This document shows positions 1-64,000 of a DNA stretch of 64,000 nt, piece after piece (the first letter of the stretch is position 1; each line of letters starts with the position of its first letter). The translations under genes and the position numbers were made by a program. The notes under the pieces are model-generated. The model made no database searches, was not told the DNA's origin, and was given only the letters and a program-made list of their open reading frames with translations. Origin of the DNA: Spirochaetales bacterium (lineage in GTDB: Bacteria; Spirochaetota; Leptospiria; Leptospirales; Leptonemataceae); NCBI GenBank assembly GCA_015075425.1, contig JABTUL010000002.1, forward strand, positions 186,001 to 250,000, read 5' to 3'.

Positions 1-1239
1 CTCGCGATAGAGAGCCTCAAGACGAGCGGCCTCTCCTTCCAGTTCATAGAGCATGTCCCAGCTATTCATCAGTGTGGCAAAGTCACCACGTGCGGTCTCA
101 TAAGAAACCAGGGCCGATTCGCGGGCAGCCCTCGCTTGAGGAAGCAAAGAAGATCGGAACAGGGAGCGACGCTTCTTCAGGGACTGGAGGGTTTCCTCGT
201 TTATCGCCAGATCTCTTTTGAGTCGGCCAATGGCATCCAGAGCGCGATTCTCCGCGGAACGGACAGTCTCTCCGGCGGCCCGGGTATTCTGGTGGTTGCT
301 GAGAGCCGTCCAGAGAGGCACGCGTACCGTAAGTCCCACAGAGTAAGTCTCATCGCGCATCAGACCCGCCCTGAGTCCCTGCAACCGTTCCTCTTCTTTT
401 TTCAGGCTTGCAAAAACGGAAAAATCCGGTAAATACTCCGATCGTGCGAGCTTCTGGCCCTGTTCCTGCACGGACTGCTCCAGACGTGCCAGGCGAACTC
501 GTGGTGCATCTTCCAGACGACTGTCTGTCAGACGCTCAAGGAGACTATCTGTATATCCGGCGAGTCCAGAAACCTGGTTCTTCCATGTTTCGAGGCCCGG
601 ACCGGCGTTCACCAGATAGTCAAGCTCTGCGAGCTCAGATTTTTCTCTGCCAGCAAGAACAAGGACCTGATCCTGGTAACGAGCCTGACGAACTTGAACG
701 GAGGCGACATCGGCCAGAGTGCCCTTGCCTCCGGCGTAACGAGTGCGAGCCGCCTGGGCTAACGCCTGAGTACGCAGCACAAAAGATCGGGCCAGACCCT
801 GTTCAATACGAATGGACTCATAGCGGGCAAGTGCTGAGAGAGTTTCACGAGCCAGCTCGTTGCGCTCCATCACCAGAGCCACTTCCGCCTGATCGGCGCG
901 CAGACGCGCCTGACTGCTCTTTAGACTGAGTTTGCCGGGAAAAGGGATGGGTTGAGCCAGGCGGAGGCTACTGCCTTTCATACTTGCGGCCTCCGGCATG
1001 ACTTCCGGGAAAATTACGCTGCCACGCGCCCGGCCCTGCATCGTTTCCACCATGATCTCTGGATCAGGATAGGTGACCACGGCGAGGCGCGCGTTGTGCC
1101 GCATGGCCTGGACTTCGTGAAGCAGGGCCCGGATGCGCACATGACTGCTGACACTATCTGAGAGAAGTTCTTCCAGACGCGACGGAGCCGCCAGCAGCGG
1201 AAATGCTAAAATATATAAAATAATACAATACGTATTCAT
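1..1239 (-). CDS. TolC-family outer membrane efflux protein, C-terminus outside the window
   Basis: The reading frame opens at ATG 1237-1239 and runs off the left edge after 413 codons with no stop. A good ribosome site (AGGAGG, complement of 1245-1250) sits 5 nt before the start. The N-terminus has a signal-peptide-like hydrophobic stretch (residues 4-18). The rest is a helical, Ala/Arg/Glu/Leu-rich protein with the heptad character and repeat organisation of TolC/CzcC-type efflux channels, including a segment around 'SGLTVRVPLW'-like text typical of the family's second repeat (here YSVGLTVRVPLW). Known family role: the outer-membrane duct of tripartite RND or metal efflux pumps. The small Cys-rich gene just upstream suggests a metal-efflux operon continuing leftward (inference); the pump and adaptor genes are not in the window. 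Confidence 0.85.
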   Translation of the reverse strand, partial: MNTYCIILYILAFPLLAAPSRLEELLSDSVSSHVRIRALLHEVQAMRHNARLAVVTYPDPEIMVETMQGRARGSVIFPEVMPEAASMKGSSLRLAQPIPFPGKLSLKSSQARLRADQAEVALVMERNELARETLSALARYESIRIEQGLARSFVLRTQALAQAARTRYAGGKGTLADVASVQVRQARYQDQVLVLAGREKSELAELDYLVNAGPGLETWKNQVSGLAGYTDSLLERLTDSRLEDAPRVRLARLEQSVQEQGQKLARSEYLPDFSVFASLKKEEERLQGLRAGLMRDETYSVGLTVRVPLWTALSNHQNTRAAGETVRSAENRALDAIGRLKRDLAINEETLQSLKKRRSLFRSSLLPQARAARESALVSYETARGDFATLMNSWDMLYELEGEAARLEALYRE

Positions 1240-1275
1240 CTAAACCTCCTTTCTGATTGCGAAAGTCGGTTTTTT

Positions 1276-1665
1276 CTAGATCAAAAAGACACTGCAGAGG
1301 AGATAAAGCGGACGGCCGGAAACGGGAGAATCTGCCGGATGGTAAAAGAATGCTCCTGTAGCCTTTTGCACAAAGGACTGGAAAAGATCCTCCCGGGGCA
1401 AAAATCCAGGAACCGGGGTAAAAGCGTGATCTGACTTCTCTGCCTGCAGCTGACAGCCCGGGCAGGCAAGGCAGCTCTTTTCATGATCCACCGGCAGTTC
1501 CGATTTTTCCGGGAAAGACCGCTCCTCCTGTGCGGCCGACCGGGCATGACAGGGTGGAGAGTCCAGAGAACTTGAAGAGGTTACAGGCAAACAGCAGGGA
1601 TAAACGGAAACAACGCTGATGAGCAACCCGAGCAAAAAGGCAACAGTGGTGCGGCCCGCCTTCAC
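1276..1665 (-). CDS. Small secreted Cys-rich protein upstream of the efflux gene
   Basis: This is a 129-residue protein if started at GTG 1663-1665. That start gives a classical signal peptide (KAGR, then a hydrophobic run to about residue 23). The mature part has a CC pair and a CLACPGC cluster plus scattered His residues, so metal binding is possible but unproven. It ends 36 nt before the TolC-family gene on the same strand. A longer in-frame start at 1737 is possible and would add a second hydrophobic segment; neither start has a clear ribosome site. A TTGACA element (complement of 1695-1700) lies upstream, but the matching -10 is weak. I do not recognise the family. Co-location with a CzcC-like gene suggests a periplasmic accessory to metal efflux (inference). 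Confidence 0.5.
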   Translation of the reverse strand: MKAGRTTVAFLLGLLISVVSVYPCCLPVTSSSSLDSPPCHARSAAQEERSFPEKSELPVDHEKSCLACPGCQLQAEKSDHAFTPVPGFLPREDLFQSFVQKATGAFFYHPADSPVSGRPLYLLCSVFLI

Positions 1666-1747
1666 AAGGGGAGTGAAGGGTAAAACTAAGGGTATGTCAA
1701 CAATAAAAAGTGGCCCCATCAGGAATAAAGCGCCCATGAAGCGCCGT

Positions 1748-2683
1748 TCACAGATTTTTTTGGATGAATCCTGAAATGATGCCAGCCGTTTCTGCGGGAA
1801 TTTCATATTGCGGGCCGTGACCGATGTCTTTGAGCACAAGCAATTCGGAACGAGGCACCTGCGCTTTCCAGACGGGAGCATGCTTTACAGAAATGATGCG
1901 ATCCTGATCGCCCCAGACGATCAGCGTGGGAGCCTTGATGTTTTTGATCTGGTTGTCCAGAATGTAGTACGGGCCGGAACGAATTTCCCGGCGCAGAAAT
2001 TGCTCCCAGGAAAAGTTAGCCTGTGATTCTTTAATAAAATTTGCCTTGAAGGGGGCCGGGACCCATGGTACGGTCACAAAAGCTTTTTTCATGTAAGCGT
2101 CAAAATCAGCCGGACTTTGCAGGGGTTTCTCCAGCAATCTGTAGGGCTTTTTTTCTGTAACCGTTAGACCGGCCGGACTGATGAGCACCAGACTCTGCAC
2201 TCGCTCCGGATAAAGCAATGCAAACGTTGCAGCAATATGGCCGCCCATGGAGTTACCCACCAGATGTATGCGGCCCAGGCTCAGGCTGGAGAGTAAAGCG
2301 GCCAGCGCTTCTGCCTGCGCTTTGATGTGGTAGCGCCGTCCAGGATTTTGCACGCTATCTCCGCTGCCGGGAAATTCCGGCAGAAGCAAACGGAATTTAT
2401 CAGGGAAGTAGTAGCTGCTCTGCAAAAAGGCGATTTTTGCATTGGAAATGCCATGCAAGAGAACGATGGCCGGCCATTCCTTCCTCTCCAGGTGGCGCGC
2501 ATAGTAGGACATGGTGTAGCCATGATCTGCCATAGCGCTGCCTTCACTCATGCCGGCGCGCAGCGCGTACAGGCGATAGATCCCCTGGACAGCGCGATGC
2601 GGCTGGAAGAAATAGATGAAGGGAATGCTGGCCAGTAGCAAAAGCAGCAAAGCAATTTCGATTTGAAAAATTCTACGTTTCAT
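1748..2683 (-). CDS. Membrane-anchored alpha/beta hydrolase
   Basis: This 311-residue protein starts at ATG 2681-2683; longer in-frame starts run into the divergent gene and were rejected. The N-terminus has an uncleaved-looking membrane segment (about 8-26), so the enzyme probably faces the periplasm. The fold signatures are clear: an oxyanion-type LLHG at 75-78, the nucleophile elbow GNSMGG with Ser145, an acidic residue in WGDQDR and a C-terminal His in IGHGP. Together these form a Ser-Asp-His triad. The family covers esterases, lipases and C-C hydrolases; the substrate cannot be told from sequence. It is divergent from the glycosidase at 2784, sharing a 100-bp region with no clear promoter motif. 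Confidence 0.88.
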   Translation of the reverse strand: MKRRIFQIEIALLLLLLASIPFIYFFQPHRAVQGIYRLYALRAGMSEGSAMADHGYTMSYYARHLERKEWPAIVLLHGISNAKIAFLQSSYYFPDKFRLLLPEFPGSGDSVQNPGRRYHIKAQAEALAALLSSLSLGRIHLVGNSMGGHIAATFALLYPERVQSLVLISPAGLTVTEKKPYRLLEKPLQSPADFDAYMKKAFVTVPWVPAPFKANFIKESQANFSWEQFLRREIRSGPYYILDNQIKNIKAPTLIVWGDQDRIISVKHAPVWKAQVPRSELLVLKDIGHGPQYEIPAETAGIISGFIQKNL

Positions 2684-2783
2684 GGGTTCAGGGTCGGGGG
2701 AATTTCCTCCTACCGACAACACGGCCACAGCCCGGCAACGAAAAAAGTGTTGGTCTTTACGTTTGCAGACCTGGAATGGGTGC

Positions 2784-3857
2784 ATGCGTCGTGCAGTCCT
2801 GCCGCTCCTTCTGATCTTCCTGATCTTCCTGCGCTGCGACGCGCTGGGCTGGCCGGGCGCGCAGGCGCTCGAAGATTTGCGACCCATACGCGGGGCCGCT
2901 CTGGGCCATGTGCATGTACGCGGACTGGGTTACGGCAGCGCAGCTTCGGCGCGCGTCTCGCGCAGCCTGCTGGCGCACGGCCTGAATACAGTACAGCTGA
3001 ATCCCTTCGGTTATCAACCCGCCGCCAGGGATCGGCGCATCACCTTTTCCGACCCCACCCTGACCGATCAGGACTTGCGAGCGGAAATTCGTACACTGCA
3101 CGGGACCGGCTTGCGCGTCATGCTCGCGCCGCATTTGTGGATCGGCGATGAGTTGACGCCGAGCGTCTGGCGGAGCCAGCTACGCTACTCCGACCCGGCG
3201 GAGGCCACCGAATGGTTCGCGGCCTATTCGCAGTTTATCCTCCATTATGCGCGTATTGCCCGCGAGGAAAATGTCGCGATCTTCGCCGTCGGCGTGGAAC
3301 TGGAAGGCCTCACCGTGCACGATTCCCTTTTTCGCGAACTCATTGCGGCTGTGCGACGCGACGGCTATCGCGGTGCCCTGACCTATGAATGCGAGGCCTG
3401 GAACGCGCCGAATATCCGCTTCTGGGATGCGCTGGATTTCATCGGCCTGAACTTCTATTATTCGTTCTCACGTGAAGTGCGCAGCAGCAACCCGCAGGAC
3501 TTTGCCAGGCTGACGGAGTTCATTGGCCAGAAGTTGAGGCAACACTATGATCTGGGCGCGCGGCTGGGCAAACCGATAGTCCTCACCGAGTTTGGCTACC
3601 CGTCTCATCCGCTTGCCATCAGCCGCACCTCAAGCTGGCCTGCGACCCATGCCGCGCGCGATGACGAGGCGCAAATGACTGGCCTGGCCGCGCTGGATGC
3701 AGCGTTTCGTAAGGTCGGCCATCCGGCCGGCGCCATTGTGTGGAAATATGTGACGGCTCTTGACAGCTACGAGCGGCGAACGTACCCCACAGATTTTACA
3801 TTGAACCACAAGCCAGCAGAGGCACTGCTCGCGCCCCTTTTTGCAGGCTTCGAGTAA
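2784..3857 (+). CDS. Secreted or anchored TIM-barrel glycoside hydrolase, GH113-like
   Basis: The 357-residue protein is taken from ATG 2784, which gives a hydrophobic signal (about 5-17) directly after MRR; an in-frame start about 100 nt upstream would put a long non-signal extension in front. The text resembles GH113-type beta-mannanase-like TIM barrels. GVELEGLT carries the expected acid/base Glu (E172 or E174), and LTEFGYPS at the end of a late strand carries the nucleophile Glu269. NFYY and VWKYV near the C-terminus fit substrate-lining strands. The substrate is unknown; a beta-linked glycan is likely from the family. The gene looks more GC-rich by eye than its neighbours, which could reflect transfer. 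Confidence 0.75.
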   Translation: MRRAVLPLLLIFLIFLRCDALGWPGAQALEDLRPIRGAALGHVHVRGLGYGSAASARVSRSLLAHGLNTVQLNPFGYQPAARDRRITFSDPTLTDQDLRAEIRTLHGTGLRVMLAPHLWIGDELTPSVWRSQLRYSDPAEATEWFAAYSQFILHYARIAREENVAIFAVGVELEGLTVHDSLFRELIAAVRRDGYRGALTYECEAWNAPNIRFWDALDFIGLNFYYSFSREVRSSNPQDFARLTEFIGQKLRQHYDLGARLGKPIVLTEFGYPSHPLAISRTSSWPATHAARDDEAQMTGLAALDAAFRKVGHPAGAIVWKYVTALDSYERRTYPTDFTLNHKPAEALLAPLFAGFE

Positions 3858-3943
3858 AAAAGAAAATCCTGCTGCCTTAATATGGATTATTCAAAACCCG
3901 GAGTTTGATTGCCAGAACAGTGTGTCGCGCGGCCTTACCGAAC

Positions 3944-4858
3944 ATGAGCACAAAGCAACAGATGTCCACGCTGAGCCATGCAAAACGGCACCTGGCCTTT
4001 CTCACCACTGGAGATCTTTCCGGGTACACCACAGACGACCATCTGGCGGAAGCGGCGCTGGTTTCCATGGGTTGCAGTGTTGCCTGGATTGACTGGCACG
4101 ACGGTGCCGCCTGGGAAGGTTTTGATGCCGTTGTGATTCGCAGCACCTGGGATTATTCGGAAAACATCGAAGAATTCCAGAGCACGCTGGAGCGCATTGC
4201 CTGCTCCACGCGCTTGATCAATCCTCTGGAATTGGTACGCTGGAATCTCAGCAAAAATTATTTGACGGAACGCTTTGCGGGTTTTCCACAAATCCCCGGC
4301 ATACGTTTGGGCACAGACCGTGCACTTGATCCTGCCAGATGGTTCGACCTGTTTTCCGCAGACGTTCTAATTCTCAAGCCTTTGATCGGAGCCGGCTCTT
4401 CCGGGATTTTACGAGTCACCCGGGAGAATGAGGATCTTCTCATAAAGGCAATTCAAGCAGCCCCGCGCCAGGAATTTCTGCTCCAACCCTTCCTGCCATC
4501 CATCACCGGCAAAGGCGAGTTATCCTTTTTATTTTTTGGAAGGCGTTTCAGCCATGCAGTACTCAAGAAACCTGCTTCTGGCGATTTTCGCGTTCAGGAA
4601 GAATTTGGCGGTTCAATTGCGCCCATCAGGCAAGAAGATTATCCCCGCGAGTTTGACCTGGCTCAAAGGGTGTGGCAAGCCATACTTCCAGCTCCCGTCT
4701 ATGCGCGTATTGATCTGGTCTGGCTGCCGGACCACAGCCCGGCCCTCCTGGAGGTGGAATTGACCGAACCGGCCCTGTATTTTCGTTCTGATCCTCAGGC
4801 GGCAGACCATTTTGCGTATGCAGTGCTGCAGAATCTGGAATCAGGCGTTACCCCATAA
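3944..4858 (+). CDS. ATP-grasp domain protein (glutathione-synthetase-like)
   Basis: This protein has 304 residues from ATG 3944 (another ATG is at 3962; the true start is uncertain). It has the layout of small ATP-grasp ligases: an N-terminal Rossmann-like part with the VIRSTWDY motif, a lysine in LILKPLIGAGSSGI (the glycine-rich ATP-binding loop), a central LLQPF strand and the metal-binding carboxylates in ARIDLVW and LEVELTEPALYF near the C-terminus. Related proteins include RimK/glutathione-synthetase-like and DcsG-like ligases that join a carboxylate to an amine or thiol. The substrate cannot be assigned. The 3' end overlaps the convergent AlkB-type gene by 11 bp. Confidence 0.8.
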   Translation: MSTKQQMSTLSHAKRHLAFLTTGDLSGYTTDDHLAEAALVSMGCSVAWIDWHDGAAWEGFDAVVIRSTWDYSENIEEFQSTLERIACSTRLINPLELVRWNLSKNYLTERFAGFPQIPGIRLGTDRALDPARWFDLFSADVLILKPLIGAGSSGILRVTRENEDLLIKAIQAAPRQEFLLQPFLPSITGKGELSFLFFGRRFSHAVLKKPASGDFRVQEEFGGSIAPIRQEDYPREFDLAQRVWQAILPAPVYARIDLVWLPDHSPALLEVELTEPALYFRSDPQAADHFAYAVLQNLESGVTP

Positions 4859-5861
4859 CCCTGCGCCAGAGCGGCGGTGCCAGAGCAAGAATTAGCATGG
4901 CCGGATATCCTGCAGGCAGTTGCGGACTTTCTTCGAAATGCCGCAATACCTGGTACTTGCGGCTGGCGCGTGCGTGATGGTCGGAATGGCGAGGGAGATT
5001 GAACAGCACCAGACGTCCGATTAAATGATTGGAGTTCCAGGAATGGGCCGGTTTCACGCTTTCATAACGCTGGCCCTGGCGCTGGCGCACAAGCCCGTAG
5101 TGCTCAATATAATTTACAGTCTCAAGCAGCAAAATTCCCAGGAGCGCCGCAAGAGCGAAGGCCAGCAAAGCGGTATTTCCCAGAAAGAGCCAGATCGCCG
5201 CCAGCAGGGATGCTTGCGCCAGATGATCCAGCAAGAGCGTATTCTGTAGCGACCAGAATCCGTGCCCACGCTCGCGCAGTCGACGCAGCATGATACGCCA
5301 GGCAGACACATAGCTCATACTGATAGAGCGCACCCAGAAGGCGTAGAGCCCTTCGCCCTGCCGCGCCGATGCGGGATCCTCTGGCGTAGCCACATTGCGA
5401 TGATGGCCGAGGTTGTGTTCAATCATGAAGTGGCTGTACAGACTGCTGTAGAGACCCAGACGCGCCCAGAAGCGGGAAAGCTTATCCGGTCTGTGCCCCA
5501 GCTCATGCGCCACGTTGATCCCATAGATACCGCAGGCCAGGCCGGTTGCGATAATTGCGGAAGATAATTCCGCGATGCTACCTGCCTGACGCGCTTTCAA
5601 GAGCAACATCACGACCAGGGCCACGTGCAAAACAATGGCCAGGACCAGCAAATCGTCATAAATGACACGGCGCGCCTGACGCGCTTCCTCTGCCGCTTCC
5701 AGATTGCGTTGCGCGCGCGCCAGTCGCGGCATGGTCTCCAGCAGAGGAACCACGCCAAAGATGAACAGCGGCGGAATCCAGCTCCAGACTCCTCCCAAAA
5801 GAAGCGACAGATAACACAGAGCCATCAGGATAAAAGTAAAGCTATAGGCGATTGGGTTCAT
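4848..5861 (-). CDS. AlkB-type integral-membrane di-iron hydroxylase
   Basis: This 337-residue polytopic protein carries the full histidine set of the alkane monooxygenase and xylene monooxygenase family: HELGHR (residues 119-124), EHNLGHH (148-154), NYIEHYG and LPRHSDHHA. These bind the di-iron centre. Four to six hydrophobic segments surround them, as usual for AlkB. Known family reaction: terminal hydroxylation of alkanes or related chains using O2 and electrons from rubredoxin. No rubredoxin or rubredoxin reductase gene lies nearby, so electron donors must be encoded elsewhere. The third residue of the first box cluster is HR rather than the more usual HK. The gene is monocistronic-looking and convergent with the ATP-grasp gene. 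Confidence 0.9.
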   Translation of the reverse strand: MNPIAYSFTFILMALCYLSLLLGGVWSWIPPLFIFGVVPLLETMPRLARAQRNLEAAEEARQARRVIYDDLLVLAIVLHVALVVMLLLKARQAGSIAELSSAIIATGLACGIYGINVAHELGHRPDKLSRFWARLGLYSSLYSHFMIEHNLGHHRNVATPEDPASARQGEGLYAFWVRSISMSYVSAWRIMLRRLRERGHGFWSLQNTLLLDHLAQASLLAAIWLFLGNTALLAFALAALLGILLLETVNYIEHYGLVRQRQGQRYESVKPAHSWNSNHLIGRLVLFNLPRHSDHHARASRKYQVLRHFEESPQLPAGYPAMLILALAPPLWRRVMG

Positions 5862-5890
5862 CCTCTGGTTACTTCTGATTCACCCGAATT

Positions 5891-6469
5891 TCATCCAAAG
5901 GGTCGATTGCTCGCTTTCCCGTACTCGATGGAGCGCAGGGAAAATTTTTCTACTTTTGAAAACACGCCGCCATCATGCTTCACGCGCAGCTCCACATGGA
6001 TCTCTGGAGGGCACTTCATTTCGGCAATTTCTGCCATAATGTGACCGGACAGGCGAAAGTACTGCAGTTGCTGTGGCAATTGCTTTTCCGCTTTCAATCG
6101 GGCGATCGTTGCGGGAATATCATTTAGCGGTTCGTGCAATTTGAAATAGGTGACGCGATTGTTTAATACAGTCGTAACAGTGATTTCAGGAGTCTGCAGT
6201 TGCAGGCGTTTTCCGTCGGCATAAATTTCAAAATCCAGACTCCGGGGATAGAATTGTAAATCTCCGAAAAAGCTTAACCTGACGCTGAGTTTGGTCATCT
6301 CCTGCGGATTGTTGATATGCTGGGGCAGAACCGCCAGATTATAGGTGGGGTTTTTTTCTGTGATTTTCACCTTCGGTTGCGGTGATGATTGACCGTAAGC
6401 ATAGTAAACCTTTGTTGCAGCGCAAGTCAGCGAGAAGATGAAGAAAAGGGGGCTCATCTTGCGCAACAT
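5891..6469 (-). CDS. Secreted protein of unknown function
   Basis: The protein has 192 residues from ATG 6467-6469 (an upstream in-frame ATG at 6484 would add five residues and is less like a signal peptide start). Residues 1-26 form a signal peptide ending near AYGQ. The mature part is beta-rich, with alternating hydrophobic residues and phrases such as FEIYADGKRLQL, suggesting a small beta-sandwich. It has one Cys in a lipobox-unlike position (LTCAA), so a lipoprotein is possible but not convincing. It follows the AlkB-type gene's start by 29 nt on the same strand, and may share its transcript. I do not recognise the family. Confidence 0.7.
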   Translation of the reverse strand: MLRKMSPLFFIFSLTCAATKVYYAYGQSSPQPKVKITEKNPTYNLAVLPQHINNPQEMTKLSVRLSFFGDLQFYPRSLDFEIYADGKRLQLQTPEITVTTVLNNRVTYFKLHEPLNDIPATIARLKAEKQLPQQLQYFRLSGHIMAEIAEMKCPPEIHVELRVKHDGGVFSKVEKFSLRSIEYGKASNRPFG

Positions 6470-6594
6470 GCTCACATGTGGCAAAAGTCGGGTCGCAAGG
6501 TCAAGCGGAAGAAAGATGATTCAAAAGCCTGGCGAGGCCCCTTAATTATGCTGAACAAGCTAATGAGAGAGCAAATTTGAGCATATAAATAGGT

Positions 6595-7770
6595 TCACGC
6601 GAGTCCGGCTGCGGCGAGCTCTGCGCACAGTTCGGGCAAGGAAACGGCTTCCACCCCGGCGGCGATAGGAAAGCGCTCCAGGCCCCCATAAACGACGCGA
6701 CGCTGCAGCGGCTGTACGACCTCGCAGGCCGAATGAAAACCCCGCTCGATCCGGGGCGCGAGTCCGCGCTTGATCTCGATCGCCCATGGCTGGCGCTGGC
6801 CAGGGAGCTTGAGCAAAAGGTCGATTTCGGCTCCGGCCGCTGTTCGAAAAAAATACACTTCAGAACCGCCTGGAGCGGCGGCAATGAGCGACTCGATGAC
6901 CAGTCCTTCCCAGCTCCCGCCCGAAACCGGGTGGGCCATCAGAGCCTCGCGGTCTCCAATCCCGAGGAGGGCATGCACCAGCCCACTATCACGGACGTAC
7001 ACTTTGGGCGATTTTACCAGGCGCTTGCGAGCGTTGCCATGGCAGGGCATAAGACGGCGCACAAGCAGCAGGTCCACGAGCAAGTCGAGATAGACCGCGA
7101 CCGTCTTGCCATCCACAGCCAGAGCGCGAGCGAGCACGGCTAAATTGAGCAGAGAGCCCTGCTGGTGCGCCAGCATGGTCCAGAATCGACGGAGGGTCTC
7201 AGCCGGAATACGCGGTCCGAGTTGCGGGATGTCTCGCTCAAGGTAGGTTCGGACAAAATCGATCCTCCACCGCAAGCTGGCCGCGTCGGAACGGGCCAAA
7301 AGGCTTTCAGGAAAACCGCCGCGCAACCAGAGGGCATTGAGGCGGTCCGGGCCGACTTCTCCGGCATCGAGGGTCGCAAGCTCCAGGTAGCGGATTCGGC
7401 CAGCCAGCGACTCGCTCGATTGCTTGAGCAGATCAATCGACGCCGAGCCCAGCACCAGAAAACGGCCGGTGCCCTGCCCACTCCGGCGGCCACGGTCGAT
7501 AAGTCCGCGGAGGCTCTGAAAAAGCTGCGGCATGCGCTGGATCTCATCAAGGATGACGAGTTTGTCTGTATGCTGCTCGAGGTACAATTCGGGCTCGACC
7601 AGTTTGCTCCGGTCAGCCATGGACTCCAGATCCAGATAGATCGACGGCCGGGAACGGGCCACCTCAAGCGCCAGCGTGGTCTTCCCGGCCTGGCGCGGGC
7701 CCATGAGGGCCACGGCAGGGCTTTCCACCAGGCCAGTCCTGAGGGCGGAGAGGAGTCGGCGCGGGATCAT
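6595..7770 (-). CDS. AAA ATPase with DUF4143 (AAA_14 family)
   Basis: This protein has 391 residues from ATG 7768-7770, the Met that directly follows the 37-bp palindrome. The first half is an AAA_14 domain: Walker A GPRQAGKT at 24-31, Walker B LVILDEIQ near residue 75, and a FLVLGSAS sensor strand. The second half is DUF4143, with a YLERDIPQL helix, a winged-helix-like LLNLAVLARAL stretch and a PD-(D/E)XK-like segment (EIDLLLKLPG...WAIEIKRG). Such proteins are common multicopy accessory genes. They are sometimes described as predicted ATPases with a nuclease-like C-terminus, with no established role. The gene is visibly GC-rich compared with the core genes nearby, suggesting transfer. A longer in-frame start at 7836 would read through the palindrome and is less likely. 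Confidence 0.88.
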   Translation of the reverse strand: MIPRRLLSALRTGLVESPAVALMGPRQAGKTTLALEVARSRPSIYLDLESMADRSKLVEPELYLEQHTDKLVILDEIQRMPQLFQSLRGLIDRGRRSGQGTGRFLVLGSASIDLLKQSSESLAGRIRYLELATLDAGEVGPDRLNALWLRGGFPESLLARSDAASLRWRIDFVRTYLERDIPQLGPRIPAETLRRFWTMLAHQQGSLLNLAVLARALAVDGKTVAVYLDLLVDLLLVRRLMPCHGNARKRLVKSPKVYVRDSGLVHALLGIGDREALMAHPVSGGSWEGLVIESLIAAAPGGSEVYFFRTAAGAEIDLLLKLPGQRQPWAIEIKRGLAPRIERGFHSACEVVQPLQRRVVYGGLERFPIAAGVEAVSLPELCAELAAAGLA

Positions 7771-7807
7771 CCTTGCAATTATGGAGCACCGCTCCGTAAT
7801 TGCAAGG
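7771..7807. promoter_or_regulatory. 37-bp near-perfect palindrome at the start of the DUF4143 ATPase gene
   Basis: Bases 7771-7787 and 7791-7807 are complementary at 16 of 17 positions (the exception is a G-T wobble), around a 3-base centre. The outer arms read CCTTGCAATTA and the inner arms GGAGC/GCTCC. The element ends exactly where the ATPase start codon begins, and its last bases (GCAAGG) take the place of the ribosome site. It could be an operator for autoregulation, or an mRNA hairpin that hides the start. It has no T-run on either side, so a terminator is unlikely. Confidence 0.8.
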
Positions 7808-7879
7808 TTAATTCGGAGGCATTCACCATCGCCCATGCCGACTGGGAGGGGAGAGAAAAGGGCATCCTTCTATCGCTAT

Positions 7880-8266
7880 CTACCCCAGGTCTTCGAATGT
7901 TGGCTCGTAAGCCATGGCGGCGGGGAAATCCAAGGTCCATTCCCCTGGATCAATACCCGTTTCGACTGCGGCCATCCTGCGCGCATGAGCGACGGCTCTG
8001 GCCCAATTCTGGTCGACTTTGCTTTTAAGAGATGGAGAATCCACGAACCATGTTTCCAGCTGGTGCTGTGAGTCGAGGATGGACCCGGGCCAGGAGCGCG
8101 ATCGCCCGTCCGGTTGGATGGACCATTTGCAGATATGAAGAGCCAATCGTTCCATGTACGAGCGCATGGAATGTTCATCGGAGCGGGTCATTTCTTCTAT
8201 AATGGGATACAATCGGGGATCGGCTGATTCTGAATAGATGCGTATCAATTTCTCCGTCGCATTCAT
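7880..8266 (-). CDS. DUF29-type small protein
   Basis: This 128-residue protein starts at ATG 8264-8266, with AAAGGGC six bases upstream as a ribosome site. The C-terminal two thirds match the DUF29 pattern as I know it: a HICKWSIQP helix, GRSRSWPGSI, a PSLKSKV segment, and the AVAHARRMAAVETGID helix followed by a Pro/Glu-containing tail. The usual N-terminal LYEEDFYAW-like segment is not obvious, so the N-terminus is diverged or shortened. DUF29 proteins are widespread in accessory regions and have no known function. It lies upstream of the ATPase gene on the same strand, separated by 109 bp containing the palindrome. Confidence 0.7.
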   Translation of the reverse strand: MNATEKLIRIYSESADPRLYPIIEEMTRSDEHSMRSYMERLALHICKWSIQPDGRSRSWPGSILDSQHQLETWFVDSPSLKSKVDQNWARAVAHARRMAAVETGIDPGEWTLDFPAAMAYEPTFEDLG

Positions 8267-8606
8267 TGCCCTTTATCCACTGAAGAGAAGGACAGTGGCT
8301 CCGGTCGTCCGTCAAGCGGATTTTGCGGAGGTGCTTTCAAACGGGCGCAGAGGTCGGGCCTTAAACATCAGGCCTTCGGCGGTAAATGGATACCATACCA
8401 CCATACAACCATACAAGCAGTACACGAACATTAATAAATCTTTCTGTAGATTTCCACGTTTTTGAAACCTATAAATCGCGGACCCAGGAAGTATCGCGGC
8501 AGAATGAAGTGGGCCGGCAACTTTGCTGGCAGAGAGGGCAACCTGGAAAAGATGCGGTGCGATGTATGATTGCCATCGCAGCCGGAGGATGCGAAATAAG
8601 TAGACC
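8267..8606. other. Gene-free stretch of about 340 bp
   Basis: I see no credible gene on either strand between the DUF29 start and the end of the downstream Uma2-type gene. The short reading frames here have no ribosome site and no recognisable protein text. The only structure noticed is the short 8-bp tandem repeat at 8391-8414. The AT-rich part around 8430-8470 could hold the DUF29 promoter, but no convincing -35/-10 pair was found. Confidence 0.5.
8391..8414. repeat. Three tandem copies of an 8-bp unit
   Basis: TACCATAC, CACCATAC and AACCATAC follow each other directly, differing only in the first base. This may be a replication-slippage tract. It lies in the gene-free stretch upstream of the DUF29 gene. 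Confidence 0.6.
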
Positions 8607-8999
8607 CTACGGCTCAATTCGGGCCGGAAATTCTGGCGCCAGGCCGGAGGCTCTTTGCTCCGAACCATCCACAAAGAAACGTACTCCTCCCTCTGAATCT
8701 ACGGTCCAGAATTCCTGCGCTCCAGCTGCGCTGTAGAGCTTCATTTTCTCTGCCATTTCTTCCTTTGTGTTCGAAGACGGCAAGATCTCAATGCATATGA
8801 GCGGGGCCTTGGTGGCATCAAACTCATGGCGGGCCTGTTCCCAGTGTTCTCTGGTGAACCAGGCGACATCGGCCACTCTTGTTCCATCACGGGTCCGGAT
8901 CGCACTTTCCGTAACAACCACGCCATCCGGCAGGACTTCTTCGAGCTTGCGCGCGACCCTGTTCTGAAAGTAGCCGTGCATCTGCCACATGGGACTCAT
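8607..8999 (-). CDS. Uma2-family nuclease-fold protein, N-terminally short
   Basis: The protein has 130 residues from ATG 8997-8999, preceded by a good GGGAGG site; an in-frame stop lies about 15 codons upstream, so it cannot be much longer. Uma2 (DUF820) proteins have a PD-(D/E)XK-like fold. Here the VADVAWF strand supplies the Asp, and ICIEILPSSN the Glu of the core. The KMKLYSAAGAQEFWTVD segment corresponds to the family's conserved Y..AG..EYW.vd. The usual first 50-60 residues (the ExR..YIDG part) are missing, so this may be a truncated copy. The role of the family is unknown; many genomes hold several copies. Confidence 0.75.
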   Translation of the reverse strand: MSPMWQMHGYFQNRVARKLEEVLPDGVVVTESAIRTRDGTRVADVAWFTREHWEQARHEFDATKAPLICIEILPSSNTKEEMAEKMKLYSAAGAQEFWTVDSEGGVRFFVDGSEQRASGLAPEFPARIEP

Positions 9000-9144
9000 G
9001 ATGATCCTCCCGCGACCATCGGTTTCAATCCAGGAGGCACTGCGGCTTCAAGGATATACCTCCATCACCGTTACTCGGAGCACTCATCGAGGCACCGCCG
9101 CGGAAAAGGTCTTGACAGAGTCTTCCGCAGCGACATAGTCAAGT

Positions 9145-9696
9145 GTGCAAACGCTACTGGAACAAGAGGGCATCCGCCAACGCTTGGCCCGGCTCACGCC
9201 GGATGAGTACCATCGTCTTGGTGAGCTGGGTGTTCTTTCTGAGCGCACGGAACTCATTGATGGGCTGGTCCTGAACAAGATGCCCAAATCGCCTCGCCAC
9301 CGCCATGCAGTTCAGAGACTTTTTGATCTACTGCTCGTCGCCTTTCCCGGCTGGCATGTACGTAAGGAAGATCCCCTGACGCTCGGGACATCGGAGCCAG
9401 AGCCTGATCTTGCCGTAGTCGCAGGGCACTCCGACGACTACCGCGAGGTCCACCCCACTGCCGCCGTGCTTGTGGTCGAGGTGAGTTTGTCATCCCATGA
9501 TCTTGATTTTGCCAAACAGTACATCTACGCCCGGGCTGGTATTCCTGAATACTGGCTGCTGGACCTGGAACGTCGTGAGTTGACTCGCTTTTATGAACCA
9601 CAGGATGGACAGTATTTGCACACGAAAACTCTGGGCGAAACGGAACAGGTAGCTCTGGGCAAGCGGATGGTCGTAGTGGGTGATCTTCTCTCTTGA
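9145..9696 (+). CDS. Uma2-family nuclease-fold protein
   Basis: The full-length 183-residue Uma2 protein begins at GTG 9145; an in-frame TAG three codons earlier fixes the earliest possible start. It shows the family's order: an ERTELIDGLVLNKMPKSP N-terminal strand, H..AVQRLFDLL helix, EPEPDLAVV (catalytic-type Asp), VVEVSLSS (Glu plus Ser in place of the usual Lys-type position), and YARAGIPEYWLLDLERREL. It is divergent from the shorter Uma2 gene at 8607-8999, with 145 bp between them. No convincing ribosome site was found. A nuclease activity is predicted from the fold, but no cellular role is established. Confidence 0.85.
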   Translation: MQTLLEQEGIRQRLARLTPDEYHRLGELGVLSERTELIDGLVLNKMPKSPRHRHAVQRLFDLLLVAFPGWHVRKEDPLTLGTSEPEPDLAVVAGHSDDYREVHPTAAVLVVEVSLSSHDLDFAKQYIYARAGIPEYWLLDLERRELTRFYEPQDGQYLHTKTLGETEQVALGKRMVVVGDLLS

Positions 9697-9733
9697 GATA
9701 GCGAGAGCAAGACCAGCGGGCCGCTGCGAAAAG

Positions 9734-9778
9734 CCGGGACAGTAAAAGCCCCGGATTGCAGCCCTTTAAAATTTTTTT
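9734..9778 (+). terminator. Possible intrinsic terminator after the Uma2 gene
   Basis: CCGGG at 9734-9738 can pair with CCCGG at 9750-9754, and a seven-base T-run follows at 9772-9778. The 17-base gap between stem and T-run makes this a weak candidate. Confidence 0.3.
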
Positions 9779-9782
9779 CAAA

Positions 9783-9811
9783 TTGACAGGTTAGTGTCGC
9801 GCATGTATAGT
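9783..9811 (+). promoter_or_regulatory. Sigma-70-type promoter upstream of the SH3b lipoprotein gene
   Basis: A perfect -35 (TTGACA, 9783-9788) and a near-perfect -10 (TATAGT, 9806-9811) are spaced by 17 bp. Transcription would start near 9818, about 157 nt before the next recognisable gene. The promoter is framed by an inverted repeat, ATTGACA at 9782-9788 and TGTCAAT at 9814-9820, which may be an operator. A 31-codon reading frame (9813-9908) lies in the leader; its reality is unknown. Confidence 0.6.
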
Positions 9812-9974
9812 TATGTCAATGAAATGTCCCCGGTCCGTATTTCTCGCCTGCACCTTCGGGGGATTCCTCACCACTGCAGTTCTGCATCCCGGCCACCTGG
9901 ACAAATAGCGGGCAATGCAATTGACTATCCGGTGCAATTTTATTATTAAAATAATCAACTTACCCAGGATCAAC

Positions 9975-10715
9975 ATGGATGTAAAAATTGTAATTTTATT
10001 TGCTGGCGCGCTTCTTTCAATAGGAAACTGTCAGAAAACTGAAAAAGAAATGGTCGGCCCGCGAGCAACTGGTTCTGCATCCGGAGAAAAATATGTTCAG
10101 GCTTCCGGAGGCCTCAGGCTGCGGGAAACTCCTGAGGTGAGTGGCAAAGTTATCCTTACAATGCCAGATGGCACTGCTACCCGTCTTATCGCTGAATCCG
10201 GTCCCGAGATCGAAATCAGCGGAAAAAAGGGAAAATGGACGAAAGTGAATTACACTGGTTATGAAGGGTGGGTTTTTGGCGGATTTTTAACCGATCAAAA
10301 ACCGCAACCAGACGCGCCCTGCGTAACATCCCTCACTGGATTCAAACAAGGCTGTCTGGGAGAGTTCTGCAGGGATAGCTCCCGCTGCTCGGATGATAAG
10401 AGAATCTTTCGATCTGGTGGAATCTATACGGCCATCTATTGCGATGGAGGCGCCAGAGGCACATGGCGCGTTGAAGGAGACGAAATCATTGCGGTATCGG
10501 AAACAAATATGTGGGAAGGCGAGCATTGTTTCGATGACGCCTGCCGTGCCCAGTCTGCAAAAGAGTATGCCGGCATGGTACACAAAGTCACGATTACGAT
10601 ATCGATAAATAGCGACGGTACAGTTAACGAGAGCACTAAATTCGAACGGACAGGCCATGCGCCAGCTCTGCATACCAGGGTCCGTAAGGATTGTCTGCTA
10701 TCCAGCTGGGATTGA
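9975..10715 (+). CDS. Lipoprotein with an SH3b domain
   Basis: This 246-residue protein is taken from ATG 9975, giving a short signal peptide with a spirochaete-like lipobox ending at Cys19 (SIGNC). Residues about 34-95 form a bacterial SH3 (SH3b) domain: YVQASGGLRLRETPE, then GKVILTMPDGT, KWTKVNYTGYEGWVFGGFL. SH3b domains usually bind peptidoglycan or cell-surface targets. The C-terminal half has at least six Cys and reads like a separate small domain with a GTWRVEGDEIIAV strand pair; it resembles the lipocalin-like domains often found in spirochaete SH3 lipoproteins. It appears monocistronic and ends 26 bp from the convergent fumC. Confidence 0.8.
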   Translation: MDVKIVILFAGALLSIGNCQKTEKEMVGPRATGSASGEKYVQASGGLRLRETPEVSGKVILTMPDGTATRLIAESGPEIEISGKKGKWTKVNYTGYEGWVFGGFLTDQKPQPDAPCVTSLTGFKQGCLGEFCRDSSRCSDDKRIFRSGGIYTAIYCDGGARGTWRVEGDEIIAVSETNMWEGEHCFDDACRAQSAKEYAGMVHKVTITISINSDGTVNESTKFERTGHAPALHTRVRKDCLLSSWD

Positions 10716-10741
10716 ATCTGGTGCTGTGAGCCGAGGAAATT

Positions 10742-12136
10742 CTACAGCCCGGGACCGGTCATTTGCTCCGGTCGGACCCAGGCAGCAAAATCGGACTCAG
10801 AAACAAGCCCCAGCTCCACTGCCGCTTCTTTTAAGGTCAGCCCTTTTTTGTGCGCATGCTTGGCGATCTTAGCGGCGTTATCGTAACCAATATGCGGATT
10901 GAGAGCGGTGACCAGCATGAGGCTCCGCTCCATAAGTGCGCGGATGTTCTCCCGATTGGGCTCAATGCCCACAGCGCAATGCTCTTCAAAACAAAGGCAG
11001 GTATCTGCCAGAAGACGAATCGAATTTAAAACATTGAATATAATTAATGGCTTAAATACGTTGAGTTCAAAGTTTCCGCTGGCCCCGCCCACATTGACAG
11101 CCACATCGTTGCCCATCACCTGAGCGCAGACCATGGTCATGGCTTCACTCTGCGTGGGGTTCACCTTGCCAGGCATGATGGAAGAACCAGGCTCGTTCTC
11201 CGGAATGGACAATTCGCCCAGGCCCGATCGGGGGCCGGAAGCCAGCCAGCGTACATCGTTGGCAATTTTCATGAGTGTTGCCGCCAGGGTTTTGAGGACG
11301 CCGTGCAGAGCCACCAGTGGTCCGTGCGAAGCCAGAGCTTCAAATTTATTGGGCGCGGAAGTAAAAGGTAAACCGGTCAATTCAGCTATCTTTGCCGCTG
11401 CCTGTCTGGCAAAATCCGGATGGGTATTGAGTCCAGTGCCCACTGCTGTTCCACCCAGTGCCAGATTGTATACAGACGGGAGCGCCGCCTGCAAACGCTG
11501 CAGGTCCTGATCAAGTGCTGCCACATACCCGGAAAATTCCTGCCCCAGGGTCAGAGGAGTCGCATCCATCAAATGCGTGCGACCGATTTTTATAATATCA
11601 TGAAAATCATCTGATTTCTTTTGCAATGTATCCCGCAGTTTGCGGACGGCGGGGATCAGATGCTGCATGGTGCGCTCTGCTGCGGCAATATGCATGGCCG
11701 TGGGGAAGGTATCGTTGGAGCTCTGCGCTTTGTTGACATCATCGTTGGGATGAATGGGGATTTTGCTGCCCATGCTACCGCCGGCCAGTTCAATGGCCCG
11801 ATTGGATATGACTTCATTGGCGTTCATGTTTGTCTGCGTACCGCTACCGGTTTGCCAGATGGACAACGGAAAATGATCATCAAGCTGGCCAGCAATGACT
11901 TCATCCGCAGCACGCACAATCAGATCTCTTTTCTCTGCTGGCAGGATTCCCAGATGCGCGTTGGCCAGGGCCGCTGCTTTCTTCAAGATGCCCAGAGCGC
12001 GAATCATCTCCCGGGGAAAACGATCCGTACCTATAGAAAAATGGTGCAAAGACCGCTCCGTCTGGGCGCCCCAGTAGCGATCGGCACGCACCTGAATTTC
12101 TCCCATAGTATCTTTTTCTACACGCAAAGAATCCAT
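10742..12136 (-). CDS. fumC: Class II fumarate hydratase
   Basis: This protein catalyses fumarate to L-malate in the TCA cycle and is cytoplasmic. At 464 residues it has the normal length of FumC. The family signature [15 protein letters not shown] is present, as are the [33 protein letters not shown] and [10 protein letters not shown] segments that build the tetramer's composite active sites. It starts [16 protein letters not shown], as usual for the family. It sits convergent with the SH3b lipoprotein gene and 30 bp downstream of the hypothetical gene at 12167-13273, both on the minus strand, so the two may be co-transcribed. Confidence 0.97.
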
Positions 12137-12166
12137 GAGCCAGTTCAGCGCCAGGCGGGCGGAGCG

Positions 12167-13273
12167 TCAATCAGATCGACTGCTGGAGAAGACAGCCTTT
12201 TCTATCAATTTTTCCATAAGTGGACGCGCCTCTTCCTCTGCACCGGAAAAGCGCAACTCCGCATAGAACCCGCGGTTGGGTCGCAACAAATAGAATTCAA
12301 AAAAATCAAATACCTGCTCACTGTAGCGGTCCCCTTCCGTCGTGGCCTCATACACTTCCTCGAGTGTTTTCCCCCGGCTCCTGGCCATAAGGCCCATGCC
12401 GCGCAGAGAGGATCGGTACAATTGACAGCGGGGAACTCCGGCCTGGCAACGCTCCACCGGCCGGGGCGTTCTTTCAAAAGATAAAGTTTCCTTCAGTTGC
12501 ACGGTCAACGGGCGACGGCCATCGCGAACATGCACGTATTCAGGAATGGTGGCCATCTTGTAAGCCCTGGACCATAAATCAGAACCGATAGCCAGAACAC
12601 GATCCGCCTGTTTTAAATAAACTATGCTGCGTTCGTGTGTACGACTGACGGCCTCGCTGCGACCGCGCAGGAAAGAAAACTTTCCAGGCAGTCGCAACCG
12701 ATATCCCTGTCGGTCACTCAAGAGAACCGTTTCTCCGGCCGCACTGTCGTAGAAGAGATAAGGATCAGTGGCTTGATCCAGCAGCAAAAAGTCCGCTTCT
12801 TTGCGCAAGGCATTGATGGCTTGCGTGGCCCGTCGGGCCTGATCGCGGACATCGGCCGCGGCGGGACTGGCAGAAAAAAGCGACATGGCCACGAGAGCCC
12901 TGTAGATGAGCAGGGCCTCATCCTTTAAGCCGGAAGATAGAAGCCCATCGGCCTCTGCCAGATGCAGGGCCGTGCGCGAGGTATCGGGAACTACCGGGCG
13001 CCAGCCTCCCTGTAGCGGAGAGAAACTGATCTCTCCTGAAAAGCTAATGCTAAAATTGCGACCATCTTCATCGGTCAGGGCAATTCGTTCCTGCGTACGC
13101 TCAAGACGGTTAGAAATGTAACCGGCAAACCCGAGGGCACGCCCTCTTTCCCTGGATATCCAGTCCTCCCGGAGCAACGGATCCACCTGGGCCTGGATAT
13201 CCTGCCCGACGCCCGCCAGCAGCAGGAAAAAAAGAGACCGAATGGCAAATCGATTGACGAATGAATCCTTCAT
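12167..13273 (-). CDS. Secreted protein of unknown function
   Basis: The 368-residue protein starts at ATG 13271-13273, or five codons further upstream at 13288. Residues about 1-29 form a signal peptide ending at QAQ. The mature part has a stretch of helices around residues 105-160 with a LYRALVAMSLFSASPAAADVRDQARRA-like pattern that may be a TPR-like pair, followed by beta-rich text with repeated LPGKFSFLRGR/VHVRDGRRPL patterns. No family is recognised. It is divergent from the PlsC-like gene: the two start codons are only 13 bp apart (13273 and 13287), so promoters must lie in each other's coding regions. Confidence 0.7.
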   Translation of the reverse strand: MKDSFVNRFAIRSLFFLLLAGVGQDIQAQVDPLLREDWISRERGRALGFAGYISNRLERTQERIALTDEDGRNFSISFSGEISFSPLQGGWRPVVPDTSRTALHLAEADGLLSSGLKDEALLIYRALVAMSLFSASPAAADVRDQARRATQAINALRKEADFLLLDQATDPYLFYDSAAGETVLLSDRQGYRLRLPGKFSFLRGRSEAVSRTHERSIVYLKQADRVLAIGSDLWSRAYKMATIPEYVHVRDGRRPLTVQLKETLSFERTPRPVERCQAGVPRCQLYRSSLRGMGLMARSRGKTLEEVYEATTEGDRYSEQVFDFFEFYLLRPNRGFYAELRFSGAEEEARPLMEKLIEKAVFSSSRSD

Positions 13274-13286
13274 AACAGAGAACCGC

Positions 13287-14006
13287 ATGGCTTACCAGAC
13301 GGAAAAAGACACCTTCCAGAACATTAAGAGTATCGTAAAACCCTTCCTGAACTTAATGGTAAAAATCGAAGACCACGGTCTGGAACACGTGCCGGGGAAT
13401 GGGCCTGGCATACTGGTGGGCAACCATCGTTCTGATATGGATCCCTTTGTCGTAGCATCCGTTGTTCCGCGTTACATGAGCTGGATCGCCGCTGATTATA
13501 CCACCCGCATACCCATCATGAAGAATTTGATTCGCGAAACAGGAGTCATTCCCATGGATATCTCCGGGAACGTATCGGTTTCATCCATAAAAAAGATTAT
13601 GCATGTTCTCAAGCAGGGTGAGCTTCTGGGAATTTTTCCCGAAGGACACGATTACATGGTGCGCAACGATTTCAGCAGTCCCATGACGGGCTTCCATCCC
13701 GGTTTTGCAACCTTTGCTTACAGGTCCCGTGTCCCCATCATCCCCTTTGCGCTGATCCCTTATGAAGAAAAAGTTGAGACGATTCCCGTCCCTTCAGCCA
13801 TGCGCAGTCTCATCGGCCTGCCGGAAGAAGTTTGCACGATCCCGCACCGGGTTACCTACAAAAGGGTCCTGATTGAATTTGCCCCGCCTATCGGCTCCCT
13901 GGAATTCCGGAACAAACCCGAGAAAGAGGCCGTTCCCTATCTTGCAGAAAGAACGCGCACGACCATTGAAGGGATCCAGAAAAAGCACGGCATGCTGAAC
14001 CAATAG
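13287..14006 (+). CDS. PlsC-like 1-acyl-glycerol-3-phosphate acyltransferase
   Basis: This 239-residue protein has the acyltransferase blocks in order: NHRSDMDPF (the catalytic H-x4-D, block I), the GVIPMDISG region (block II), FPEGH (block III, phosphate binding), and PIIPFALI (block IV). Family enzymes transfer an acyl chain to lysophosphatidic acid or related acceptors at the inner membrane. The acceptor here is not known. The start at ATG 13287 avoids a longer frame (13242) that overlaps the divergent gene. A second PlsC-like protein is encoded at 33686. A hairpin just downstream works as an intrinsic terminator on the minus strand and may be partly active on the plus strand. Confidence 0.88.
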   Translation: MAYQTEKDTFQNIKSIVKPFLNLMVKIEDHGLEHVPGNGPGILVGNHRSDMDPFVVASVVPRYMSWIAADYTTRIPIMKNLIRETGVIPMDISGNVSVSSIKKIMHVLKQGELLGIFPEGHDYMVRNDFSSPMTGFHPGFATFAYRSRVPIIPFALIPYEEKVETIPVPSAMRSLIGLPEEVCTIPHRVTYKRVLIEFAPPIGSLEFRNKPEKEAVPYLAERTRTTIEGIQKKHGMLNQ

Positions 14007-14008
14007 AC

Positions 14009-14038
14009 AAAAAAAAGCCAGCCCTTTTCAGGACTGGC
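14009..14038 (-). terminator. Intrinsic terminator of the LruC gene
   Basis: Read on the minus strand, GGCCAGTCC (about 14031-14039) pairs with the GGGCTGGC at 14017-14024 (one mismatch), and eight T residues follow (complement of 14009-14016). It lies 26 nt after the stop codon of the LruC-domain gene and directly after the convergent plsC-like gene. Confidence 0.75.
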
Positions 14039-14064
14039 CCTTTTCAGTTCAAGTTCTTAATGAC

Positions 14065-15516
14065 TTAACGCGCGCGAAGCCTCTTGCGCAGGGTCAAGGT
14101 TAAGAACATCAGTCCCCCAAAGACAGCAAGGCCAATGAGCATCAGCGGCCCGCCGTAGCCTTTCCAGATGGCGGCACCAAGGCCGGACTGGCTTACAAAG
14201 GAGAACAGGAAGTTGCTCACCGGATTTTGATACCAGGCCGGGTGATTTGTTCCGTTAGATTCGTACCAGGCAGTGAAGTCAGGATAGCCATCCCAGATTT
14301 TCTTACCCTCCAGCGGCCAATCCCAGGCTTCAGGGATCTGGATAGCCCACGGGAAACCGTCAGAATCAAGATATTGATCCGTTCCATCGGCTTTCTTTGC
14401 AATGGCCGGAAAATGAATCTCATGACCGGTGTTATGCACACTGATGAACAGATCATACGGGAAGGACCGGAGATCTGCACGGCTGACCGGCTGATCAAAA
14501 ATCACTTCCAGTTCTGCTTTCTTACCAGGAGCATAAGTCTGGCTGGAAGAGGTGTTGCTCTGAGAAATCGTTGTGGAGCTATCCCCCAAAATTTCCAGGT
14601 TGCGAGCTGAAGTCACCAATGTGGTGGTTTCTGATTCAAGTGTTCCGGATGCCGAGTAAATGCGGCGGATGACCGTGGCCGGAACATCGGCAAGACTGAT
14701 TTTCAGTGTATGCTTGTAGCCTGCTCCACGAGCAATATGCTGATAGCTACCGCGAACACGAACCGTCTTCCCGCTGGAATCCAGGTCCTCTTCGTTGCTC
14801 AGGCGAACTACATAGTCATTGAAATCCGCATCTCCCTTCTTAGGATACAAATCTTCGTAAGCGATGATGGAAACACCGGATGACGGATGCTCGATTTCTG
14901 CAGCGCGACTGTCATCATCGGGATAGGCATCTTCAGCATCCGGGATGCCATCGCCATCGCTGTCCGGACCGCTGCCTGTGGCAGCGCCTTCGAGAGTGAT
15001 CACCCGCACCAGCTTGAGCAGATCCGCAGTCAGCACAGAGCTTGTGTGAATACGATCTCCGGAAATCACTTTCAGAATGACTTCAGAAACACCAGCTCCA
15101 ATGGTAAAAACACCAAGCGTCTTACCGTCTGCGCCCGTAGCCGCCTGGTAGATGGACTCCCCGTTCAGCAGCAAAATCTGAACTACTGCGCCAGGCAAGG
15201 CACCAGTGGCCGCATCAAGGACGGTCACATCCAGATCGATATTCTTTACTGTATTAAATGTAAATTCACCTTCACCGGTAACGTCGCCGCTCTCTTCCGA
15301 GCTTCCGGCCACAGCACCGGACTCCCCGGATGCTCCGGATTCTTCAGACGTCTCACCGCCAGACCCCGAACCTTCTTCGCCGGCAGGGCCACCGCTCTCC
15401 CCTTCCAGACCTGCCTTCATAGCCAGCAGCCAGAAGAAGGAATCGTCCTTTTCAGCGCAATGAGGCAGGCCGATGAGCACGACCAGGGCCAGCCCCAGTA
15501 TTCCTGATTTATTCAT
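14065..15516 (-). CDS. LruC-domain lipoprotein with a C-terminal membrane segment
   Basis: This 483-residue protein starts at ATG 15514-15516 with a GCAGGAGAG ribosome site. It has a signal peptide with lipobox GLPHC (Cys20). A low-complexity Gly/Ser/Glu linker follows (about 35-75), then a carboxypeptidase-regulatory-like beta-domain (about 85-165), then a calcium-binding-like DSDGDGIPDAEDAYPDDD stretch, then the LruC/DUF4842 domain starting YEDLYPKKGDADFNDYVV. LruC is a Leptospira outer-membrane lipoprotein recognised in uveitis sera. The unusual feature here is the C-terminus: GGPLMLIGLAVFGGLMFL is a membrane segment followed by an Arg-rich tail, RKRLRAR. That is not expected for a simple lipoprotein. 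Confidence 0.85.
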   Translation of the reverse strand: MNKSGILGLALVVLIGLPHCAEKDDSFFWLLAMKAGLEGESGGPAGEEGSGSGGETSEESGASGESGAVAGSSEESGDVTGEGEFTFNTVKNIDLDVTVLDAATGALPGAVVQILLLNGESIYQAATGADGKTLGVFTIGAGVSEVILKVISGDRIHTSSVLTADLLKLVRVITLEGAATGSGPDSDGDGIPDAEDAYPDDDSRAAEIEHPSSGVSIIAYEDLYPKKGDADFNDYVVRLSNEEDLDSSGKTVRVRGSYQHIARGAGYKHTLKISLADVPATVIRRIYSASGTLESETTTLVTSARNLEILGDSSTTISQSNTSSSQTYAPGKKAELEVIFDQPVSRADLRSFPYDLFISVHNTGHEIHFPAIAKKADGTDQYLDSDGFPWAIQIPEAWDWPLEGKKIWDGYPDFTAWYESNGTNHPAWYQNPVSNFLFSFVSQSGLGAAIWKGYGGPLMLIGLAVFGGLMFLTLTLRKRLRAR

Positions 15517-15624
15517 ACACTCTCCTGCGGTCCTTTTACGAACCAAAAACAAAACTTGATCTTACAGGTACAGGAGACGAGGATTTTTCGGAAGTTCACT
15601 CCCAAACTGACAAAAAAAGCCTGC

Positions 15625-17970
15625 TCAGGAAAAAATACGCAGAAGGCCGCGCTCGAAGCTTTCCACTGCTGCCCCCACTCCGATGCGAAAATCGACATAA
15701 TCCAGCTCGCCCGGGACAGACATTACCGATTCAGCAGCCCGGACGGACTGCACAAGATCACTGAGGGGCCGGGCCGGCCCGGTCACACCCAGGTAGTGCA
15801 GATCCAGCGAAAACTTCGCAGCCTTCTGCTGGAGAAGTTCACGATCGGCCGGCCGCAGGGAAAGCAAAACACATCCTGCGGATTCACCAAACCACAGCGT
15901 TGCGGGATGGTCCAGGAGGCCGGCCTTTTGCTTGAGAGCAGCCAGAGAATCCGTTTCCAGCCGGAAAAGCTGCACGCTTTCCTGCCAGGCATTGTAGGCA
16001 GCGCGGAATAGTCCGACGGCCAGACCACCAGCCGGCAGGGAGCGGGCCGATTGCAAAAGTCCTTCCCGGGAAGTTTCCAGCAGAAATTCGATCAATCGTT
16101 TTTCCAGGGGCAGATCCAGAACGGGTATGCGCCCGGCCTGCTGGCCATGCATGGCATAGAGGTACTCACTGCCGCCCAGCTCTGGCTGAAAACTTCCCAG
16201 CAGAGCAATGAGCAAACCTTCTTCGCAGAAAAAAGGACCGATGCAGCGGGCGGCTTCATCCAGAAGGCCCACCGTTCCTATGACCGGTGACGGCTGCACC
16301 GGACCGTCATCGCTTTCATTGTAAAAAGAGACATTTCCGCCGGTCACCGGCAGATCCAGGGCCAGACAGGCTTCGCGCATTCCCCGCACCGCCTCTGTAA
16401 ACATATAGTAATTTTCTGGAACGTAGGGGTTGGCAAAATTTAAATTGTTTGTAATACCGATAGGCCGCGCACCGGTACAGGCGACTTTGCGGGCCCCTTC
16501 GGCCACGGCATGCATGGTACCCGTGGCCGGATCCAGATAGACGTAACGCGAATTGCAGTCCGTGCTGGTAGCCAGAGCTTTACTGCTTCCGGGGATACGA
16601 CTCAGGCCGGCCGCGCCTCCCGGACCCTGCAGGCGCACCAGACCCACCTCTGTATCATACTGTTCGTACAGAGGACGGCGTGAGCAAATGTTCAGTGAAC
16701 CAATCAGTTTAAGAAAATCCCCGTGCAAATCCAGGTCGGCTTTGACACGGGTGAAAACATTGAAACCAGAGAGTTCATCGAGATAAGCCGGACGCCTGGT
16801 TTCACGTACGTAACGGGGAGCACCGCCGCCCAGCACCAGAGAATCGGCCGGGAGATCGACACAGAGTCGGCCCTGATGGCGGATACGCAGGCGACCATCA
16901 GAACGGACTGTGCCGATGCAAACAGCGTTCAGACCCCATTTGTTGAAAATCGCTTCAAGTTCAATTTCTTTCCCTTTTTTTACGACGACCAGCATGCGCT
17001 CCTGCGATTCCGATAGCATGATTTCATAGGCGTTCATCCCGGATTCGCGCAAAGGCACCAGATCCAGGTTTAAATCCATGCCGCTGCCACTGCGAGCACT
17101 CATCTCTGATGATGAGCAGGAAAGCCCCGCTGCCCCCATGTCCTGAATGCCGGTGATAATCTTCCGGGAGATCAACTCCAGAGTCGCTTCCAGCAGCAGT
17201 TTTTCCATGAAAGGATCGCCCACCTGAACGGCACTGCGCTTTTCTTCTGTTTCTTTACTTAAATCCTGACTGGCAAAACTGGCACCATGAATGCCATCCC
17301 GACCGGTACTGGCCCCAACGATGTATACGGCATTCCCTGCACCCTCCGCACGGGCAAAAGCCATACTGTCATGGCGCACAATGCCGGCGGTCATAGCATT
17401 GACCAGCGGATTGCGGCTGAAACTCTCATCAAACCGCAGTTCACCGCCAGAGACTGCAATGCCCAGGCAGTTTCCGTAGTCGCCAATACCCTTCACAGCC
17501 CGGGACAGTAAGTATTGATTACGGCCTCTATCCGGTGGACCAAAGCGCAGAGAATTCAGGGAGACCAGCGGCCGCGCACCCATCGTGAAAATATCACGCA
17601 TGATGCCACCCACGCCGGTGGCCGCGCCCTGATAGGGTTCAACGGCCGTGGGATGGTTGTGGCTTTCAATTTTGAAAACCACAGCCAGGCCATCGCCTAT
17701 GTCCAGAGCACCTGCATTTTCTTCTCCTGTCTTTGTCAATGCACGGGGCGAGTCTGATGGCAGAGTTTTCAGTTGCAGAATCGAATTTTTGTAGCTGCAA
17801 TGCTCAGACCAGAGCCCGGAGTACATTCCCAGTTCCGTAACGGTCGGAATCCGTCCCAGGTATTCCTGGATCCTGTCAAATTCCGCAGAGGTAAGGCCAT
17901 GTTCGATAGCATCCCCTACTGTGACCTCTTTTTCTGAGAAAAGCGCTTCGCCGCTTCCGGTTTGAGACAT
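15625..17970 (-). CDS. purL: Phosphoribosylformylglycinamidine synthase, PurL subunit
   Basis: This enzyme of purine biosynthesis converts FGAR to FGAM using ATP and ammonia delivered by PurQ. It has 781 residues, slightly above the 740 typical of the small PurL that works with PurQ and PurS. The N-terminal SEHCSYKNS, the KIESHNHPTAVEPYQGAATGVGG ATP-site text, and the GIQDMGAAGLSCSSSEM motif all match. There is no C-terminal glutaminase domain, as expected for the small type. purQ and purS are not adjacent. It lies 34 nt downstream of the OmpA-type lipoprotein gene in a minus-strand run of envelope genes, an unrelated-looking context. Confidence 0.97.
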   Translation of the reverse strand: MSQTGSGEALFSEKEVTVGDAIEHGLTSAEFDRIQEYLGRIPTVTELGMYSGLWSEHCSYKNSILQLKTLPSDSPRALTKTGEENAGALDIGDGLAVVFKIESHNHPTAVEPYQGAATGVGGIMRDIFTMGARPLVSLNSLRFGPPDRGRNQYLLSRAVKGIGDYGNCLGIAVSGGELRFDESFSRNPLVNAMTAGIVRHDSMAFARAEGAGNAVYIVGASTGRDGIHGASFASQDLSKETEEKRSAVQVGDPFMEKLLLEATLELISRKIITGIQDMGAAGLSCSSSEMSARSGSGMDLNLDLVPLRESGMNAYEIMLSESQERMLVVVKKGKEIELEAIFNKWGLNAVCIGTVRSDGRLRIRHQGRLCVDLPADSLVLGGGAPRYVRETRRPAYLDELSGFNVFTRVKADLDLHGDFLKLIGSLNICSRRPLYEQYDTEVGLVRLQGPGGAAGLSRIPGSSKALATSTDCNSRYVYLDPATGTMHAVAEGARKVACTGARPIGITNNLNFANPYVPENYYMFTEAVRGMREACLALDLPVTGGNVSFYNESDDGPVQPSPVIGTVGLLDEAARCIGPFFCEEGLLIALLGSFQPELGGSEYLYAMHGQQAGRIPVLDLPLEKRLIEFLLETSREGLLQSARSLPAGGLAVGLFRAAYNAWQESVQLFRLETDSLAALKQKAGLLDHPATLWFGESAGCVLLSLRPADRELLQQKAAKFSLDLHYLGVTGPARPLSDLVQSVRAAESVMSVPGELDYVDFRIGVGAAVESFERGLLRIFS

Positions 17971-18004
17971 ACGGAGGACAGGCTACAGGCGCGTAAAAGG
18001 CAGG

Positions 18005-18871
18005 CTACTGCGATTTGGGCTCAAGCAGCTGGAAAAACTGATCGAGTTCCGGTAGAATGGTGATACGTGTGCGCCGGTTGCTGGCCCGGCCCGCGGCATC
18101 ATCATTGGAAGCGATAGGCTTGTATTCGCCGCGGCCGGCAGCAATCAGTCTGGCCGGACTCAGGCCGTAGCTATTCTGTAAGAGGCGCACGATGGCCGTT
18201 GATCGTTTGACACTCAAATCCCAGTTGTCGCGCAAAACACCGGCAGAGTACGGCACGTTATCGGTATGGCCCTCGATCATGATTTCCATTCCGGGTTGCT
18301 CTTTAAGCACCCGGGCCACCTTTCCTAAAATCGTTTTGGCCCCGGCTGTAAGCTCATGACTGCCGCTACGGAATAGCAGCTTGTCTGATAAGTCGATGAA
18401 TACCACACCCTTATCGACTTTGATCTCGATCTCTTCTGCCTGTTCATTGCCCAGAGCACCTTTCAAATTGAGGACCAGATTCATATTCATGGCATCTTTT
18501 CTGGCCATGAAGTCCTGAATGTTCTGGATGTAGGCATCCTTGGCTCCCAGACTGTCCAGGGACTTACGGATGCTATCTGCCTGTGATGAGGAAATCACGG
18601 ACATACTTTCCAGATGTTTCAGGGTAGCGGTGTTGTGTTCTTTGAGGTAGGCAATCTGCTTGTTCAAATCCGCGACCTTATCTTCCAGTTCTTTGTTCTG
18701 GTTCTCAAGGACAGTCCTTTGATTGCCCAGTTCCTGCTGCTCCTGTTGGCACTGCTTGAGATCTGCCTCAAGGAGCTGCTCTTTGTTCTCCGGCATCTCC
18801 CTGGCCGCTGAACTTTTACAATACGATAGCAGGGAAAGGGTAAGCAAAACAAAAAGCCATGTGGTCCGCAT
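18005..18871 (-). CDS. OmpA-domain lipoprotein with coiled coil
   Basis: The 288-residue protein has a lipobox ending in SYC (Cys18). Residues about 28-80 form a coiled coil (Gln/Glu/Leu-rich). The C-terminal half is an OmpA/MotB peptidoglycan-binding domain: VFIDLSDKLLFRSGSHEL, IEGHTDNVPY, NWDLSVKRSTAIVRLL, GRGEYKPIASN and NRRTRI, including the Asp and Arg that bind diaminopimelate. It probably tethers an envelope membrane to the cell wall. It is the fourth gene in a minus-strand run after the TPR lipoprotein, dprA and another lipoprotein. Confidence 0.92.
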   Translation of the reverse strand: MRTTWLFVLLTLSLLSYCKSSAAREMPENKEQLLEADLKQCQQEQQELGNQRTVLENQNKELEDKVADLNKQIAYLKEHNTATLKHLESMSVISSSQADSIRKSLDSLGAKDAYIQNIQDFMARKDAMNMNLVLNLKGALGNEQAEEIEIKVDKGVVFIDLSDKLLFRSGSHELTAGAKTILGKVARVLKEQPGMEIMIEGHTDNVPYSAGVLRDNWDLSVKRSTAIVRLLQNSYGLSPARLIAAGRGEYKPIASNDDAAGRASNRRTRITILPELDQFFQLLEPKSQ

Positions 18872-18897
18872 GGTTGTAATTATCGGACAGGTCAGGG

Positions 18898-19542
18898 TTA
18901 ATCTTTGAGAACGGGAACACGCCTGAACCAGCGTGTAACAAGGTCCGGTATCTGTCCGGGTTCAAATTCAGAATGACTGCGCACGGCCTCGCCGGACATG
19001 AGCACATAGCCTTCTTCGACGGAAATGAGTCGGCCTGTGTAAGACAGCCTGATCTTATCCTGGAACCACCCTTTTTCCATGCTGATATTCACCTCGGCAA
19101 AGTAGAGGGCATCTGCGCTGGCCAGTTGTCCCACTTCCTTACGATCGGCACTGGAAAGACCGCTCTGACTGAAGGTGATTTCTTTATAGATGGATGCCAT
19201 CCGATCGCGCTCCACGGGTAGAAATCCACGCTCCAGAAAATTCCGATGGATGGATTCAAGAGCCAGGGAATGGAGGTCTCCGGTTTGATCCCCTGAGGAG
19301 CCGCGGCCACTCACCTTGACCCCCAGCCATTTCCCCACGTTCTGGTACAAAAAACGATCCAGCAAATCCACGTATTTGTTGAGTGGAGAGGTATTGCCGC
19401 GGTTGCGGACCAAATTCACGCCCACATGTACCACAGCGATTCGCGGGTACATAGAAAGAACGCTGCGCCGCTGCACTGCCACCTGGCTACCCGAACAGCT
19501 GACGAGCAGGAGGAGGACTGCGGACCATTTCAAAAACAACAT
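18898..19542 (-). CDS. Lipoprotein of unknown function
   Basis: This 214-residue protein starts at ATG 19540-19542, giving a signal peptide with lipobox LLVSC (Cys16); a longer in-frame start (19587) would spoil the signal. The text YPRIAVVHVGVNL and the later LASADALYFAEVNISME strand-helix-strand pattern recall the CsgG/TolB-N-like fold of periplasmic lipoproteins that sense or assemble envelope components. That resemblance is weak. It lies between dprA (52 nt away) and the OmpA-type lipoprotein gene (26 nt away), so co-transcription is likely. Confidence 0.75.
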   Translation of the reverse strand: MLFLKWSAVLLLLVSCSGSQVAVQRRSVLSMYPRIAVVHVGVNLVRNRGNTSPLNKYVDLLDRFLYQNVGKWLGVKVSGRGSSGDQTGDLHSLALESIHRNFLERGFLPVERDRMASIYKEITFSQSGLSSADRKEVGQLASADALYFAEVNISMEKGWFQDKIRLSYTGRLISVEEGYVLMSGEAVRSHSEFEPGQIPDLVTRWFRRVPVLKD

Positions 19543-19594
19543 AGCAAGAACATCAGAGCCACCTTCCAATTGGTTGCTGGCAAGCACAAAAGGT

Positions 19595-20524
19595 TCAGTC
19601 GAGTTTCAAAGAAAATGAGGGCAATATACCGTATTCATCCCCTCCCAGGTAGCGCAATTGACCCAGGGCCTTCGCCTCAAAGAAAAGTAGCTGCTCGCGC
19701 CGATTCACCCGGGGACGGCACAGCACCCGACCCTCCAGGCGCAACGGGCGGGCACCCTCAAAGAGAAGCCGGCGATTGCCGGCATTGGCTACTCCAGAAA
19801 GTCGGTCATCATCAAATACCAGCACCTCCCGGCCTTCTTCCAGGGCAAACTCTGCGGTGATCAACGCTCCGCTGCGCGCCGGGGCCTGCATGATGGCCAC
19901 GGTGGGAGCAAGCCCGGCTATGATCCGATTGCGCCGCGGGAAATGCCCGGCGTAGGCCGCCGTGCCTGGCGGATATTCAGACAAAAGCAGGATGGGTTTT
20001 TTCAACAAATACAGGTGAGAGAGCGGGGATGGTCGATCCACACAGGAGGCCAGAACGGCAATGGTGCTGCGCCTTCTAAGCTGAGAGCGTTCATGGGCCA
20101 CACGATCGATTCCCAGGGCAAAACCCGAAACAATCGCCTGCTCTGAACTATCAACCAGAAGCTCCGTGGCCAGAACGGAAACCGGGTCCGGTTTGCGTGT
20201 GCCGACAATCGAGAGAGCCGGCTCGGCTAAGAATTCCAGCGGGCCTTTGTGGAAAAGGACCACAGGGGGATCAAAAATCCTTCGTAAATTATCGGGGTAA
20301 CGATCTTCCCAGATGCAAAAAGCCTGGCAGTCGCGGCCCATAGGGGATAGAGAGCGCGCTGCCGCGCGAGCGCGTTCGCGAACATTCAGGGGAAAGTAGT
20401 GGGCTAAAAAATCGCTGAAGGCCGCATCGCCCGGTGCCACCTTCCAGCCGCCATTGCGATACAGGTTGCGGTTGTACGGCAAAAAGGCCAGGTAAAGAAG
20501 TTCCTCACTGCATCCGAAGTTCAC
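19595..20524 (-). CDS. dprA: DNA-processing protein DprA/Smf
   Basis: DprA binds incoming single-stranded DNA and loads RecA during natural transformation; it is also kept in many non-competent bacteria. The start is taken as GTG 20522-20524, which overlaps the upstream gene by 20 bp; the longer frame from 20611 reads through the upstream gene's coding region. The protein then has 309 residues. The Rossmann-like core is visible: LSIVGTRKPDPVS, AIVSGFALGIDRVAHE (the SGxAxGID motif), FPRRNRIIAGL and RSGALITAEFALEEGREV. The GTR and RNRIIAGL motifs match the family. There is no clear C-terminal winged helix beyond residue 280. Confidence 0.9.
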   Translation of the reverse strand: MNFGCSEELLYLAFLPYNRNLYRNGGWKVAPGDAAFSDFLAHYFPLNVRERARAAARSLSPMGRDCQAFCIWEDRYPDNLRRIFDPPVVLFHKGPLEFLAEPALSIVGTRKPDPVSVLATELLVDSSEQAIVSGFALGIDRVAHERSQLRRRSTIAVLASCVDRPSPLSHLYLLKKPILLLSEYPPGTAAYAGHFPRRNRIIAGLAPTVAIMQAPARSGALITAEFALEEGREVLVFDDDRLSGVANAGNRRLLFEGARPLRLEGRVLCRPRVNRREQLLFFEAKALGQLRYLGGDEYGILPSFSLKLD

Positions 20525-21371
20525 AACCAGGCCGGCGCTCCAGACAGATTTCCAGCATCTCAATATTTTTCCCCGCCTGAATGTACTGCTGGTTTTTCTG
20601 CAAATCGCCAATCACACCTTTCTTTTGTAAATCGGCCAGTCGTTCCTGTAAGAGCCGGTACTGCCGTAGACCTTCAGCCAGCTCACCGGACTCCACCTCC
20701 AGGTGCGCCAGAGTGAAGTAGGCGGGGATATTCAACTCTTCCTTAGCGATCACTTCGCGCAAAAGATCGCGAGCACGACTGGAGTCGCGTAGCTCATTGT
20801 GCGGTACTTTTCCGTAAAGAAGCGCCAGCTGGTATGAGGATCGTGTGTCTTCAGGCTCAACTACTTTCATCCGCGAAAAGAGATCCACCGCTGCCTGCCA
20901 GCGCTTACGTTCCCAGCCCATTACACGCGAAGCATTGGCATAGCACAGACCCGCTTCAAAAAGCAGGTCGCCGTGAATGTAATGTTTTTGTAAAGAAAGA
21001 TTTATATATGGCAAAGCAGCTTCAAATTCCGGCTCAGTTGCGTTGGCCGGTGGCAACTGGTTTTGCAGAGCTCCATCAAAATAACGAATTCCTTCCTCAA
21101 AGCGATTGCTATTCATGTAGGCGCGAGCGATTTTCCAGGCAAGCTGCCCCTGGTGGTTGGATTCCTGGACCAGCTCATGAATCTTCTTGTGCAGCTCCTG
21201 AGCGCGGCTTCTGCTCAGAGCCAGATCGCGTTCCCATTTCTTGAGTTCCTCCTCCTGCATTTCCCGGGCCCGGCTGTGCCTGCTCTGAACGCCCCAGTTG
21301 CGAATGGAATCGCCAGCTTGCTCACAGGAGAATAAAACCAAACAAAAAACCAGAATCACGTTTGCCCGCAT
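20505..21371 (-). CDS. TPR-containing lipoprotein
   Basis: The protein has 288 residues from ATG 21369-21371, giving a signal peptide with lipobox LFSC (Cys16). The first mature part is a charged coiled coil (about 35-75). Then come TPR-like helix pairs: AWKIARAYMNSNRFEEGIRYFDGAL, LFEAGLCYANASRVMGWERKRWQAAVDLF and YFTLAHLEVESGELAEGLRQYRLL. TPR lipoproteins serve as scaffolds in envelope assembly, but the partner is unknown. It heads the minus-strand run (this gene, dprA, lipoprotein, OmpA lipoprotein, purL, LruC). Its start codon lies 59 bp from the divergent rimI-like gene. Confidence 0.85.
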   Translation of the reverse strand: MRANVILVFCLVLFSCEQAGDSIRNWGVQSRHSRAREMQEEELKKWERDLALSRSRAQELHKKIHELVQESNHQGQLAWKIARAYMNSNRFEEGIRYFDGALQNQLPPANATEPEFEAALPYINLSLQKHYIHGDLLFEAGLCYANASRVMGWERKRWQAAVDLFSRMKVVEPEDTRSSYQLALLYGKVPHNELRDSSRARDLLREVIAKEELNIPAYFTLAHLEVESGELAEGLRQYRLLQERLADLQKKGVIGDLQKNQQYIQAGKNIEMLEICLERRPGCELRMQ

Positions 21372-21430
21372 ACCAGGAAGGGGTGTATGAAGGGGCCTTC
21401 GTTGCACGCTTTTTTTGCCGATCTAAAACC

Positions 21431-21907
21431 ATGAAACACCTGTCGGGAATCGTTGCCCGCCTTGAAGCCGAGTGTTTTCCCAGGCCATGGTCGGAAGAGA
21501 TGATTGCCGGAACCCTGGAAAATGGATGTCTCCTGCTCTACCGGGCCGGGCAGAGTCTGTTTCTATCTGACCCGCTCCCCGATGGACCTTTTACAGACAG
21601 CACAGAGAGCTATGAAGGGTATGTGCTGGCCCAGGACATTGCCGGGGACCTGGAAATTCTCCGGATGGCCATCCTTCCCCCGGTACGGGGCCAGGGCAAG
21701 GGGGAAAAGCTGCTGGGCGAATTCCTGGCTGCTGTTCGTAAAAAAAGAGGTACGGGTAGCTGGAAGATCCTGCTGGAAGTATCCGAAAATAACCTGGTGG
21801 CCCGTAAACTTTATGCACGCTGTGGCTTTCAGCTCCTCAGCCATCGAAAAAACTATTACCCCGGAGGAGAGGCCGCACTGATCCTGCAGCGCCTGGAAAT
21901 CGTATGA
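21431..21907 (+). CDS. rimI: GNAT N-acetyltransferase, RimI-like
   Basis: This 158-residue protein starts at ATG 21431. It has the acetyl-CoA-binding region of GNAT enzymes (LEILRMAILPPVRGQGKGEKLL, the Q/RxxGxG/A loop) and the RimI-style C-terminus, EVSENNLVARKLYARCGFQ followed by RKNYY. RimI acetylates the N-terminal alanine of ribosomal protein S18; related enzymes modify other N-termini. An insertion near residues 40-62 makes the early part longer than usual. The stop overlaps the next gene's start (ATGA), so they are co-translated. Confidence 0.82.
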   Translation: MKHLSGIVARLEAECFPRPWSEEMIAGTLENGCLLLYRAGQSLFLSDPLPDGPFTDSTESYEGYVLAQDIAGDLEILRMAILPPVRGQGKGEKLLGEFLAAVRKKRGTGSWKILLEVSENNLVARKLYARCGFQLLSHRKNYYPGGEAALILQRLEIV

Positions 21908-22257
21908 CACCGCAACAAACCTTTTTACTCAACGCCATCATCATTTTTCTGTGCCAGATGGGTGCGGCCAGCCTGGCTCTGTATTTGGCTCATCAGGCAC
22001 TGGCCCACATTCCCATGGCCCAGAAGTTCCTGCAGACGTCAGTGGGACAGCTTGTTCTTTTTCTGATCAACCTGACTGTATCGATCATACTTTGCTACTG
22101 GATTTTGCCTTTGCGTACTCTACACGCCCTTTACCTGATCACCAACCCGGCTGTTTTTGTCTGGCCCGACATCGTCTTTTCCGGCCTGCTTCTGTCCCGG
22201 GCAAGTTACATGTGGCACTGGTTGTTTCGCTATCTGGAAAGACGATCTGTCGGATAA
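21904..22257 (+). CDS. Small integral membrane protein of unknown function
   Basis: This 117-residue protein overlaps the rimI-like stop codon by four bases. It has three to four hydrophobic segments (about 9-31, 47-66, 72-80 and 84-98) with few charges outside the C-terminus, which ends in RYLERRSVG. No domain is recognised. The last 28 bases overlap the convergent murB gene. Translational coupling supports expression with the acetyltransferase. Confidence 0.65.
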   Translation: MTPQQTFLLNAIIIFLCQMGAASLALYLAHQALAHIPMAQKFLQTSVGQLVLFLINLTVSIILCYWILPLRTLHALYLITNPAVFVWPDIVFSGLLLSRASYMWHWLFRYLERRSVG

Positions 22258-23270
22258 ACGATCGGTTCCATTTCCAGCCTTACCCCGGTCTTCTCCTGAA
22301 CCGCATTCTGGATAAAATGGGCCAGAGCAATGAGTTCCCTGGCGCTGTTTCCTTCGCTGATCAAAGACAGGCTGTGCCAGGGAGATACAGCAGCAGTGCT
22401 GCCTGCCTGACGGAACCCTCTGGAAATACCGCAGGCTTCAATCAGGAAAGCAGCGGAGATTTTAAAACGGCCTTCTGTCGCGGGGTATACAGGTAACCCT
22501 GGTAATTGCTCCTGCAAGGTTCGGGTCTCTGCCGGGGAAAGAATCGGGTTGAGGAAAAAAGATCCACAAGAACGTGGACAGGGTGGCTCCGCGAGCATGC
22601 CTTTAGCGGCGCGCAAAGCAAGAACTGTGGAACGCACTTCAGCCAGACCGGGATCACCCTTCAGCCGGGATTTTAGCTCCGGGTAATTGATCCGCGGAGT
22701 CCCGCCTGCCTCGAGGGCAAAATGCACACAGGTTATGATGTAGCGTTGTCCCTCTGTTGTCTTAAAAAAACTACTACGATAATCAAATAAACAATCGGCA
22801 TTCCGAAAGGACATGCTCTCACCGGTCCGGCTATCCAGAACATCTACTTTTTGAATCACCGTCGACACTTCCTGACCGTAGGCCCCTACATTCTGCACGG
22901 GAACACTGCCCACCTGACCGGGAATCCCGGAAAGACATTCCACGCCGGCCAGACCCCCGATAACACAGGATTCGACCAGGCTATCCCAGCTTTCCCCCGC
23001 CCGCACGCTCAAATGGACTGTATGAGCCTTCTCCTGCCGCTGTGTACCGCGCAGAGCTATTTGCAAGACAAGGCCCGGAAAACCGGCATCGTCAAAGACC
23101 ACATTGCTTCCGCCACCCAGAACAAAGAGGGCGAGTTTCCTTTCCCGTGCAAACTGAAGTCCCTCCCGTATTTCTTCTTCATCAACTGCTCGTAAAAAAT
23201 ACCGGGCCGGCCCTCCGAGTCCAATCGTGGTCAGCGGTGCCAGAGGCACGTTTTCCTGAATAGCGATCAT
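22230..23270 (-). CDS. murB: UDP-N-acetylenolpyruvoylglucosamine reductase
   Basis: MurB reduces the enolpyruvyl group to form UDP-MurNAc, the second step of cytoplasmic peptidoglycan precursor synthesis. It has 346 residues and the FAD-binding motifs: LFVLGGGSNVVF, GIPGQVGSVPVQNVGAYGQE, the YRSSFFK tyrosine loop of type I enzymes, and CGSFFLNP with the catalytic Ser. A glutamate near the C-terminus in LEMEPIVY completes the set. The start overlaps the mazG stop codon (ATGA-type overlap at 23267-23270), so mazG and murB are coupled. Confidence 0.95.
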   Translation of the reverse strand: MIAIQENVPLAPLTTIGLGGPARYFLRAVDEEEIREGLQFARERKLALFVLGGGSNVVFDDAGFPGLVLQIALRGTQRQEKAHTVHLSVRAGESWDSLVESCVIGGLAGVECLSGIPGQVGSVPVQNVGAYGQEVSTVIQKVDVLDSRTGESMSFRNADCLFDYRSSFFKTTEGQRYIITCVHFALEAGGTPRINYPELKSRLKGDPGLAEVRSTVLALRAAKGMLAEPPCPRSCGSFFLNPILSPAETRTLQEQLPGLPVYPATEGRFKISAAFLIEACGISRGFRQAGSTAAVSPWHSLSLISEGNSARELIALAHFIQNAVQEKTGVRLEMEPIVYPTDRLSR

Positions 23271-24028
23271 TGGCTTTGTCTGGCAACATTCCAGGCTTCA
23301 TCAACATCCAGATCCGGGTTTTTTTGCCGCAACACATTCCACGCTCCATAGCGCGTAAGGAATTTATCGCTGGCGCGATGGAGCGCGGCTTCCGCGTCCA
23401 GCCCCAGATGGCGAGCCAGTTGGGTTAGACTGAAAAGGAGATCCCCCAGTTCTTCTTCGATATTGGTTGATTCCTCCATCGCGCCGGCAAGTTCGCGCTC
23501 TTCTTCGCGGACCTTTTCCAGCACCGCTGGGGCTGAAGACCAGTCCAGACCGGAGCGCCCTGCCAGCATGCCGATTTTCTGGGCCCTCTGCAGGGCTGTG
23601 AGGAAATTCGTTTTTTTGCGAATCTCGCCGACGGGATCATTCTGTGCAGCCGCCGGACCTTTTTCCGTCGCTTTGATCTTTTCCCAGTTTTCCAGAATTT
23701 CTGCCTGATCTTTGACCACTGCATCTGCAAATACATGGGGATGACGGCGGATGAGTTTGGCATTGATTCCGCCAGCTATTGCGGCCAGATCAAAACGCTC
23801 TGTCTCTTCCCCGAGCCGCGCCAGAAAAAAGACAAGAAACAGCACATCACCGAGTTCTTCGCTCAGAGCCTCAAAATCCTCAGTGTGGATCGCTCCAAGC
23901 ACTTCATGCACTTCTTCCAGCAGATAAGCACGCATCGTCTGAAAATTTTGAGCCCGGTCCCATTCACAGCCTCCAGGATCGCGCAGTCGATCCACCGTTC
24001 TTTTCAGTTCCAGGAGCGAATCAAGCAT
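23267..24028 (-). CDS. mazG: Nucleoside triphosphate pyrophosphohydrolase
   Basis: MazG cleaves NTPs and dNTPs to monophosphates and pyrophosphate, cleaning the pool or lowering ppGpp-related stress. The 253-residue length fits the two-domain type. Each half carries EExxE...ExxD helices: LLEEVHEVLGAIH with LSEELGDVLFLVFFLARL, and VREEERELAGA with IEEELGDLLFSLTQLARHLG. RHPHVFAD and NWEKIKATEK match the conserved core of the family. It is coupled to murB. The divergent biotin-carrier gene starts 55 bp upstream. Confidence 0.95.
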   Translation of the reverse strand: MLDSLLELKRTVDRLRDPGGCEWDRAQNFQTMRAYLLEEVHEVLGAIHTEDFEALSEELGDVLFLVFFLARLGEETERFDLAAIAGGINAKLIRRHPHVFADAVVKDQAEILENWEKIKATEKGPAAAQNDPVGEIRKKTNFLTALQRAQKIGMLAGRSGLDWSSAPAVLEKVREEERELAGAMEESTNIEEELGDLLFSLTQLARHLGLDAEAALHRASDKFLTRYGAWNVLRQKNPDLDVDEAWNVARQSQ

Positions 24029-24082
24029 ACGACGAGAAAAGTTCTGTCAGCGCCGCAAGCAAATACTTTTGCTTTACTCTTC

Positions 24083-24604
24083 ATGCCCGCCGATGCGCAA
24101 TGCGCTGTGATCAAGAAATTCGAGCAGGATGGAGTGCCGATTCAGCTTTCCACGACAAAAGCTAACCGCGGCTTTCTGGTAGCCCAGAGCATAAAAGATC
24201 AGCCGGCCACAGAAATTCGGGTGCTATCGTTTCAAACAGTGGGCCAGCGTTTTTTTCTGGAAACAGAAGAAGGAATGTGTGAAGGATCGTTTGTTTGCGT
24301 TGAAGACGAAATTTTCATCCACCTGGCTGGCCATTCCTACCACTTCAAAGCACCCCCGCGCCATCCGGTGCAGGGCGGTTCAGGAGAATACAAAAGCCCG
24401 CTACCCGGGAAGGTCATCCAGCTTGCCGTGAAAGTCGGGGATAGCGTCCAGACCGGTCAGAGCCTGGCTATCGTTGAAGCCATGAAAATGGAAAATGCCA
24501 TCAAAGCGGATCGCGATGGCACGGTTACAGAAATCCTCTGCGAGAAAGATGAGATTGTCGGTCAGGGCCAGGTGCTCATCCGCGTACAGCCGCTATCCGC
24601 ATAG
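24083..24604 (+). CDS. Biotin carboxyl carrier-type protein
   Basis: This 173-residue protein is taken from ATG 24083; the frame is open further upstream across mazG, but that part reads as shadow. The C-terminal 75 residues form a biotinyl/lipoyl domain: SPLPGKVIQLAVKVGD, then the biotinylation motif EAMKMEN with Lys135, then a DGTVTEILCEKDEIVGQGQVL strand set. The first 90 residues are a beta-rich domain like those in the carrier subunit of acyl-CoA carboxylases. The catalytic partners (biotin carboxylase and carboxyltransferase) are not next to it. It may serve propionyl- or acetyl-CoA carboxylase, or a decarboxylase pump; sequence alone cannot decide. Confidence 0.82.
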   Translation: MPADAQCAVIKKFEQDGVPIQLSTTKANRGFLVAQSIKDQPATEIRVLSFQTVGQRFFLETEEGMCEGSFVCVEDEIFIHLAGHSYHFKAPPRHPVQGGSGEYKSPLPGKVIQLAVKVGDSVQTGQSLAIVEAMKMENAIKADRDGTVTEILCEKDEIVGQGQVLIRVQPLSA

Positions 24605-24663
24605 CGGCAGCAGCCAGTGGTAAGGGTCGGCTGCGGCCCCCCACTGCTTCATGAGACTCCGGG

Positions 24664-26010
24664 TTAAAGCTCTTTTTCCAGCAGTTCCAGACCCTGCTCC
24701 ACAATGCCGCAAAAATCGGTCTTGGAAACGCAGATGTAAGAACAAAGAGCAAAATCCTCCGGTGCGCATTCCAGAAGTCCCAGTTGCTCCATCATGTCCA
24801 GATCCTCGACCAGGATGGCCCGAACCAGCTGATCCGGCAATACATCAAGGGCCACAACCTTTTCATAGTCTCCCGTTTTTACCAGGGCCCGGTGTTCCCC
24901 ATTCAGACTGGTATTGTACTGAAAACTACGGCGCGGCAGGAAAGCGCTCACAAAGGCCCGCGAAAAAGAAGGATAACTAAAACCCGGCATCAGCCAGCCC
25001 AGGAAATGGCGCTCCCGACCCTCCGGTATTACGGTCACCAGGTCGTTGTAGGCGCCAACAAAGCCAAAACGATCTACAGCTTTACCGGTCAGAAGGTTCC
25101 CGTTGATAAAGCGCATCTCTCCAGCAGTAACGTTTGTACCGATCAACTCCACCAGCCAGGCACCAATGTGAGTGCGAAAGTAGCGGCGATCCGTTGCTCC
25201 TTCACCGGCCACAGCAACAACGCGCTCCGCATTGTACTGACCCGTAAGCAAAAACTGACCGATCATTACCGCGTCGCGGGCATTCAGATAGTAAACTTTC
25301 TTTTTGCTGTGAACGGGATCGATTTTACTGATGTGTGTACTGACCAGCCCGGCTGGATGCCTTCCGTTGAAAGCATGCACGTTCACACCCGGTGTGTCAG
25401 CAAAGATCGATGATTTCACTTTACCATTGACCACCACGTGTATGGTGGGACAGAGGATCTTGAGCGCTTCGACGCCGGCCTTGAACTCCGGCAAACGGTC
25501 TTTTAGAGCAAACTCCGGGTCCGCAGCCAGAGGGGCGGTATCCATGCAATTGATAAAGATAGAAGATATTCTGGCTGCGGGATCCGCAATCTTATCAAAT
25601 GGCCTTTGCCGTAGAAACGGCCAGAGGCCGGAACGCATCAGCAGGCGCACCAGATAATCGCGCTCAATCGCAGGAATGTCTGAAGGGCGATAGCTTTCAA
25701 ACTGCTCTACGTCGTTTCCATCCGGAAGGATGTAAATGGCACCCAGTTTCCGCCGTGGCCCGTAAGCCAGTGAACGAACCATACCGCTCACAGGCGAGGC
25801 CACTACCAGATCGGGATTTTTTTTATCAAAGAAAAGTGCGCCGCCCTGCTTGACACGGTCTCCCACAGCAACTTTCAGCCGCGGGACAATACCATGATAG
25901 TCAGCGGGATAGATCCCCACGATGGGGGAGACGGGGGCATTAACAATTTCGCGTTGCGCTTCGCCGCGAACCGGAACATCATAACCCTTCTTTATTTTAT
26001 AGGTCTGCAT
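24664..26010 (-). CDS. nqrA: Na+-translocating NADH:quinone oxidoreductase subunit A
   Basis: NqrA is the cytoplasmic-facing subunit of the Na+-pumping NADH:quinone reductase. It has 448 residues, the normal length. The N-terminus (YKIKKGYDVPVRGEA, then VSPIVGIYPADYHGIVPRLKVAVGDRVKQGG) matches the family, and its VASPVSGMVRSL segment is the lipoyl-like hammerhead. THIGAWLVELIGTNVTAGEMRFINGNLLTG and the PRRSFQYNTSLNGEHRALV segment also fit. The usual nqrBCDEF genes do not follow: the next gene downstream is convergent. Either the operon is split or the gene has been separated from its partners. Confidence 0.93.
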   Translation of the reverse strand: MQTYKIKKGYDVPVRGEAQREIVNAPVSPIVGIYPADYHGIVPRLKVAVGDRVKQGGALFFDKKNPDLVVASPVSGMVRSLAYGPRRKLGAIYILPDGNDVEQFESYRPSDIPAIERDYLVRLLMRSGLWPFLRQRPFDKIADPAARISSIFINCMDTAPLAADPEFALKDRLPEFKAGVEALKILCPTIHVVVNGKVKSSIFADTPGVNVHAFNGRHPAGLVSTHISKIDPVHSKKKVYYLNARDAVMIGQFLLTGQYNAERVVAVAGEGATDRRYFRTHIGAWLVELIGTNVTAGEMRFINGNLLTGKAVDRFGFVGAYNDLVTVIPEGRERHFLGWLMPGFSYPSFSRAFVSAFLPRRSFQYNTSLNGEHRALVKTGDYEKVVALDVLPDQLVRAILVEDLDMMEQLGLLECAPEDFALCSYICVSKTDFCGIVEQGLELLEKEL

Positions 26011-26035
26011 AAGGACTCCATAGCCAAGGTCCAGG

Positions 26036-26200
26036 TCAGGAACTCTTTTTTTTCTTACTGAGAAGATCCGTCAATAAATCGCGGCGGCGGAGGAAACGCT
26101 CCCGGGCATTCATACTATTCCATTCCCGCTTCAGATCCTTTACATTGACGCCGCGCAAAGTCGCATACCGATTGAGGAGTTTGGCAGTTTTCTCATTCAT
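26036..26200 (-). CDS. 54-residue basic protein of unknown function
   Basis: This short reading frame runs from ATG 26198-26200 to TGA at 26036-26038, with 54 residues. It lies in an otherwise unexplained gap between the cyclase gene (41 nt upstream) and nqrA (25 nt downstream), all on the minus strand. The protein is strongly helical and basic: MNEKTAKLLNRYATLRG, then KDLKREWNSMNARERFLRRR, ending in a run of five lysines. The composition is what one expects of a real small protein (no rare-residue runs, even codon use). It could bind nucleic acid or membrane lipid. No family is recognised, and no ribosome site is obvious, so translation is not certain. Confidence 0.5.
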   Translation of the reverse strand: MNEKTAKLLNRYATLRGVNVKDLKREWNSMNARERFLRRRDLLTDLLSKKKKSS

Positions 26201-26240
26201 GGGGCCAGCGTACGGCCATGAGCCGGCCGGTCAATGTTTT

Positions 26241-27638
26241 CTACAGCCGCCGGGCCGCAAAAGGCGAGCTCTTACCCCGCAACGTGAGTTCCAGTCTCTG
26301 GCCAAACTCCCCTTTCAAATCCTCCGGGAGTGCGGCATAGACCGCATCAGAGATAATCAGGGAGGCGCCGTTTTCCTTGCAGGCCGATTCCAGCCGCGCC
26401 ACCGTATTCACTGTGTCACCTATAAAGGTATACTCCTGACGATCCAGAGATCCAATCCGACCGGCCACCACCTCCCCGGAGTGGATGCCAATGCCGATCT
26501 GCCAGCCACCTTCCTTACCTTTCATGCGCTCAAGCATAGCAAGGGCTGTCCGAACTGCGCGCTCCTCGCCACCATGGCCATCCATACCAAATACTGCCAG
26601 AATTCCATCGCCTATGAACTTGTCGATTTCTCCTTGATGAGCATGAATGATCCCGACCATATCGCTAAAGTAAGCGTTGAGCCGGTTCAATAGCTCCTCA
26701 GGCGAAAGCGATTCTGCCAGAGCCGTGAAAGCCCGCACATCGCTCATGAGAAAAGTGAGATCCATCCTTTTGCCACCCAGCTGCTGTTCCCCTTCCAGTA
26801 ACATCCGGGCTATGCCCGGACTGAAAGCTTTGCCAAAGACGGCCGTGATGGCCGCCTTCTCACGAAGGCCATCGATCATCGTATTTGTGTGCAGAGCGAT
26901 ACTGCCGAATTCGTCGTTGCTGATCACCGGGACATAAGATTCAAATTGCCCGTGACTTACTTTTTCCAGCACCCCCGTCTGATTGGCGAAAAGCAGCTTC
27001 AGGTTGCTTGCGTACGATAGTACCAGATGGATAAGGAGGAGAAGTAAAACTCCCATAACAAAAACAATCTCAAAGAGTACAGCGCCTTTATGGTAGGAAA
27101 GTGTGCCTGGGGGCTGCGCTTCCAGCCATTGCAGATCTTTATTTACTACCAGAAAGATAACCGCCGTGGCCAGAGATACGGAAAGGATCATGATGGCGCT
27201 GATGCGCGAAACGATAGATGAGTGGATTTCCCGGATCTTCACCGGACTTTCTCCTGACCGCAGTACCTGTCGCTGTTTACCCAGATAAGCCTGTAATCCC
27301 AGAAAAAAACCAAGCATGATAAAGCCTACACCAACCTTCAGGCCACTACCCAGAGGAAAGTCGTAAGCGAGGTAATTGTAGAATGTTAGAAGACCGGACA
27401 TGAAGGCAAAGACAGCGAGTTCAATCCAGAATGCCCTGGCATAAGCCCAGGGTTCCCGGATTTTTCCTGTTAAGAAAAATCGCAGCAGGAGTCCGGCAGC
27501 GAAGAAGGCGGCCAGGTCGCGAGCATATTGCCACAGGTCCAGATTATCAATGTACGGGCAAACCCGACCTCCGTAAAAAAGGAGCCCCGTATAGGATAAA
27601 AGATAGAACAATATCCATATAAAAGAAATTGCAGGCAA
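26241..27638 (-). CDS. Membrane class III adenylate/guanylate cyclase
   Basis: This 465-residue protein has about six membrane segments in the first 210 residues, a HAMP-like linker (about 208-265), then a class III cyclase domain (about 285-445). The two metal-binding Asp are present: one in LTFLMSDVRAFT and one in FIGDGILAVFG. The GSLDRQEYTFIGDTVNTVARLE stretch covers the transition-state Asn and the specificity region (EYTFIGD...). Cyclases make cAMP or cGMP from ATP or GTP; the product cannot be told safely. It sits in a minus-strand run after nadB (gap 11 nt). A second class III cyclase is at 62053 and a cyclic-nucleotide-binding channel at 48883. Confidence 0.92.
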   Translation of the reverse strand: MPAISFIWILFYLLSYTGLLFYGGRVCPYIDNLDLWQYARDLAAFFAAGLLLRFFLTGKIREPWAYARAFWIELAVFAFMSGLLTFYNYLAYDFPLGSGLKVGVGFIMLGFFLGLQAYLGKQRQVLRSGESPVKIREIHSSIVSRISAIMILSVSLATAVIFLVVNKDLQWLEAQPPGTLSYHKGAVLFEIVFVMGVLLLLLIHLVLSYASNLKLLFANQTGVLEKVSHGQFESYVPVISNDEFGSIALHTNTMIDGLREKAAITAVFGKAFSPGIARMLLEGEQQLGGKRMDLTFLMSDVRAFTALAESLSPEELLNRLNAYFSDMVGIIHAHQGEIDKFIGDGILAVFGMDGHGGEERAVRTALAMLERMKGKEGGWQIGIGIHSGEVVAGRIGSLDRQEYTFIGDTVNTVARLESACKENGASLIISDAVYAALPEDLKGEFGQRLELTLRGKSSPFAARRL

Positions 27639-27649
27639 GGGATTCTCCT

Positions 27650-29257
27650 TCAGGTCCTCACTGCTCCGGCTTCCTCGGAATCCGCTTTACTCAAACAATG
27701 GAAGAAAGGGGCCGGCTCGCGGTTTTCGGGATAATCGGTGCTAAAATGCAGACCACGACTTTCCCTGCGGCCCATGGCTCCCATTACAATCAGGCGGGCA
27801 ACCAGGCACAGATTGCGAAGCTCCAGAATCTTATTCTGGATATTGGTTCTTTTGTAAAAATCCTGAACTTCATCAAGGAGCAGATCAATCCTGCGCAACG
27901 CCCGGTGCAGCCGGAGCTCTGATCGGACGATCCCGACATAGTTCCACATAACTTGCTTGATTTCCAGAAAATTTGCCTGCACCAGAATCCATTCTTCGGC
28001 ATTATCCAGCCCATCTTTCTGCCAGGGTAGAATACGCGGCATTGTGGTGCGAGCCGCGGAACGCAAAAATTGTGCGATCCTCCCGGCAAAGACCAGCCCT
28101 TCCAGCAGACTGTTTGAGGCCAGCCTGTTTCCGCCATGCACGCCTGTGCAAGCCGTTTCCCCTACAGCGAAGAGGCCTGGCAGGTTGGTTCGCCCTTCGT
28201 AATCGGTTTTGACGCCGCCACACATGTAATGCGCTGCCGGGACCACCGGAATCAGATCCGAGGAGATATCGATGCCGCGATCAAGACAGGTGGCAAAGAT
28301 ATTGGGGAATTTTTCCAGGATGGTCATCCGGTCCAGATGACGAATATCAAGCCAGACATGGGGAGAGCCACTCTTCTTCAGCTCAGAGTCAATGGCCCGG
28401 GCAACGATATCACGGGGCGCAAGTTCCAGCCTTGCATCGTAGCGATGCATGAAAGGCTCTTCATTGTAGGTCAGTAGCCTGGCACCGGCGCCACGCAGGG
28501 CCTCAGAGATCAGAAAGGTCTGCCCGCCCCGTTCACTGTACAGGCCGGTTGGATGGAACTGGAAAAATTCCATATTGGCAACTAACGCACCGGCACGGTA
28601 AGCCAGCGCTACGCCGTCACCGGTTGATACTTCGGGATTGGTATTGTGCAAATAGACCTGCCCGGCGCCACCGGTTGCCAGAATGGTTGCCTGAGCACGG
28701 ATGATATGGATATCCCAGGTCCGGCGATCATACACGTAAGCCCCGTAGACTCCGGCACCCGGATCATCTGGCGAATGTCTGGCCGTCAAGAGTTCCACCA
28801 CGGCATGTTGCTCGAGTATCTGCACGGGCCTGGATCGCACATTATTTTCAAGAACCATTTCAATTTCTTTGCCTGTTAGATCCGCCGCGTGGACGATACG
28901 ATTGGCGGAATGCCCTCCCTCACGGGCCAGATCCAGATTCCCGAGCGCATCCCGCTCAAAGTGTGCTCCCAGCTGCATCAGTTTACGAATATGAGCTGGA
29001 CCTTCGCGTACCAGAATTTCGACTGCTCCGGGATCACAGATACCGGCACCGGCATTCATCGTATCAGCAATATGGCTTTCGAAAGAATCAGCATCGGCAA
29101 GAACGGAAGCGATACCTCCCTGGGCGTAGGTGGTGGACGCTTCACGCAAATCCCCTTTGGTGACAAGAACAACGGAACCGTGATCGGCCAGATGAAGAGC
29201 CAGATAAAGCCCGGAAACCCCCGAGCCTATCACTAAAAAATCGGTATCGATTTGCAA
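27650..29257 (-). CDS. nadB: L-aspartate oxidase
   Basis: NadB oxidises L-aspartate to iminoaspartate, the first step of NAD biosynthesis, with FAD and O2 or fumarate. It has 535 residues, as usual. The N-terminal FAD fold is VIGSGVSGLYLALHLADHG. The substrate-side REGGHSANRIVHA, GGAGQVYLHNTNPEVSTGDG, EFFQFHPTGLY and PAAHYMCGGVKTDYEGRTNLPGLFAVGE motifs match NadB rather than succinate dehydrogenase. The C-terminal helical part ends in a charged, Cys-free tail. nadA and nadC are not adjacent. It follows ctp by 6 nt, so these genes are co-transcribed. Confidence 0.96.
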   Translation of the reverse strand: MQIDTDFLVIGSGVSGLYLALHLADHGSVVLVTKGDLREASTTYAQGGIASVLADADSFESHIADTMNAGAGICDPGAVEILVREGPAHIRKLMQLGAHFERDALGNLDLAREGGHSANRIVHAADLTGKEIEMVLENNVRSRPVQILEQHAVVELLTARHSPDDPGAGVYGAYVYDRRTWDIHIIRAQATILATGGAGQVYLHNTNPEVSTGDGVALAYRAGALVANMEFFQFHPTGLYSERGGQTFLISEALRGAGARLLTYNEEPFMHRYDARLELAPRDIVARAIDSELKKSGSPHVWLDIRHLDRMTILEKFPNIFATCLDRGIDISSDLIPVVPAAHYMCGGVKTDYEGRTNLPGLFAVGETACTGVHGGNRLASNSLLEGLVFAGRIAQFLRSAARTTMPRILPWQKDGLDNAEEWILVQANFLEIKQVMWNYVGIVRSELRLHRALRRIDLLLDEVQDFYKRTNIQNKILELRNLCLVARLIVMGAMGRRESRGLHFSTDYPENREPAPFFHCLSKADSEEAGAVRT

Positions 29258-29263
29258 CAGGCC

Positions 29264-31093
29264 CTACTTGAGAGCAAAACCGGCCGGGTGCGGAAAACGT
29301 TGCAGGGCTTTCAGATAAGCCAGGGCGCGGGTCAGCATATAGTCCGTGCGCATGGCGTCCTGCTTGTGAGCCTGGATGTACCTCTCTGAATCAGCATTGT
29401 CGCCAACCACTTCTTTGAGACGCAGCACCCATTCTGCGCGCGCTTCATCGGCTTCGCGATCTTCCAGCTCCGGCAAATGCTGCCACATATCTTCTTCGCG
29501 GAATCGTGAAGGAAACTGGTTATCCACTTCATCGGAAATTTCAATATCCGGGCGCACACCATGGACCTGAACGGTATAACCACGCGGTGCATAGTAACGA
29601 GCTGTAGTCAATTTAATAATAACATTATTCCAGGGATTCACGCCCTGCACGGAAGCCTTGCCGAAGCTGCGCTCACCAACAACCAGAGCCACATTGTGAT
29701 CCATCAGGGCAGAAGCCACGATTTCACTGGCAGAAGCTGAACCGGCGTTGATCAGGGTAATGATGGGCAAATCCGGCGGAACGATGGGTTTACTGGATGT
29801 CTTGCGCGGCTGAAGGCCCGAACTCTTTCCTTTAATGTGGACGGCTACCCTTCCTGGCGGGAGAAACAGACTGGCTACTTTGATGGCTTCTTCCAGAAAT
29901 CCGCCTGGATTGTTGCGCAAATCAATCACCAACCCGGAAAGATTTCCGCCAGCTTTTTGGGCCAGCCGTTCGTACTCGTCCCGAACCAGATCCGAGGTGG
30001 AATTGCCCGCATACAAAAAGGAACTGATCTTTAAAACTCCTACCTTCTCTTGCGGAAGGTAAGTGCTGCTGACCGCTTTCATCTCGATGACCGATCTTTT
30101 GATTTTGATCACCGGATTGGACAGATCTGCGGGACGCTCGAGTCCTAAAGTAACAATGGTATTACGCTTGCCGCGGATGCGTTTCACCACGTCAGAAAGG
30201 GGCATGCCTTCCACGGTCTTCCCATCCACCGTTTTGATCACGTCACCGGCTTTGAGACCGGCAGCAAGGGCGGGAGAACCTGGCAGTGGAGTTTCCACAA
30301 CCACATCATGAATTCCCCCTCCTTTAAGCATTGCTCCAATCCCTTCAAAGGTGCTGTCTTCTGCTTCTTTGCGGATCTTATCCCAGGATGTCCGGTCCAG
30401 AACGGCGCTGTGAGGATCCATGGCACTGAGAAAACCGTTGGCGGCAGCAAAGTATACATGATGCATACCGAATTTATTTTCTTTGTAGGGATCTTCTCCC
30501 TTGAAGGTGGGCGGAAGGCTCGAATACGCATCTTTGTTTTTTTCAATCCAGCGAATGATCTGCTCAAAATCGTTCCGACCAAAACCGGCTTTATTCCAGG
30601 CATCGCGAGTGAATTCAAACTCTTCCTTTGACTTCTGCCGCAGAGTGTCTGAGAAGGCGCGCCTCTGTGCTTCCGTCATCGTTTTTAGCCGATTTTTTTG
30701 CAGCGCTTCGTACTGTTTGTTCTGTGCTTCCAGACGGGAATAATCAGGAATCAGAATGGCGTAACCGCGGCCGGGCGCAACCTCTACGGTTTTCCCCGGA
30801 ACGATTTGCAGAGGCTCCTTGAACTGCTGCCGGTTTTCCAGAAATTCCTGGCTCATGAGCATTAGAGGCGTGGGCAGAGAACGCAGGGCTGCATCTGCGG
30901 CGGCAACATACGATTGTGTTTCATTGATGTTGCTGGCATCCAGATAATTGGACCGAGCGTACTTAACCACGCCGTTAAAGGTCTCAAGGGAAAATTCACC
31001 GGGAACGTCCCGACTTTCTGCCGGATTGCAGCTGAACGAAAGGCCGGCCAGCAGGATAAGAGAAAACCAGCGATTCGGAAACATCGGAGCCAT
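29264..31093 (-). CDS. C-terminal processing peptidase (S41) lipoprotein
   Basis: This periplasmic serine protease has 609 residues, longer than CtpA (about 450), and has a lipobox ending SFSC after a signal peptide. The start is placed at ATG 31091-31093, because AGGGAG lies 5 nt before it. Residues about 235-320 hold a PDZ domain (GIGAMLKGGGIHDVVVETPLPGSPA, GDVIKTVDGKTVEG). The catalytic domain carries the Ser in NAGSASASEIVASALMDHN and the Lys in GERSFGKASVQ. The N-terminal 200 residues are helical and specific to long CTPs. It heads the run ctp, nadB, cyclase, small ORF, nqrA. The substrates are unknown; some relatives process envelope proteins. Confidence 0.92.
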   Translation of the reverse strand: MAPMFPNRWFSLILLAGLSFSCNPAESRDVPGEFSLETFNGVVKYARSNYLDASNINETQSYVAAADAALRSLPTPLMLMSQEFLENRQQFKEPLQIVPGKTVEVAPGRGYAILIPDYSRLEAQNKQYEALQKNRLKTMTEAQRRAFSDTLRQKSKEEFEFTRDAWNKAGFGRNDFEQIIRWIEKNKDAYSSLPPTFKGEDPYKENKFGMHHVYFAAANGFLSAMDPHSAVLDRTSWDKIRKEAEDSTFEGIGAMLKGGGIHDVVVETPLPGSPALAAGLKAGDVIKTVDGKTVEGMPLSDVVKRIRGKRNTIVTLGLERPADLSNPVIKIKRSVIEMKAVSSTYLPQEKVGVLKISSFLYAGNSTSDLVRDEYERLAQKAGGNLSGLVIDLRNNPGGFLEEAIKVASLFLPPGRVAVHIKGKSSGLQPRKTSSKPIVPPDLPIITLINAGSASASEIVASALMDHNVALVVGERSFGKASVQGVNPWNNVIIKLTTARYYAPRGYTVQVHGVRPDIEISDEVDNQFPSRFREEDMWQHLPELEDREADEARAEWVLRLKEVVGDNADSERYIQAHKQDAMRTDYMLTRALAYLKALQRFPHPAGFALK

Positions 31094-31155
31094 CACAACT
31101 CCCTAAAAAAACCATTTTCAGCTTGCAAGCAACTCTTTATTTAGCAGTCAGGGGC

Positions 31156-31962
31156 ATGCCTTTCCATCCCATGTTAACGGCCCGCAATCAGCCCGTGAGG
31201 CCGGCCCGGTGGTTGGCGATTCTTTTTTTGATCCTGATGGTTGGGTTGCCGGCATGCAATCCCCATCGGCACAGCCACTATTATCTGTATTTTGAAGAAG
31301 CCATCGATGCCTACTATAGAGCGCCGCGCAGGCCGGAGGTAGCTCTCGCAGTCATGAAAGAGGCCTGCCAGTCCTTCCCCGTGGAACGCGACCTATCCTG
31401 CTTCAATTACGGTCTCCTGCTGGAATGGGAAAAAAAACCGGACCTGGCAGTGCAGGCCTACCAGGCAGCTTACCGGATCCGGCCAGACCCCCTCTACAGG
31501 GAGGCTGCCAGAAATCGCGGAGGCGAGGTCATCTACCGGGAGCGCCGCAGCCAGACTCTGGCCCGCTTGCTAAAAATGTGCAGCGCTGGCCTGACAGAAG
31601 ATGCGCTGCTTCTGGCGGGGAAGGCTCAGCTGACCCGGCCCATGCTCGAAACAGAGCCTCTTTTGAGCTGCCTGGGCCGGTCGCCCGTCTACTACGAACT
31701 CCTCACGGGCTCTGCGGCGGACAATCGGAACCTGGGTCAAGAAAACAGAGAAGCCCTGGCGCAGAAGAGCCCCCTGTATCCCTTCTGGGGTGAAGGCCGG
31801 GGCCCCGTGGCCCGGGCCTGGCAAAACTACCGGGCCCGTCCTGGCCCGGGAAGTCTGCAGAAATTTTATGAAGAGCTGGCCGTCGTTGCGGAAAAGGATC
31901 CCGAGCGCGAGGCCATCGCCCGGGGCTTTCGCAGGGCTGCAGCCATGCTGTCCAGGCAGTAG
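31156..31962 (+). CDS. Lipoprotein with TPR-like helices
   Basis: The 268-residue protein is divergent from ctp, and its start lies about 60 bp from it. ATG 31156 (with AGGGG just before it) gives a long signal with lipobox LPAC; the alternative ATG at 31171 keeps the same lipobox. TPR-like helix pairs run from about residue 60 (ALAVMKEACQSFP, CFNYGLLLEWEKKPDLAVQAYQAAYRIRPDPLYREAA). After that come PLYPFWGEGRGPVARAWQNYRAR and more helices. No catalytic motif is seen. It ends 31 bp before the convergent phosphatase gene. Confidence 0.75.
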   Translation: MPFHPMLTARNQPVRPARWLAILFLILMVGLPACNPHRHSHYYLYFEEAIDAYYRAPRRPEVALAVMKEACQSFPVERDLSCFNYGLLLEWEKKPDLAVQAYQAAYRIRPDPLYREAARNRGGEVIYRERRSQTLARLLKMCSAGLTEDALLLAGKAQLTRPMLETEPLLSCLGRSPVYYELLTGSAADNRNLGQENREALAQKSPLYPFWGEGRGPVARAWQNYRARPGPGSLQKFYEELAVVAEKDPEREAIARGFRRAAAMLSRQ

Positions 31963-31993
31963 CTATGGCCCGGGCACGGACAACAAGAAAACA

Positions 31994-33280
31994 CTACCGG
32001 GAAATTACGTTCAGAATGCGATCGCGCAGTTGCCAATTATCCAGAGTCCCCTGGAATTCCTGACGTCCAGGCCCGGCGCTGTAAAGCCCCACATCCACGC
32101 CGGTATGGCCGGTGGTGCTAAAGACGAGCCCAGCCCTCTGGCTGATTGCTCTGGAGAGAAATAGGGCGATTTGTTCCAGGTCTGCCATCCCGGCGCACTG
32201 CTGGATTTCCGGACCCGCAAGTTCGATCCCGGCCTCCTCATAGAGAACGCTACGGCAGGATTGACCCGTCAGGATTTTTTGTGCCATGGCTGCAGTTGAG
32301 CTGCGTACGCCGCGCAGAACCTGCGGCGAAAATCCATACACAGCCTGTCCGTTTTTCATATGACCGAGAGACAGGCCACCGGTTTCGTGGTCGGCAGTAG
32401 CCAGCACCAGAGTACGACCTTCTTTTTTTGCTAGAGCGATAGCCCGCGAGAAAGCTTCATCCAATTGCAGCACTTCCTGCACCATAGCGGCAGCATCGTT
32501 TTGATGGGCCGCATGATCGATGCGCCCGGCTTCGATGACCAGAAAAAAAGGTTTGTTTAATTGTATTATTTTTTCCATGAACTGCTCCGTCCATTCGGCA
32601 AAGGGTGGGTCCGCTGGCGGACGATCCAATTGATAGGAAAGATGATTGTCGCCCAGAAAAATGAGATCCTTGCCCCCGGGCCGTCCAAATTCTTTTAAGC
32701 CATCAAGAACCCGCCAGCCGCCGTCTTTAGCCAGAGCAATCAGATCCTGTCCGTCCTCCCGCCGACCGCCGGCTGAAACCGGTACAAACTCGCGGCGCCC
32801 ACCGCCGGCCAGAAGGTTCACCTCTGACTGGATCTGCCCGGAAGCGATAGCGGCTTCGTCTTCACGGCGGCGCGCGCTGGCGGAAAAGGCCGCCGGAGTG
32901 GCATGGGTCAAACGCGTGTTGGTGAGGACCGCAGTAAAATAGCCACGCGACGCGAGCTCTGTGGTCAGGCTGCGGCAAGGCCGGCCGGCCGGATCCATCC
33001 CCACCATCTCATTGTTGGTTCGCAGACCACAGCTGTATGCCGTGGCTGCCGCCGCCGAATCGGTAACCGGCGAATCCGCCGATGCTGTACGCACGGCTCC
33101 GCTCAAATACGCATCCAGTGCCAGAGGCCGGTCCAGGGTGGCCCGGGCAAGGGCGAGGGCCGCCGGACCAAAACCATCGGCTATGAATAAAATGACATTC
33201 TGTGGCCGCCCATCTGGCGGAATTTCTTTACAAAAGTATAAGAATGGCCAGAGGACAAGCAGTGCCAGGGACAGACGCAT
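31994..33280 (-). CDS. Alkaline phosphatase lipoprotein
   Basis: This 428-residue phosphatase starts at ATG 33278-33280, because only then does a signal peptide with a lipobox (LYFC, Cys17) appear. The active-site motif is VTDSAAAATA with the phosphorylated Ser75. The metal ligands follow in ILFIADGFG, IEAGRIDHAAHQND, TADHETGG and TTGHTGVDV. It should release phosphate from extracellular or periplasmic monoesters, anchored to a membrane. Upstream lies a sequence made of two perfect Pho-box half-sites pointing toward this gene, which suggests phosphate-starvation control. No good ribosome site precedes the start. Confidence 0.92.
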   Translation of the reverse strand: MRLSLALLVLWPFLYFCKEIPPDGRPQNVILFIADGFGPAALALARATLDRPLALDAYLSGAVRTASADSPVTDSAAAATAYSCGLRTNNEMVGMDPAGRPCRSLTTELASRGYFTAVLTNTRLTHATPAAFSASARRREDEAAIASGQIQSEVNLLAGGGRREFVPVSAGGRREDGQDLIALAKDGGWRVLDGLKEFGRPGGKDLIFLGDNHLSYQLDRPPADPPFAEWTEQFMEKIIQLNKPFFLVIEAGRIDHAAHQNDAAAMVQEVLQLDEAFSRAIALAKKEGRTLVLATADHETGGLSLGHMKNGQAVYGFSPQVLRGVRSSTAAMAQKILTGQSCRSVLYEEAGIELAGPEIQQCAGMADLEQIALFLSRAISQRAGLVFSTTGHTGVDVGLYSAGPGRQEFQGTLDNWQLRDRILNVISR

Positions 33281-33302
33281 GCAGATAGGGTAGCCGATTC
33301 CC

Positions 33303-33320
33303 GTGACAGAATGATGACAG
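33303..33320 (-). promoter_or_regulatory. Pho-box-like double direct repeat between the phosphatase and SPFH-like genes
   Basis: Read on the minus strand, 33303-33320 is CTGTCATCATTCTGTCAC: two 7-bp half-sites with 4-bp spacers, 11 bp from half-site to half-site. This equals the enterobacterial PhoB box pattern. Ten bases downstream is a weak -10 (TACCCT, complement of 33287-33292), and the phosphatase ATG follows 6 bases later. A third half-site copy (CTGTCAC) lies at 33343-33349 but is not in phase. The same bases read on the plus strand are TGACA-N6-TGACA, the HemR box, facing the SPFH-like gene. Which regulator binds here is unknown. Confidence 0.6.
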
Positions 33321-33377
33321 GCCGGTGAAAAATAAGAAACAGGTGACAGGATAGTAGCCCGCGAAAAGGTTTCCCCC

Positions 33378-33677
33378 GTGTCCATAGCTGATGCCCTGCC
33401 GTACCTGGCATTTCTTCTCTATCTGTCGCTCATGTTTTTTCTGGCATTGCGCAATATCAAAATCCTGGCCAACAATGAACGGCTGGTCATTTTCCGGCTG
33501 GGTAAGTACTACCGGGCAGCGGGTCCAGGCATGGTATTCATTCTGCCCATCATTGATCGCGGACGGATCATCAACCTGGACGGCGTACTGCCAGGCTGGA
33601 AAGGAATGAGCCGCACGGAACGTGAGGACGCCATCCATGCGTACGTCGGCGAAAATTTAGATTTTTTATTAAAATAG
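33378..33677 (+). CDS. Truncated stomatin/SPFH-like membrane protein
   Basis: This 99-residue protein starts at GTG 33378. Residues about 8-25 are a membrane segment. Then comes the start of a Band-7/SPFH domain: NNERLVIFRLGKYYRAAGPGMVFILPIIDRGRIINLDGVLP, matching the first beta strands of stomatin-type proteins. The rest of the SPFH domain and the coiled coil are missing, and the protein ends naturally after a short helical tail (SRTEREDAIHAYVGENLDFLLK). There is no remnant downstream, so this looks like a compact designed form, not a recent truncation. It leads a plus-strand cassette with a PlsC-like gene 8 nt downstream. A role as membrane scaffold for the acyltransferases is only a guess. 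Confidence 0.7.
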   Translation: MSIADALPYLAFLLYLSLMFFLALRNIKILANNERLVIFRLGKYYRAAGPGMVFILPIIDRGRIINLDGVLPGWKGMSRTEREDAIHAYVGENLDFLLK

Positions 33678-33685
33678 GTACATCT

Positions 33686-34354
33686 ATGAAAGAACGCGGA
33701 CATCCCGGAAAACGTATGTGGGCGGCCAATTTGATCTACGGGCTCTCCCGTCTGGTCATGCCCTTGAAATACCGGATACTGCTTGAGGGCATTGAGAATC
33801 TTCCGGCAGAAGGGCCTGTGCTGCTACTCGCCAAGCACCAGCGCCTCGATGATATCCCCCTGGGCCTCATGGTATTACAGAAATACAGGCGCAGTGATAT
33901 CTATTGCATCATGAAGGACAGTCTGGCAAAGTGGTATTTTTTTAATATTATCGTTCTGGCCGGAGGAATCCCGCTGAATCGCAAAAATCCGGAAAAGAGC
34001 AAATGGCCGCTGATTTTTGCCCGTGATCAATTGCACGCGGGAAAGCTAATGGTCATTTTCCCCGAACAAACGTTCTTTCCCGGAAAAATGGGCCGCGGAA
34101 AAACTCCTGGATTTCGTTTTCTCGCCGGCCGGCCGGAAATACCCCTGGCGGTAAATGTTATCGGCTTTCGATACCATAAGTCCGGCCGGCGGACAGAGGC
34201 TCACGTCCGGATCGGGAAGACTACCTACTACAACAAAGATCATGACCCGGATGAATTCCTCCATGAAAGAATGCATGAGATGGCCACGCTGTCCTTGCTT
34301 ACCTACCCCTACAAACGTCCGGCCAAAGGTGCAACAACGGAAGATCCGGAGTAG
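33686..34354 (+). CDS. PlsC-like acyltransferase
   Basis: This 222-residue protein has the catalytic H-x4-D motif in LLLAKHQRLDDIPLG, a GGIPLNRKNPEKS block II, and IFPEQTFFPGKMGRG in block III (the usual EGTR is replaced by EQTF). The acceptor could be lysophosphatidic acid or another lipid or glycan. It follows the SPFH-like gene by 8 nt and precedes the SGNH-like gene by 61 nt. It is not closely similar in text to the other PlsC-like protein at 13287, so they probably use different substrates. Confidence 0.85.
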   Translation: MKERGHPGKRMWAANLIYGLSRLVMPLKYRILLEGIENLPAEGPVLLLAKHQRLDDIPLGLMVLQKYRRSDIYCIMKDSLAKWYFFNIIVLAGGIPLNRKNPEKSKWPLIFARDQLHAGKLMVIFPEQTFFPGKMGRGKTPGFRFLAGRPEIPLAVNVIGFRYHKSGRRTEAHVRIGKTTYYNKDHDPDEFLHERMHEMATLSLLTYPYKRPAKGATTEDPE

Positions 34355-34415
34355 TCACCGGGAAGGCTGCCTGGTTTTTTTCAGGATGCCGATAATGGTC
34401 AGCAGGGAGAAAACC

Positions 34416-35825
34416 GTGAAACACATCGCCTTTTTATCATTTTTTCTTTTGACCTTCCTCGGCCTGGATCGTCTGGCCGGGAGTCTGGTACCGGAGCAGT
34501 ACAGCGATTTTCCCGACTACCTGCGTTACCATTCTCTTTCCTTTTCCGAACGGATGAATCGTTACGCGCGGCCGGCCATTCTGATCGTTGGCGATTCGCG
34601 CACCCAGAATGGTGTTGTTGCCGAAGAGCTTGGACCATCGGCATTCAACCTGGCGACCGGAAGTTCCGGCATTGCCTTTGTTTCCCGACTGCTCGAGACA
34701 CCTGGCATTGTGCATAAAGAATTGCGCGGTCTTCTCTGGGGTATTTCTCCGCGCATATTCAATGAGGCCTGGCAGGATCCGGTGGCGGCCACCTACGCCA
34801 GGAGTCCGGCTCTCGCCTTTCGTGAGCAAGAAGCGATTCTTTCTGACGGGCCGCTTCTCAATCAGGCTGCTGCCTTACCACACGTCGCTTTCGAGGAACT
34901 TTTTGCCTTTGTTTCACAGGGGTTTGCTTATCGGACATTGCTCCGCAGTACGGTGCTTGATCGGCTCGACCAGGGTCGCCGGTTCCGGTTGGAGGAGAAG
35001 GAGATCGTCAGCGCCGGCGGGTTCTCACCCACGCCAGAGAGGCAAAGACGTAGCTTTAATCGGGAAGAGCAAAAAAACTATCTGGCCAGCCACCGGAGCG
35101 GCGCTTTCTATTTCAGCCAGGAACGATTCCAAGAATTTCAGAATACAATAAATAAATTAAGAGAAAAACAAATCCAGATCTATCTTTTTATCCCGCCCAT
35201 GCATCCGCTTCTGGCCCGTTCCGGCGTTGCCGATCACGATGGCACTCCGCGCAGTGACTACAAGGAGCTTCTTTCCCGTCTGGAAAGAATGAAGCAGCCG
35301 GGCATCGTGGTCCGGGATTTCCACCAGGCCGGACGCAATCCGTACCGCGACTGGACCAATTACGATCACTTAAGTGAAGCTGGAGCCCGTAAGCTCACCG
35401 CAGAAATTCGTAAGGATTTAAGCGAATCCACGGAGCTACTGCATCGGAAACGGGCGGCCGGGGTGGTCAGACAAATCGTCTCCTTTCTCACCGGATCCCT
35501 ATCCGCACAGACGGAGGACCGGTCAGCGCCCATCTTGCGCTTCAATCGCAGTCAAAAGTACACCATAGTGGATATGCTTGCCGAGCCTGTGCTCGTATTC
35601 CGGGTGGACTACCAGGACAGCGGTTCCGGGCTGAATCTATCCAGCGCACGCTTTTTTCTCAATGACCGGGACCGGACCGCCGATATCCAGGTCACTCCAA
35701 CTCATATGATTTTTAAACCATCAGAGGAATTGCAGACCGGCCTTTACCGGGCCCGTTTTGAAATCTCAGACAAAGCCGGCAACAAGGCCGTTGTAATCTG
35801 GGATGTGATGTACCAGGAGTGTTGA
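34416..35825 (+). CDS. SGNH-hydrolase-like membrane-anchored protein with a C-terminal beta domain
   Basis: The 469-residue protein begins at GTG 34416, chosen because GGGAG lies 7 nt upstream and the following residues form a membrane anchor (KHIAFLSFFLLTFLGLD). The N-terminal half reads like AlgJ/AlgX or DUF1574-type SGNH proteins: ILIVGDSRTQNGV holds the Ser of the GDS block and WTNYDHLSEAGARKL holds a D-x-x-H-like pair. YLFIPPMHPLL matches the strand before the catalytic region. The last 100 residues are beta-rich with VDYQDSGSGL and FEISDKAGNKAVVIW, like bacterial Ig-like domains. Next to an MBOAT gene, this suggests acyl transfer to an envelope glycan (inference). Confidence 0.75.
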   Translation: MKHIAFLSFFLLTFLGLDRLAGSLVPEQYSDFPDYLRYHSLSFSERMNRYARPAILIVGDSRTQNGVVAEELGPSAFNLATGSSGIAFVSRLLETPGIVHKELRGLLWGISPRIFNEAWQDPVAATYARSPALAFREQEAILSDGPLLNQAAALPHVAFEELFAFVSQGFAYRTLLRSTVLDRLDQGRRFRLEEKEIVSAGGFSPTPERQRRSFNREEQKNYLASHRSGAFYFSQERFQEFQNTINKLREKQIQIYLFIPPMHPLLARSGVADHDGTPRSDYKELLSRLERMKQPGIVVRDFHQAGRNPYRDWTNYDHLSEAGARKLTAEIRKDLSESTELLHRKRAAGVVRQIVSFLTGSLSAQTEDRSAPILRFNRSQKYTIVDMLAEPVLVFRVDYQDSGSGLNLSSARFFLNDRDRTADIQVTPTHMIFKPSEELQTGLYRARFEISDKAGNKAVVIWDVMYQEC

Positions 35826-35831
35826 GAGCTT

Positions 35832-37205
35832 TTGCTCTTTAACACTGTAGAATTTTTCTGGTTCTTCCTCATCACCCTGGGGCTCTTCTATGCCCTGCCG
35901 CGCAGCCGGCCCACGCTGCGCGTTCTGGCCCTGGTCATCGCTTCTTACTATTTTTATGCCTGCTGGAAACCAGTGTATCTCCTGCTGCTACTCTTTTCTT
36001 CCCTTCTGGACTATGGCCTGGGTTTTTTGTTTCTCAAATGGCCCGCACAAAGGCACAAGTACATCGTCCTCATCAGCGCCAGCTGCAATCTGGGCATTCT
36101 TGCTTTTTTTAAGTATACAGATTTTTTCATCAGCACAATCAATCTGCTTCTGTCACAGGAGGCTGTCCTCCCGCTGACCGGCCATGAACTGCCGGTCGGC
36201 ATTTCTTTTTACACCTTCCAGACCATGTCCTACGCCATTGATATCAAACGTGGTGAAACAAAAGTCGAAAGGAATTTTTTACGATTTCTGCTGTATGTTT
36301 CCTTCTTTCCCCAACTTGTAGCCGGACCCATCGAACGAGCACGTTCTCTTTTGCCTGCCCTGCAAAACCTGGGCGAAGCGCGACCGCTGGACTGGCCTGT
36401 GGCCGTGCACCAGATTGCCCGGGGGCTCTTCAAGAAAGTCGTCATAGCCGACAACCTGGGCCCCGTGGTGGAACAAATCTTCCGCAGTCCCGGTCAGTTT
36501 AGCGGGGAAATGGTGCTTCTGGGGGCCATCCTCTTTTCCCTGGAAATTTACTGCGATTTTTCGGGCTACACGGATATGGCGATAGGTCTCGCGGCTCTGC
36601 TCGGGGTGCGCCTGGGCCTGAATTTTCAGTTCCCCTATTTTGCTACAAGTATCACAGATTTCTGGCGACGATGGCACATCTCCCTTTCCACCTGGCTACG
36701 CGACTACCTCTACATCCCGCTCGGCGGTAACCGGTCCGGGAGGGTTCGTACTTATATCAATCTGATGCTCACCATGCTTCTCGGCGGACTCTGGCATGGT
36801 CCCAGCTGGAATTTTGTCCTCTGGGGTTTTCTGCATGGCTTCTACCTGGCCATTGAGCGGCTTTTGCCATTCAGGCCGGGCCGACCCTGGAGCTGGTTTC
36901 TCTGGCCATTCGTATTTCTACTGGTGACCCTCACCTGGATTCCCTTTGTCACCTCTTCCTTTTCTTTGACCCTGCAGGCCTTTGAGCAGATCTTTTTGTG
37001 GCAAACGGGAGAGGCTGTCCCCCAGGCGTCTCTGACGCCTGTCTTTCTTTGCCTTGCTCTTTTTTCTCTTTTCGAGCTGTGTGAATACAGCGGACAGCGC
37101 GGGTTGTGGACCGGGTTGCGCGGTGCTCTGACCGGAGCGTACGTTGCCCTGACCACTTTCCTGGGGGCCGGTGAAGTACGGCAGTTCATTTATTTTGCAT
37201 TCTGA
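35832..37205 (+). CDS. AlgI-type MBOAT O-acyltransferase
   Basis: This 457-residue polytopic protein has about ten membrane segments. It carries the MBOAT hallmarks: YCDFSGYTDMAIGLA, NFQFPYFATSITDFWRRWHISLSTWLRDYLYIPLGGNR and the catalytic His322 in LLGGLWHGPSWNFVLWG. AlgI-type proteins pass acyl groups across the inner membrane to a periplasmic partner, usually an SGNH protein such as AlgJ/AlgX. The SGNH genes on both sides fit that arrangement. The start is TTG 35832; it lies 6 nt after the previous stop, so the genes are tightly linked. Confidence 0.95.
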   Translation: MLFNTVEFFWFFLITLGLFYALPRSRPTLRVLALVIASYYFYACWKPVYLLLLLFSSLLDYGLGFLFLKWPAQRHKYIVLISASCNLGILAFFKYTDFFISTINLLLSQEAVLPLTGHELPVGISFYTFQTMSYAIDIKRGETKVERNFLRFLLYVSFFPQLVAGPIERARSLLPALQNLGEARPLDWPVAVHQIARGLFKKVVIADNLGPVVEQIFRSPGQFSGEMVLLGAILFSLEIYCDFSGYTDMAIGLAALLGVRLGLNFQFPYFATSITDFWRRWHISLSTWLRDYLYIPLGGNRSGRVRTYINLMLTMLLGGLWHGPSWNFVLWGFLHGFYLAIERLLPFRPGRPWSWFLWPFVFLLVTLTWIPFVTSSFSLTLQAFEQIFLWQTGEAVPQASLTPVFLCLALFSLFELCEYSGQRGLWTGLRGALTGAYVALTTFLGAGEVRQFIYFAF

Positions 37206-37223
37206 CCGAAAAATAGCTCAGGC

Positions 37224-38624
37224 ATGCGTCCTGTCTTCTATTTTCTCCTTACCATCGCAACACTCACCTGCAAGGTCGGACAGGGCTTATCGGTTTTACA
37301 ACGGTACGATTCAAGACAGTACATTGAGCAGGGAGCGCCGGGCATCAATCAAGCGCTGACTTTTCGAATCGCACTGTCCGCTCCAGGGCGCGACTTACTG
37401 GAGCAGGCGGTGCGTGCCCAGCGCCACAAAGATCATCCCCGGGCCATTGAGCTTTATCGCCAGTTAACGGAACTGGAACCCGCTTCCGTCTGCGCCCGGG
37501 AACAACTGGGGCGGGCGTATATGCTGGCCGGTCAGTACGCTGAAGCTCAGGAAGTTTTCATCGCTGCCCGAAAGATGAATCACGGAAATGCGTATCTGCG
37601 TCAGGCCCTGGATCGCTGGCTGCGCTGGGCACAGGAACGCAAGCCCGTGCTATCCGAAGGCATCATGGAACAACTCTTTGCTGGCCTTGAAATTCACATG
37701 ATGGAGAATCGACTGCGCCCGGCCACCGAACGTCCCTTTGACACACCCCATCTGGTTGCAGACGGACAGCGATTCGCCATCACTCTACCCGCCAATCTAC
37801 TCTTTGAACTTCTGTCTGCGGCGGACGATGGAATTTTACTGATGGGCTCCTCTCGCGTACGCGAAGGAGTACGGGCCGGACTCATCTACAATCATCTCGA
37901 GAAGAAATGGAACCGCAGCGGACCGGTTTTCAATTTTGGTTACAGTGCTTCCAATACCGATTTCTGGGTAGATCTGGTGCAGGCAATCGAAGAAACGCGC
38001 ACAGGAAAACCGCAACTGCGCGGAGCTGTTCTTTTCATCGATTACGAAACCATGAGCTCTTACGGTATCATGGGCCTGCGCCGCCGCTTCCGGGCACCGG
38101 AAGTGCTGGTGGGAGCGCAGTGGAGCAGTTTTGTATCGGGCGGCTTGCAGTCGGCAACGGAAATCTGGCCGGTCTGGGCCCGCAGCAACTTCATGGGTTC
38201 ATGGGCACAGACGTCACGATGGGCGGATTTGATCAGAAATCCGGTTTCCTCGGGCGCCAATCCTGTAACCTATTTAGGACGTTATGCGCCAGAGAACGAC
38301 AAATTGATTGAGCTGGAAGAAACGCTGCGGGCGCTGAAAAGGCTGGCCCGGAAGGTGATTCTTATTGAAAACCCGGTGCCCTCCTTCTTTGCTGCGGCTT
38401 ACTCCGGTGGAGAGACATCGGCGCGGCCTTATGCCCGGACTGTAGCTCAAAACAATGGTCTTTCCTATTACTATCGCAGTCTGGATGAATGGGGTCTGAA
38501 CGACGGACATTTTTTTGGCTCGCGCAATTATCCCATTCACAAAATTGATTGGTTTCACTTAAATTTCAACGGCGCGGAAATCTGGAGCCGGTCGCTTGCC
38601 GATCTGATTGCCAGGGAACTATAG
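37224..38624 (+). CDS. TPR and SGNH-like protein
   Basis: This 466-residue protein begins with a hydrophobic signal/anchor (about 4-20), followed by TPR-like helix pairs (about 53-130: HPRAIELYRQLTELEPASVCAREQLGRAYMLAGQYAEAQEVFIAARK). The second half resembles SGNH-type domains: ILLMGSSRVREGV with a Ser in the GSS position, VFNFGYSASNTDFW, VLFIDYETM and a C-terminal WFHLNFNGAEIWSRSLADL with an H-x-N-x-x-G pattern. The TPR half could dock another envelope protein. It lies 18 nt after the MBOAT gene and ends 1 bp from the convergent outer-membrane protein gene. It may be a fused version of the AlgK-like and AlgJ-like functions (inference). Confidence 0.72.
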   Translation: MRPVFYFLLTIATLTCKVGQGLSVLQRYDSRQYIEQGAPGINQALTFRIALSAPGRDLLEQAVRAQRHKDHPRAIELYRQLTELEPASVCAREQLGRAYMLAGQYAEAQEVFIAARKMNHGNAYLRQALDRWLRWAQERKPVLSEGIMEQLFAGLEIHMMENRLRPATERPFDTPHLVADGQRFAITLPANLLFELLSAADDGILLMGSSRVREGVRAGLIYNHLEKKWNRSGPVFNFGYSASNTDFWVDLVQAIEETRTGKPQLRGAVLFIDYETMSSYGIMGLRRRFRAPEVLVGAQWSSFVSGGLQSATEIWPVWARSNFMGSWAQTSRWADLIRNPVSSGANPVTYLGRYAPENDKLIELEETLRALKRLARKVILIENPVPSFFAAAYSGGETSARPYARTVAQNNGLSYYYRSLDEWGLNDGHFFGSRNYPIHKIDWFHLNFNGAEIWSRSLADLIAREL

Positions 38625-38625
38625 C

Positions 38626-40080
38626 TCAGTAAAAAAGCATCGAAAAACTAAAGAAAGCCTCACCCGCCTTTCTGCCGTAGTCTGATTCCATTTGCCGGTT
38701 TCCTCCGTAGGCCAGGCCACCCAGATGAAACATCAATAGCTCACCATAGTGATAGCTTACAATCAAACGCGCCATGGTGGATTGACCCTGTGGATCGGCT
38801 ATGATATAAAACTGGTACGAATAGCTCGACCGGATCTGCCCGGTAAGGCCGGGACCGACCTGATGGGGATTGTACGTATCAAGGTGGCCGCGACGCAAGT
38901 CGTAGATCATCCTTGAGGGGCGCTCTGAATCCTGAAGGCCAGCACTTTCCAGAAGTCTGCTGCGCACCGGAAAAAATCGCCCGGCACCGCCGTTGTAAAA
39001 ATGGTAAATACCCAGGGACAGGTAACGGGCAAAATGATACTCCAGGGAAACGATGCTCTGACCAAAAGGGACGTTCTCGCGGGAAAAGACTGGCTCATCC
39101 ACTATGGTTGGATCATCGCGATCCCGGTGGTAAGAACTCAAATACAAAAAGCCTGCTCGATACTCCAGGCGGCCCTGAAGTCCGCTAAATTCCATCCCGG
39201 CCACAGCCCGCCTGGCCTTCCAGCCCATCAGAGCCGTCACTTCAAAATCCCGATCTTCCAGAGGAGCGATCTGGAGGCGCAGGAATCCGTCCTGATAGGC
39301 ACCATTTGCCGCGCTGCCGGGTAAACTCTGGTTTGCCATAACGTAAGCAGAGACTTCCACACGTTCCCGGGGTGACCAGGCAAAGAACAGTCCGTTGTTT
39401 CCCGTGTACTTTTGCGAATCCAGATCTTCCGGCCGGCGATTGTTGAATACATTTAAGGGATCATAGAAATCACTGTAGGCCCAATCAAAGTAACGCCGGC
39501 CGGCACTGAGCTGAAATTCCGCTGTCCGGTATTCCAAATAGAGATTGCGAACGTTGCCGTACTCCACAGAGTTTGAAGTCCGGCGGGTTTCTCCCGATAA
39601 AACCGGGTTATCAAAGTGTCTCCCGTCCAGCCAGCGGGCATTGAATTCTCTATCTCTCAGGTTTGTTTTGTACACCGTCGCGCTGCCATCGCCAACAAAG
39701 TTCCATTCCTTCTTTGAGGCCTCCATGCCCAGACGAGGACGGACAAAGCCCATCTCAAAGTAACGACCATCACGGTGCGTGGCCTGATAGAACGAGGAAA
39801 AAGCAAACGACACATCAAAGTAGGAATCCGGTGGTTGATGCGGCGTACCCGGGGCGACGGGACCGGAGGGCTTGGTAACAACGGGCGGCGAACTCTCCGA
39901 CGAACGGATGATGGGACTGACCTTGCGACGCGATGGCGGTCTTTCGCGATCGGACCCCTTCAGCACTTCCGACTCAAAATAGTCTTCTTCGAGAGGTTCG
40001 GCAAGGAGGAGCGACCCGCCTAAAACCCAGGTCAGCTGGAAGCAAGCCAGAAGGCCAACACTAAAGGATTTGCCCGACAC
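38626..40080 (-). CDS. Predicted outer-membrane beta-barrel protein
   Basis: The 484-residue protein starts at GTG 40080 and has a signal peptide ending near LLLAEP. A proline-rich linker (about 55-90) follows, and then repeated amphipathic strands: FYQATHRDGRYFEMGFVRPRLGM, VEYGNVRNLYLEYRTAEFQLSAGRRYFDW, RLEYRAGFLYLSSYHR and ending FFSFSMLFY, an aromatic C-terminus typical of barrel proteins. About 16-18 strands are likely. AlgE-type export porins are comparable in size, and the neighbours are an AlgI-type cassette, but no AlgE motif was recognised. It is convergent with the cassette and lies downstream of the metallophosphoesterase gene. Confidence 0.7.
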   Translation of the reverse strand: MSGKSFSVGLLACFQLTWVLGGSLLLAEPLEEDYFESEVLKGSDRERPPSRRKVSPIIRSSESSPPVVTKPSGPVAPGTPHQPPDSYFDVSFAFSSFYQATHRDGRYFEMGFVRPRLGMEASKKEWNFVGDGSATVYKTNLRDREFNARWLDGRHFDNPVLSGETRRTSNSVEYGNVRNLYLEYRTAEFQLSAGRRYFDWAYSDFYDPLNVFNNRRPEDLDSQKYTGNNGLFFAWSPRERVEVSAYVMANQSLPGSAANGAYQDGFLRLQIAPLEDRDFEVTALMGWKARRAVAGMEFSGLQGRLEYRAGFLYLSSYHRDRDDPTIVDEPVFSRENVPFGQSIVSLEYHFARYLSLGIYHFYNGGAGRFFPVRSRLLESAGLQDSERPSRMIYDLRRGHLDTYNPHQVGPGLTGQIRSSYSYQFYIIADPQGQSTMARLIVSYHYGELLMFHLGGLAYGGNRQMESDYGRKAGEAFFSFSMLFY

Positions 40081-40113
40081 CCGCCGGACATCTTCCGGAT
40101 CGAGAGGCCGGTG

Positions 40114-41001
40114 TCAACTGCTGTAAAGAAGCCGTGATTCCAGGATCTGCTGCCCGCCCAGGAGAACTTCCTCAATGACCAGGTTGTTCTGCTGCCACTG
40201 CATTTCTATATGATAGCGAACCTTTCGACCTCTCTGCGTATAGATCCGTGGCACACGGGCTGCATTCAGATAGAAGATACCATCGCGAAACAGGAACGTG
40301 GTACGCTCCCCCCCTCCCTTCAAACGATGGTGCATGTGACCGGCCACCACGCCCAGCACCCGGCCACGGGTCCGGGCATATTCAAGGGCGGCCGCCAGAT
40401 CCGGATCACCAAAGTCCTCAGCTTTGCGGAAATCGCAGCCCCAGATATCATTGGCCCGGTCGCCGAGGCCTGCGGGGCCGTTGTGGGCCAGAAAAAGAAG
40501 CGGCAATGTACTTTCATCAATTCTCTGTCTGTAAAGGGCAAGCGAATCAGCCATATCCGCAACGCCAAAGCATCGCTTGAGATACGGCTGGAACCCGAGC
40601 TCTGCCCCCCCCATACTGTGGGGCCTCCCGGCAATGATGTCCAGCTCATCAGCCCCGGCCGCCACCGTGTGGCGTGAATAACCGCAGACCTCGACCGGAG
40701 CTATGGCCTGCCGCAGCCCGGCGACTCGTTCTTCCTGTCCGGGGCTGTGACGTTCGATCATAGACCGGTTGGCCCGGATTTCCGCGATGACCTGCATAAT
40801 GGAAGTAGCATCGTGATTGCCCGGAATAAGCAGTGTGCGCCGCCTCAGACGACTCAGCAGCCGGCAGACGGGCAAAAAACGATGGAGCCTTCCTGGTAGA
40901 TCCCCCACAAGCAGAATCAGGTCCACGGTAGAATGATTGAAATACTGTATGTCTTCCTCAGAAAAAAAACCGTGGATATCACCTAATATTGCAATACGCA
41001 T
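40114..41001 (-). CDS. Calcineurin-like metallophosphoesterase
   Basis: The 295-residue protein is taken from ATG 40999-41001. The five metal-binding blocks are all present: GDIHG, LVGDLPG, GNHDAT, LFLAHNGPAG and VVAGHMHH. It is cytoplasmic: no signal or membrane segment is seen. The family acts on a wide range of phosphomono- and diesters; the substrate is unknown. It reads toward the outer-membrane barrel gene and is divergent from the pseudo-receiver gene at 41052, with 50 bp between start codons. Confidence 0.9.
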   Translation of the reverse strand: MRIAILGDIHGFFSEEDIQYFNHSTVDLILLVGDLPGRLHRFLPVCRLLSRLRRRTLLIPGNHDATSIMQVIAEIRANRSMIERHSPGQEERVAGLRQAIAPVEVCGYSRHTVAAGADELDIIAGRPHSMGGAELGFQPYLKRCFGVADMADSLALYRQRIDESTLPLLFLAHNGPAGLGDRANDIWGCDFRKAEDFGDPDLAAALEYARTRGRVLGVVAGHMHHRLKGGGERTTFLFRDGIFYLNAARVPRIYTQRGRKVRYHIEMQWQQNNLVIEEVLLGGQQILESRLLYSS

Positions 41002-41051
41002 AACGCTTGTCGGGAAATCGGGGCCGATCCAGACTGACTCCGGGGCGTAAC

Positions 41052-41453
41052 ATGTCAACGATAGCTTTTCAGATCCTGGCCATTGCCGAGGAACCTCTGC
41101 ATCCTTTGATCACTCCAGAAAGTCAGGAACGTGGCCTGGTTTTTCGTCAGGAAACCAACCCCCGCAATGCCTGGAGAGTGGCAGAAACCACTCGTCCGGA
41201 ATTACTGATTGTTTCCCTGGATTTTGAGAGGCTGGCCGGCGAAATCTTCCTGCGCCGCTTTGTAAAGGAAGAGCTCTTTACCGGAATTCCGGTCATCGCC
41301 CTCTCCCGTAAGGCAGATCGGGAAAAACTCAGCCTCCTGCAAGAACTGGGAGTGAAGGATATGCTCGCCGGTGGACTTGACTCCAAACGGCTCATGGACG
41401 GCATTGAAAAGTTTTATAGGCGCAAGGTGATTGCAGAAATGAGCAAACTGTAA
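41052..41453 (+). CDS. Degenerate receiver-domain protein
   Basis: This 133-residue stand-alone protein has the length and strand pattern of a CheY receiver domain (FQILAIAEEP, PELLIVSLDFERL, GIPVIALSRK, GVKDMLAGG). The acidic pair is present as EE, but the phosphoacceptor Asp is replaced (IVSL in place of ILDL), and the Lys-Pro of the last block is GG. So classical phosphorylation is impossible, and it is likely a pseudo-receiver. No output domain is attached. It ends 53 bp before trxA on the same strand. Confidence 0.75.
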   Translation: MSTIAFQILAIAEEPLHPLITPESQERGLVFRQETNPRNAWRVAETTRPELLIVSLDFERLAGEIFLRRFVKEELFTGIPVIALSRKADREKLSLLQELGVKDMLAGGLDSKRLMDGIEKFYRRKVIAEMSKL

Positions 41454-41506
41454 CCGCGAGGCCTGTAGAGTATCTGAATACATAGAAACGGTAAGAGGTA
41501 AGAAAA

Positions 41507-41815
41507 ATGGCAAAAGTAACCACAGATGCTTCCTTCCAGGAAGATGTTCTCAAAAGCGATGTCCCGGTTCTCGTGGATTTCTGGGCTGAATGGTGCGGCC
41601 CCTGCCGGATGCTTGGACCGGTGATTGAAAAGGTCTCTACGCAACTGGAAGGCAAGGCAAAGGTCTACAAACTCAATGTGGACGAAAATCCGGGCGTGGC
41701 CAGTCAGTACGGCATCACTGCCATTCCGACAGTCATCGTGTTCAAGAACGGACAGGTACACAAACAGCTGGTTGGAGTCCAGAAAGAGGCGCAATACCTG
41801 GGTGCCATCGGTTGA
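41507..41815 (+). CDS. trxA: Thioredoxin
   Basis: This 102-residue thioredoxin has the redox centre WCGPC (Cys30 and Cys33), the [12 protein letters not shown] helix start and the cis-proline in [17 protein letters not shown] ribosome site precedes the start. It supplies reducing power to ribonucleotide reductase and other targets in the cytoplasm. A strong intrinsic terminator follows the stop codon, so it is transcribed separately from the hem operon downstream. Confidence 0.97.
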
Positions 41816-41819
41816 CAAT

Positions 41820-41838
41820 GGGGGCTGCGGCCCCCTTT
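41820..41838 (+). terminator. Intrinsic terminator of trxA
   Basis: GGGGGC at 41820-41825 pairs with GCCCCC at 41830-41835 across a four-base loop, followed by TTT. It lies 4 nt after the stop codon. The short T-run makes it moderately strong. Confidence 0.75.
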
Positions 41839-41886
41839 CCCCGTGAAATGAGATTAAGTCTCAGTACAAACCAGAACTCTCCATCC

Positions 41887-41928
41887 CTGACAAATCTCTG
41901 ACATATTTCCGACACGCCAGGATAGAAT
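41887..41928 (+). promoter_or_regulatory. HemR box and promoter upstream of hemA
   Basis: Three copies of CTGACA-like repeats start at 41887, 41898 and 41909 (CTGACA, CTGACA, CCGACA), exactly 11 bp apart, which is one DNA turn. The first two form TGACA-N6-TGACA, the hem-box reported for leptospiral HemR. A -10-like TAGAAT follows at 41923-41928, and the repeats cover the -35 position, as in activator-dependent promoters. hemA starts at 41938, ten bases after the -10, so the leader would be very short. Confidence 0.75.
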
Positions 41929-41937
41929 TCTGAGCGT

Positions 41938-43203
41938 ATGCGTAGACTCGGAGCGATCGTTCTCAGTCATGAAGAAGTGGGCGAATTGGCCTCTCTGGTT
42001 CCCTGGAAGCTAAGTTCGATAGATGACCTGGCCCGCACCCTCTTTCGGGAGACGGATCTTTCCGGCCTGGTTTACCTCTCCACCTGCAACCGTGTCTCTT
42101 TCTTCTACAGTCTAAAAAGTACCCGCCACACAGACTTTGCCTTGGCTCTCCTGGCCAGTTTGCCGCCACTGCCAGCCGGCAAAAGGCCTGCCTTTTACCA
42201 GGGCAAAGAAGTATTGCGTCATCTGCTTTCGCTGGCCGCCGGTCTGGAATCCATGGTGCTCGGGGAGACGGAGATTCGGGCCCAGCTAAAGAACGCGTTT
42301 CGTTCGGCAGAAGAAGCAGGTCACCTGGATCGCCGGCTGCGTCAGGTACTCCCGGCCGTTTTTGCCGAGGCCCGTAACATTCGTAACTCCATTCCCTTTA
42401 CCAATTTGCCTCTCTCTGTGGCCAGCCTGGCACTCAAAAAATTCACAGAAGCTCACACCGCGCAGCATGGCGAACGCGCGTTGTCGGGACAGAAAATCGC
42501 CATCATCGGCTCGGGTCCGATGAGCGCCCAGGCCGTGGAGTACGCGCGCAAAAGAGGTCTTTCCATACTCCTGGTGAATCGCTCTCTGGAAAAAATTGCC
42601 CCCCTGTGTGAACGCACCGGAGCTGACCGGATGCTTCTTCAAGATTTTTTAGAAAATCCGGAAAGTCAGGGTCCGCTGGCAGCCATATTCTCTGCAACCA
42701 GCGCACCCCACTACATTCTGGACCAGGAAGTACTGGGCAGACTGAAATCCCGACCCATCCTCATCGATCTGGCCGTTCCCCGCGACATTGATCCTTCAGC
42801 CGCCCGGAACTTTACTTTGATCTGCATGGAAACTCTCAAAAAGGAAGTGGAAGCCAATCAACAAAAAAGGCGGGCGGCTGCTGCGTTCGCCCGCGAGTTC
42901 ATTGAGGATTCGCTTTTCCGCATCAAAGCCGATTTTATCGCGGCCATTGCAGCGCCGGTGATTCGTAACTTTCAGCGCGATGTGCGCAACATTTCCAGAG
43001 AGAGACTCAGTGAACTCTTCGATAGTCGGTTGAACCATTTGAGCATGCGCGACCGCAATCTGATTTATGACTGGGCGATTCGGGCCAATCGGGATCTCAA
43101 CCGTTTGCACCGGAGCGGACTTGCCCGGGTACTGCATACCTACTACCGCGAAAATGATGCCCAGGAGGGTTTGCCTCCACTACCGGACGGCGCCCTGAAT
43201 TGA
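41938..43203 (+). CDS. hemA: Glutamyl-tRNA reductase
   Basis: HemA reduces glutamyl-tRNA to glutamate-1-semialdehyde, the first committed step of the C5 heme pathway. It has 421 residues. The nucleophilic Cys50 sits in LSTCNRVSFF, with the tRNA and substrate region in LLSLAAGLESMVLGETEI, and the NADPH-binding IAIIGSGPMSAQAVEYARKRG in the middle. The stop codon overlaps the TTG start of hemC/D. The HemR box lies just upstream, so this is the regulated head of the operon. Confidence 0.97.
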   Translation: MRRLGAIVLSHEEVGELASLVPWKLSSIDDLARTLFRETDLSGLVYLSTCNRVSFFYSLKSTRHTDFALALLASLPPLPAGKRPAFYQGKEVLRHLLSLAAGLESMVLGETEIRAQLKNAFRSAEEAGHLDRRLRQVLPAVFAEARNIRNSIPFTNLPLSVASLALKKFTEAHTAQHGERALSGQKIAIIGSGPMSAQAVEYARKRGLSILLVNRSLEKIAPLCERTGADRMLLQDFLENPESQGPLAAIFSATSAPHYILDQEVLGRLKSRPILIDLAVPRDIDPSAARNFTLICMETLKKEVEANQQKRRAAAAFAREFIEDSLFRIKADFIAAIAAPVIRNFQRDVRNISRERLSELFDSRLNHLSMRDRNLIYDWAIRANRDLNRLHRSGLARVLHTYYRENDAQEGLPPLPDGALN

Positions 43204-44825
43204 AAATCGGTACCCGGGGCTCAGATCTGGCTCTGGCCCAGGCGCGTTACATTCAGGGTTTGCTTGCCTCCGTCGGGGTTCTGGCTTCGGTTGAAATCAT
43301 CAAAACGCGCGGGGATCGCATTCTGGATGTGCCGCTTTCCGCCCTGGCAGATGAAAGAAAGGGTTTTTTTACCAAAGAAATTGAAGAAGCACTCCTTGCC
43401 GGAGAAATCGATGTGGCCGTGCACAGCTATAAAGATTTACCCACGGCGAAGGTGGACGGTCTCATTGTCGCGGCTCTTCCCGAACGGCAGACTCCATCAG
43501 AAATTCTTCTGGTGCGCAAATCCAGCCAGACAAAAGCAGAATTACCTTTTCTTTCAGCCGGCCAGAGCCTGGGCACTTCCTCAGAAAGACGAAAAGCGCA
43601 GATCCAGTGGCACTGGCCAGGTCTCCTGATCCAGGACCTTCGCGGAAATGTACCGACGCGCATTGCTAAACTGCGTGAAGGATTGTATGACGGCATTCTG
43701 CTTGCGGGGGCCGGCATTGGTCGCTTGCAGGCCTCTGGAGCGATTACCGACCAGGAACTAAAGGAATTGCTGCTCACCGAGCTGCCTGTGGCTCTTTTCC
43801 CCGGAGCGCCCGCCCAGGGAGCATTGGCCCTGCAATGCAGAGACGATGACCCGGAAACCCTGAGCATTCTGAACAAGCTGCACCGGACGGATCTGGCCGC
43901 GGCTGTGGATGCAGAACGCACCGTTCTCGAAGGATTGCAGGGTGGCTGCCACCTTCCGCTGGGCATTCATGTGCAGACAGGGGAGAACCAATTCCTGGCT
44001 CATCTGTTCCTCGGAAAGGAAGCCAGCAACAATCGGCATGGACAATCGTTTCTCATCAAGCGTAGCGCAAAAACCTCAGCGGGGCTCGCCCAACTGTTGC
44101 TTACCGAAATCAAAGAAAAACCACCGATTATCCTGACCGGACGGGAGGACCGCACCCAGGAACTGGAACTGCCGCGCAAAATCCTCCTGCCTCTCATCGA
44201 GCCGCAATATTTGAACCCGGACCCCGCACCGCTGGCCCGGTGGCTTGCTTCTGATGGTCCACACTTCATCGCTCTATTCTCCGTTCCCGCCTTGCGGGCA
44301 CTCTGTCGACTCACGGAACCCCAACTGCTCCAGCGGGGAAATTTCCTGGTCACGGGTAAGGCCACCCGGGCAGCGGTGGAAAAAGCTTTTCCGCAGGCCA
44401 GAATCGTTTGCGAGTCCACAGACGGCACGGCCGGAACTCTTGCCCGGCTCTTCCGCGAGCAATCCGGGCGGGCCTCGATTCTCTTGCCACGGGCCCGGGA
44501 AGGCCGGACAGAGTTTCAGGAAATCATTGGTGAACAAAACATAGTGGAATGGGAAGTCTATCGAACCATTCCGCGGCTGGCAACGGCAGCGGAACTTGCC
44601 GGCATGCCGGCCACTGCCGTCGTGGTTCTGGCCAGCCCATCGGCCGTGCAGGCCTGGATTGCTTCTTACCGCCAGGCTGGACTGCAGATTCCGGAAAGGA
44701 TGATCCATGCTTGCCTCGGCCCCACAACTGCCGCAGAACTGCAGAGCCATGGATTCATTCCCAATTTAGTTGCCAGACAGGCCAACTACGAAAGTCTACT
44801 ACACGAACCTTTTTTTACGTCGTAA
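43200..44825 (+). CDS. hemCD: Fused porphobilinogen deaminase / uroporphyrinogen-III synthase
   Basis: Residues 1 to about 300 are HemC: KIGTRGSDLALAQARYIQ, AVHSYKDLPT, RRKAQIQWHWP and the dipyrromethane-cofactor Cys250 in LQGGCHLPLG. The rest (about 310-541) is HemD, with the PAPLARWLASDGPHFIALFSVPALRALC and MPATAVVVLASPSAVQAWIASYR strand patterns typical of this poorly conserved enzyme. The two catalyse successive steps, so fusion may channel hydroxymethylbilane. A HemC/HemD fusion is known from Leptospira. The start is TTG 43200. Confidence 0.94.
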   Translation: MKIGTRGSDLALAQARYIQGLLASVGVLASVEIIKTRGDRILDVPLSALADERKGFFTKEIEEALLAGEIDVAVHSYKDLPTAKVDGLIVAALPERQTPSEILLVRKSSQTKAELPFLSAGQSLGTSSERRKAQIQWHWPGLLIQDLRGNVPTRIAKLREGLYDGILLAGAGIGRLQASGAITDQELKELLLTELPVALFPGAPAQGALALQCRDDDPETLSILNKLHRTDLAAAVDAERTVLEGLQGGCHLPLGIHVQTGENQFLAHLFLGKEASNNRHGQSFLIKRSAKTSAGLAQLLLTEIKEKPPIILTGREDRTQELELPRKILLPLIEPQYLNPDPAPLARWLASDGPHFIALFSVPALRALCRLTEPQLLQRGNFLVTGKATRAAVEKAFPQARIVCESTDGTAGTLARLFREQSGRASILLPRAREGRTEFQEIIGEQNIVEWEVYRTIPRLATAAELAGMPATAVVVLASPSAVQAWIASYRQAGLQIPERMIHACLGPTTAAELQSHGFIPNLVARQANYESLLHEPFFTS

Positions 44826-44836
44826 GCGAGAATCCC

Positions 44837-46075
44837 ATGGGCCAGAAATCTATAGAATTATTTGAAAAAGCAAAGCGTCTGATTCCGGGCGGAGTGAACA
44901 GCCCTGTCCGCGCCTTTGGTTCTGTAGGCGGAACCCCGGTCTTCATGGCCCAGGGCAGAGGAGCCTACCTCACAGACGTAGATGGCAACCGTTACCTGGA
45001 TTTCAATTCCTCCTGGGGCCCGCTCATTACCGGCCACTGTCACCCCGATATTACCGCTGCCATTCACGCACAGGTCGATCGTGCTCTGACCTTCGGCACG
45101 CCAACAGAACTGGAAGTGGAACTTGCTTCCTGGATCCTGGAGAGACTGGAAGTTCCTGGCATGGAACAGATTCGCTTTGTGAGCAGCGGAACGGAAGCGG
45201 TGATGAGCGCCCTGCGATTGGCTCGCGGCTACACTGCGCGCACCCATATTCTAAAGTTTGCTGGCTGCTACCACGGTCATGTGGATGCCCTTCTGGTCAA
45301 AGCCGGGTCCGGACTGGCTACCTCGGGGATCCCGGACAGCGCTGGCATTCCAGAAGGTGTTAGCGCCATGACTGTTGTGGTGGAACTTGATGATGAAGAG
45401 GCTCTGGAAAAGGCCTTCCAGGAATACGGTGATCGATTGGCGGCGGCCATCATCGAACCCGTTCCCGCCAATAACGGCCTTTTGCTGCAACGCCCCGAGT
45501 TTTTACAGAAACTTCAGAAATTGTGCAAAGAATACGGTGCCCTCTTCATTCTCGATGAGGTGATTTCCGGTTTTCGTCTGGGCTTTTCCGGCGCAGCTCA
45601 TGCATACAACCTGCAACCCGACCTCGTCACCTACGGAAAAATCATTGGGGGAGGTCTGCCCGTCGGAGCCTTTGCCGGTCGCCGGGAAATCTTTGCCTCC
45701 CTGGCACCACTGGGACCGGTTTATCAGGCAGGAACTCTGTCCGGTAATCCCGTAGCCATGGCCGCCGGACTGGCCTGCTTGAAACTATTAACAAAAGAAT
45801 TGTATGATCATCTGGAAGATCTGGGGCAGGTGCTTGATCGTCTGGACGGCAACTGGAAACTGGTTCGACTGGGTTCCATTTTCTGGCTTTACCGGGGGGA
45901 ATTGCCCCGCCGGGCCAGCCAGATTGATCCCGCGGGCATTTCCGCCTACAAGGAGCTGTTTCATCGACTGCTGGCTGCTGGAATCTATCTGGCCCCGTCC
46001 GGCTATGAAGTGGGTTTCCTGTCCTCCCCCATGCAAAAAAGTGATGTCGAGCGCTTCATCGGGGCTGTCGGGTAG
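44837..46075 (+). CDS. hemL: Glutamate-1-semialdehyde 2,1-aminomutase
   Basis: HemL converts GSA to 5-aminolevulinate with PLP. The start is ATG 44837; the longer frame reads back across hemD. It has 412 residues, about 15 fewer than usual. The family motifs are present: NSPVRAFGSVGGTPVFMAQG, FVSSGTEAVMSALRLARGYT, ILDEVISGFR and the PLP-binding Lys268 in VTYGKIIGGGLPVGAF. The shortfall lies in the helix pair before LGSIFWLY near the C-terminus. hemB, needed for the next step, is absent between hemC/D and hemL. Confidence 0.96.
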   Translation: MGQKSIELFEKAKRLIPGGVNSPVRAFGSVGGTPVFMAQGRGAYLTDVDGNRYLDFNSSWGPLITGHCHPDITAAIHAQVDRALTFGTPTELEVELASWILERLEVPGMEQIRFVSSGTEAVMSALRLARGYTARTHILKFAGCYHGHVDALLVKAGSGLATSGIPDSAGIPEGVSAMTVVVELDDEEALEKAFQEYGDRLAAAIIEPVPANNGLLLQRPEFLQKLQKLCKEYGALFILDEVISGFRLGFSGAAHAYNLQPDLVTYGKIIGGGLPVGAFAGRREIFASLAPLGPVYQAGTLSGNPVAMAAGLACLKLLTKELYDHLEDLGQVLDRLDGNWKLVRLGSIFWLYRGELPRRASQIDPAGISAYKELFHRLLAAGIYLAPSGYEVGFLSSPMQKSDVERFIGAVG

Positions 46076-47152
46076 GTGCATAGCTGGCTGAAGCGAATTC
46101 GTTCCGCCGCACATCCGTCTTTACTGGCCAGCGGACTGATCGTGGCCGGACTCCTGCTCATCATCGCCCAGTTGGGCTGGTGGCTGGTCTTTTTTCAGAT
46201 GACCAGCCGCGAAAGGCAGATCGAGCAGAAGCGCCTGGATCAAGCGCTTCTGGAACTGGCCCGCCGTGGCCTGGTAGATCCGACTGTGGAGCGGCAGGGA
46301 AACGATTTTGGTATCCGCAGCGCCATTGTGGAAGAAAGGGAGCAGCGCCGACGCGGGCAGCTCCTCATGCTTGTGTCTGAAACGATGGCCGTAGTTCTGG
46401 TCTTGAGCTTAATTGTCTATCGATCTACAAAAATATTGCGGCGGGAAGTAGACCTGGCGCGGGAACGCACGGCTTTTTTACATTCGGTCACCCATGAATT
46501 GAAAACCCCGCTTACTACTATTTCTTTAGGACTTGAGACGCTGCAAATGCATGATCTCACAGTGAAGGAACGCAAACAAATCCTGCTGGACGCTACTCAG
46601 GCCACCGAACGACTCGAACAGGAAATCAATGCTCTACTGGCAGGAAGTGCTCTTTTGCGCAAAACCGTGCGCATTCGCGATGGACAATCAGAAGTGGGTG
46701 AGATTTTAGAGCGCATCCTTGAGCAGCACAATGCTTTGATTCAAAAAAAGAAGTTAACGATCAAGACCCGCCTGTGGCCGGAAAAACTCATCATCGGCGG
46801 AATCCATTCCGAATTTTTGCAGAGAGCCCTGGGCAATATCATTCAAAATGCCATCCAGTACTCGCCAGATTCCTGTACCATAGAAATCACTGTGGATGCT
46901 GATCGCAAATGGCTTTCCATTCACATCTCCGATCAAGGCCCCGGCCTGTCCGGCGCGGAAAGAAAAAAAATATTCCGCCCTTTATACCGCGGATTGCATG
47001 CGCGGGCGGGCGGCAGTGGCATGGGGCTTTCCATCGCTCGCAACATCATTGAGCAGGCAGGCGGAGAAATTCTGGTGGTCTCTGATGCGATTGCCGGCGG
47101 CAGCACCTTCACGGTACGGTTTCCACGCGCGCGCCTGAAGGATGCCCTGTGA
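46076..47152 (+). CDS. Heme-operon sensor histidine kinase (HemK-like)
   Basis: This 358-residue kinase starts at GTG 46076, right after the hemL stop codon. It has two membrane segments (about 17-40 and 95-113) with a short periplasmic loop between them. The HisKA dimerisation helix holds the phospho-His140 in SVTHELKTPLTT, and the ATPase domain has NIIQNAIQYS (N box), ISDQGPGLSG and GGSGMGLSIARNII. No HAMP is evident. Its position inside the hem operon and the regulator after it match the Leptospira HemKR system; the signal is not known from sequence. Confidence 0.93.
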   Translation: MHSWLKRIRSAAHPSLLASGLIVAGLLLIIAQLGWWLVFFQMTSRERQIEQKRLDQALLELARRGLVDPTVERQGNDFGIRSAIVEEREQRRRGQLLMLVSETMAVVLVLSLIVYRSTKILRREVDLARERTAFLHSVTHELKTPLTTISLGLETLQMHDLTVKERKQILLDATQATERLEQEINALLAGSALLRKTVRIRDGQSEVGEILERILEQHNALIQKKKLTIKTRLWPEKLIIGGIHSEFLQRALGNIIQNAIQYSPDSCTIEITVDADRKWLSIHISDQGPGLSGAERKKIFRPLYRGLHARAGGSGMGLSIARNIIEQAGGEILVVSDAIAGGSTFTVRFPRARLKDAL

Positions 47153-47826
47153 ATATTCTGCTGGTAGAAGATGAAATCGCTCTGGGCCGCACCATCGCAC
47201 TGAATCTGAAGCGAGCCGGATATGCAGTGGAACACCGTGAATCTGCAGAAGAAGCTCTGCAACTTCTGTCAGAAAATCGCAATTTCCAGCTCAGCATCGT
47301 GGACATTGGCTTGAAAGGAAAAATGACCGGCATCGACCTGTGTCAGAAAATTCGCGAACGTAAGTTACTCCTGCCGGTGATTTTTCTCACGGCCAGAAAT
47401 CTCCTGGAAGACAAAGAAGCAGCCTTCCATGCCGGGGGTGATGACTACCTCACCAAGCCTTTTCAAATCAAAGAGCTACTCCTGCGCATAGAAGCCCGGA
47501 CCCGCAATGTTCCCCGCATTCCTGACCAGATCCGCATCGGGGAAAAAACCCTGGATCTTGTGGCAGGGCGGGTCAGCGGCGGCGGAACGGAAGAATTACG
47601 GCTGAATGAACGCGAACTGCGGATACTGCGGCTGTTCATCGAGAATCGCGGAAAACCGGTGAGCCGTGATGTGATTCTTGATCAAGTCTGGGGCACAGAT
47701 TATCCCAGCAATAGAACTGTAGATAATTTTATTGTTAAATTCAGAAAAATATTTGAGAAAGACCCCTCCAGTCCACGCCTGTTCCTTACCCGGCATGGGC
47801 TGGGTTATGAGTTAACCCATGAGTAA
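47149..47826 (+). CDS. Heme-operon OmpR-type response regulator (HemR-like)
   Basis: This 225-residue regulator starts at GTG 47149 and overlaps the kinase stop. The receiver carries LVEDE, phosphoacceptor Asp52 in SIVDIGLKG and the DDYLTKPF lysine. The C-terminus is a winged helix of OmpR/PhoB type (ELRILRLFIENRGKPVSRDVILDQVWG, then DNFIVKFRKIFEKDP). Such regulators bind direct repeats of about 11-bp period. The repeats before hemA match that expectation and the reported HemR box. It overlaps hemE by 8 bp. Confidence 0.94.
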   Translation: MNILLVEDEIALGRTIALNLKRAGYAVEHRESAEEALQLLSENRNFQLSIVDIGLKGKMTGIDLCQKIRERKLLLPVIFLTARNLLEDKEAAFHAGGDDYLTKPFQIKELLLRIEARTRNVPRIPDQIRIGEKTLDLVAGRVSGGGTEELRLNERELRILRLFIENRGKPVSRDVILDQVWGTDYPSNRTVDNFIVKFRKIFEKDPSSPRLFLTRHGLGYELTHE

Positions 47827-48862
47827 AAAAATACTGATCCAGGCCCTTCAAGGAGAACGAACCGATCGTGTCCCTTTCTGGTATATGCGCCAGGCAGGGC
47901 GTTATCTACCGGAGTACAACCGGATTCGCAGTCAGATGACCTTCATGGAATTGACCCGCAATGTTTCTGCTGCCGTGGAGGTAAGCCAGCAACCCTACCT
48001 GCGATTTGGCATGGACGGGCTGATTATGTTCTCGGATATTCTCACGCCCCTGAGCGGGGCGGGAATTCCCCTGCACTTTGCAGAAAAGAAAGGCCCGGTA
48101 CTTGAAAAAGTCATCCGCAGCAATGAAGATCTGGCGGCGCTACAGGAATTCGAGGCCACCCGGGACACGCCTTATGTTGCTGATATTTTACAAAAATTAC
48201 GACAATTCTGTGATGCAGAAGGACCGGCACTCATCGGCTTTGGCGGCGCTCCCTTCACTCTGGCCAGCTACTTGATTGAAGGTGGCAGCACCCGCTCTTT
48301 TGATGAATGCAAGCGTATGCTCTTCGGGCAAGCGGATCTGTACCGGACTCTGGCCCTGCGGCTCACGGAAATTTCCATCAATTACCTGAGCATGCAAATA
48401 CAGGCCGGGGCAGAGGTCATCCAGATCTTTGATTCCTGGGGTGGCGTCCTGTCGGTTGAACATTACCAGAAATTTGCCGCTCCTTACAGCCAGAAGATTA
48501 TTGAAAAATTGAAAGAAAAATATCCTAAAATTCCTGTGATCCTCTTTGTGGGCAATGCCGCCCATCTCACGGCAGCACTGAGCAGTTCAGGGGCCGCTGC
48601 CTTAAGCCTTGACTGGCGGGTTCCCGCAGCTGAAATCCGGCAAATTCCGCCCGGTATAGCGCTACAGGGTAACCTTGACCCACTGGTCCTTTACGGGTCG
48701 CAAACAACTGTGCAGCAGGAAACCCGATCCACACTTACCCGATTCGAGAATCGGCCGGGTTACGTCTTCAATCTGGGGCATGGCATCCATCCCGCCACAC
48801 CCATTGAAAACGTAGAAACAATGGTCCGCACGGTGCGTGACTATAAACTGAATCATTCATGA
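47819..48862 (+). CDS. hemE: Uroporphyrinogen decarboxylase
   Basis: HemE removes four acetate carboxyls of uroporphyrinogen III to give coproporphyrinogen III. It has 347 residues, the normal length. The N-terminal PFWYMRQAGRYLPEY holds the substrate-binding Arg. LIGFGGAPFTLASYLIEGG and FDSWGGVLS match the family, and the C-terminal LGHGIHPATPIENVETMV is conserved. It is the last heme gene in the window: hemN, hemG and hemH are not seen. It overlaps the regulator gene, which implies coupled translation. Confidence 0.97.
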   Translation: MSKKILIQALQGERTDRVPFWYMRQAGRYLPEYNRIRSQMTFMELTRNVSAAVEVSQQPYLRFGMDGLIMFSDILTPLSGAGIPLHFAEKKGPVLEKVIRSNEDLAALQEFEATRDTPYVADILQKLRQFCDAEGPALIGFGGAPFTLASYLIEGGSTRSFDECKRMLFGQADLYRTLALRLTEISINYLSMQIQAGAEVIQIFDSWGGVLSVEHYQKFAAPYSQKIIEKLKEKYPKIPVILFVGNAAHLTAALSSSGAAALSLDWRVPAAEIRQIPPGIALQGNLDPLVLYGSQTTVQQETRSTLTRFENRPGYVFNLGHGIHPATPIENVETMVRTVRDYKLNHS

Positions 48863-48882
48863 AGAATTAGGAGTTAGTGTCC

Positions 48883-50181
48883 ATGCGTCTAAAGGACGTT
48901 TTTCGCGGCCTGATCGTTGTGACCAGTATTCTTGTGGTGCTGGAAGCGCCACTGCGCGCTGTTTACCACTACGACCTTTCGCATCTTCCTTTTGATCTGG
49001 ATTTGCTCACCAGTGCCCTGTTTGGTGCTGATCTTTGCTGGAAGCTGTATCTTGCCTGGCGTCAGGACCGTACTCAATCGCCGGGCGTAGCCATGCGAAA
49101 GTATCTGCGCGGCTGGTTCTGGCTTGATCTATTAACCGCTATCCCCTTCCACCTTATAATTCTGGATCTTTACGCACTGCAAACGGCCCGCCTGGCTCAC
49201 CTGGTTCGTTACCTGCAGGTCCTGCGTGGTGCCCGCATTTTTCATTCACTGCAGGAGTTGCGCAACTCCCGGCCGGCACGCACTATCCTTCCTGGAATCC
49301 TGCGACTGATCCTTTTTGCCTTCTGGGCGTTGATCGGCACTCACTGGATTGCCTGCGGTTGGCTCGCCCTGTCCAATCAACAGGGAACTGATCTGGTCGA
49401 ATCCTACATCGCCGCCCTGTACTGGACAGTCACCACTCTTTCTACGGTAGGCTACGGAGATATAACGCCAGCAAACAGTGCCCAGCGCATCTATGCAATG
49501 ATTGTGATGATGCTTGGTGTTGGCGCCTATACGTTTGTCATAGGCAACGTAGCCAGTGTACTGGGCAGTCTGGACTTTGCCCGCAGTCAGTTGCAGGAAA
49601 AGCAGGACCGCCTGATGCGCTTTCTGCGGCGACGCCATGTACCGGAAGCTCTGCAAATCCAGATCGCTGATTACTTTACCTACTTGATTGATCATGAGAA
49701 GGGCTACGAAGAGCGACAACTGCTATCGGGGTTGCCCCATGCACTTTACAGCGAAATTTCCCTTCACCTGCATTTTGATCTGCTCAAGCAGGTTCCCTTC
49801 TTACAAAATGCCGATGAGCGTCTGATTCGTGAGCTCGTGGAACGACTTGAAGCCGCCGTTTACCCGCCCGATACTTTCGTTTTCCGCAAGGGTGATCACG
49901 GGAACAGTATGTTTTTCATCAGTAAAGGATCGGTCGATATCACCTCCGGCGATGGCTCGATACTTTATGCCACTTTGCACGCCGGGCAATTTTTTGGCGA
50001 GATGGCCCTGCTGCTCAAACAACCACGGACCGCATCCGTGCGCGCCAGGGAATTCTGTGAACTTTATGAACTCAAACGGGGAGCCTTCCGACTGGTAACC
50101 GACCGCTACAGAGAGTTCCGGCGTGAAATGGAGAAAAAAGCCAGGGAACGGCAGAAAGCAGCAGCGCGGCGCAGTAAATAG
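48883..50181 (+). CDS. Cyclic-nucleotide-gated potassium channel
   Basis: This protein has 432 residues from ATG 48883 (AGGAG at 48869-48873 lies nine bases upstream; a GTG at 48877 is also possible). The membrane part has about six segments, with the selectivity filter TTLSTVGYGDITP in the pore loop. A C-linker helix pair leads to a cyclic-nucleotide-binding domain with DTFVFRKGDHGNSMFFISKGSV and the phosphate-binding cassette FFGEMALLLKQPRTASVRA, where Glu and Arg should bind the cyclic nucleotide. It resembles SthK from Spirochaeta thermophila. The two cyclase genes in the window could feed it (inference). The last 20 residues are a basic tail. Confidence 0.93.
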   Translation: MRLKDVFRGLIVVTSILVVLEAPLRAVYHYDLSHLPFDLDLLTSALFGADLCWKLYLAWRQDRTQSPGVAMRKYLRGWFWLDLLTAIPFHLIILDLYALQTARLAHLVRYLQVLRGARIFHSLQELRNSRPARTILPGILRLILFAFWALIGTHWIACGWLALSNQQGTDLVESYIAALYWTVTTLSTVGYGDITPANSAQRIYAMIVMMLGVGAYTFVIGNVASVLGSLDFARSQLQEKQDRLMRFLRRRHVPEALQIQIADYFTYLIDHEKGYEERQLLSGLPHALYSEISLHLHFDLLKQVPFLQNADERLIRELVERLEAAVYPPDTFVFRKGDHGNSMFFISKGSVDITSGDGSILYATLHAGQFFGEMALLLKQPRTASVRAREFCELYELKRGAFRLVTDRYREFRREMEKKARERQKAAARRSK

Positions 50182-50217
50182 AAATTAAAATCCTTACCAA
50201 TTTGGTTCTCCGTATTT

Positions 50218-50245
50218 CACTGATTAATCAGTAAGAGCACTGATT
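50218..50245. promoter_or_regulatory. Palindrome and direct repeat upstream of the Cys-rich lipoprotein gene
   Basis: ACTGATTAATCAGT (50219-50232) is a perfect 14-bp palindrome, and CACTGATT occurs again at 50238-50245, 20 bp from the first copy. Both lie 53-80 bp upstream of the lipoprotein start. This looks like an operator. Confidence 0.5.
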
Positions 50246-50297
50246 GTGGATTTCGTCTCTCCGGGTTAGACTTGAGCCAACAAACGGAGGAAATGAA

Positions 50298-50801
50298 ATG
50301 AAAACAACGTTCAAATGGGGCATACCAGTACTGGTCCTTTCGCTGCTTCTGTCCTGCACCCTGATTCCTGGCCTGCAGTCAGAGGCAGAGGATTCTGGAA
50401 AAAAAAATCTACTCATGACCGGTCTGCTGCTGGCACTTTCGGATTCGTCAAGCAGCGGCTGCAAAACGGTATCCACCTCATCGGGATTCATGGGTTCATG
50501 CACTATCCCTGCGGCAAACCAGGGCACCGGCCTCAACTACTGCAATGAAACCTACATCGGGAACGCCACGAATGCAGAAACCGCATGTACAGCCGGGGGG
50601 AACGGCACCTGGAGCGCAACAGCACGCTGCTGCGGAGACAGTGCGAAATCTTTCTGTTTACAAAAAACGAATAACAGCCACTTCACCCTTGCGTTCATTG
50701 GCAAAACTTTGACCCAGCAAGAATGTGAAACCGATTACGCTTCGGATTCTTCCGTAGTGTCCACCACGATACCAACAATACCGGCCACCGCCGCACCGTA
50801 G
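50298..50801 (+). CDS. Small Cys-rich lipoprotein
   Basis: The 167-residue protein starts at ATG 50298, with GGAGG seven bases upstream. It has a signal peptide with lipobox LLSC (Cys20). The mature part has nine or more Cys (GCKTV, GSCTI, NYCNET, TACTAGG, RCCGDS, FCLQK, ECETD), which implies disulfides and an extracytoplasmic location. It is rich in Ser, Thr and Asn and ends in a TTIPTIPATAAP tail. No family is recognised. It is convergent with the 7TMR-DISM kinase gene, 8 bp away. Confidence 0.72.
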   Translation: MKTTFKWGIPVLVLSLLLSCTLIPGLQSEAEDSGKKNLLMTGLLLALSDSSSSGCKTVSTSSGFMGSCTIPAANQGTGLNYCNETYIGNATNAETACTAGGNGTWSATARCCGDSAKSFCLQKTNNSHFTLAFIGKTLTQQECETDYASDSSVVSTTIPTIPATAAP

Positions 50802-50809
50802 AAAATACT

Positions 50810-53053
50810 TCAGGCCACGGGCAACACGATTCGAAAAGTCGTACCCTGTCCGGGGCCTGTTTCTACAAAGATCTGTCCCTGGTGTGAGAGCACAATTTGA
50901 CGGACAATTGCCAGACCCAGACCGCTGCCTTCGGGTTTTTCACTGAAAGCAAAAGGTTCAAACAGGTTGGGCCTCGCTGAAGGCGAAAAGCCCGGCCCGT
51001 CGTCCCGGAATGTTATGTACAGATAATCCAATTCTCCCAGCATCTGAATCGTCAGAATTCCTGAATCGCCCAACGCCTCCAGGGAATTGCGGGCCAGATT
51101 TAAGAAAAGCCGTCTCAGGCGACCCACATCCACATTCAGTATAGCATCCAGGCCCTCCCGATTCAGATTAAAGTGAATATCTGGATGGGTTGAAAGCAGA
51201 TGTTTCAAATCATTCTCAATCCAATCTGCGAGCTGACTGAGAGGAATTGTTTCAAGGCGCAAGACCTGCCTGTCCCTCGAAAAATCCAGCACATCAAGCG
51301 CCATGTTCTGTAGCAGGTGGGTCTCTTGCTCAATCATTTCAATCAATCGCTTATCCTGAACGTTTTGCTGTCGTACCCTTTGCAAGATTAAATGGCACTG
51401 GTTATTGATATCATGGACGATCTCTGCGGCGACCCGGCCGATTGCCTCCAGTTTTTCCCTTTCCCTGGTTCGCAGGTTGCGAATCACAAGAGCCAGAGAT
51501 TCAAGCATAGCAAGGATCACCGATCTTTCCGCTTCCCAATGGGCAGACCGGACAGGGTAGACCATATAAGTAAGCAACCTCTGGCCATCAGAAATGACCG
51601 GCAGAAAAAGCCCTTCATCCGTCAGAAGCGGTATCTGACTTTCTGACACCGTAGCAGATGAAGTGCGTTCCCAATAATCGTCTTTTACCCGAAAATCCTG
51701 CCTTACGCTTTCAGGCCCGAACAGGGTAATGCTTCCCTGCACCGGGATACCCAGTTGCCGACAAATGTGGCCCAAACCCAGATGGACGGAGGTACGCTCG
51801 TTTGCGGCACCACTGATTAGCCGCCTTTGAAATTGCAGTAAATTTGCTAATCTGTCTCCAAGGATTTCAGCCCGGGTATAGGCCGTTGTGAAATTGCGAG
51901 CGAGGAAAATCGATTGCCCAAAAATCAAACCAAAGAACCCGTATTGAGCCAGATGGGCCGTGTCGATAATGTATTCATTATGAAGAATGTCGTTGACGAT
52001 ACAAATCACCAGAGCCGCAAAGCTTCCCATAAAGAGCCACGCTCCGCCTTTTTTGTCTTTAACGAGGAGAACGGCAACGTATAAAATATATAAAAAACTA
52101 ATTGAACCTACTACATAAAAAACTTCCAGAGTAGAAAGAAAATATCTGTAGGGACCCCATATCGCATTCAGAGAAAATGCGATTGCAATGAGTCCAAATA
52201 ATCTGGAAAGCGTTTTGTTCACATATTCTGGAAAAAGACTCTGGAAATAAAGTAATCCCAGAGGAACGCCCAGGCAAATTGAGGCATACTCTGCTCGATG
52301 CGCCAGTTCACCGGAAATATTGGGCCATAATACCTGGATAGTCCTCTCGTTGACCGTCAAAAGCCTGAATCCGTTATTCAAAGAATAAATAGAAAACCAG
52401 AATAGTGAACGGTCTCTATGGCGTAGCAGAAACAAAGCAAGGTGGTAGAGCCCGACCAGAGAATTCGCTCCGACAAGAAGAAGATCCGTTGACCAGCGGG
52501 CGTTACGAAAATTCTCTATGGATTTTTTGGTTCCAAGTAAAATAGGATACCACAGTCCGCCAAAACGATGGCCAAAGTTTGCCACCTGAACAGCAAGAAT
52601 TACATCCGGGCCTTTGCACAGGTCTGTTATCTGGACTTTCAGTTCGGGCTCCCAATTCTCAGCCCTGTCGGAAATCTTGCCGCTCTCTAAGAGTTTCCGA
52701 CCATTGCAGAACAGGGCAAAGGCCGTGCCCTGGTCGGGTACGTAAAGTCCATAGTCAAGGTCTGAATTCAGTGTCAGACGCAGGAGATATGTTCCATACC
52801 CCCGACCATCCGGCCAGCGATCATTCCAGTATTGCGCAACCCCCTGAATTTCAGGCCCTTCTTCCTGGAAGTCGGTGACAAAGCGATGCGGATAGAAGGC
52901 CCATTGACCCTTTAGAGCATAGTGCCGTTCCCCGGAGAAATCAGATGATGCGAGGTTTAAGCTCGACCCGGCTGACTCAACAACGAGCGGCCGTTCGGTG
53001 CAGGCGATGCAAATAAGAATTGGCAAAAAAAATATTGTCAGCCGTTCAAGCAT
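50810..53053 (-). CDS. 7TMR-DISM sensor histidine kinase
   Basis: This 747-residue kinase starts at ATG 53051-53053. The N-terminus is a signal peptide with a possible lipobox (CIAC), then a 7TMR-DISM extracellular domain (about 30-180, beta-rich jelly-roll-like), then seven membrane segments (about 200-400), a coiled linker and GAF-like part (about 420-530), and the kinase core. The H box is AEIVHDINNQ with His547; the ATPase region is NLARNSLEAL, DDGPGF and GSGLGLAIVRQIV. The probable partner is the NarL-type regulator, divergent only 28 bp away. The ligand of such domains is usually a sugar or small molecule. Confidence 0.92.
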   Translation of the reverse strand: MLERLTIFFLPILICIACTERPLVVESAGSSLNLASSDFSGERHYALKGQWAFYPHRFVTDFQEEGPEIQGVAQYWNDRWPDGRGYGTYLLRLTLNSDLDYGLYVPDQGTAFALFCNGRKLLESGKISDRAENWEPELKVQITDLCKGPDVILAVQVANFGHRFGGLWYPILLGTKKSIENFRNARWSTDLLLVGANSLVGLYHLALFLLRHRDRSLFWFSIYSLNNGFRLLTVNERTIQVLWPNISGELAHRAEYASICLGVPLGLLYFQSLFPEYVNKTLSRLFGLIAIAFSLNAIWGPYRYFLSTLEVFYVVGSISFLYILYVAVLLVKDKKGGAWLFMGSFAALVICIVNDILHNEYIIDTAHLAQYGFFGLIFGQSIFLARNFTTAYTRAEILGDRLANLLQFQRRLISGAANERTSVHLGLGHICRQLGIPVQGSITLFGPESVRQDFRVKDDYWERTSSATVSESQIPLLTDEGLFLPVISDGQRLLTYMVYPVRSAHWEAERSVILAMLESLALVIRNLRTREREKLEAIGRVAAEIVHDINNQCHLILQRVRQQNVQDKRLIEMIEQETHLLQNMALDVLDFSRDRQVLRLETIPLSQLADWIENDLKHLLSTHPDIHFNLNREGLDAILNVDVGRLRRLFLNLARNSLEALGDSGILTIQMLGELDYLYITFRDDGPGFSPSARPNLFEPFAFSEKPEGSGLGLAIVRQIVLSHQGQIFVETGPGQGTTFRIVLPVA

Positions 53054-53081
53054 AGGCGTGAATTTGCGGACCCGTAAAAAA

Positions 53082-53714
53082 ATGACTACCGGAAAAAGCA
53101 AAAGGCATATCTTTATTGTTGACGATCATCCGACTTTCAGGGCTGGAATCCGCTCTATTTTTGCTGATCATCCCGAGTACATCGTTTCGGGTGAAGCCGG
53201 CTCCTGCGAGGCAGCCCGCGGACAGATTAAATTGATTCGTGTGGATCTTCTGATTCTCGACATTGCGCTTCCCGGGCACAATGGGGTCCGCTGCATTGAA
53301 GAGATGAAAGCCCTGAAGCCGGAGATAAAAATCTTGATTCTCACCATGCACCGGGATTGGGACTATCTAAGTCAGGCCAGACGGAATGGCGCCGCAGGCT
53401 ATTTGTTAAAAGAGAGTAAACCAACCGAAATTCTGGAAGCTGTTGACGCGATCTTCGCTGGACAAACCTGCTTTCCAGATCGGCCTGAAGCAGCCCCGGA
53501 ACTTCAATCGACAAAAATTCAGATTCTATCCGCCCGAGAAAGAGAAATTCTCTCATACATTGCAAAGGGACTCTCAAACCAGGAAATCGCGGCGCTTCTT
53601 GGAATCAGCAAGCGGACCGTGGAGTCACATCGCTTCCACATCGGAGAAAAACTTGAGCTGCAAGGACCGGCCGCACTCTTGCGGTTCGCTCTGGACACAG
53701 TCGGGTCAAAGTAA
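53082..53714 (+). CDS. NarL/FixJ-type response regulator
   Basis: This 210-residue regulator starts at ATG 53082. The receiver contains FIVDDHPTFRAGI, phosphoacceptor Asp60 in LLILDIALPGHNG, and a YLLKES lysine. The C-terminus is a LuxR-type helix-turn-helix: LSAREREILSYIAKGLSNQEIAALLGISKRTVESHRFHI. The divergent 7TMR-DISM kinase is its likely partner, because the two starts share just 28 bp. The stop overlaps the toxin gene by 9 bp. Confidence 0.94.
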   Translation: MTTGKSKRHIFIVDDHPTFRAGIRSIFADHPEYIVSGEAGSCEAARGQIKLIRVDLLILDIALPGHNGVRCIEEMKALKPEIKILILTMHRDWDYLSQARRNGAAGYLLKESKPTEILEAVDAIFAGQTCFPDRPEAAPELQSTKIQILSAREREILSYIAKGLSNQEIAALLGISKRTVESHRFHIGEKLELQGPAALLRFALDTVGSK

Positions 53715-54116
53715 ATCGGCATAAAGGTTGGATTTGCGCAAAACCCGAGCGAAGGCCCGGTCAAAAGTACAGATCTGCGCTCCGGACGCTGATGCGGCGG
53801 CCGCGAGTACTGCATCGCCGTAGTCCTTCATCGGATTGGGCCAGATTTTCAGAATCTTCTCCGGATGGTGTCCGGCCACAAACTCGAATCCGGGGTTTGC
53901 CAGCAGTGCGGATAAAATTTTGCGCACTGTCAGCGAATTCATTTCGTATACGTTTTGCAGAACGAAAACCATTTCCGTCATATTATGGGCGATCAGCAGC
54001 ACTTCATGCTCTGCGCGAGACACAGCCTCCATCAGAGCTGAAACAGCGCGGTGTTGCACTCTGTTCCGCTCGTTTAAATAGGAAACATAGCAGTTTGTGT
54101 CAAGTATTAGCCTCAC
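53706..54116 (-). CDS. VapC-type PIN-domain toxin
   Basis: The 136-residue PIN ribonuclease has the acidic set: Asp6 in ILDTNCY, Glu in NMTEMVFVL, Asp in KDYGDAVLA and Asp in CTFDRAF. VapC toxins cut tRNA or rRNA and are neutralised by the antitoxin encoded directly upstream. The start overlaps the antitoxin stop by ATGA, the usual VapBC coupling. The gene is on the minus strand and overlaps the end of the NarL regulator gene by 9 bp. Confidence 0.88.
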   Translation of the reverse strand: MRLILDTNCYVSYLNERNRVQHRAVSALMEAVSRAEHEVLLIAHNMTEMVFVLQNVYEMNSLTVRKILSALLANPGFEFVAGHHPEKILKIWPNPMKDYGDAVLAAAASASGAQICTFDRAFARVLRKSNLYADLL

Positions 54117-54355
54117 CGGTGGTACCGCGCTGAGCGTTTCTTCCAGGCCAGATGGATCTCAGCTTTTGTATCTCCCGAACCGGTGTTCAGTATTCCTTTG
54201 AACTTCAGGAAAGGCTTCTCGGCTGCATGAACCTTGACTCCGCTCTTGTCCATCTCCCACTCAAGAACGTCGGCCGCGTTGAGCTTGAGAATCTCGCGCA
54301 CTTCACGCGGGACTGTGACCTGGAATTTTGATGTTATTCTGGATCGGACTTTCAT
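54113..54355 (-). CDS. AbrB/SpoVT-type antitoxin
   Basis: This 80-residue protein has a short swapped-hairpin AbrB domain at its N-terminus: VRSRITSKFQVTVPREVREILKLNAADVLEWEM. It should bind DNA as a dimer and cover the toxin with its C-terminal part, which is basic (AWKKRSARYHR). It precedes and overlaps the VapC-type gene. A palindrome over its ribosome site is a likely autoregulatory operator. The start has AAGGA just before it. Confidence 0.88.
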   Translation of the reverse strand: MKVRSRITSKFQVTVPREVREILKLNAADVLEWEMDKSGVKVHAAEKPFLKFKGILNTGSGDTKAEIHLAWKKRSARYHR

Positions 54356-54382
54356 TCCTTACGATATCAATTTCAGTAAGGA
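54356..54382. promoter_or_regulatory. Inverted repeat upstream of the antitoxin gene
   Basis: TCCTTAC at 54356-54362 and GTAAGGA at 54376-54382 are inverted 7-bp arms around a 13-base centre that itself contains GATATC. The arms cover the antitoxin ribosome site and lie directly next to the start codon. It is a candidate operator for the VapB/VapBC complex. Confidence 0.55.
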
Positions 54383-54617
54383 GGATCAAGCAAAAAAACG
54401 CCTGAGCTGAACCTGCGAGTCCTAAGACAAAAGAAGCAGGGGGACTGGGCCGGCTTTGATTATTATGAGTCTGTGGGGCCTCGGCCGATTGGGCCGCAAT
54501 GGCATTCCGGATGAAGGTGCGCGCACACACATGGATTCCGGGCCTCTACCTGGCCGCCGGGCCCGGAAAAAACCGTGAAGCGATGCTACCCGACCCGGCT
54601 GCTCATCCGGCAGCGCT

Positions 54618-55991
54618 TCAGCCACCAACGAGTTGGCGAGCCCGGGTGAGTATCTTTTTGAGCGCTGGCTTGCCAGACGACTGGGCAATGAACCTTAGAA
54701 CCGGTTCCGTATTGCTGGCCCGAACATGAAGCCAGCCACCATCGGAAAAGTCCAGGCGCAGCCCGTCCTCTTCATTGGTCTGTGCATCCGGCCAGGCTTT
54801 TTTCAGGGCCTGAAAAATACTTTCCGGATCCGTATTCTTCAGCGGAGCTTTATCTTTTTCCATGTATAGATCAGGCAAACGAACCAGAAGATCATCAAGG
54901 CCATTGTTGCCCGCAGCCATAGCCGATAAAATGAGCGCTGCTCCCGTAAGGCTGTCGCGCCCGTAAGAGGCAACGTCCGGATGAATCACACCGCCATTGC
55001 CTTCCCCGCCAAAAATGGCACCCAGCGCTTTCATTTTGGCCACAACGTTGGCTTCACCCACCGCAGATCGTACCACAGTCAGCCCTGAGGGTGCGGCTAT
55101 TTGATCGATGAGATTCGAGGTAGAAAGATTCACAACGATCGACCCCTTCCTTCTTTTGCCCAGATAGCCGGCTCCAAGAAGAGATAGAGGCAGGGTGTAT
55201 TCTTCACTCAGGACACCGCGCTCGCAGGAGGCAACTACCAGCCGATCGGCATCGGGATCCAGAGCAAAACCGACGGCAGCCTTTTTCTGCTTCACCAGCG
55301 CACCGAATTTTTTCAGGGCTGCCGGAGTCGGTTCAGGCGGGCGCGGGAAGGTGCCCTCTTCATCGCAGTACAGGGGGATAACACGGCAACCGAGTCGCTC
55401 AAGCAGCGCGGGCATGGAGCGCCGGCCGGCACCATTGACTGCATCCACCACAACACTGTAGGCTTTGCTACGAATCTGACTCAGGTTAGGAATGATTCGT
55501 AAAATATCTTCAATATGAGCTTCTGTCCCGCTGCGTTCGGAAAAAGAACCAAATTTATTGTATTCCACGGCAGGACTGCGTTCCGATTGCAGTGCCTTGT
55601 GCCAGTTTTCCAGATCGCGGGCAAAAAAGAAAAAACCCTCTGGACCGACAAACTTGAGCCCGTTCCATTCCAGCGGATTATGGCTGGCGCTGATGATGAT
55701 TCCTGCATGTGCATTCCATAGCTTCACAGCAGCTTTAACCGTGGGCGTTGGAGCCAGGCCAATCGTTACCACGTCCTTGCCGCAGGCCATGAGTACGCCA
55801 ACAATGATGTGCTGGATGGCCGGACCGGTGGGCCGCGAGTCATGCCCGATCACAATTCTTTTACCGGTGACCGCAGCAAAGGCACGCACAAATTGCACCA
55901 GATTGAGCGGGTCAAGTCCGGCAGGGATGGTTCCGCGAATTCCGGAAATGGATATTTTCAGCTGAGTATTCTCAGTCAGGGGAGAGTTCAT
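54618..55991 (-). CDS. Phosphoglucosamine/phosphomannose mutase
   Basis: This 457-residue alpha-D-phosphohexomutase has the active-site Ser in IIISASHNPLEWNGLKF, the metal-binding DPDADRL loop (with Arg), the sugar-binding GGEGNGG loop, and the phosphate-binding RASNTEPVLRFI loop. The family includes GlmM (peptidoglycan precursor synthesis) and ManB-type enzymes. GGEGNGG rather than GGEQSGH points away from classical GlmM, toward a phosphomannomutase or archaeal-type mutase; the substrate is uncertain. The start lies 12 bp from the tRNA-Leu 3' end on the same strand, so the two may share a transcript. Confidence 0.9.
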   Translation of the reverse strand: MNSPLTENTQLKISISGIRGTIPAGLDPLNLVQFVRAFAAVTGKRIVIGHDSRPTGPAIQHIIVGVLMACGKDVVTIGLAPTPTVKAAVKLWNAHAGIIISASHNPLEWNGLKFVGPEGFFFFARDLENWHKALQSERSPAVEYNKFGSFSERSGTEAHIEDILRIIPNLSQIRSKAYSVVVDAVNGAGRRSMPALLERLGCRVIPLYCDEEGTFPRPPEPTPAALKKFGALVKQKKAAVGFALDPDADRLVVASCERGVLSEEYTLPLSLLGAGYLGKRRKGSIVVNLSTSNLIDQIAAPSGLTVVRSAVGEANVVAKMKALGAIFGGEGNGGVIHPDVASYGRDSLTGAALILSAMAAGNNGLDDLLVRLPDLYMEKDKAPLKNTDPESIFQALKKAWPDAQTNEEDGLRLDFSDGGWLHVRASNTEPVLRFIAQSSGKPALKKILTRARQLVGG

Positions 55992-56002
55992 TGTATTTAC
56001 TT

Positions 56003-56084
56003 TGCCCGGAGGGGGATTTGAACCCCCACACCATACGGCACAAGTCCCTCAAACTTGCGTGTCTACCAATTCCACCATCCGGGC
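56003..56084 (-). tRNA. tRNA-Leu (anticodon GAG)
   Basis: The 82-nt tRNA folds fully: acceptor stem GCCCGGA with TCCGGGC, a D arm containing TGGTAGA, an anticodon stem of CAAGT/ACTTG with loop TTGAGGG (anticodon GAG), a long variable arm as in class II tRNAs, and a T arm GGGGG-TTCAAAT-CCCCC. The discriminator base is A. CCA is not encoded; it must be added by enzyme. Transcription reads toward the phosphohexomutase gene. Confidence 0.95.
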
Positions 56085-56169
56085 TCAAGGTCAGAAACGA
56101 CTGGATTGGTTGCCGGTCGAGTCTTTTTCCAGCTCATGCCATCCGGAAAGTCAGCCGTTATAAAGTAGA

Positions 56170-57840
56170 GTGAAGCCATTTCTCTTCACTGTGATTGCTT
56201 TGTTAAGCTGGCTCCCGCTCCGGGAAGAACGACGGGATTTTCGGCCCATGCTGCGCCATCTGGCCCACCAGGGTCTGACCCATAATGCCTGGCCGGAAGC
56301 GCTGCGACAGAATGATCTGGCCTTTATCCTCATAGAAGTGGATGGGCAGTGGATTGCCCGTCATTTTCATCCAGAACTGAGCCCGGGGGAACGCAATGCG
56401 ATTGGCAGTGCCCTTTCCCTGTGGCTGGTTGAAAAAAGCGAACACCTGAGCGAACGCCGTCTGAAACAGGGGCGACCCCAGGTGCATATCTACAAACATC
56501 CATTGCGCAATGCTCGTATATTTCTTGAGCCCCGGCAGAAGCATGCCCTCTATTTGCTTCTCGATCAGCTTGATAATAAAAAGTTTTATATTCTTGGTTC
56601 CTTGCTCATTGTATTCTCGCTATTTCTTTTTGTACTCCTTTTTATCCTGCCGGGTCATGTTCAAAAAGCGCAGGTAGCTGTGGAGCTGCGAGAAGTTGCA
56701 CCCGAAGCCGGGCCTGTGGCTCCTTATCCAGAAATGCGCCTTGCTACGGCGGAGCCGACTACACTGACCTGGGATGGAAGCCGACCCGGAAAAAGATCAC
56801 AGGATACAGGGGTGGCTGACGGAACTTCTAAAAACGAAGCAACCGGCGAATCGATTTTTTTCGCCCAGGAAAACTGGAACCTGCCCGGATTTCAGGGTCT
56901 CGATCGCATTGCCGGTGTGGAGAAAAGCTCGTTTCAACAGAGCGCGGGATACTTTCGTCTGGCGGACTATGCGCCGGAAGCTGGAAAGGGTCTCATGCAA
57001 TACGCACGCCGATTTCTGGAAGAAGTTACGGAAATTGCCGGGGAAACGGAAGCCACTCTCTACTTGCGCAATCAGCGCGGTCAGGTAGAACCCTGCCTTG
57101 GGTTGCGCGGGGAATTGATCCTCGGGGGCAGCGTTCTTGAGCAGAATCGGCCTTCACCGGTCACCATCAATCGCTTGAAAGAGCATCATTGCCTCCTGTC
57201 AGAGGATGGCCAGCGCGCCTTCTTTGCTCTTCTCGACGGCGGGGACAAGCTTCTGGGGGTGCTGGGACTGCGCAGCCGCGAGGCCCTGTACAACAGGGAG
57301 GATCTTTCGCGCATCAATTTTCTGGCCCGCAAGTACGGTCGCCTGCTTTACCAGGCATTGCTCCATGAGCAGGCGACCACCGATCCAGAAAGCACCCTCA
57401 AAAATGGTATTGAATTTCAAAATGATCTTGCCCGCAGCCTGCTGGAACGGCGCAATTTCCGCACCCCGCGTATGCTGCTGCTCCTGCAATTTTCCATCGC
57501 GGCCGGAGACGACGAATTCCGGACCATCGGGCCAGAGCTCCGTCACATATTTGCCCCGGACTTTGAACTGTATCGCATAGCCTCTGATGCAGTGGCTTTG
57601 ATCGGCCCCGCCCTGGATGACGAACGGATTACGATTCGCTTGCAGGAACTTCTGAATCGACTGAACCAATTTCGGGGTATCGCCCTCTCCGCTGGATCGG
57701 CACGCCTGGATGAAGCCATCGACCGCGCGCAGGAATGGTTTGACCGGGCCCGATCTGCCCTGGAAGAGAGCATGGCACAGGGTGCGGACCGCTACACCAG
57801 AAGGGAAGCCGCAACCGTCGCCGAGTTCATCGGAAACTGA
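56170..57840 (+). CDS. Membrane protein with GAF-like and degenerate GGDEF-like domains
   Basis: This 556-residue protein starts at GTG 56170. A first hydrophobic segment (about 4-16), a soluble 115-residue part and a second membrane segment (about 140-162) come first. A linker leads to a GAF-like domain (about 275-405: ATLYLRNQRGQVEPCLGLRG, GDKLLGVLGLRSREALYNREDLSRINFLARKYG). The last 130 residues resemble a GGDEF fold in pattern but lack the GGDEF motif, so cyclase activity is not expected. The CheX-like gene follows with only one base between stop and start, so the two probably act together. Confidence 0.7.
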   Translation: MKPFLFTVIALLSWLPLREERRDFRPMLRHLAHQGLTHNAWPEALRQNDLAFILIEVDGQWIARHFHPELSPGERNAIGSALSLWLVEKSEHLSERRLKQGRPQVHIYKHPLRNARIFLEPRQKHALYLLLDQLDNKKFYILGSLLIVFSLFLFVLLFILPGHVQKAQVAVELREVAPEAGPVAPYPEMRLATAEPTTLTWDGSRPGKRSQDTGVADGTSKNEATGESIFFAQENWNLPGFQGLDRIAGVEKSSFQQSAGYFRLADYAPEAGKGLMQYARRFLEEVTEIAGETEATLYLRNQRGQVEPCLGLRGELILGGSVLEQNRPSPVTINRLKEHHCLLSEDGQRAFFALLDGGDKLLGVLGLRSREALYNREDLSRINFLARKYGRLLYQALLHEQATTDPESTLKNGIEFQNDLARSLLERRNFRTPRMLLLLQFSIAAGDDEFRTIGPELRHIFAPDFELYRIASDAVALIGPALDDERITIRLQELLNRLNQFRGIALSAGSARLDEAIDRAQEWFDRARSALEESMAQGADRYTRREAATVAEFIGN

Positions 57841-57841
57841 A

Positions 57842-58342
57842 GTGGATCCACTGCTCGACGAAAAAATCATTATCACCATCATGCGCAATTTCAGCGATTT
57901 CATGAAAGAAACGCTGCACCTCTCCGCTGACCGGGAAGCTTACGGGCCGTCCCGAAACGAAGGCCTGTGCTACGAAAGTTGCCAGAGTATTTCTTTTTCT
58001 GGGGAAATTGAAGGGACTCTTTTTCTGGGTCTCGATGGCTACACCAAGCTGAAGCTTCTACCGCGCGTTGCGGAACGCTACAATATCAGCAGCTTTCCCA
58101 GAGGACTGGCCAGTTCCGTTCTGATGGAATTCAGTAACCAGTTGGGCGGGCGGATCCTGACGGAACTGGAGGAAGGCGGCTTTCATCTGCAACTGCACCC
58201 TCCTGAAGTTCATGACCACAAAATCGTCCCCTTTGATCTGAGTCGTTTCCGGGAATACATCATCGTTTTTTTTCTGCGTGATCGCCGGCAGCGTATGTAT
58301 CTGGGTCGCGCTTACCTCACGATACTGTTCCGCAAATACTAA
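57842..58342 (+). CDS. CheX-like chemotaxis phosphatase
   Basis: This 166-residue protein starts at GTG 57842, one base after the previous stop. It has the CheC/CheX fold pattern: SISFSGEIEGTLFLGLD, then the helix LMEFSNQLGGRILTELEEGG with the catalytic E-x-x-N pair (Glu96 and Asn99), then strands around LHPPEV. CheX dephosphorylates CheY-P. No chemotaxis gene lies nearby; a receiver partner elsewhere is probable. It overlaps the convergent DUF6279 gene by 4 bp. Confidence 0.82.
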   Translation: MDPLLDEKIIITIMRNFSDFMKETLHLSADREAYGPSRNEGLCYESCQSISFSGEIEGTLFLGLDGYTKLKLLPRVAERYNISSFPRGLASSVLMEFSNQLGGRILTELEEGGFHLQLHPPEVHDHKIVPFDLSRFREYIIVFFLRDRRQRMYLGRAYLTILFRKY

Positions 58343-59211
58343 AGCAAAGAAAGCAGCGCCGCCCGACCCGGCGACTGGCTTTCGCAGAAGGCAATGTAAT
58401 CCTGCAATTTGGTTGTAAGATGCTGTCGTTGCTCCGCTGTTATGGTCCGATCAAATTCAAGGGCCGCACGAGCAAAATCCCGGACCCAGCGTTCGTTGAT
58501 TCCACGGTAGTAGGACGGATAATGCGCCTCGCGATGAACGGTCCAGTTCAGCAGCGTGCGCTGGATCTCTGCAGGCGGGCGACGATCCCTGAGCAATTGG
58601 ACAAATTGCGCCTTACGCTCCCGGGAATAGCGCAAATAGAGCTGGCCGTTGTCGGGAAAGCCGGCAACGATCCGATCGAGTTCCTTGCCCTGCTGTGCAT
58701 CCACCGGGCCCAGCCATTCGGCTACTGATTTACGCGCCCTTTCCTGTCGCTTCTTGAGTCTTTCTGCTGGCGGCAGGGAAAGCTCTTTTTCCAGATCCCG
58801 TGTGGAATCCTGCAACTTTCCTTCCAGATGATTGATCTGCTCTTCTGAGAGCGTGGCCAGAATGGGTGAGCCGGCCACAATCAACCTGGACCAGAGCCGA
58901 TTGTAAAAACTCTGTACTTTTCCCCAGGCCGTTGTTACTTCCCCTTCTGTCAGGCGGTCACGGCTATTACGGTCCACTTCCCGCAAGAAGAGAGCGTAGA
59001 CGGGCATTTCCGTAGAACGATGCCAGCCATGAATGTCTTTGAGTCGCGAGCGGACCACCGAGCGTTGGCTGCTGTTCAAATCAAAAAAGCTCTGGATCCG
59101 TAGCAGAGCCAGAGTATCTGCCTGCGAATAGGCGGCCTGAAAGCCCAGGCTACCACAACCCGAAAAAGCACTGGCAAGGAAAAAGAGATAGAAGAGAGTT
59201 CTGTAGTTCAT
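58339..59211 (-). CDS. DUF6279-type lipoprotein
   Basis: This 290-residue protein has a lipobox ending FSGC (Cys19). The mature part is helical and Arg-rich, with the family-like opening RIQSFFDLNSSQRSVVRSRLKDIHGWHRSTEMPVYALFLREV and later helices with Y-x-x-Y-x-R patterns. DUF6279 lipoproteins have no known function. It is divergent from pbpC, about 30 bp apart, and convergent with the CheX-like gene, overlapping by 4 bp. Confidence 0.8.
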   Translation of the reverse strand: MNYRTLFYLFFLASAFSGCGSLGFQAAYSQADTLALLRIQSFFDLNSSQRSVVRSRLKDIHGWHRSTEMPVYALFLREVDRNSRDRLTEGEVTTAWGKVQSFYNRLWSRLIVAGSPILATLSEEQINHLEGKLQDSTRDLEKELSLPPAERLKKRQERARKSVAEWLGPVDAQQGKELDRIVAGFPDNGQLYLRYSRERKAQFVQLLRDRRPPAEIQRTLLNWTVHREAHYPSYYRGINERWVRDFARAALEFDRTITAEQRQHLTTKLQDYIAFCESQSPGRAALLSLL

Positions 59212-59242
59212 AGGCTGGATAATACCTGAACAGAAGAAACCA

Positions 59243-61435
59243 TTGGGCAGACTTTCGACAACCTTTTTTAGAATACTGGCAGGGTCCGGAGACGTGCGCG
59301 GGTTTACCTCCCTGCGGCCGCTGATTGTGCTCTGCCTTCTATCCGCACTTTTCCCCTGCCTCCACTTTTCCGGAAGTTCTGCGACGGGCGGACTTTTTGT
59401 CCATTCTCGCGAGGGTCAGCTTCTGCGGGAGTTTCGCAGTCCGGAGGGCGCCTACCAGGCCGCTTCCATGGAGCTTTCCCCGGAGCAGGTTGCCTTGCTC
59501 CTCCTTGCCGAAGATCGTTTTTTCTTGTACCATCCCGGAGTAAATCCACTCAGCATGATTCGCGCCGCCTACCAGAGTCTGCGGCGTGGGAGGATTGTTT
59601 CCGGCGCCTCCGCTCTCCCGCAGCAACTGGCCCGCCTGCAGTACGGGCTCGAGCGGTATCCGGTCGCCCTGCGCAAACTACTGGAAGTACCTCTGGCCCT
59701 TTACCTGGACTGGCATCTAAGCAAACAGGAGATCCTGCATGTTTACAGCAGCCGCATACCGCTCCGTAACAATAGCCGCGGCTACGCTTCAGCGGCAGAG
59801 CGGATTTTTGGACGCAGCGTCCATCTACTCAGTCCCGCCGAGTGGGCGGCTCTCGTGGTTCTCGGGCGGCAGAGCCAGCTTTCTGTGGGGCGCTTTCGTC
59901 TTCGCCTTGAAAGGTTGCTGGAAAAGGCGAACCGGCCAATAAACGAAAGTGATACGGAAGCCATCGTGCAGGCTGTATTTCGCAGGACTGCTCCGGCCAC
60001 TTTTGAAGACCACAGCGGCCACTTCACAACCTGGCTCAGGCAGCTCAATGGCTCACTACAGGGCCGCTTTGATTCCACGATCCGCTCGGGGTGGCAGGAC
60101 AGGATCCGCGACATTGTACAGAATGAACTACAAATTCTTGAATCTTTTTCCGTAGAAGAAGCCGCTGCCGTTGTGCTTTCCCTGCACGAGGATCATCTGG
60201 AACTCGAGGCTCTTGTCGGATCGCAGGACTTCAATGCGGGCTCCGGTCAGGTGAATGGAGCTCTGGCCATCCGCCATGCCGGCAGCACGCTCAAACCATT
60301 TCTTTATGCTCTGGGCATGGAAGGGTCGTTCCGCCCCTACACAATTCTTGAGGATCGAGAAACACACGTACCGTTACGCGGAGAAGTCGTCTACAGTCCG
60401 CGCAACTACGATTTAAATCACTGGGGAAAGATGAGCTTGCGAACGGCTCTGGCAACCTCGCGCAACAGTCCGGCCATCGCCCTGCTTGAATCAGCTTCCC
60501 GGAATCAATTTTATCGGCTGCTCAAGCGGGGGGAACTGATCGAACAGATGGAAGGCGCGGAAACTACCGGTCCGGGAATGGCTCTCGGGGCTGGCGGAGT
60601 GCGACTGTTGCAGCTGACCCGCGCCTACGCTGCCCTGGCCCGTGGAGGAATGCTCCTTCCGTTGCAACTGGGAAGGGCGGGCCGGAAGCGGCTGATCTAC
60701 GGGCAAAAGGAACGCCTTGTCTCCGAGCGCAGCGCTACTTATATCACGCACATACTAAGCGATCGTCAGGCCAGACGGATGAGCTACCAGAAAAGAAATT
60801 TTCTGGACTTCCCCTTTGCCGTTGCTGCAAAAACCGGGACCTCCAAAGATTTCAAAGATGCATGGACTGTGGGCTATTCGCCGGATTTTGTTGTCGGTGT
60901 CTGGGTGGGTAACTTCAGCGGAAAACCCATGAACCATGTTTCTGGATCGTACGGTGCCGGCCGTATCTTCCAGCAGATTATGCGTCTGGTTAATGTTCGC
61001 AAACGTCCTTTCACTTATCCTGGCTGGAAAAAAATACAAATCTGCCCGGAGAGCGGACAGCAGGCAAGAGCGACTTGCCCCCGGCCACAGGAAGAAATCC
61101 TGGCACCCGATGAAACAGGGCCGGAATTTTGCGCGGCCTACCATGAGGGACAGTCAGAAAATTTTGCCCGGACAACGGGGCATGCCTTGCGCGTTGAATC
61201 ACCGTTATCCGGAGCCCAGTATGTTCTCGATGCCCATCAACGCATCCAGGAGCAGGCCATTCCTTTTATCATAGAAGCCCCGGGCAGCTCCGTTTGTTTG
61301 CGACTCAATGAACGCGAGCTTACCTGTTTTACGGACAGATTGAAAACTACCTTTGAACTGCGACGCGGTAACTATCGCCTGGAAGTGCTTGTGTCCGGCC
61401 AGCAACACAGAACGATTGAGTTTCGGATCCGCTAA
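59243..61435 (+). CDS. pbpC: Penicillin-binding protein 1C
   Basis: This bifunctional peptidoglycan synthase has 730 residues from TTG 59243 (a GTG at 59294 is also possible). An N-terminal membrane anchor (about 24-40) leads to the GT51 domain: LLLAEDRFFLYHPGVNPLSMIRA with the catalytic Glu90. The usual GGSTITQQ is SGASALPQQ here. The transpeptidase follows: STLKPFLYALG with Ser348, SRNSP and KTGTS. The C-terminal 90 residues (SGQQARATCPRPQEEILA... VLVSGQQHRTIEFRIR) match the PBP1C-type tail. PBP1C is usually a minor synthase. The gene is divergent from the DUF6279 lipoprotein gene. Confidence 0.93.
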   Translation: MGRLSTTFFRILAGSGDVRGFTSLRPLIVLCLLSALFPCLHFSGSSATGGLFVHSREGQLLREFRSPEGAYQAASMELSPEQVALLLLAEDRFFLYHPGVNPLSMIRAAYQSLRRGRIVSGASALPQQLARLQYGLERYPVALRKLLEVPLALYLDWHLSKQEILHVYSSRIPLRNNSRGYASAAERIFGRSVHLLSPAEWAALVVLGRQSQLSVGRFRLRLERLLEKANRPINESDTEAIVQAVFRRTAPATFEDHSGHFTTWLRQLNGSLQGRFDSTIRSGWQDRIRDIVQNELQILESFSVEEAAAVVLSLHEDHLELEALVGSQDFNAGSGQVNGALAIRHAGSTLKPFLYALGMEGSFRPYTILEDRETHVPLRGEVVYSPRNYDLNHWGKMSLRTALATSRNSPAIALLESASRNQFYRLLKRGELIEQMEGAETTGPGMALGAGGVRLLQLTRAYAALARGGMLLPLQLGRAGRKRLIYGQKERLVSERSATYITHILSDRQARRMSYQKRNFLDFPFAVAAKTGTSKDFKDAWTVGYSPDFVVGVWVGNFSGKPMNHVSGSYGAGRIFQQIMRLVNVRKRPFTYPGWKKIQICPESGQQARATCPRPQEEILAPDETGPEFCAAYHEGQSENFARTTGHALRVESPLSGAQYVLDAHQRIQEQAIPFIIEAPGSSVCLRLNERELTCFTDRLKTTFELRRGNYRLEVLVSGQQHRTIEFRIR

Positions 61436-61495
61436 AAAACCTGGCCTCTTCAACAGAATCTGTAACCCCCGGAAACCGTACCCTTCCAATGTAGT

Positions 61496-62017
61496 GTGAA
61501 AGCCGCAGATCCCATGGCCAATCATCGTCGCCTGTCCCATCCCCTGATCCAGCTGACTTTCTTCCTCCTGATTGTTTCTGGCCTGCACCTGTTTCAAACC
61601 CGCGACCTCCTGGACTCCCGGCAGAGCGCTCCGCCATTTGAGCTGGAAGATTTGCAGGGCAGAAAAGTGAGCCTCAGCGACTTCTCCGGCAAAAAGACCG
61701 TTCTCTATTTCATGGCTCCCTGGTGCAGTATCTGTAAGATCAGTTTTCCAGCCCTGCAAGCGCTGGGTCAGGCCGCTGGCGGAAATATCCATGTAGTGGC
61801 TATTGCTCTCTCCTACCAGAACCCTGGGGAAGTTGCTGATTTTGCCGGGGATGTTTCCTTCCCGGTTTTGCTGGGCAAAGACAGCACCGGGCAGGACTAT
61901 CGCATTACGGCCTTTCCTACTCTCTATGTGATCAATGCTGATGGGCAGATTGCCTCGCGCTCCTTGGGACTGGCGACCACTGCGTTTATGACTGTAGAAG
62001 GTCTGGCCGCATTTTAA
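61496..62017 (+). CDS. TlpA/ResA-like thiol-disulfide redoxin
   Basis: This protein has 173 residues from GTG 61496 (or 167 from ATG 61514). A signal/anchor (about 20-38) is followed by a redoxin domain: APPFELEDLQGRKVSLSDFSGKKTVLYFMAPWCSICKISFPALQALG. The active centre is WCSIC in place of the typical WCxxC with Pro. The FPTLYVINADG stretch contains the cis-proline. It should work in the periplasm, reducing disulfides or supporting cytochrome c maturation. It follows pbpC by 60 bp and precedes the cyclase gene by 35 bp, all on the plus strand. Confidence 0.9.
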   Translation: MKAADPMANHRRLSHPLIQLTFFLLIVSGLHLFQTRDLLDSRQSAPPFELEDLQGRKVSLSDFSGKKTVLYFMAPWCSICKISFPALQALGQAAGGNIHVVAIALSYQNPGEVADFAGDVSFPVLLGKDSTGQDYRITAFPTLYVINADGQIASRSLGLATTAFMTVEGLAAF

Positions 62018-62052
62018 GTAGCCCCGGGACCCGTTCCCTTCCGGGATGGCCC

Positions 62053-63486
62053 ATGCACAACGCGCTGGAAGCAAAATTATCCGCCCTGGGAGAATGGAGT
62101 CAGAATAAAGAAGCTATCCTGGCACTGGGAGACTTCATCCGTAAGGCGGACGACTGGGAGCTTTTCCGGATCAATCCGTATCGACTGGCTCGCGAGCAGA
62201 ATTGGGATCCGGAAGCGACCCTGGATCTTCTGATTCAGGCAGCCCGCGTGGCCCTTTTCGATTTTGATTACAATTTACTCTGTCCACGCTGCGGCGGTGT
62301 TGCCCACAGTCACCACCAGCTCGATGCCATTGACCATGCCGATTTCTACTGTGCTCTCTGCAATGCCGCTGCGCCGGCAACTCTGGACGATCAGGTAGAA
62401 GTATCCTTTACCATCCACGCTTCTGTCAAACCGCTAAAAATCGATCCGCTGCTTGATCTGCAAAGCTACAATCGTTTCCACTTCACTGCAAATTACCATG
62501 TCTCACCGCGCTTAACAGAGCTTCGCCGGGAAATTATGAAAGCCCTGATTACTCTTGAAGGTGGGGAGTCAAAGCGGCTGGAACTACGGGCCGGCAAACA
62601 TCACATTTATCAACTGGCTTCCATTGAACACAACACAGCCGTTTTTATTGAACTGCGTGACGCGAACGCCCCCGCGCGTTCAGCCCTGGACGTGCGCTTA
62701 ACAACGCAGGGATTCGAACCACGTCAGCTAAACACGGCCACGGACAGCGTGCAACTCATTGTGACCAACCAGACCCGCAGCAAAACGGGCTTCATTGTGG
62801 TTACGCCGGATCTGGATCGCATTATGGAGATTGTGCGCGCAGAGCCAACACGCATTGATCCTTACTTAACGGCGCGCAGTCTACTCAACAATCAGACCTT
62901 CCGTGATGCCTTCCGCATTCACCATCTATCCAGTAATTTAAATTTAAACATAAAGAGTCTTACTATTCTTTTCACCGATCTGCGTGGTTCAACCGAGATG
63001 TATGATCGCGCAGGTGATGTGTATGCTTACGCACTGGTGCAGCGGCACTTCCAGATCCTCACGGAAATCGTGCGGCGGCATCACGGGGCCATCATCAAAA
63101 CCATGGGTGACGCCATCATGGCCACCTTCTCCAGTGCCCGCGATGGCATTCTGGCCGCCCTGGAAATGATGAGTAGCATCTCTGAACTCAATGCCCAAAT
63201 TCGATCCGACGGTTATGAAATCGGACTCAAAGTGGGACTCCATGAAGGCCCGGCGCTCGCTGTGGTTCGAGAGGAGCAACTGGACTACTTCGGGCAAACG
63301 GTGAATATTGCTGCCCGGGTCCAGGGCCTGGCACTGGCCGGTGAAATCTGGGCCAGCGAACGGGTCCTCAAGGAGGATGGCCTGCGCGAACAGGTGGAAA
63401 AGGCCGGCTACACTACAGAGAACAGACGGGCCAGACTCAAGGGAGTGGGTGAGGAAGCTCCGGTGTACCGGATGCATCGGTCATGA
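62053..63486 (+). CDS. Class III adenylate/guanylate cyclase with zinc-ribbon-like N-terminus
   Basis: This 477-residue cytoplasmic cyclase has an N-terminal helical part, then a LLCPRCGGVAHSHH...YCALCNAA zinc-ribbon-like pair of CxxC motifs at about 74-113, a beta-domain like DUF5939 (about 115-260), and a class III cyclase domain (about 300-470). The metal Asp is in ILFTDLRGSTEMYD and the second in TMGDAIMATF. The transition-state Asn is in GQTVNIAARVQ. It has no membrane segment. The stop overlaps the CorA gene start by ATGA. It could supply the channel at 48883, as could the cyclase at 26241. Confidence 0.92.
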   Translation: MHNALEAKLSALGEWSQNKEAILALGDFIRKADDWELFRINPYRLAREQNWDPEATLDLLIQAARVALFDFDYNLLCPRCGGVAHSHHQLDAIDHADFYCALCNAAAPATLDDQVEVSFTIHASVKPLKIDPLLDLQSYNRFHFTANYHVSPRLTELRREIMKALITLEGGESKRLELRAGKHHIYQLASIEHNTAVFIELRDANAPARSALDVRLTTQGFEPRQLNTATDSVQLIVTNQTRSKTGFIVVTPDLDRIMEIVRAEPTRIDPYLTARSLLNNQTFRDAFRIHHLSSNLNLNIKSLTILFTDLRGSTEMYDRAGDVYAYALVQRHFQILTEIVRRHHGAIIKTMGDAIMATFSSARDGILAALEMMSSISELNAQIRSDGYEIGLKVGLHEGPALAVVREEQLDYFGQTVNIAARVQGLALAGEIWASERVLKEDGLREQVEKAGYTTENRRARLKGVGEEAPVYRMHRS

Positions 63487-64000
63487 ACGGCCGGCATTTC
63501 CTGCTCACTCCTGCCAACCGCAGAGTCCTGCCAGATGATCGCCCGGTACCCATACCGCGGAAAGGCAAAGTATGGATTCACATTACGGCTGAGTCTGAGG
63601 CAGAAATCTTATTCCTGTTAAAAAAATTCAATATCCATGGCCTCACAATCGAAGACATGCTCAATCCGCAAACCCGAATCAAAGTGGAGAGTTTTCCCAA
63701 CTATACTTTTTTTACTTTCCGTGGTATGCATTTTGAACACAATCATATTTTTTCTAAGAACTTCCATTTCATTACCATGAAAAACATTTTGATCACCGTT
63801 GCCAATGAGCCGCGCAATACGATCCTTGATCTGATTGAACACTGGTCGCGCCGCCGCTTCCTTCTGGAGCAGGGCCCGGAGTTCATTATTCATTACATTC
63901 TTGACGTAGAAACGGACCACACACTGAATATTGTTCTGGCCATGGAAGATCAGGTCGATGAATTCGAAAGATCCGTAGTAGAACACGATGACGAACGCGG
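63483..64000 (+). CDS. corA: CorA-type metal ion transporter, N-terminal part only
   Basis: The reading frame starts at ATG 63483, overlapping the cyclase stop, and runs off the right edge after about 172 codons. The text fits the cytoplasmic funnel of CorA: IHITAESEAEILFLLKKFNIHGLTIEDMLNPQTRIKVESFPNYTFFTFRGM, then FHFITMKNILITVANEP, and the long helix with DQVDEFERSV. CorA channels Mg2+ or other divalent ions across the inner membrane. The membrane part with the GMN motif lies outside the window, so substrate and membership remain provisional. Confidence 0.85.
   Translation, partial: MNGRHFLLTPANRRVLPDDRPVPIPRKGKVWIHITAESEAEILFLLKKFNIHGLTIEDMLNPQTRIKVESFPNYTFFTFRGMHFEHNHIFSKNFHFITMKNILITVANEPRNTILDLIEHWSRRRFLLEQGPEFIIHYILDVETDHTLNIVLAMEDQVDEFERSVVEHDDER

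Follow-up and report, generated by a model that had tools for sequence, protein, structure and literature searches.

What does a regularly spaced repeat in front of a haem biosynthesis gene reveal about the signals to which this gene responds? The 64-kb stretch of DNA analysed here (the window) contains CTGACA at 41887-41892, CTGACA at 41898-41903 and CCGACA at 41909-41914, an array with an exact 11-bp period that precedes hemA, the gene of glutamyl-tRNA reductase. A reading made from the letters only (the sequence-only reading) had drawn attention to this triple repeat and had assigned it to the leptospiral regulator HemR, and the array is indeed found where it had been placed. Perfect TGACA, however, is seen in repeats 1 and 2 only; repeat 3 reads CGACA.

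The hem-box

41507-41815, same direction as hemA: thioredoxin gene, the upstream neighbour of the hem-box
41888-41903, + strand: hem-box TGACA-AATCTC-TGACA, predicted operator of phospho-HemR, an exact match to the L. biflexa motif
41923-41928, + strand: -10-like hexamer TAGAAT, separated by 19 bp from the second TGACA

TGACA[N6]TGACA is the hem-box reported for HemR of L. biflexa (PMC11426443, citing Morero et al. 2014). Repeats 1 and 2, which begin as a box 50 bp 5' of the hemA start codon, are the same as this published motif, and the box precedes hemA across the class. Judged by these features, their earlier interpretation as a hem-box is right and was already known. The exact pattern TGACA-N6-TGACA has two matches in the window (33304 and 41888), and 200 first-order Markov simulations of the window yielded a mean of 0.06. 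In the 4.13-Mb genome it is not enriched, with 4 matches versus 4 for the reversed control. The bare pattern is thus at genome background, its letters alone are insufficient, and it gains meaning only from where it lies and from being conserved. The case for the present site is made because it precedes hemA, is kept in relatives and has fitting spacer letters. A matrix built solely from the hemA promoters of relatives, the window being left out, gave its top score in the window to the hem-box (26.9 bits at 41886), the second-highest to the overlapping units 2-3 (16.9 bits), and 12.6 bits to the next site; the spacer letters are informative in this matrix (T at +7). Other exact sites in the genome (L001, L004) reach less than 10 bits and look like chance.

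For comparison, hemA loci were drawn from the order, the class and the phylum. They comprise the window's own family (f1), Leptospiraceae-like genomes (f2) and other families (f4, f5 and f6). The two-copy hem-box is exact before hemA in 17 of the 17 f1 genomes with a long-type HemA and in the f2 genomes checked (G025-G029); it is also found before hemA in most f4 and f6 genomes. A form with one mismatch, TTACA-N6-TGACA, was read by eye in some promoters of f5 and of one f6 genus. Before hemA, the hem-box is therefore kept wherever a leptospiral family offers good hemA data; in a few genomes its form is degenerate. Two f1 genomes, G006 (L227 / L291) and G007 (L241 / L297), encode a short, Leptospira-type HemA of about 294 amino acids instead of the long type. 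They still have the hem-box before hemA, and G006 has a ferrochelatase-like gene that diverges from it.

The distance to the -10-like hexamer is also a recurrent feature. In most f1 and f2 promoters, as judged by eye from the alignment, 19 nucleotides separate the second TGACA from a hexamer of the TAnnnT type. A scan of the hemA promoter found no consensus pair of sigma-70 -35 and -10 elements, which would be expected if HemR stands in for the -35 element. The two TGACA would then lie at about -47 to -43 and -36 to -32, like the site of an OmpR/PhoB-type activator that overlaps -35. Transcription is predicted to begin near 41935, very close to the hemA ATG (41938), which leaves next to no leader. 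In L. interrogans, mRNAs that lack a leader are frequent (PMC5243855).

The haem operon and its regulator

41938-43203, + strand: hemA, glutamyl-tRNA reductase, a long-type HemA (Pfam GlutR_N, 1.1e-23)
43200-44825, + strand: hemC-hemD fusion, porphobilinogen deaminase plus uroporphyrinogen-III synthase (Pfam Porphobil_deam, HEM4)
44837-46075, + strand: hemL, glutamate-1-semialdehyde aminotransferase (likely start; open frame from 44549; Pfam Aminotran_3)
46076-47152, + strand: hemK-like histidine kinase (Pfam HisKA, HATPase_c)
47149-47826, + strand: hemR-like response regulator of the OmpR/PhoB family (Pfam Response_reg, Trans_reg_C)
47819-48862, + strand: hemE, uroporphyrinogen decarboxylase (Pfam URO-D, 6.7e-114)

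The claim that the regulator gene belongs to the same operon is borne out: the hemR-like gene lies within the hem operon, where it forms a cognate pair with hemK (46076-47826). Because the genes of the operon overlap or abut and include the regulator, HemR is likely to control its own synthesis. The order hemA-hemCD-hemL-hemK-hemR-hemE is kept in f1, f4, f5 and f6 genomes; it was not seen in Leptospiraceae-like genomes, nor in the f1 genera g9, g10 and g12, where hemR is found elsewhere. In these three genera no exact hem-box was found near the displaced hemR, and autoregulation thus seems to be tied to operon membership.

Among operon-borne regulators the region of the recognition helix (R-x2-DN-x-IVKFRK type) is nearly invariant across the class, which agrees with a constant DNA site. 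A search of the contigs of the own genome with HemR yielded just unrelated regulators of the OmpR family (39% identity at most). At a threshold of 1e-32, a search with the window's regulator gave no match in the Leptospiraceae-like genomes.

The third repeat

41910-41914, + strand: degenerate third half-site CGACA, in 11-bp phase and between -35 and -10, lineage-specific and of doubtful function

The sequence-only reading had gone one step further and had let the third half-site extend the hem-box, so that HemR dimers might bind in tandem. The half-site exists, but it is degenerate and not conserved. When 32 hemA promoters were scored with a matrix trained without the window's own genus, a strong third unit (units 2-3) emerged in 2 of them, the window with 16.4 bits and G009 with 17.8 bits; the remaining 30 did not exceed 6.7 bits. 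The sequence-only reading itself had proposed to look in relatives for a third half-site in phase; this check turned out negative for 30 of the 32 promoters. Counted by letters, 3 of the 32 have a third half-site with at least 4/5 matches, and the chance of finding at least 4/5 of TGACA in phase on either flank of a given pair is 3%. The HemA tree did not decide between a sister and a non-sister relation of the window and G009, so that common descent of their third units is no more than possible. G021, which is about as close in HemA, scores -12.5 bits for units 2-3.

Tandem binding would mean that HemR occupies all three repeats with at least two dimers, which either strengthens binding or, at high HemR, leads to autorepression by covering the -35/-10 region. 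The second rank of units 2-3 in the window, their fitting spacer and the equally good third unit of G009 (TGAAA) speak for it. So do exact triple arrays elsewhere in the class, which indicate that a longer array may be possible for this protein family, although both of them precede genes other than hemA. Absence from nearly all hemA promoters, including that of the similarly close G021, a chance expectation of this size beside any pair, and the location between -35 and -10, which would put a bound dimer in the way of RNA polymerase, render this explanation unlikely. As a general mechanism, tandem dimers are not supported. The third half-site may at best be a weak, lineage-specific extension and not a conserved part of the promoter; probably it is of little effect.

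The two exact three-copy arrays of TGACA with an 11-bp period deserve mention in their own right. One is found in G006 (C96:1717-1743; L225:1717-1743) before a gene for a transporter of the sugar-phosphate type, the other in G033 (C53:31547-31573; L226:2048-2074) before a gene for a haem-motif protein resembling c-type cytochromes.

A Fur-type box upstream

41849-41863, no strand assigned: Fur-type box, a 15-bp palindrome TGAGA-TTAAG-TCTCA (TGAGATTAAGTCTCA), 24 bp upstream of the hem-box

What the sequence-only reading overlooked is this palindrome. Its sole exact match in the window is the one at 41849-41863. In all 17 of the 17 f1 promoters of long-type hemA, TGAGA-N5-TCTCA with at least 8/10 arm letters is found 23-24 bp 5' of the hem-box; its conservation exceeds that of the third repeat. 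The arms reach at most 7/10 in the hemA promoters of f2, f4 and f6, and G006 and G007, with their short HemA, show no Fur-type box within the 70 bp examined.

Elsewhere in the genomes the motif marks iron-related genes. Summed over the f1 genomes, exact sites of the form TGAGANTNANTCTCA number 68, versus 3 for the reversed control; with one mismatch allowed, the window's own genome has 18 sites versus 2. Its neighbours there are genes for bacterioferritin, an exbB-like gene with HutZ-like and HutX genes, and HmuY. In relatives they are FeoA/FeoB, TonB receptors, HmuY, BFD ferredoxin, rubrerythrin and haem-transport genes, part of which were named from their sequences alone. At L142:1501 (own genome C1:729407), a one-mismatch box lies where an ExbB-like gene diverges from a haem-use pair, a PNPOx-type (HutZ-like) gene and HutX. 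By this context the palindrome is best regarded as the Fur box of the f1 clade.

A protein that could bind it is also encoded. Of the two Fur-family proteins of the own genome, L135 is a canonical Fur: it has HHDH-x2-CxxC and the Fur-type arginine in helix H4, a criterion for the Fur type (PMC8638851), and its best PDB matches are ferric uptake regulation proteins. The other one has a PerR-like helix.

The palindrome might, of course, serve only the upstream neighbour gene, or another Fur-family protein of the PerR or Irr type, and not take part in a joint control of hemA. The protein with the PerR-like helix would fit such an explanation, as would genus g12, where a TonB-receptor-like gene is divergent from hemA. 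The gene upstream of hemA is, however, co-directional in the window and in g10, which leaves only hemA downstream of the box; elsewhere divergent EamA-like, TonB-receptor-like or globin-like genes are found at this place. Since the neighbours vary and the one in the window is co-directional, hemA would be the common target. Moreover, the spacing to the hem-box stays constant while the neighbours change, and the other neighbours of the motif are genes of iron uptake and haem use. A role restricted to the neighbour or to another family member is therefore improbable, somewhat more so than tandem binding of HemR.

By coordinate arithmetic, the distance from the Fur box to the 22-bp hem-box is about 42 bp from centre to centre, i.e., four helix turns, which suggests that the two proteins contact the same face of the DNA. 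The fixed spacing further suggests that Fur and HemR act jointly.

A probable promoter with two inputs

We consider it probable that the haem operon is driven by a promoter with two inputs, HemR at the hem-box and Fur upstream. The sites, their conservation and spacing, the gene order, the iron-regulon context of the palindrome and the Fur gene are computational observations. What the model would add to them is the binding itself, an activating role and autoregulation of HemR, and an effect of Fur, of either sign. A phosphorylated HemR dimer would bind head-to-tail to the two TGACA half-sites, at about -47 to -32. The promoter-proximal TGACA would replace the -35 element, and HemR would recruit RNA polymerase to the -10 hexamer at 41923-41928, with transcription beginning at about 41935, beside the start codon of hemA. 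As hemK and hemR are part of the operon, HemR would reinforce its own production. An iron-bound Fur dimer would sit on TGAGATTAAGTCTCA, four helix turns (about 42 bp) away from the hem-box centre on its upstream side and on the same face of the DNA, from where it would modulate HemR-dependent transcription according to iron. The bacterium thus probably uses a single promoter to adjust the making of haem to iron as well as to haem precursors. Several observations count against the model: the position of the Fur box at about -79, far from that usual for a repressor, the background frequency of the bare hem-box pattern in the genome, the missing match to the window's regulator in Leptospiraceae-like genomes, and the lack of a Fur-type box in their hemA promoters.

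A more demanding version has Fur and the two-component regulator form a joint complex of fixed geometry, four helix turns apart, as a logic gate for iron and haem precursors, the module being either gained in f1 or lost in the sister families while the hem-box was kept. We offer it tentatively, with the balance tilting against it.

That a PhoB-type regulator places hemA under phosphate control is very hard to believe. The other strand does read TGTCA-N6-TGTCA, which coincides with the core of a Pho-box, and a Pho-box-like site is found at 33304-33330 (minus strand) of the window, in front of a gene for an alkaline phosphatase. Against this, the spacer of the hem-box is conserved, the hemA matrix gives the phosphatase site less than 8 bits, the repeat points the other way relative to the gene, and the HemKR genes travel with the hem operon. 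The phosphatase site itself is an array, TTTCA-N6-TGTCA-N6-TGTCA, from which 11 bp lead to a -10-like TACCCT, and the gene downstream (31994-33280) has the Pfam domain Alk_phosphatase (4.5e-70). It was discarded as a conserved Pho site of the family, since in other genomes no phosphatase gene follows comparable sequences.

Comparison with known systems

In PhoB promoters with a Pho-box, a dimer of the OmpR/PhoB family binds to 11-bp direct repeats, the proximal half of which overlaps -35. The promoter described here shares with them the 11-bp direct repeats, the OmpR/PhoB-family dimer and a proximal half over -35, as predicted. It differs in the opposite orientation of the repeats to the gene, in the spacer letters and in the genes concerned, which are those of haem and not of phosphate.

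The consensus of the Fur box is a 7-1-7 palindrome of the TGATAATNATTATCA type. Like this classic box, the one upstream of hemA is a 15-bp palindrome with TGA...TCA ends, its motif adjoins genes of iron uptake, iron storage and haem use, and a canonical Fur is encoded in the genome. Unlike it, the form of the clade favours TGAGA...TCTCA, and at hemA it lies on the 5' side of an activator site, near -79, and not over the core promoter. The motif should be useful for annotating iron regulons in this clade.

The closest precedent is the HemKR system of L. biflexa, where phospho-HemR binds TGACA[N6]TGACA and has been proposed to activate hemA and to repress hmuO (PMC11426443). In G023 (L239:2209) a reversed hem-box precedes a heme oxygenase gene, matching the hmuO repression site reported for L. 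biflexa. In three g4 species, TGACATTTCTTTGACA is kept before a multihaem cytochrome c gene (L228:2265, L229:2202, L230:2224), which is followed by a gene for a large oxidoreductase-like subunit; this may be an extra target of HemR in respiration.

For hemA of L. biflexa, composite control has been described, and an additional, unidentified iron-responsive regulator was called for (PMC11426443). An earlier report on a Fur box at a leptospiral hemA was not found in the open-access literature, and what appears to be new here is that a Fur-type box is conserved and keeps a fixed register with the hem-box. With it, the focus moves away from the third, non-conserved repeat. As the f2 hemA promoters lack a Fur-type box, it cannot directly explain the iron effect in L. 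biflexa and would be an answer for the window's family only; as a box in a sister family, it points to Fur as a testable candidate for the regulator left open there.

Both systems have the same motif before hemA, a regulator of the OmpR/PhoB family with its kinase, and a haem operon as target. In L. biflexa, hemA (LEPBIa1171) and hemKR (LEPBIa1422-1423) are separate loci (PMC11426443), whereas here hemKR resides inside the hem operon, HemA is of the long type, and the hem-box is preceded at a fixed distance by a Fur-type box. From one family to another, the promoter logic of haem synthesis would have changed, with the HemR site being kept.
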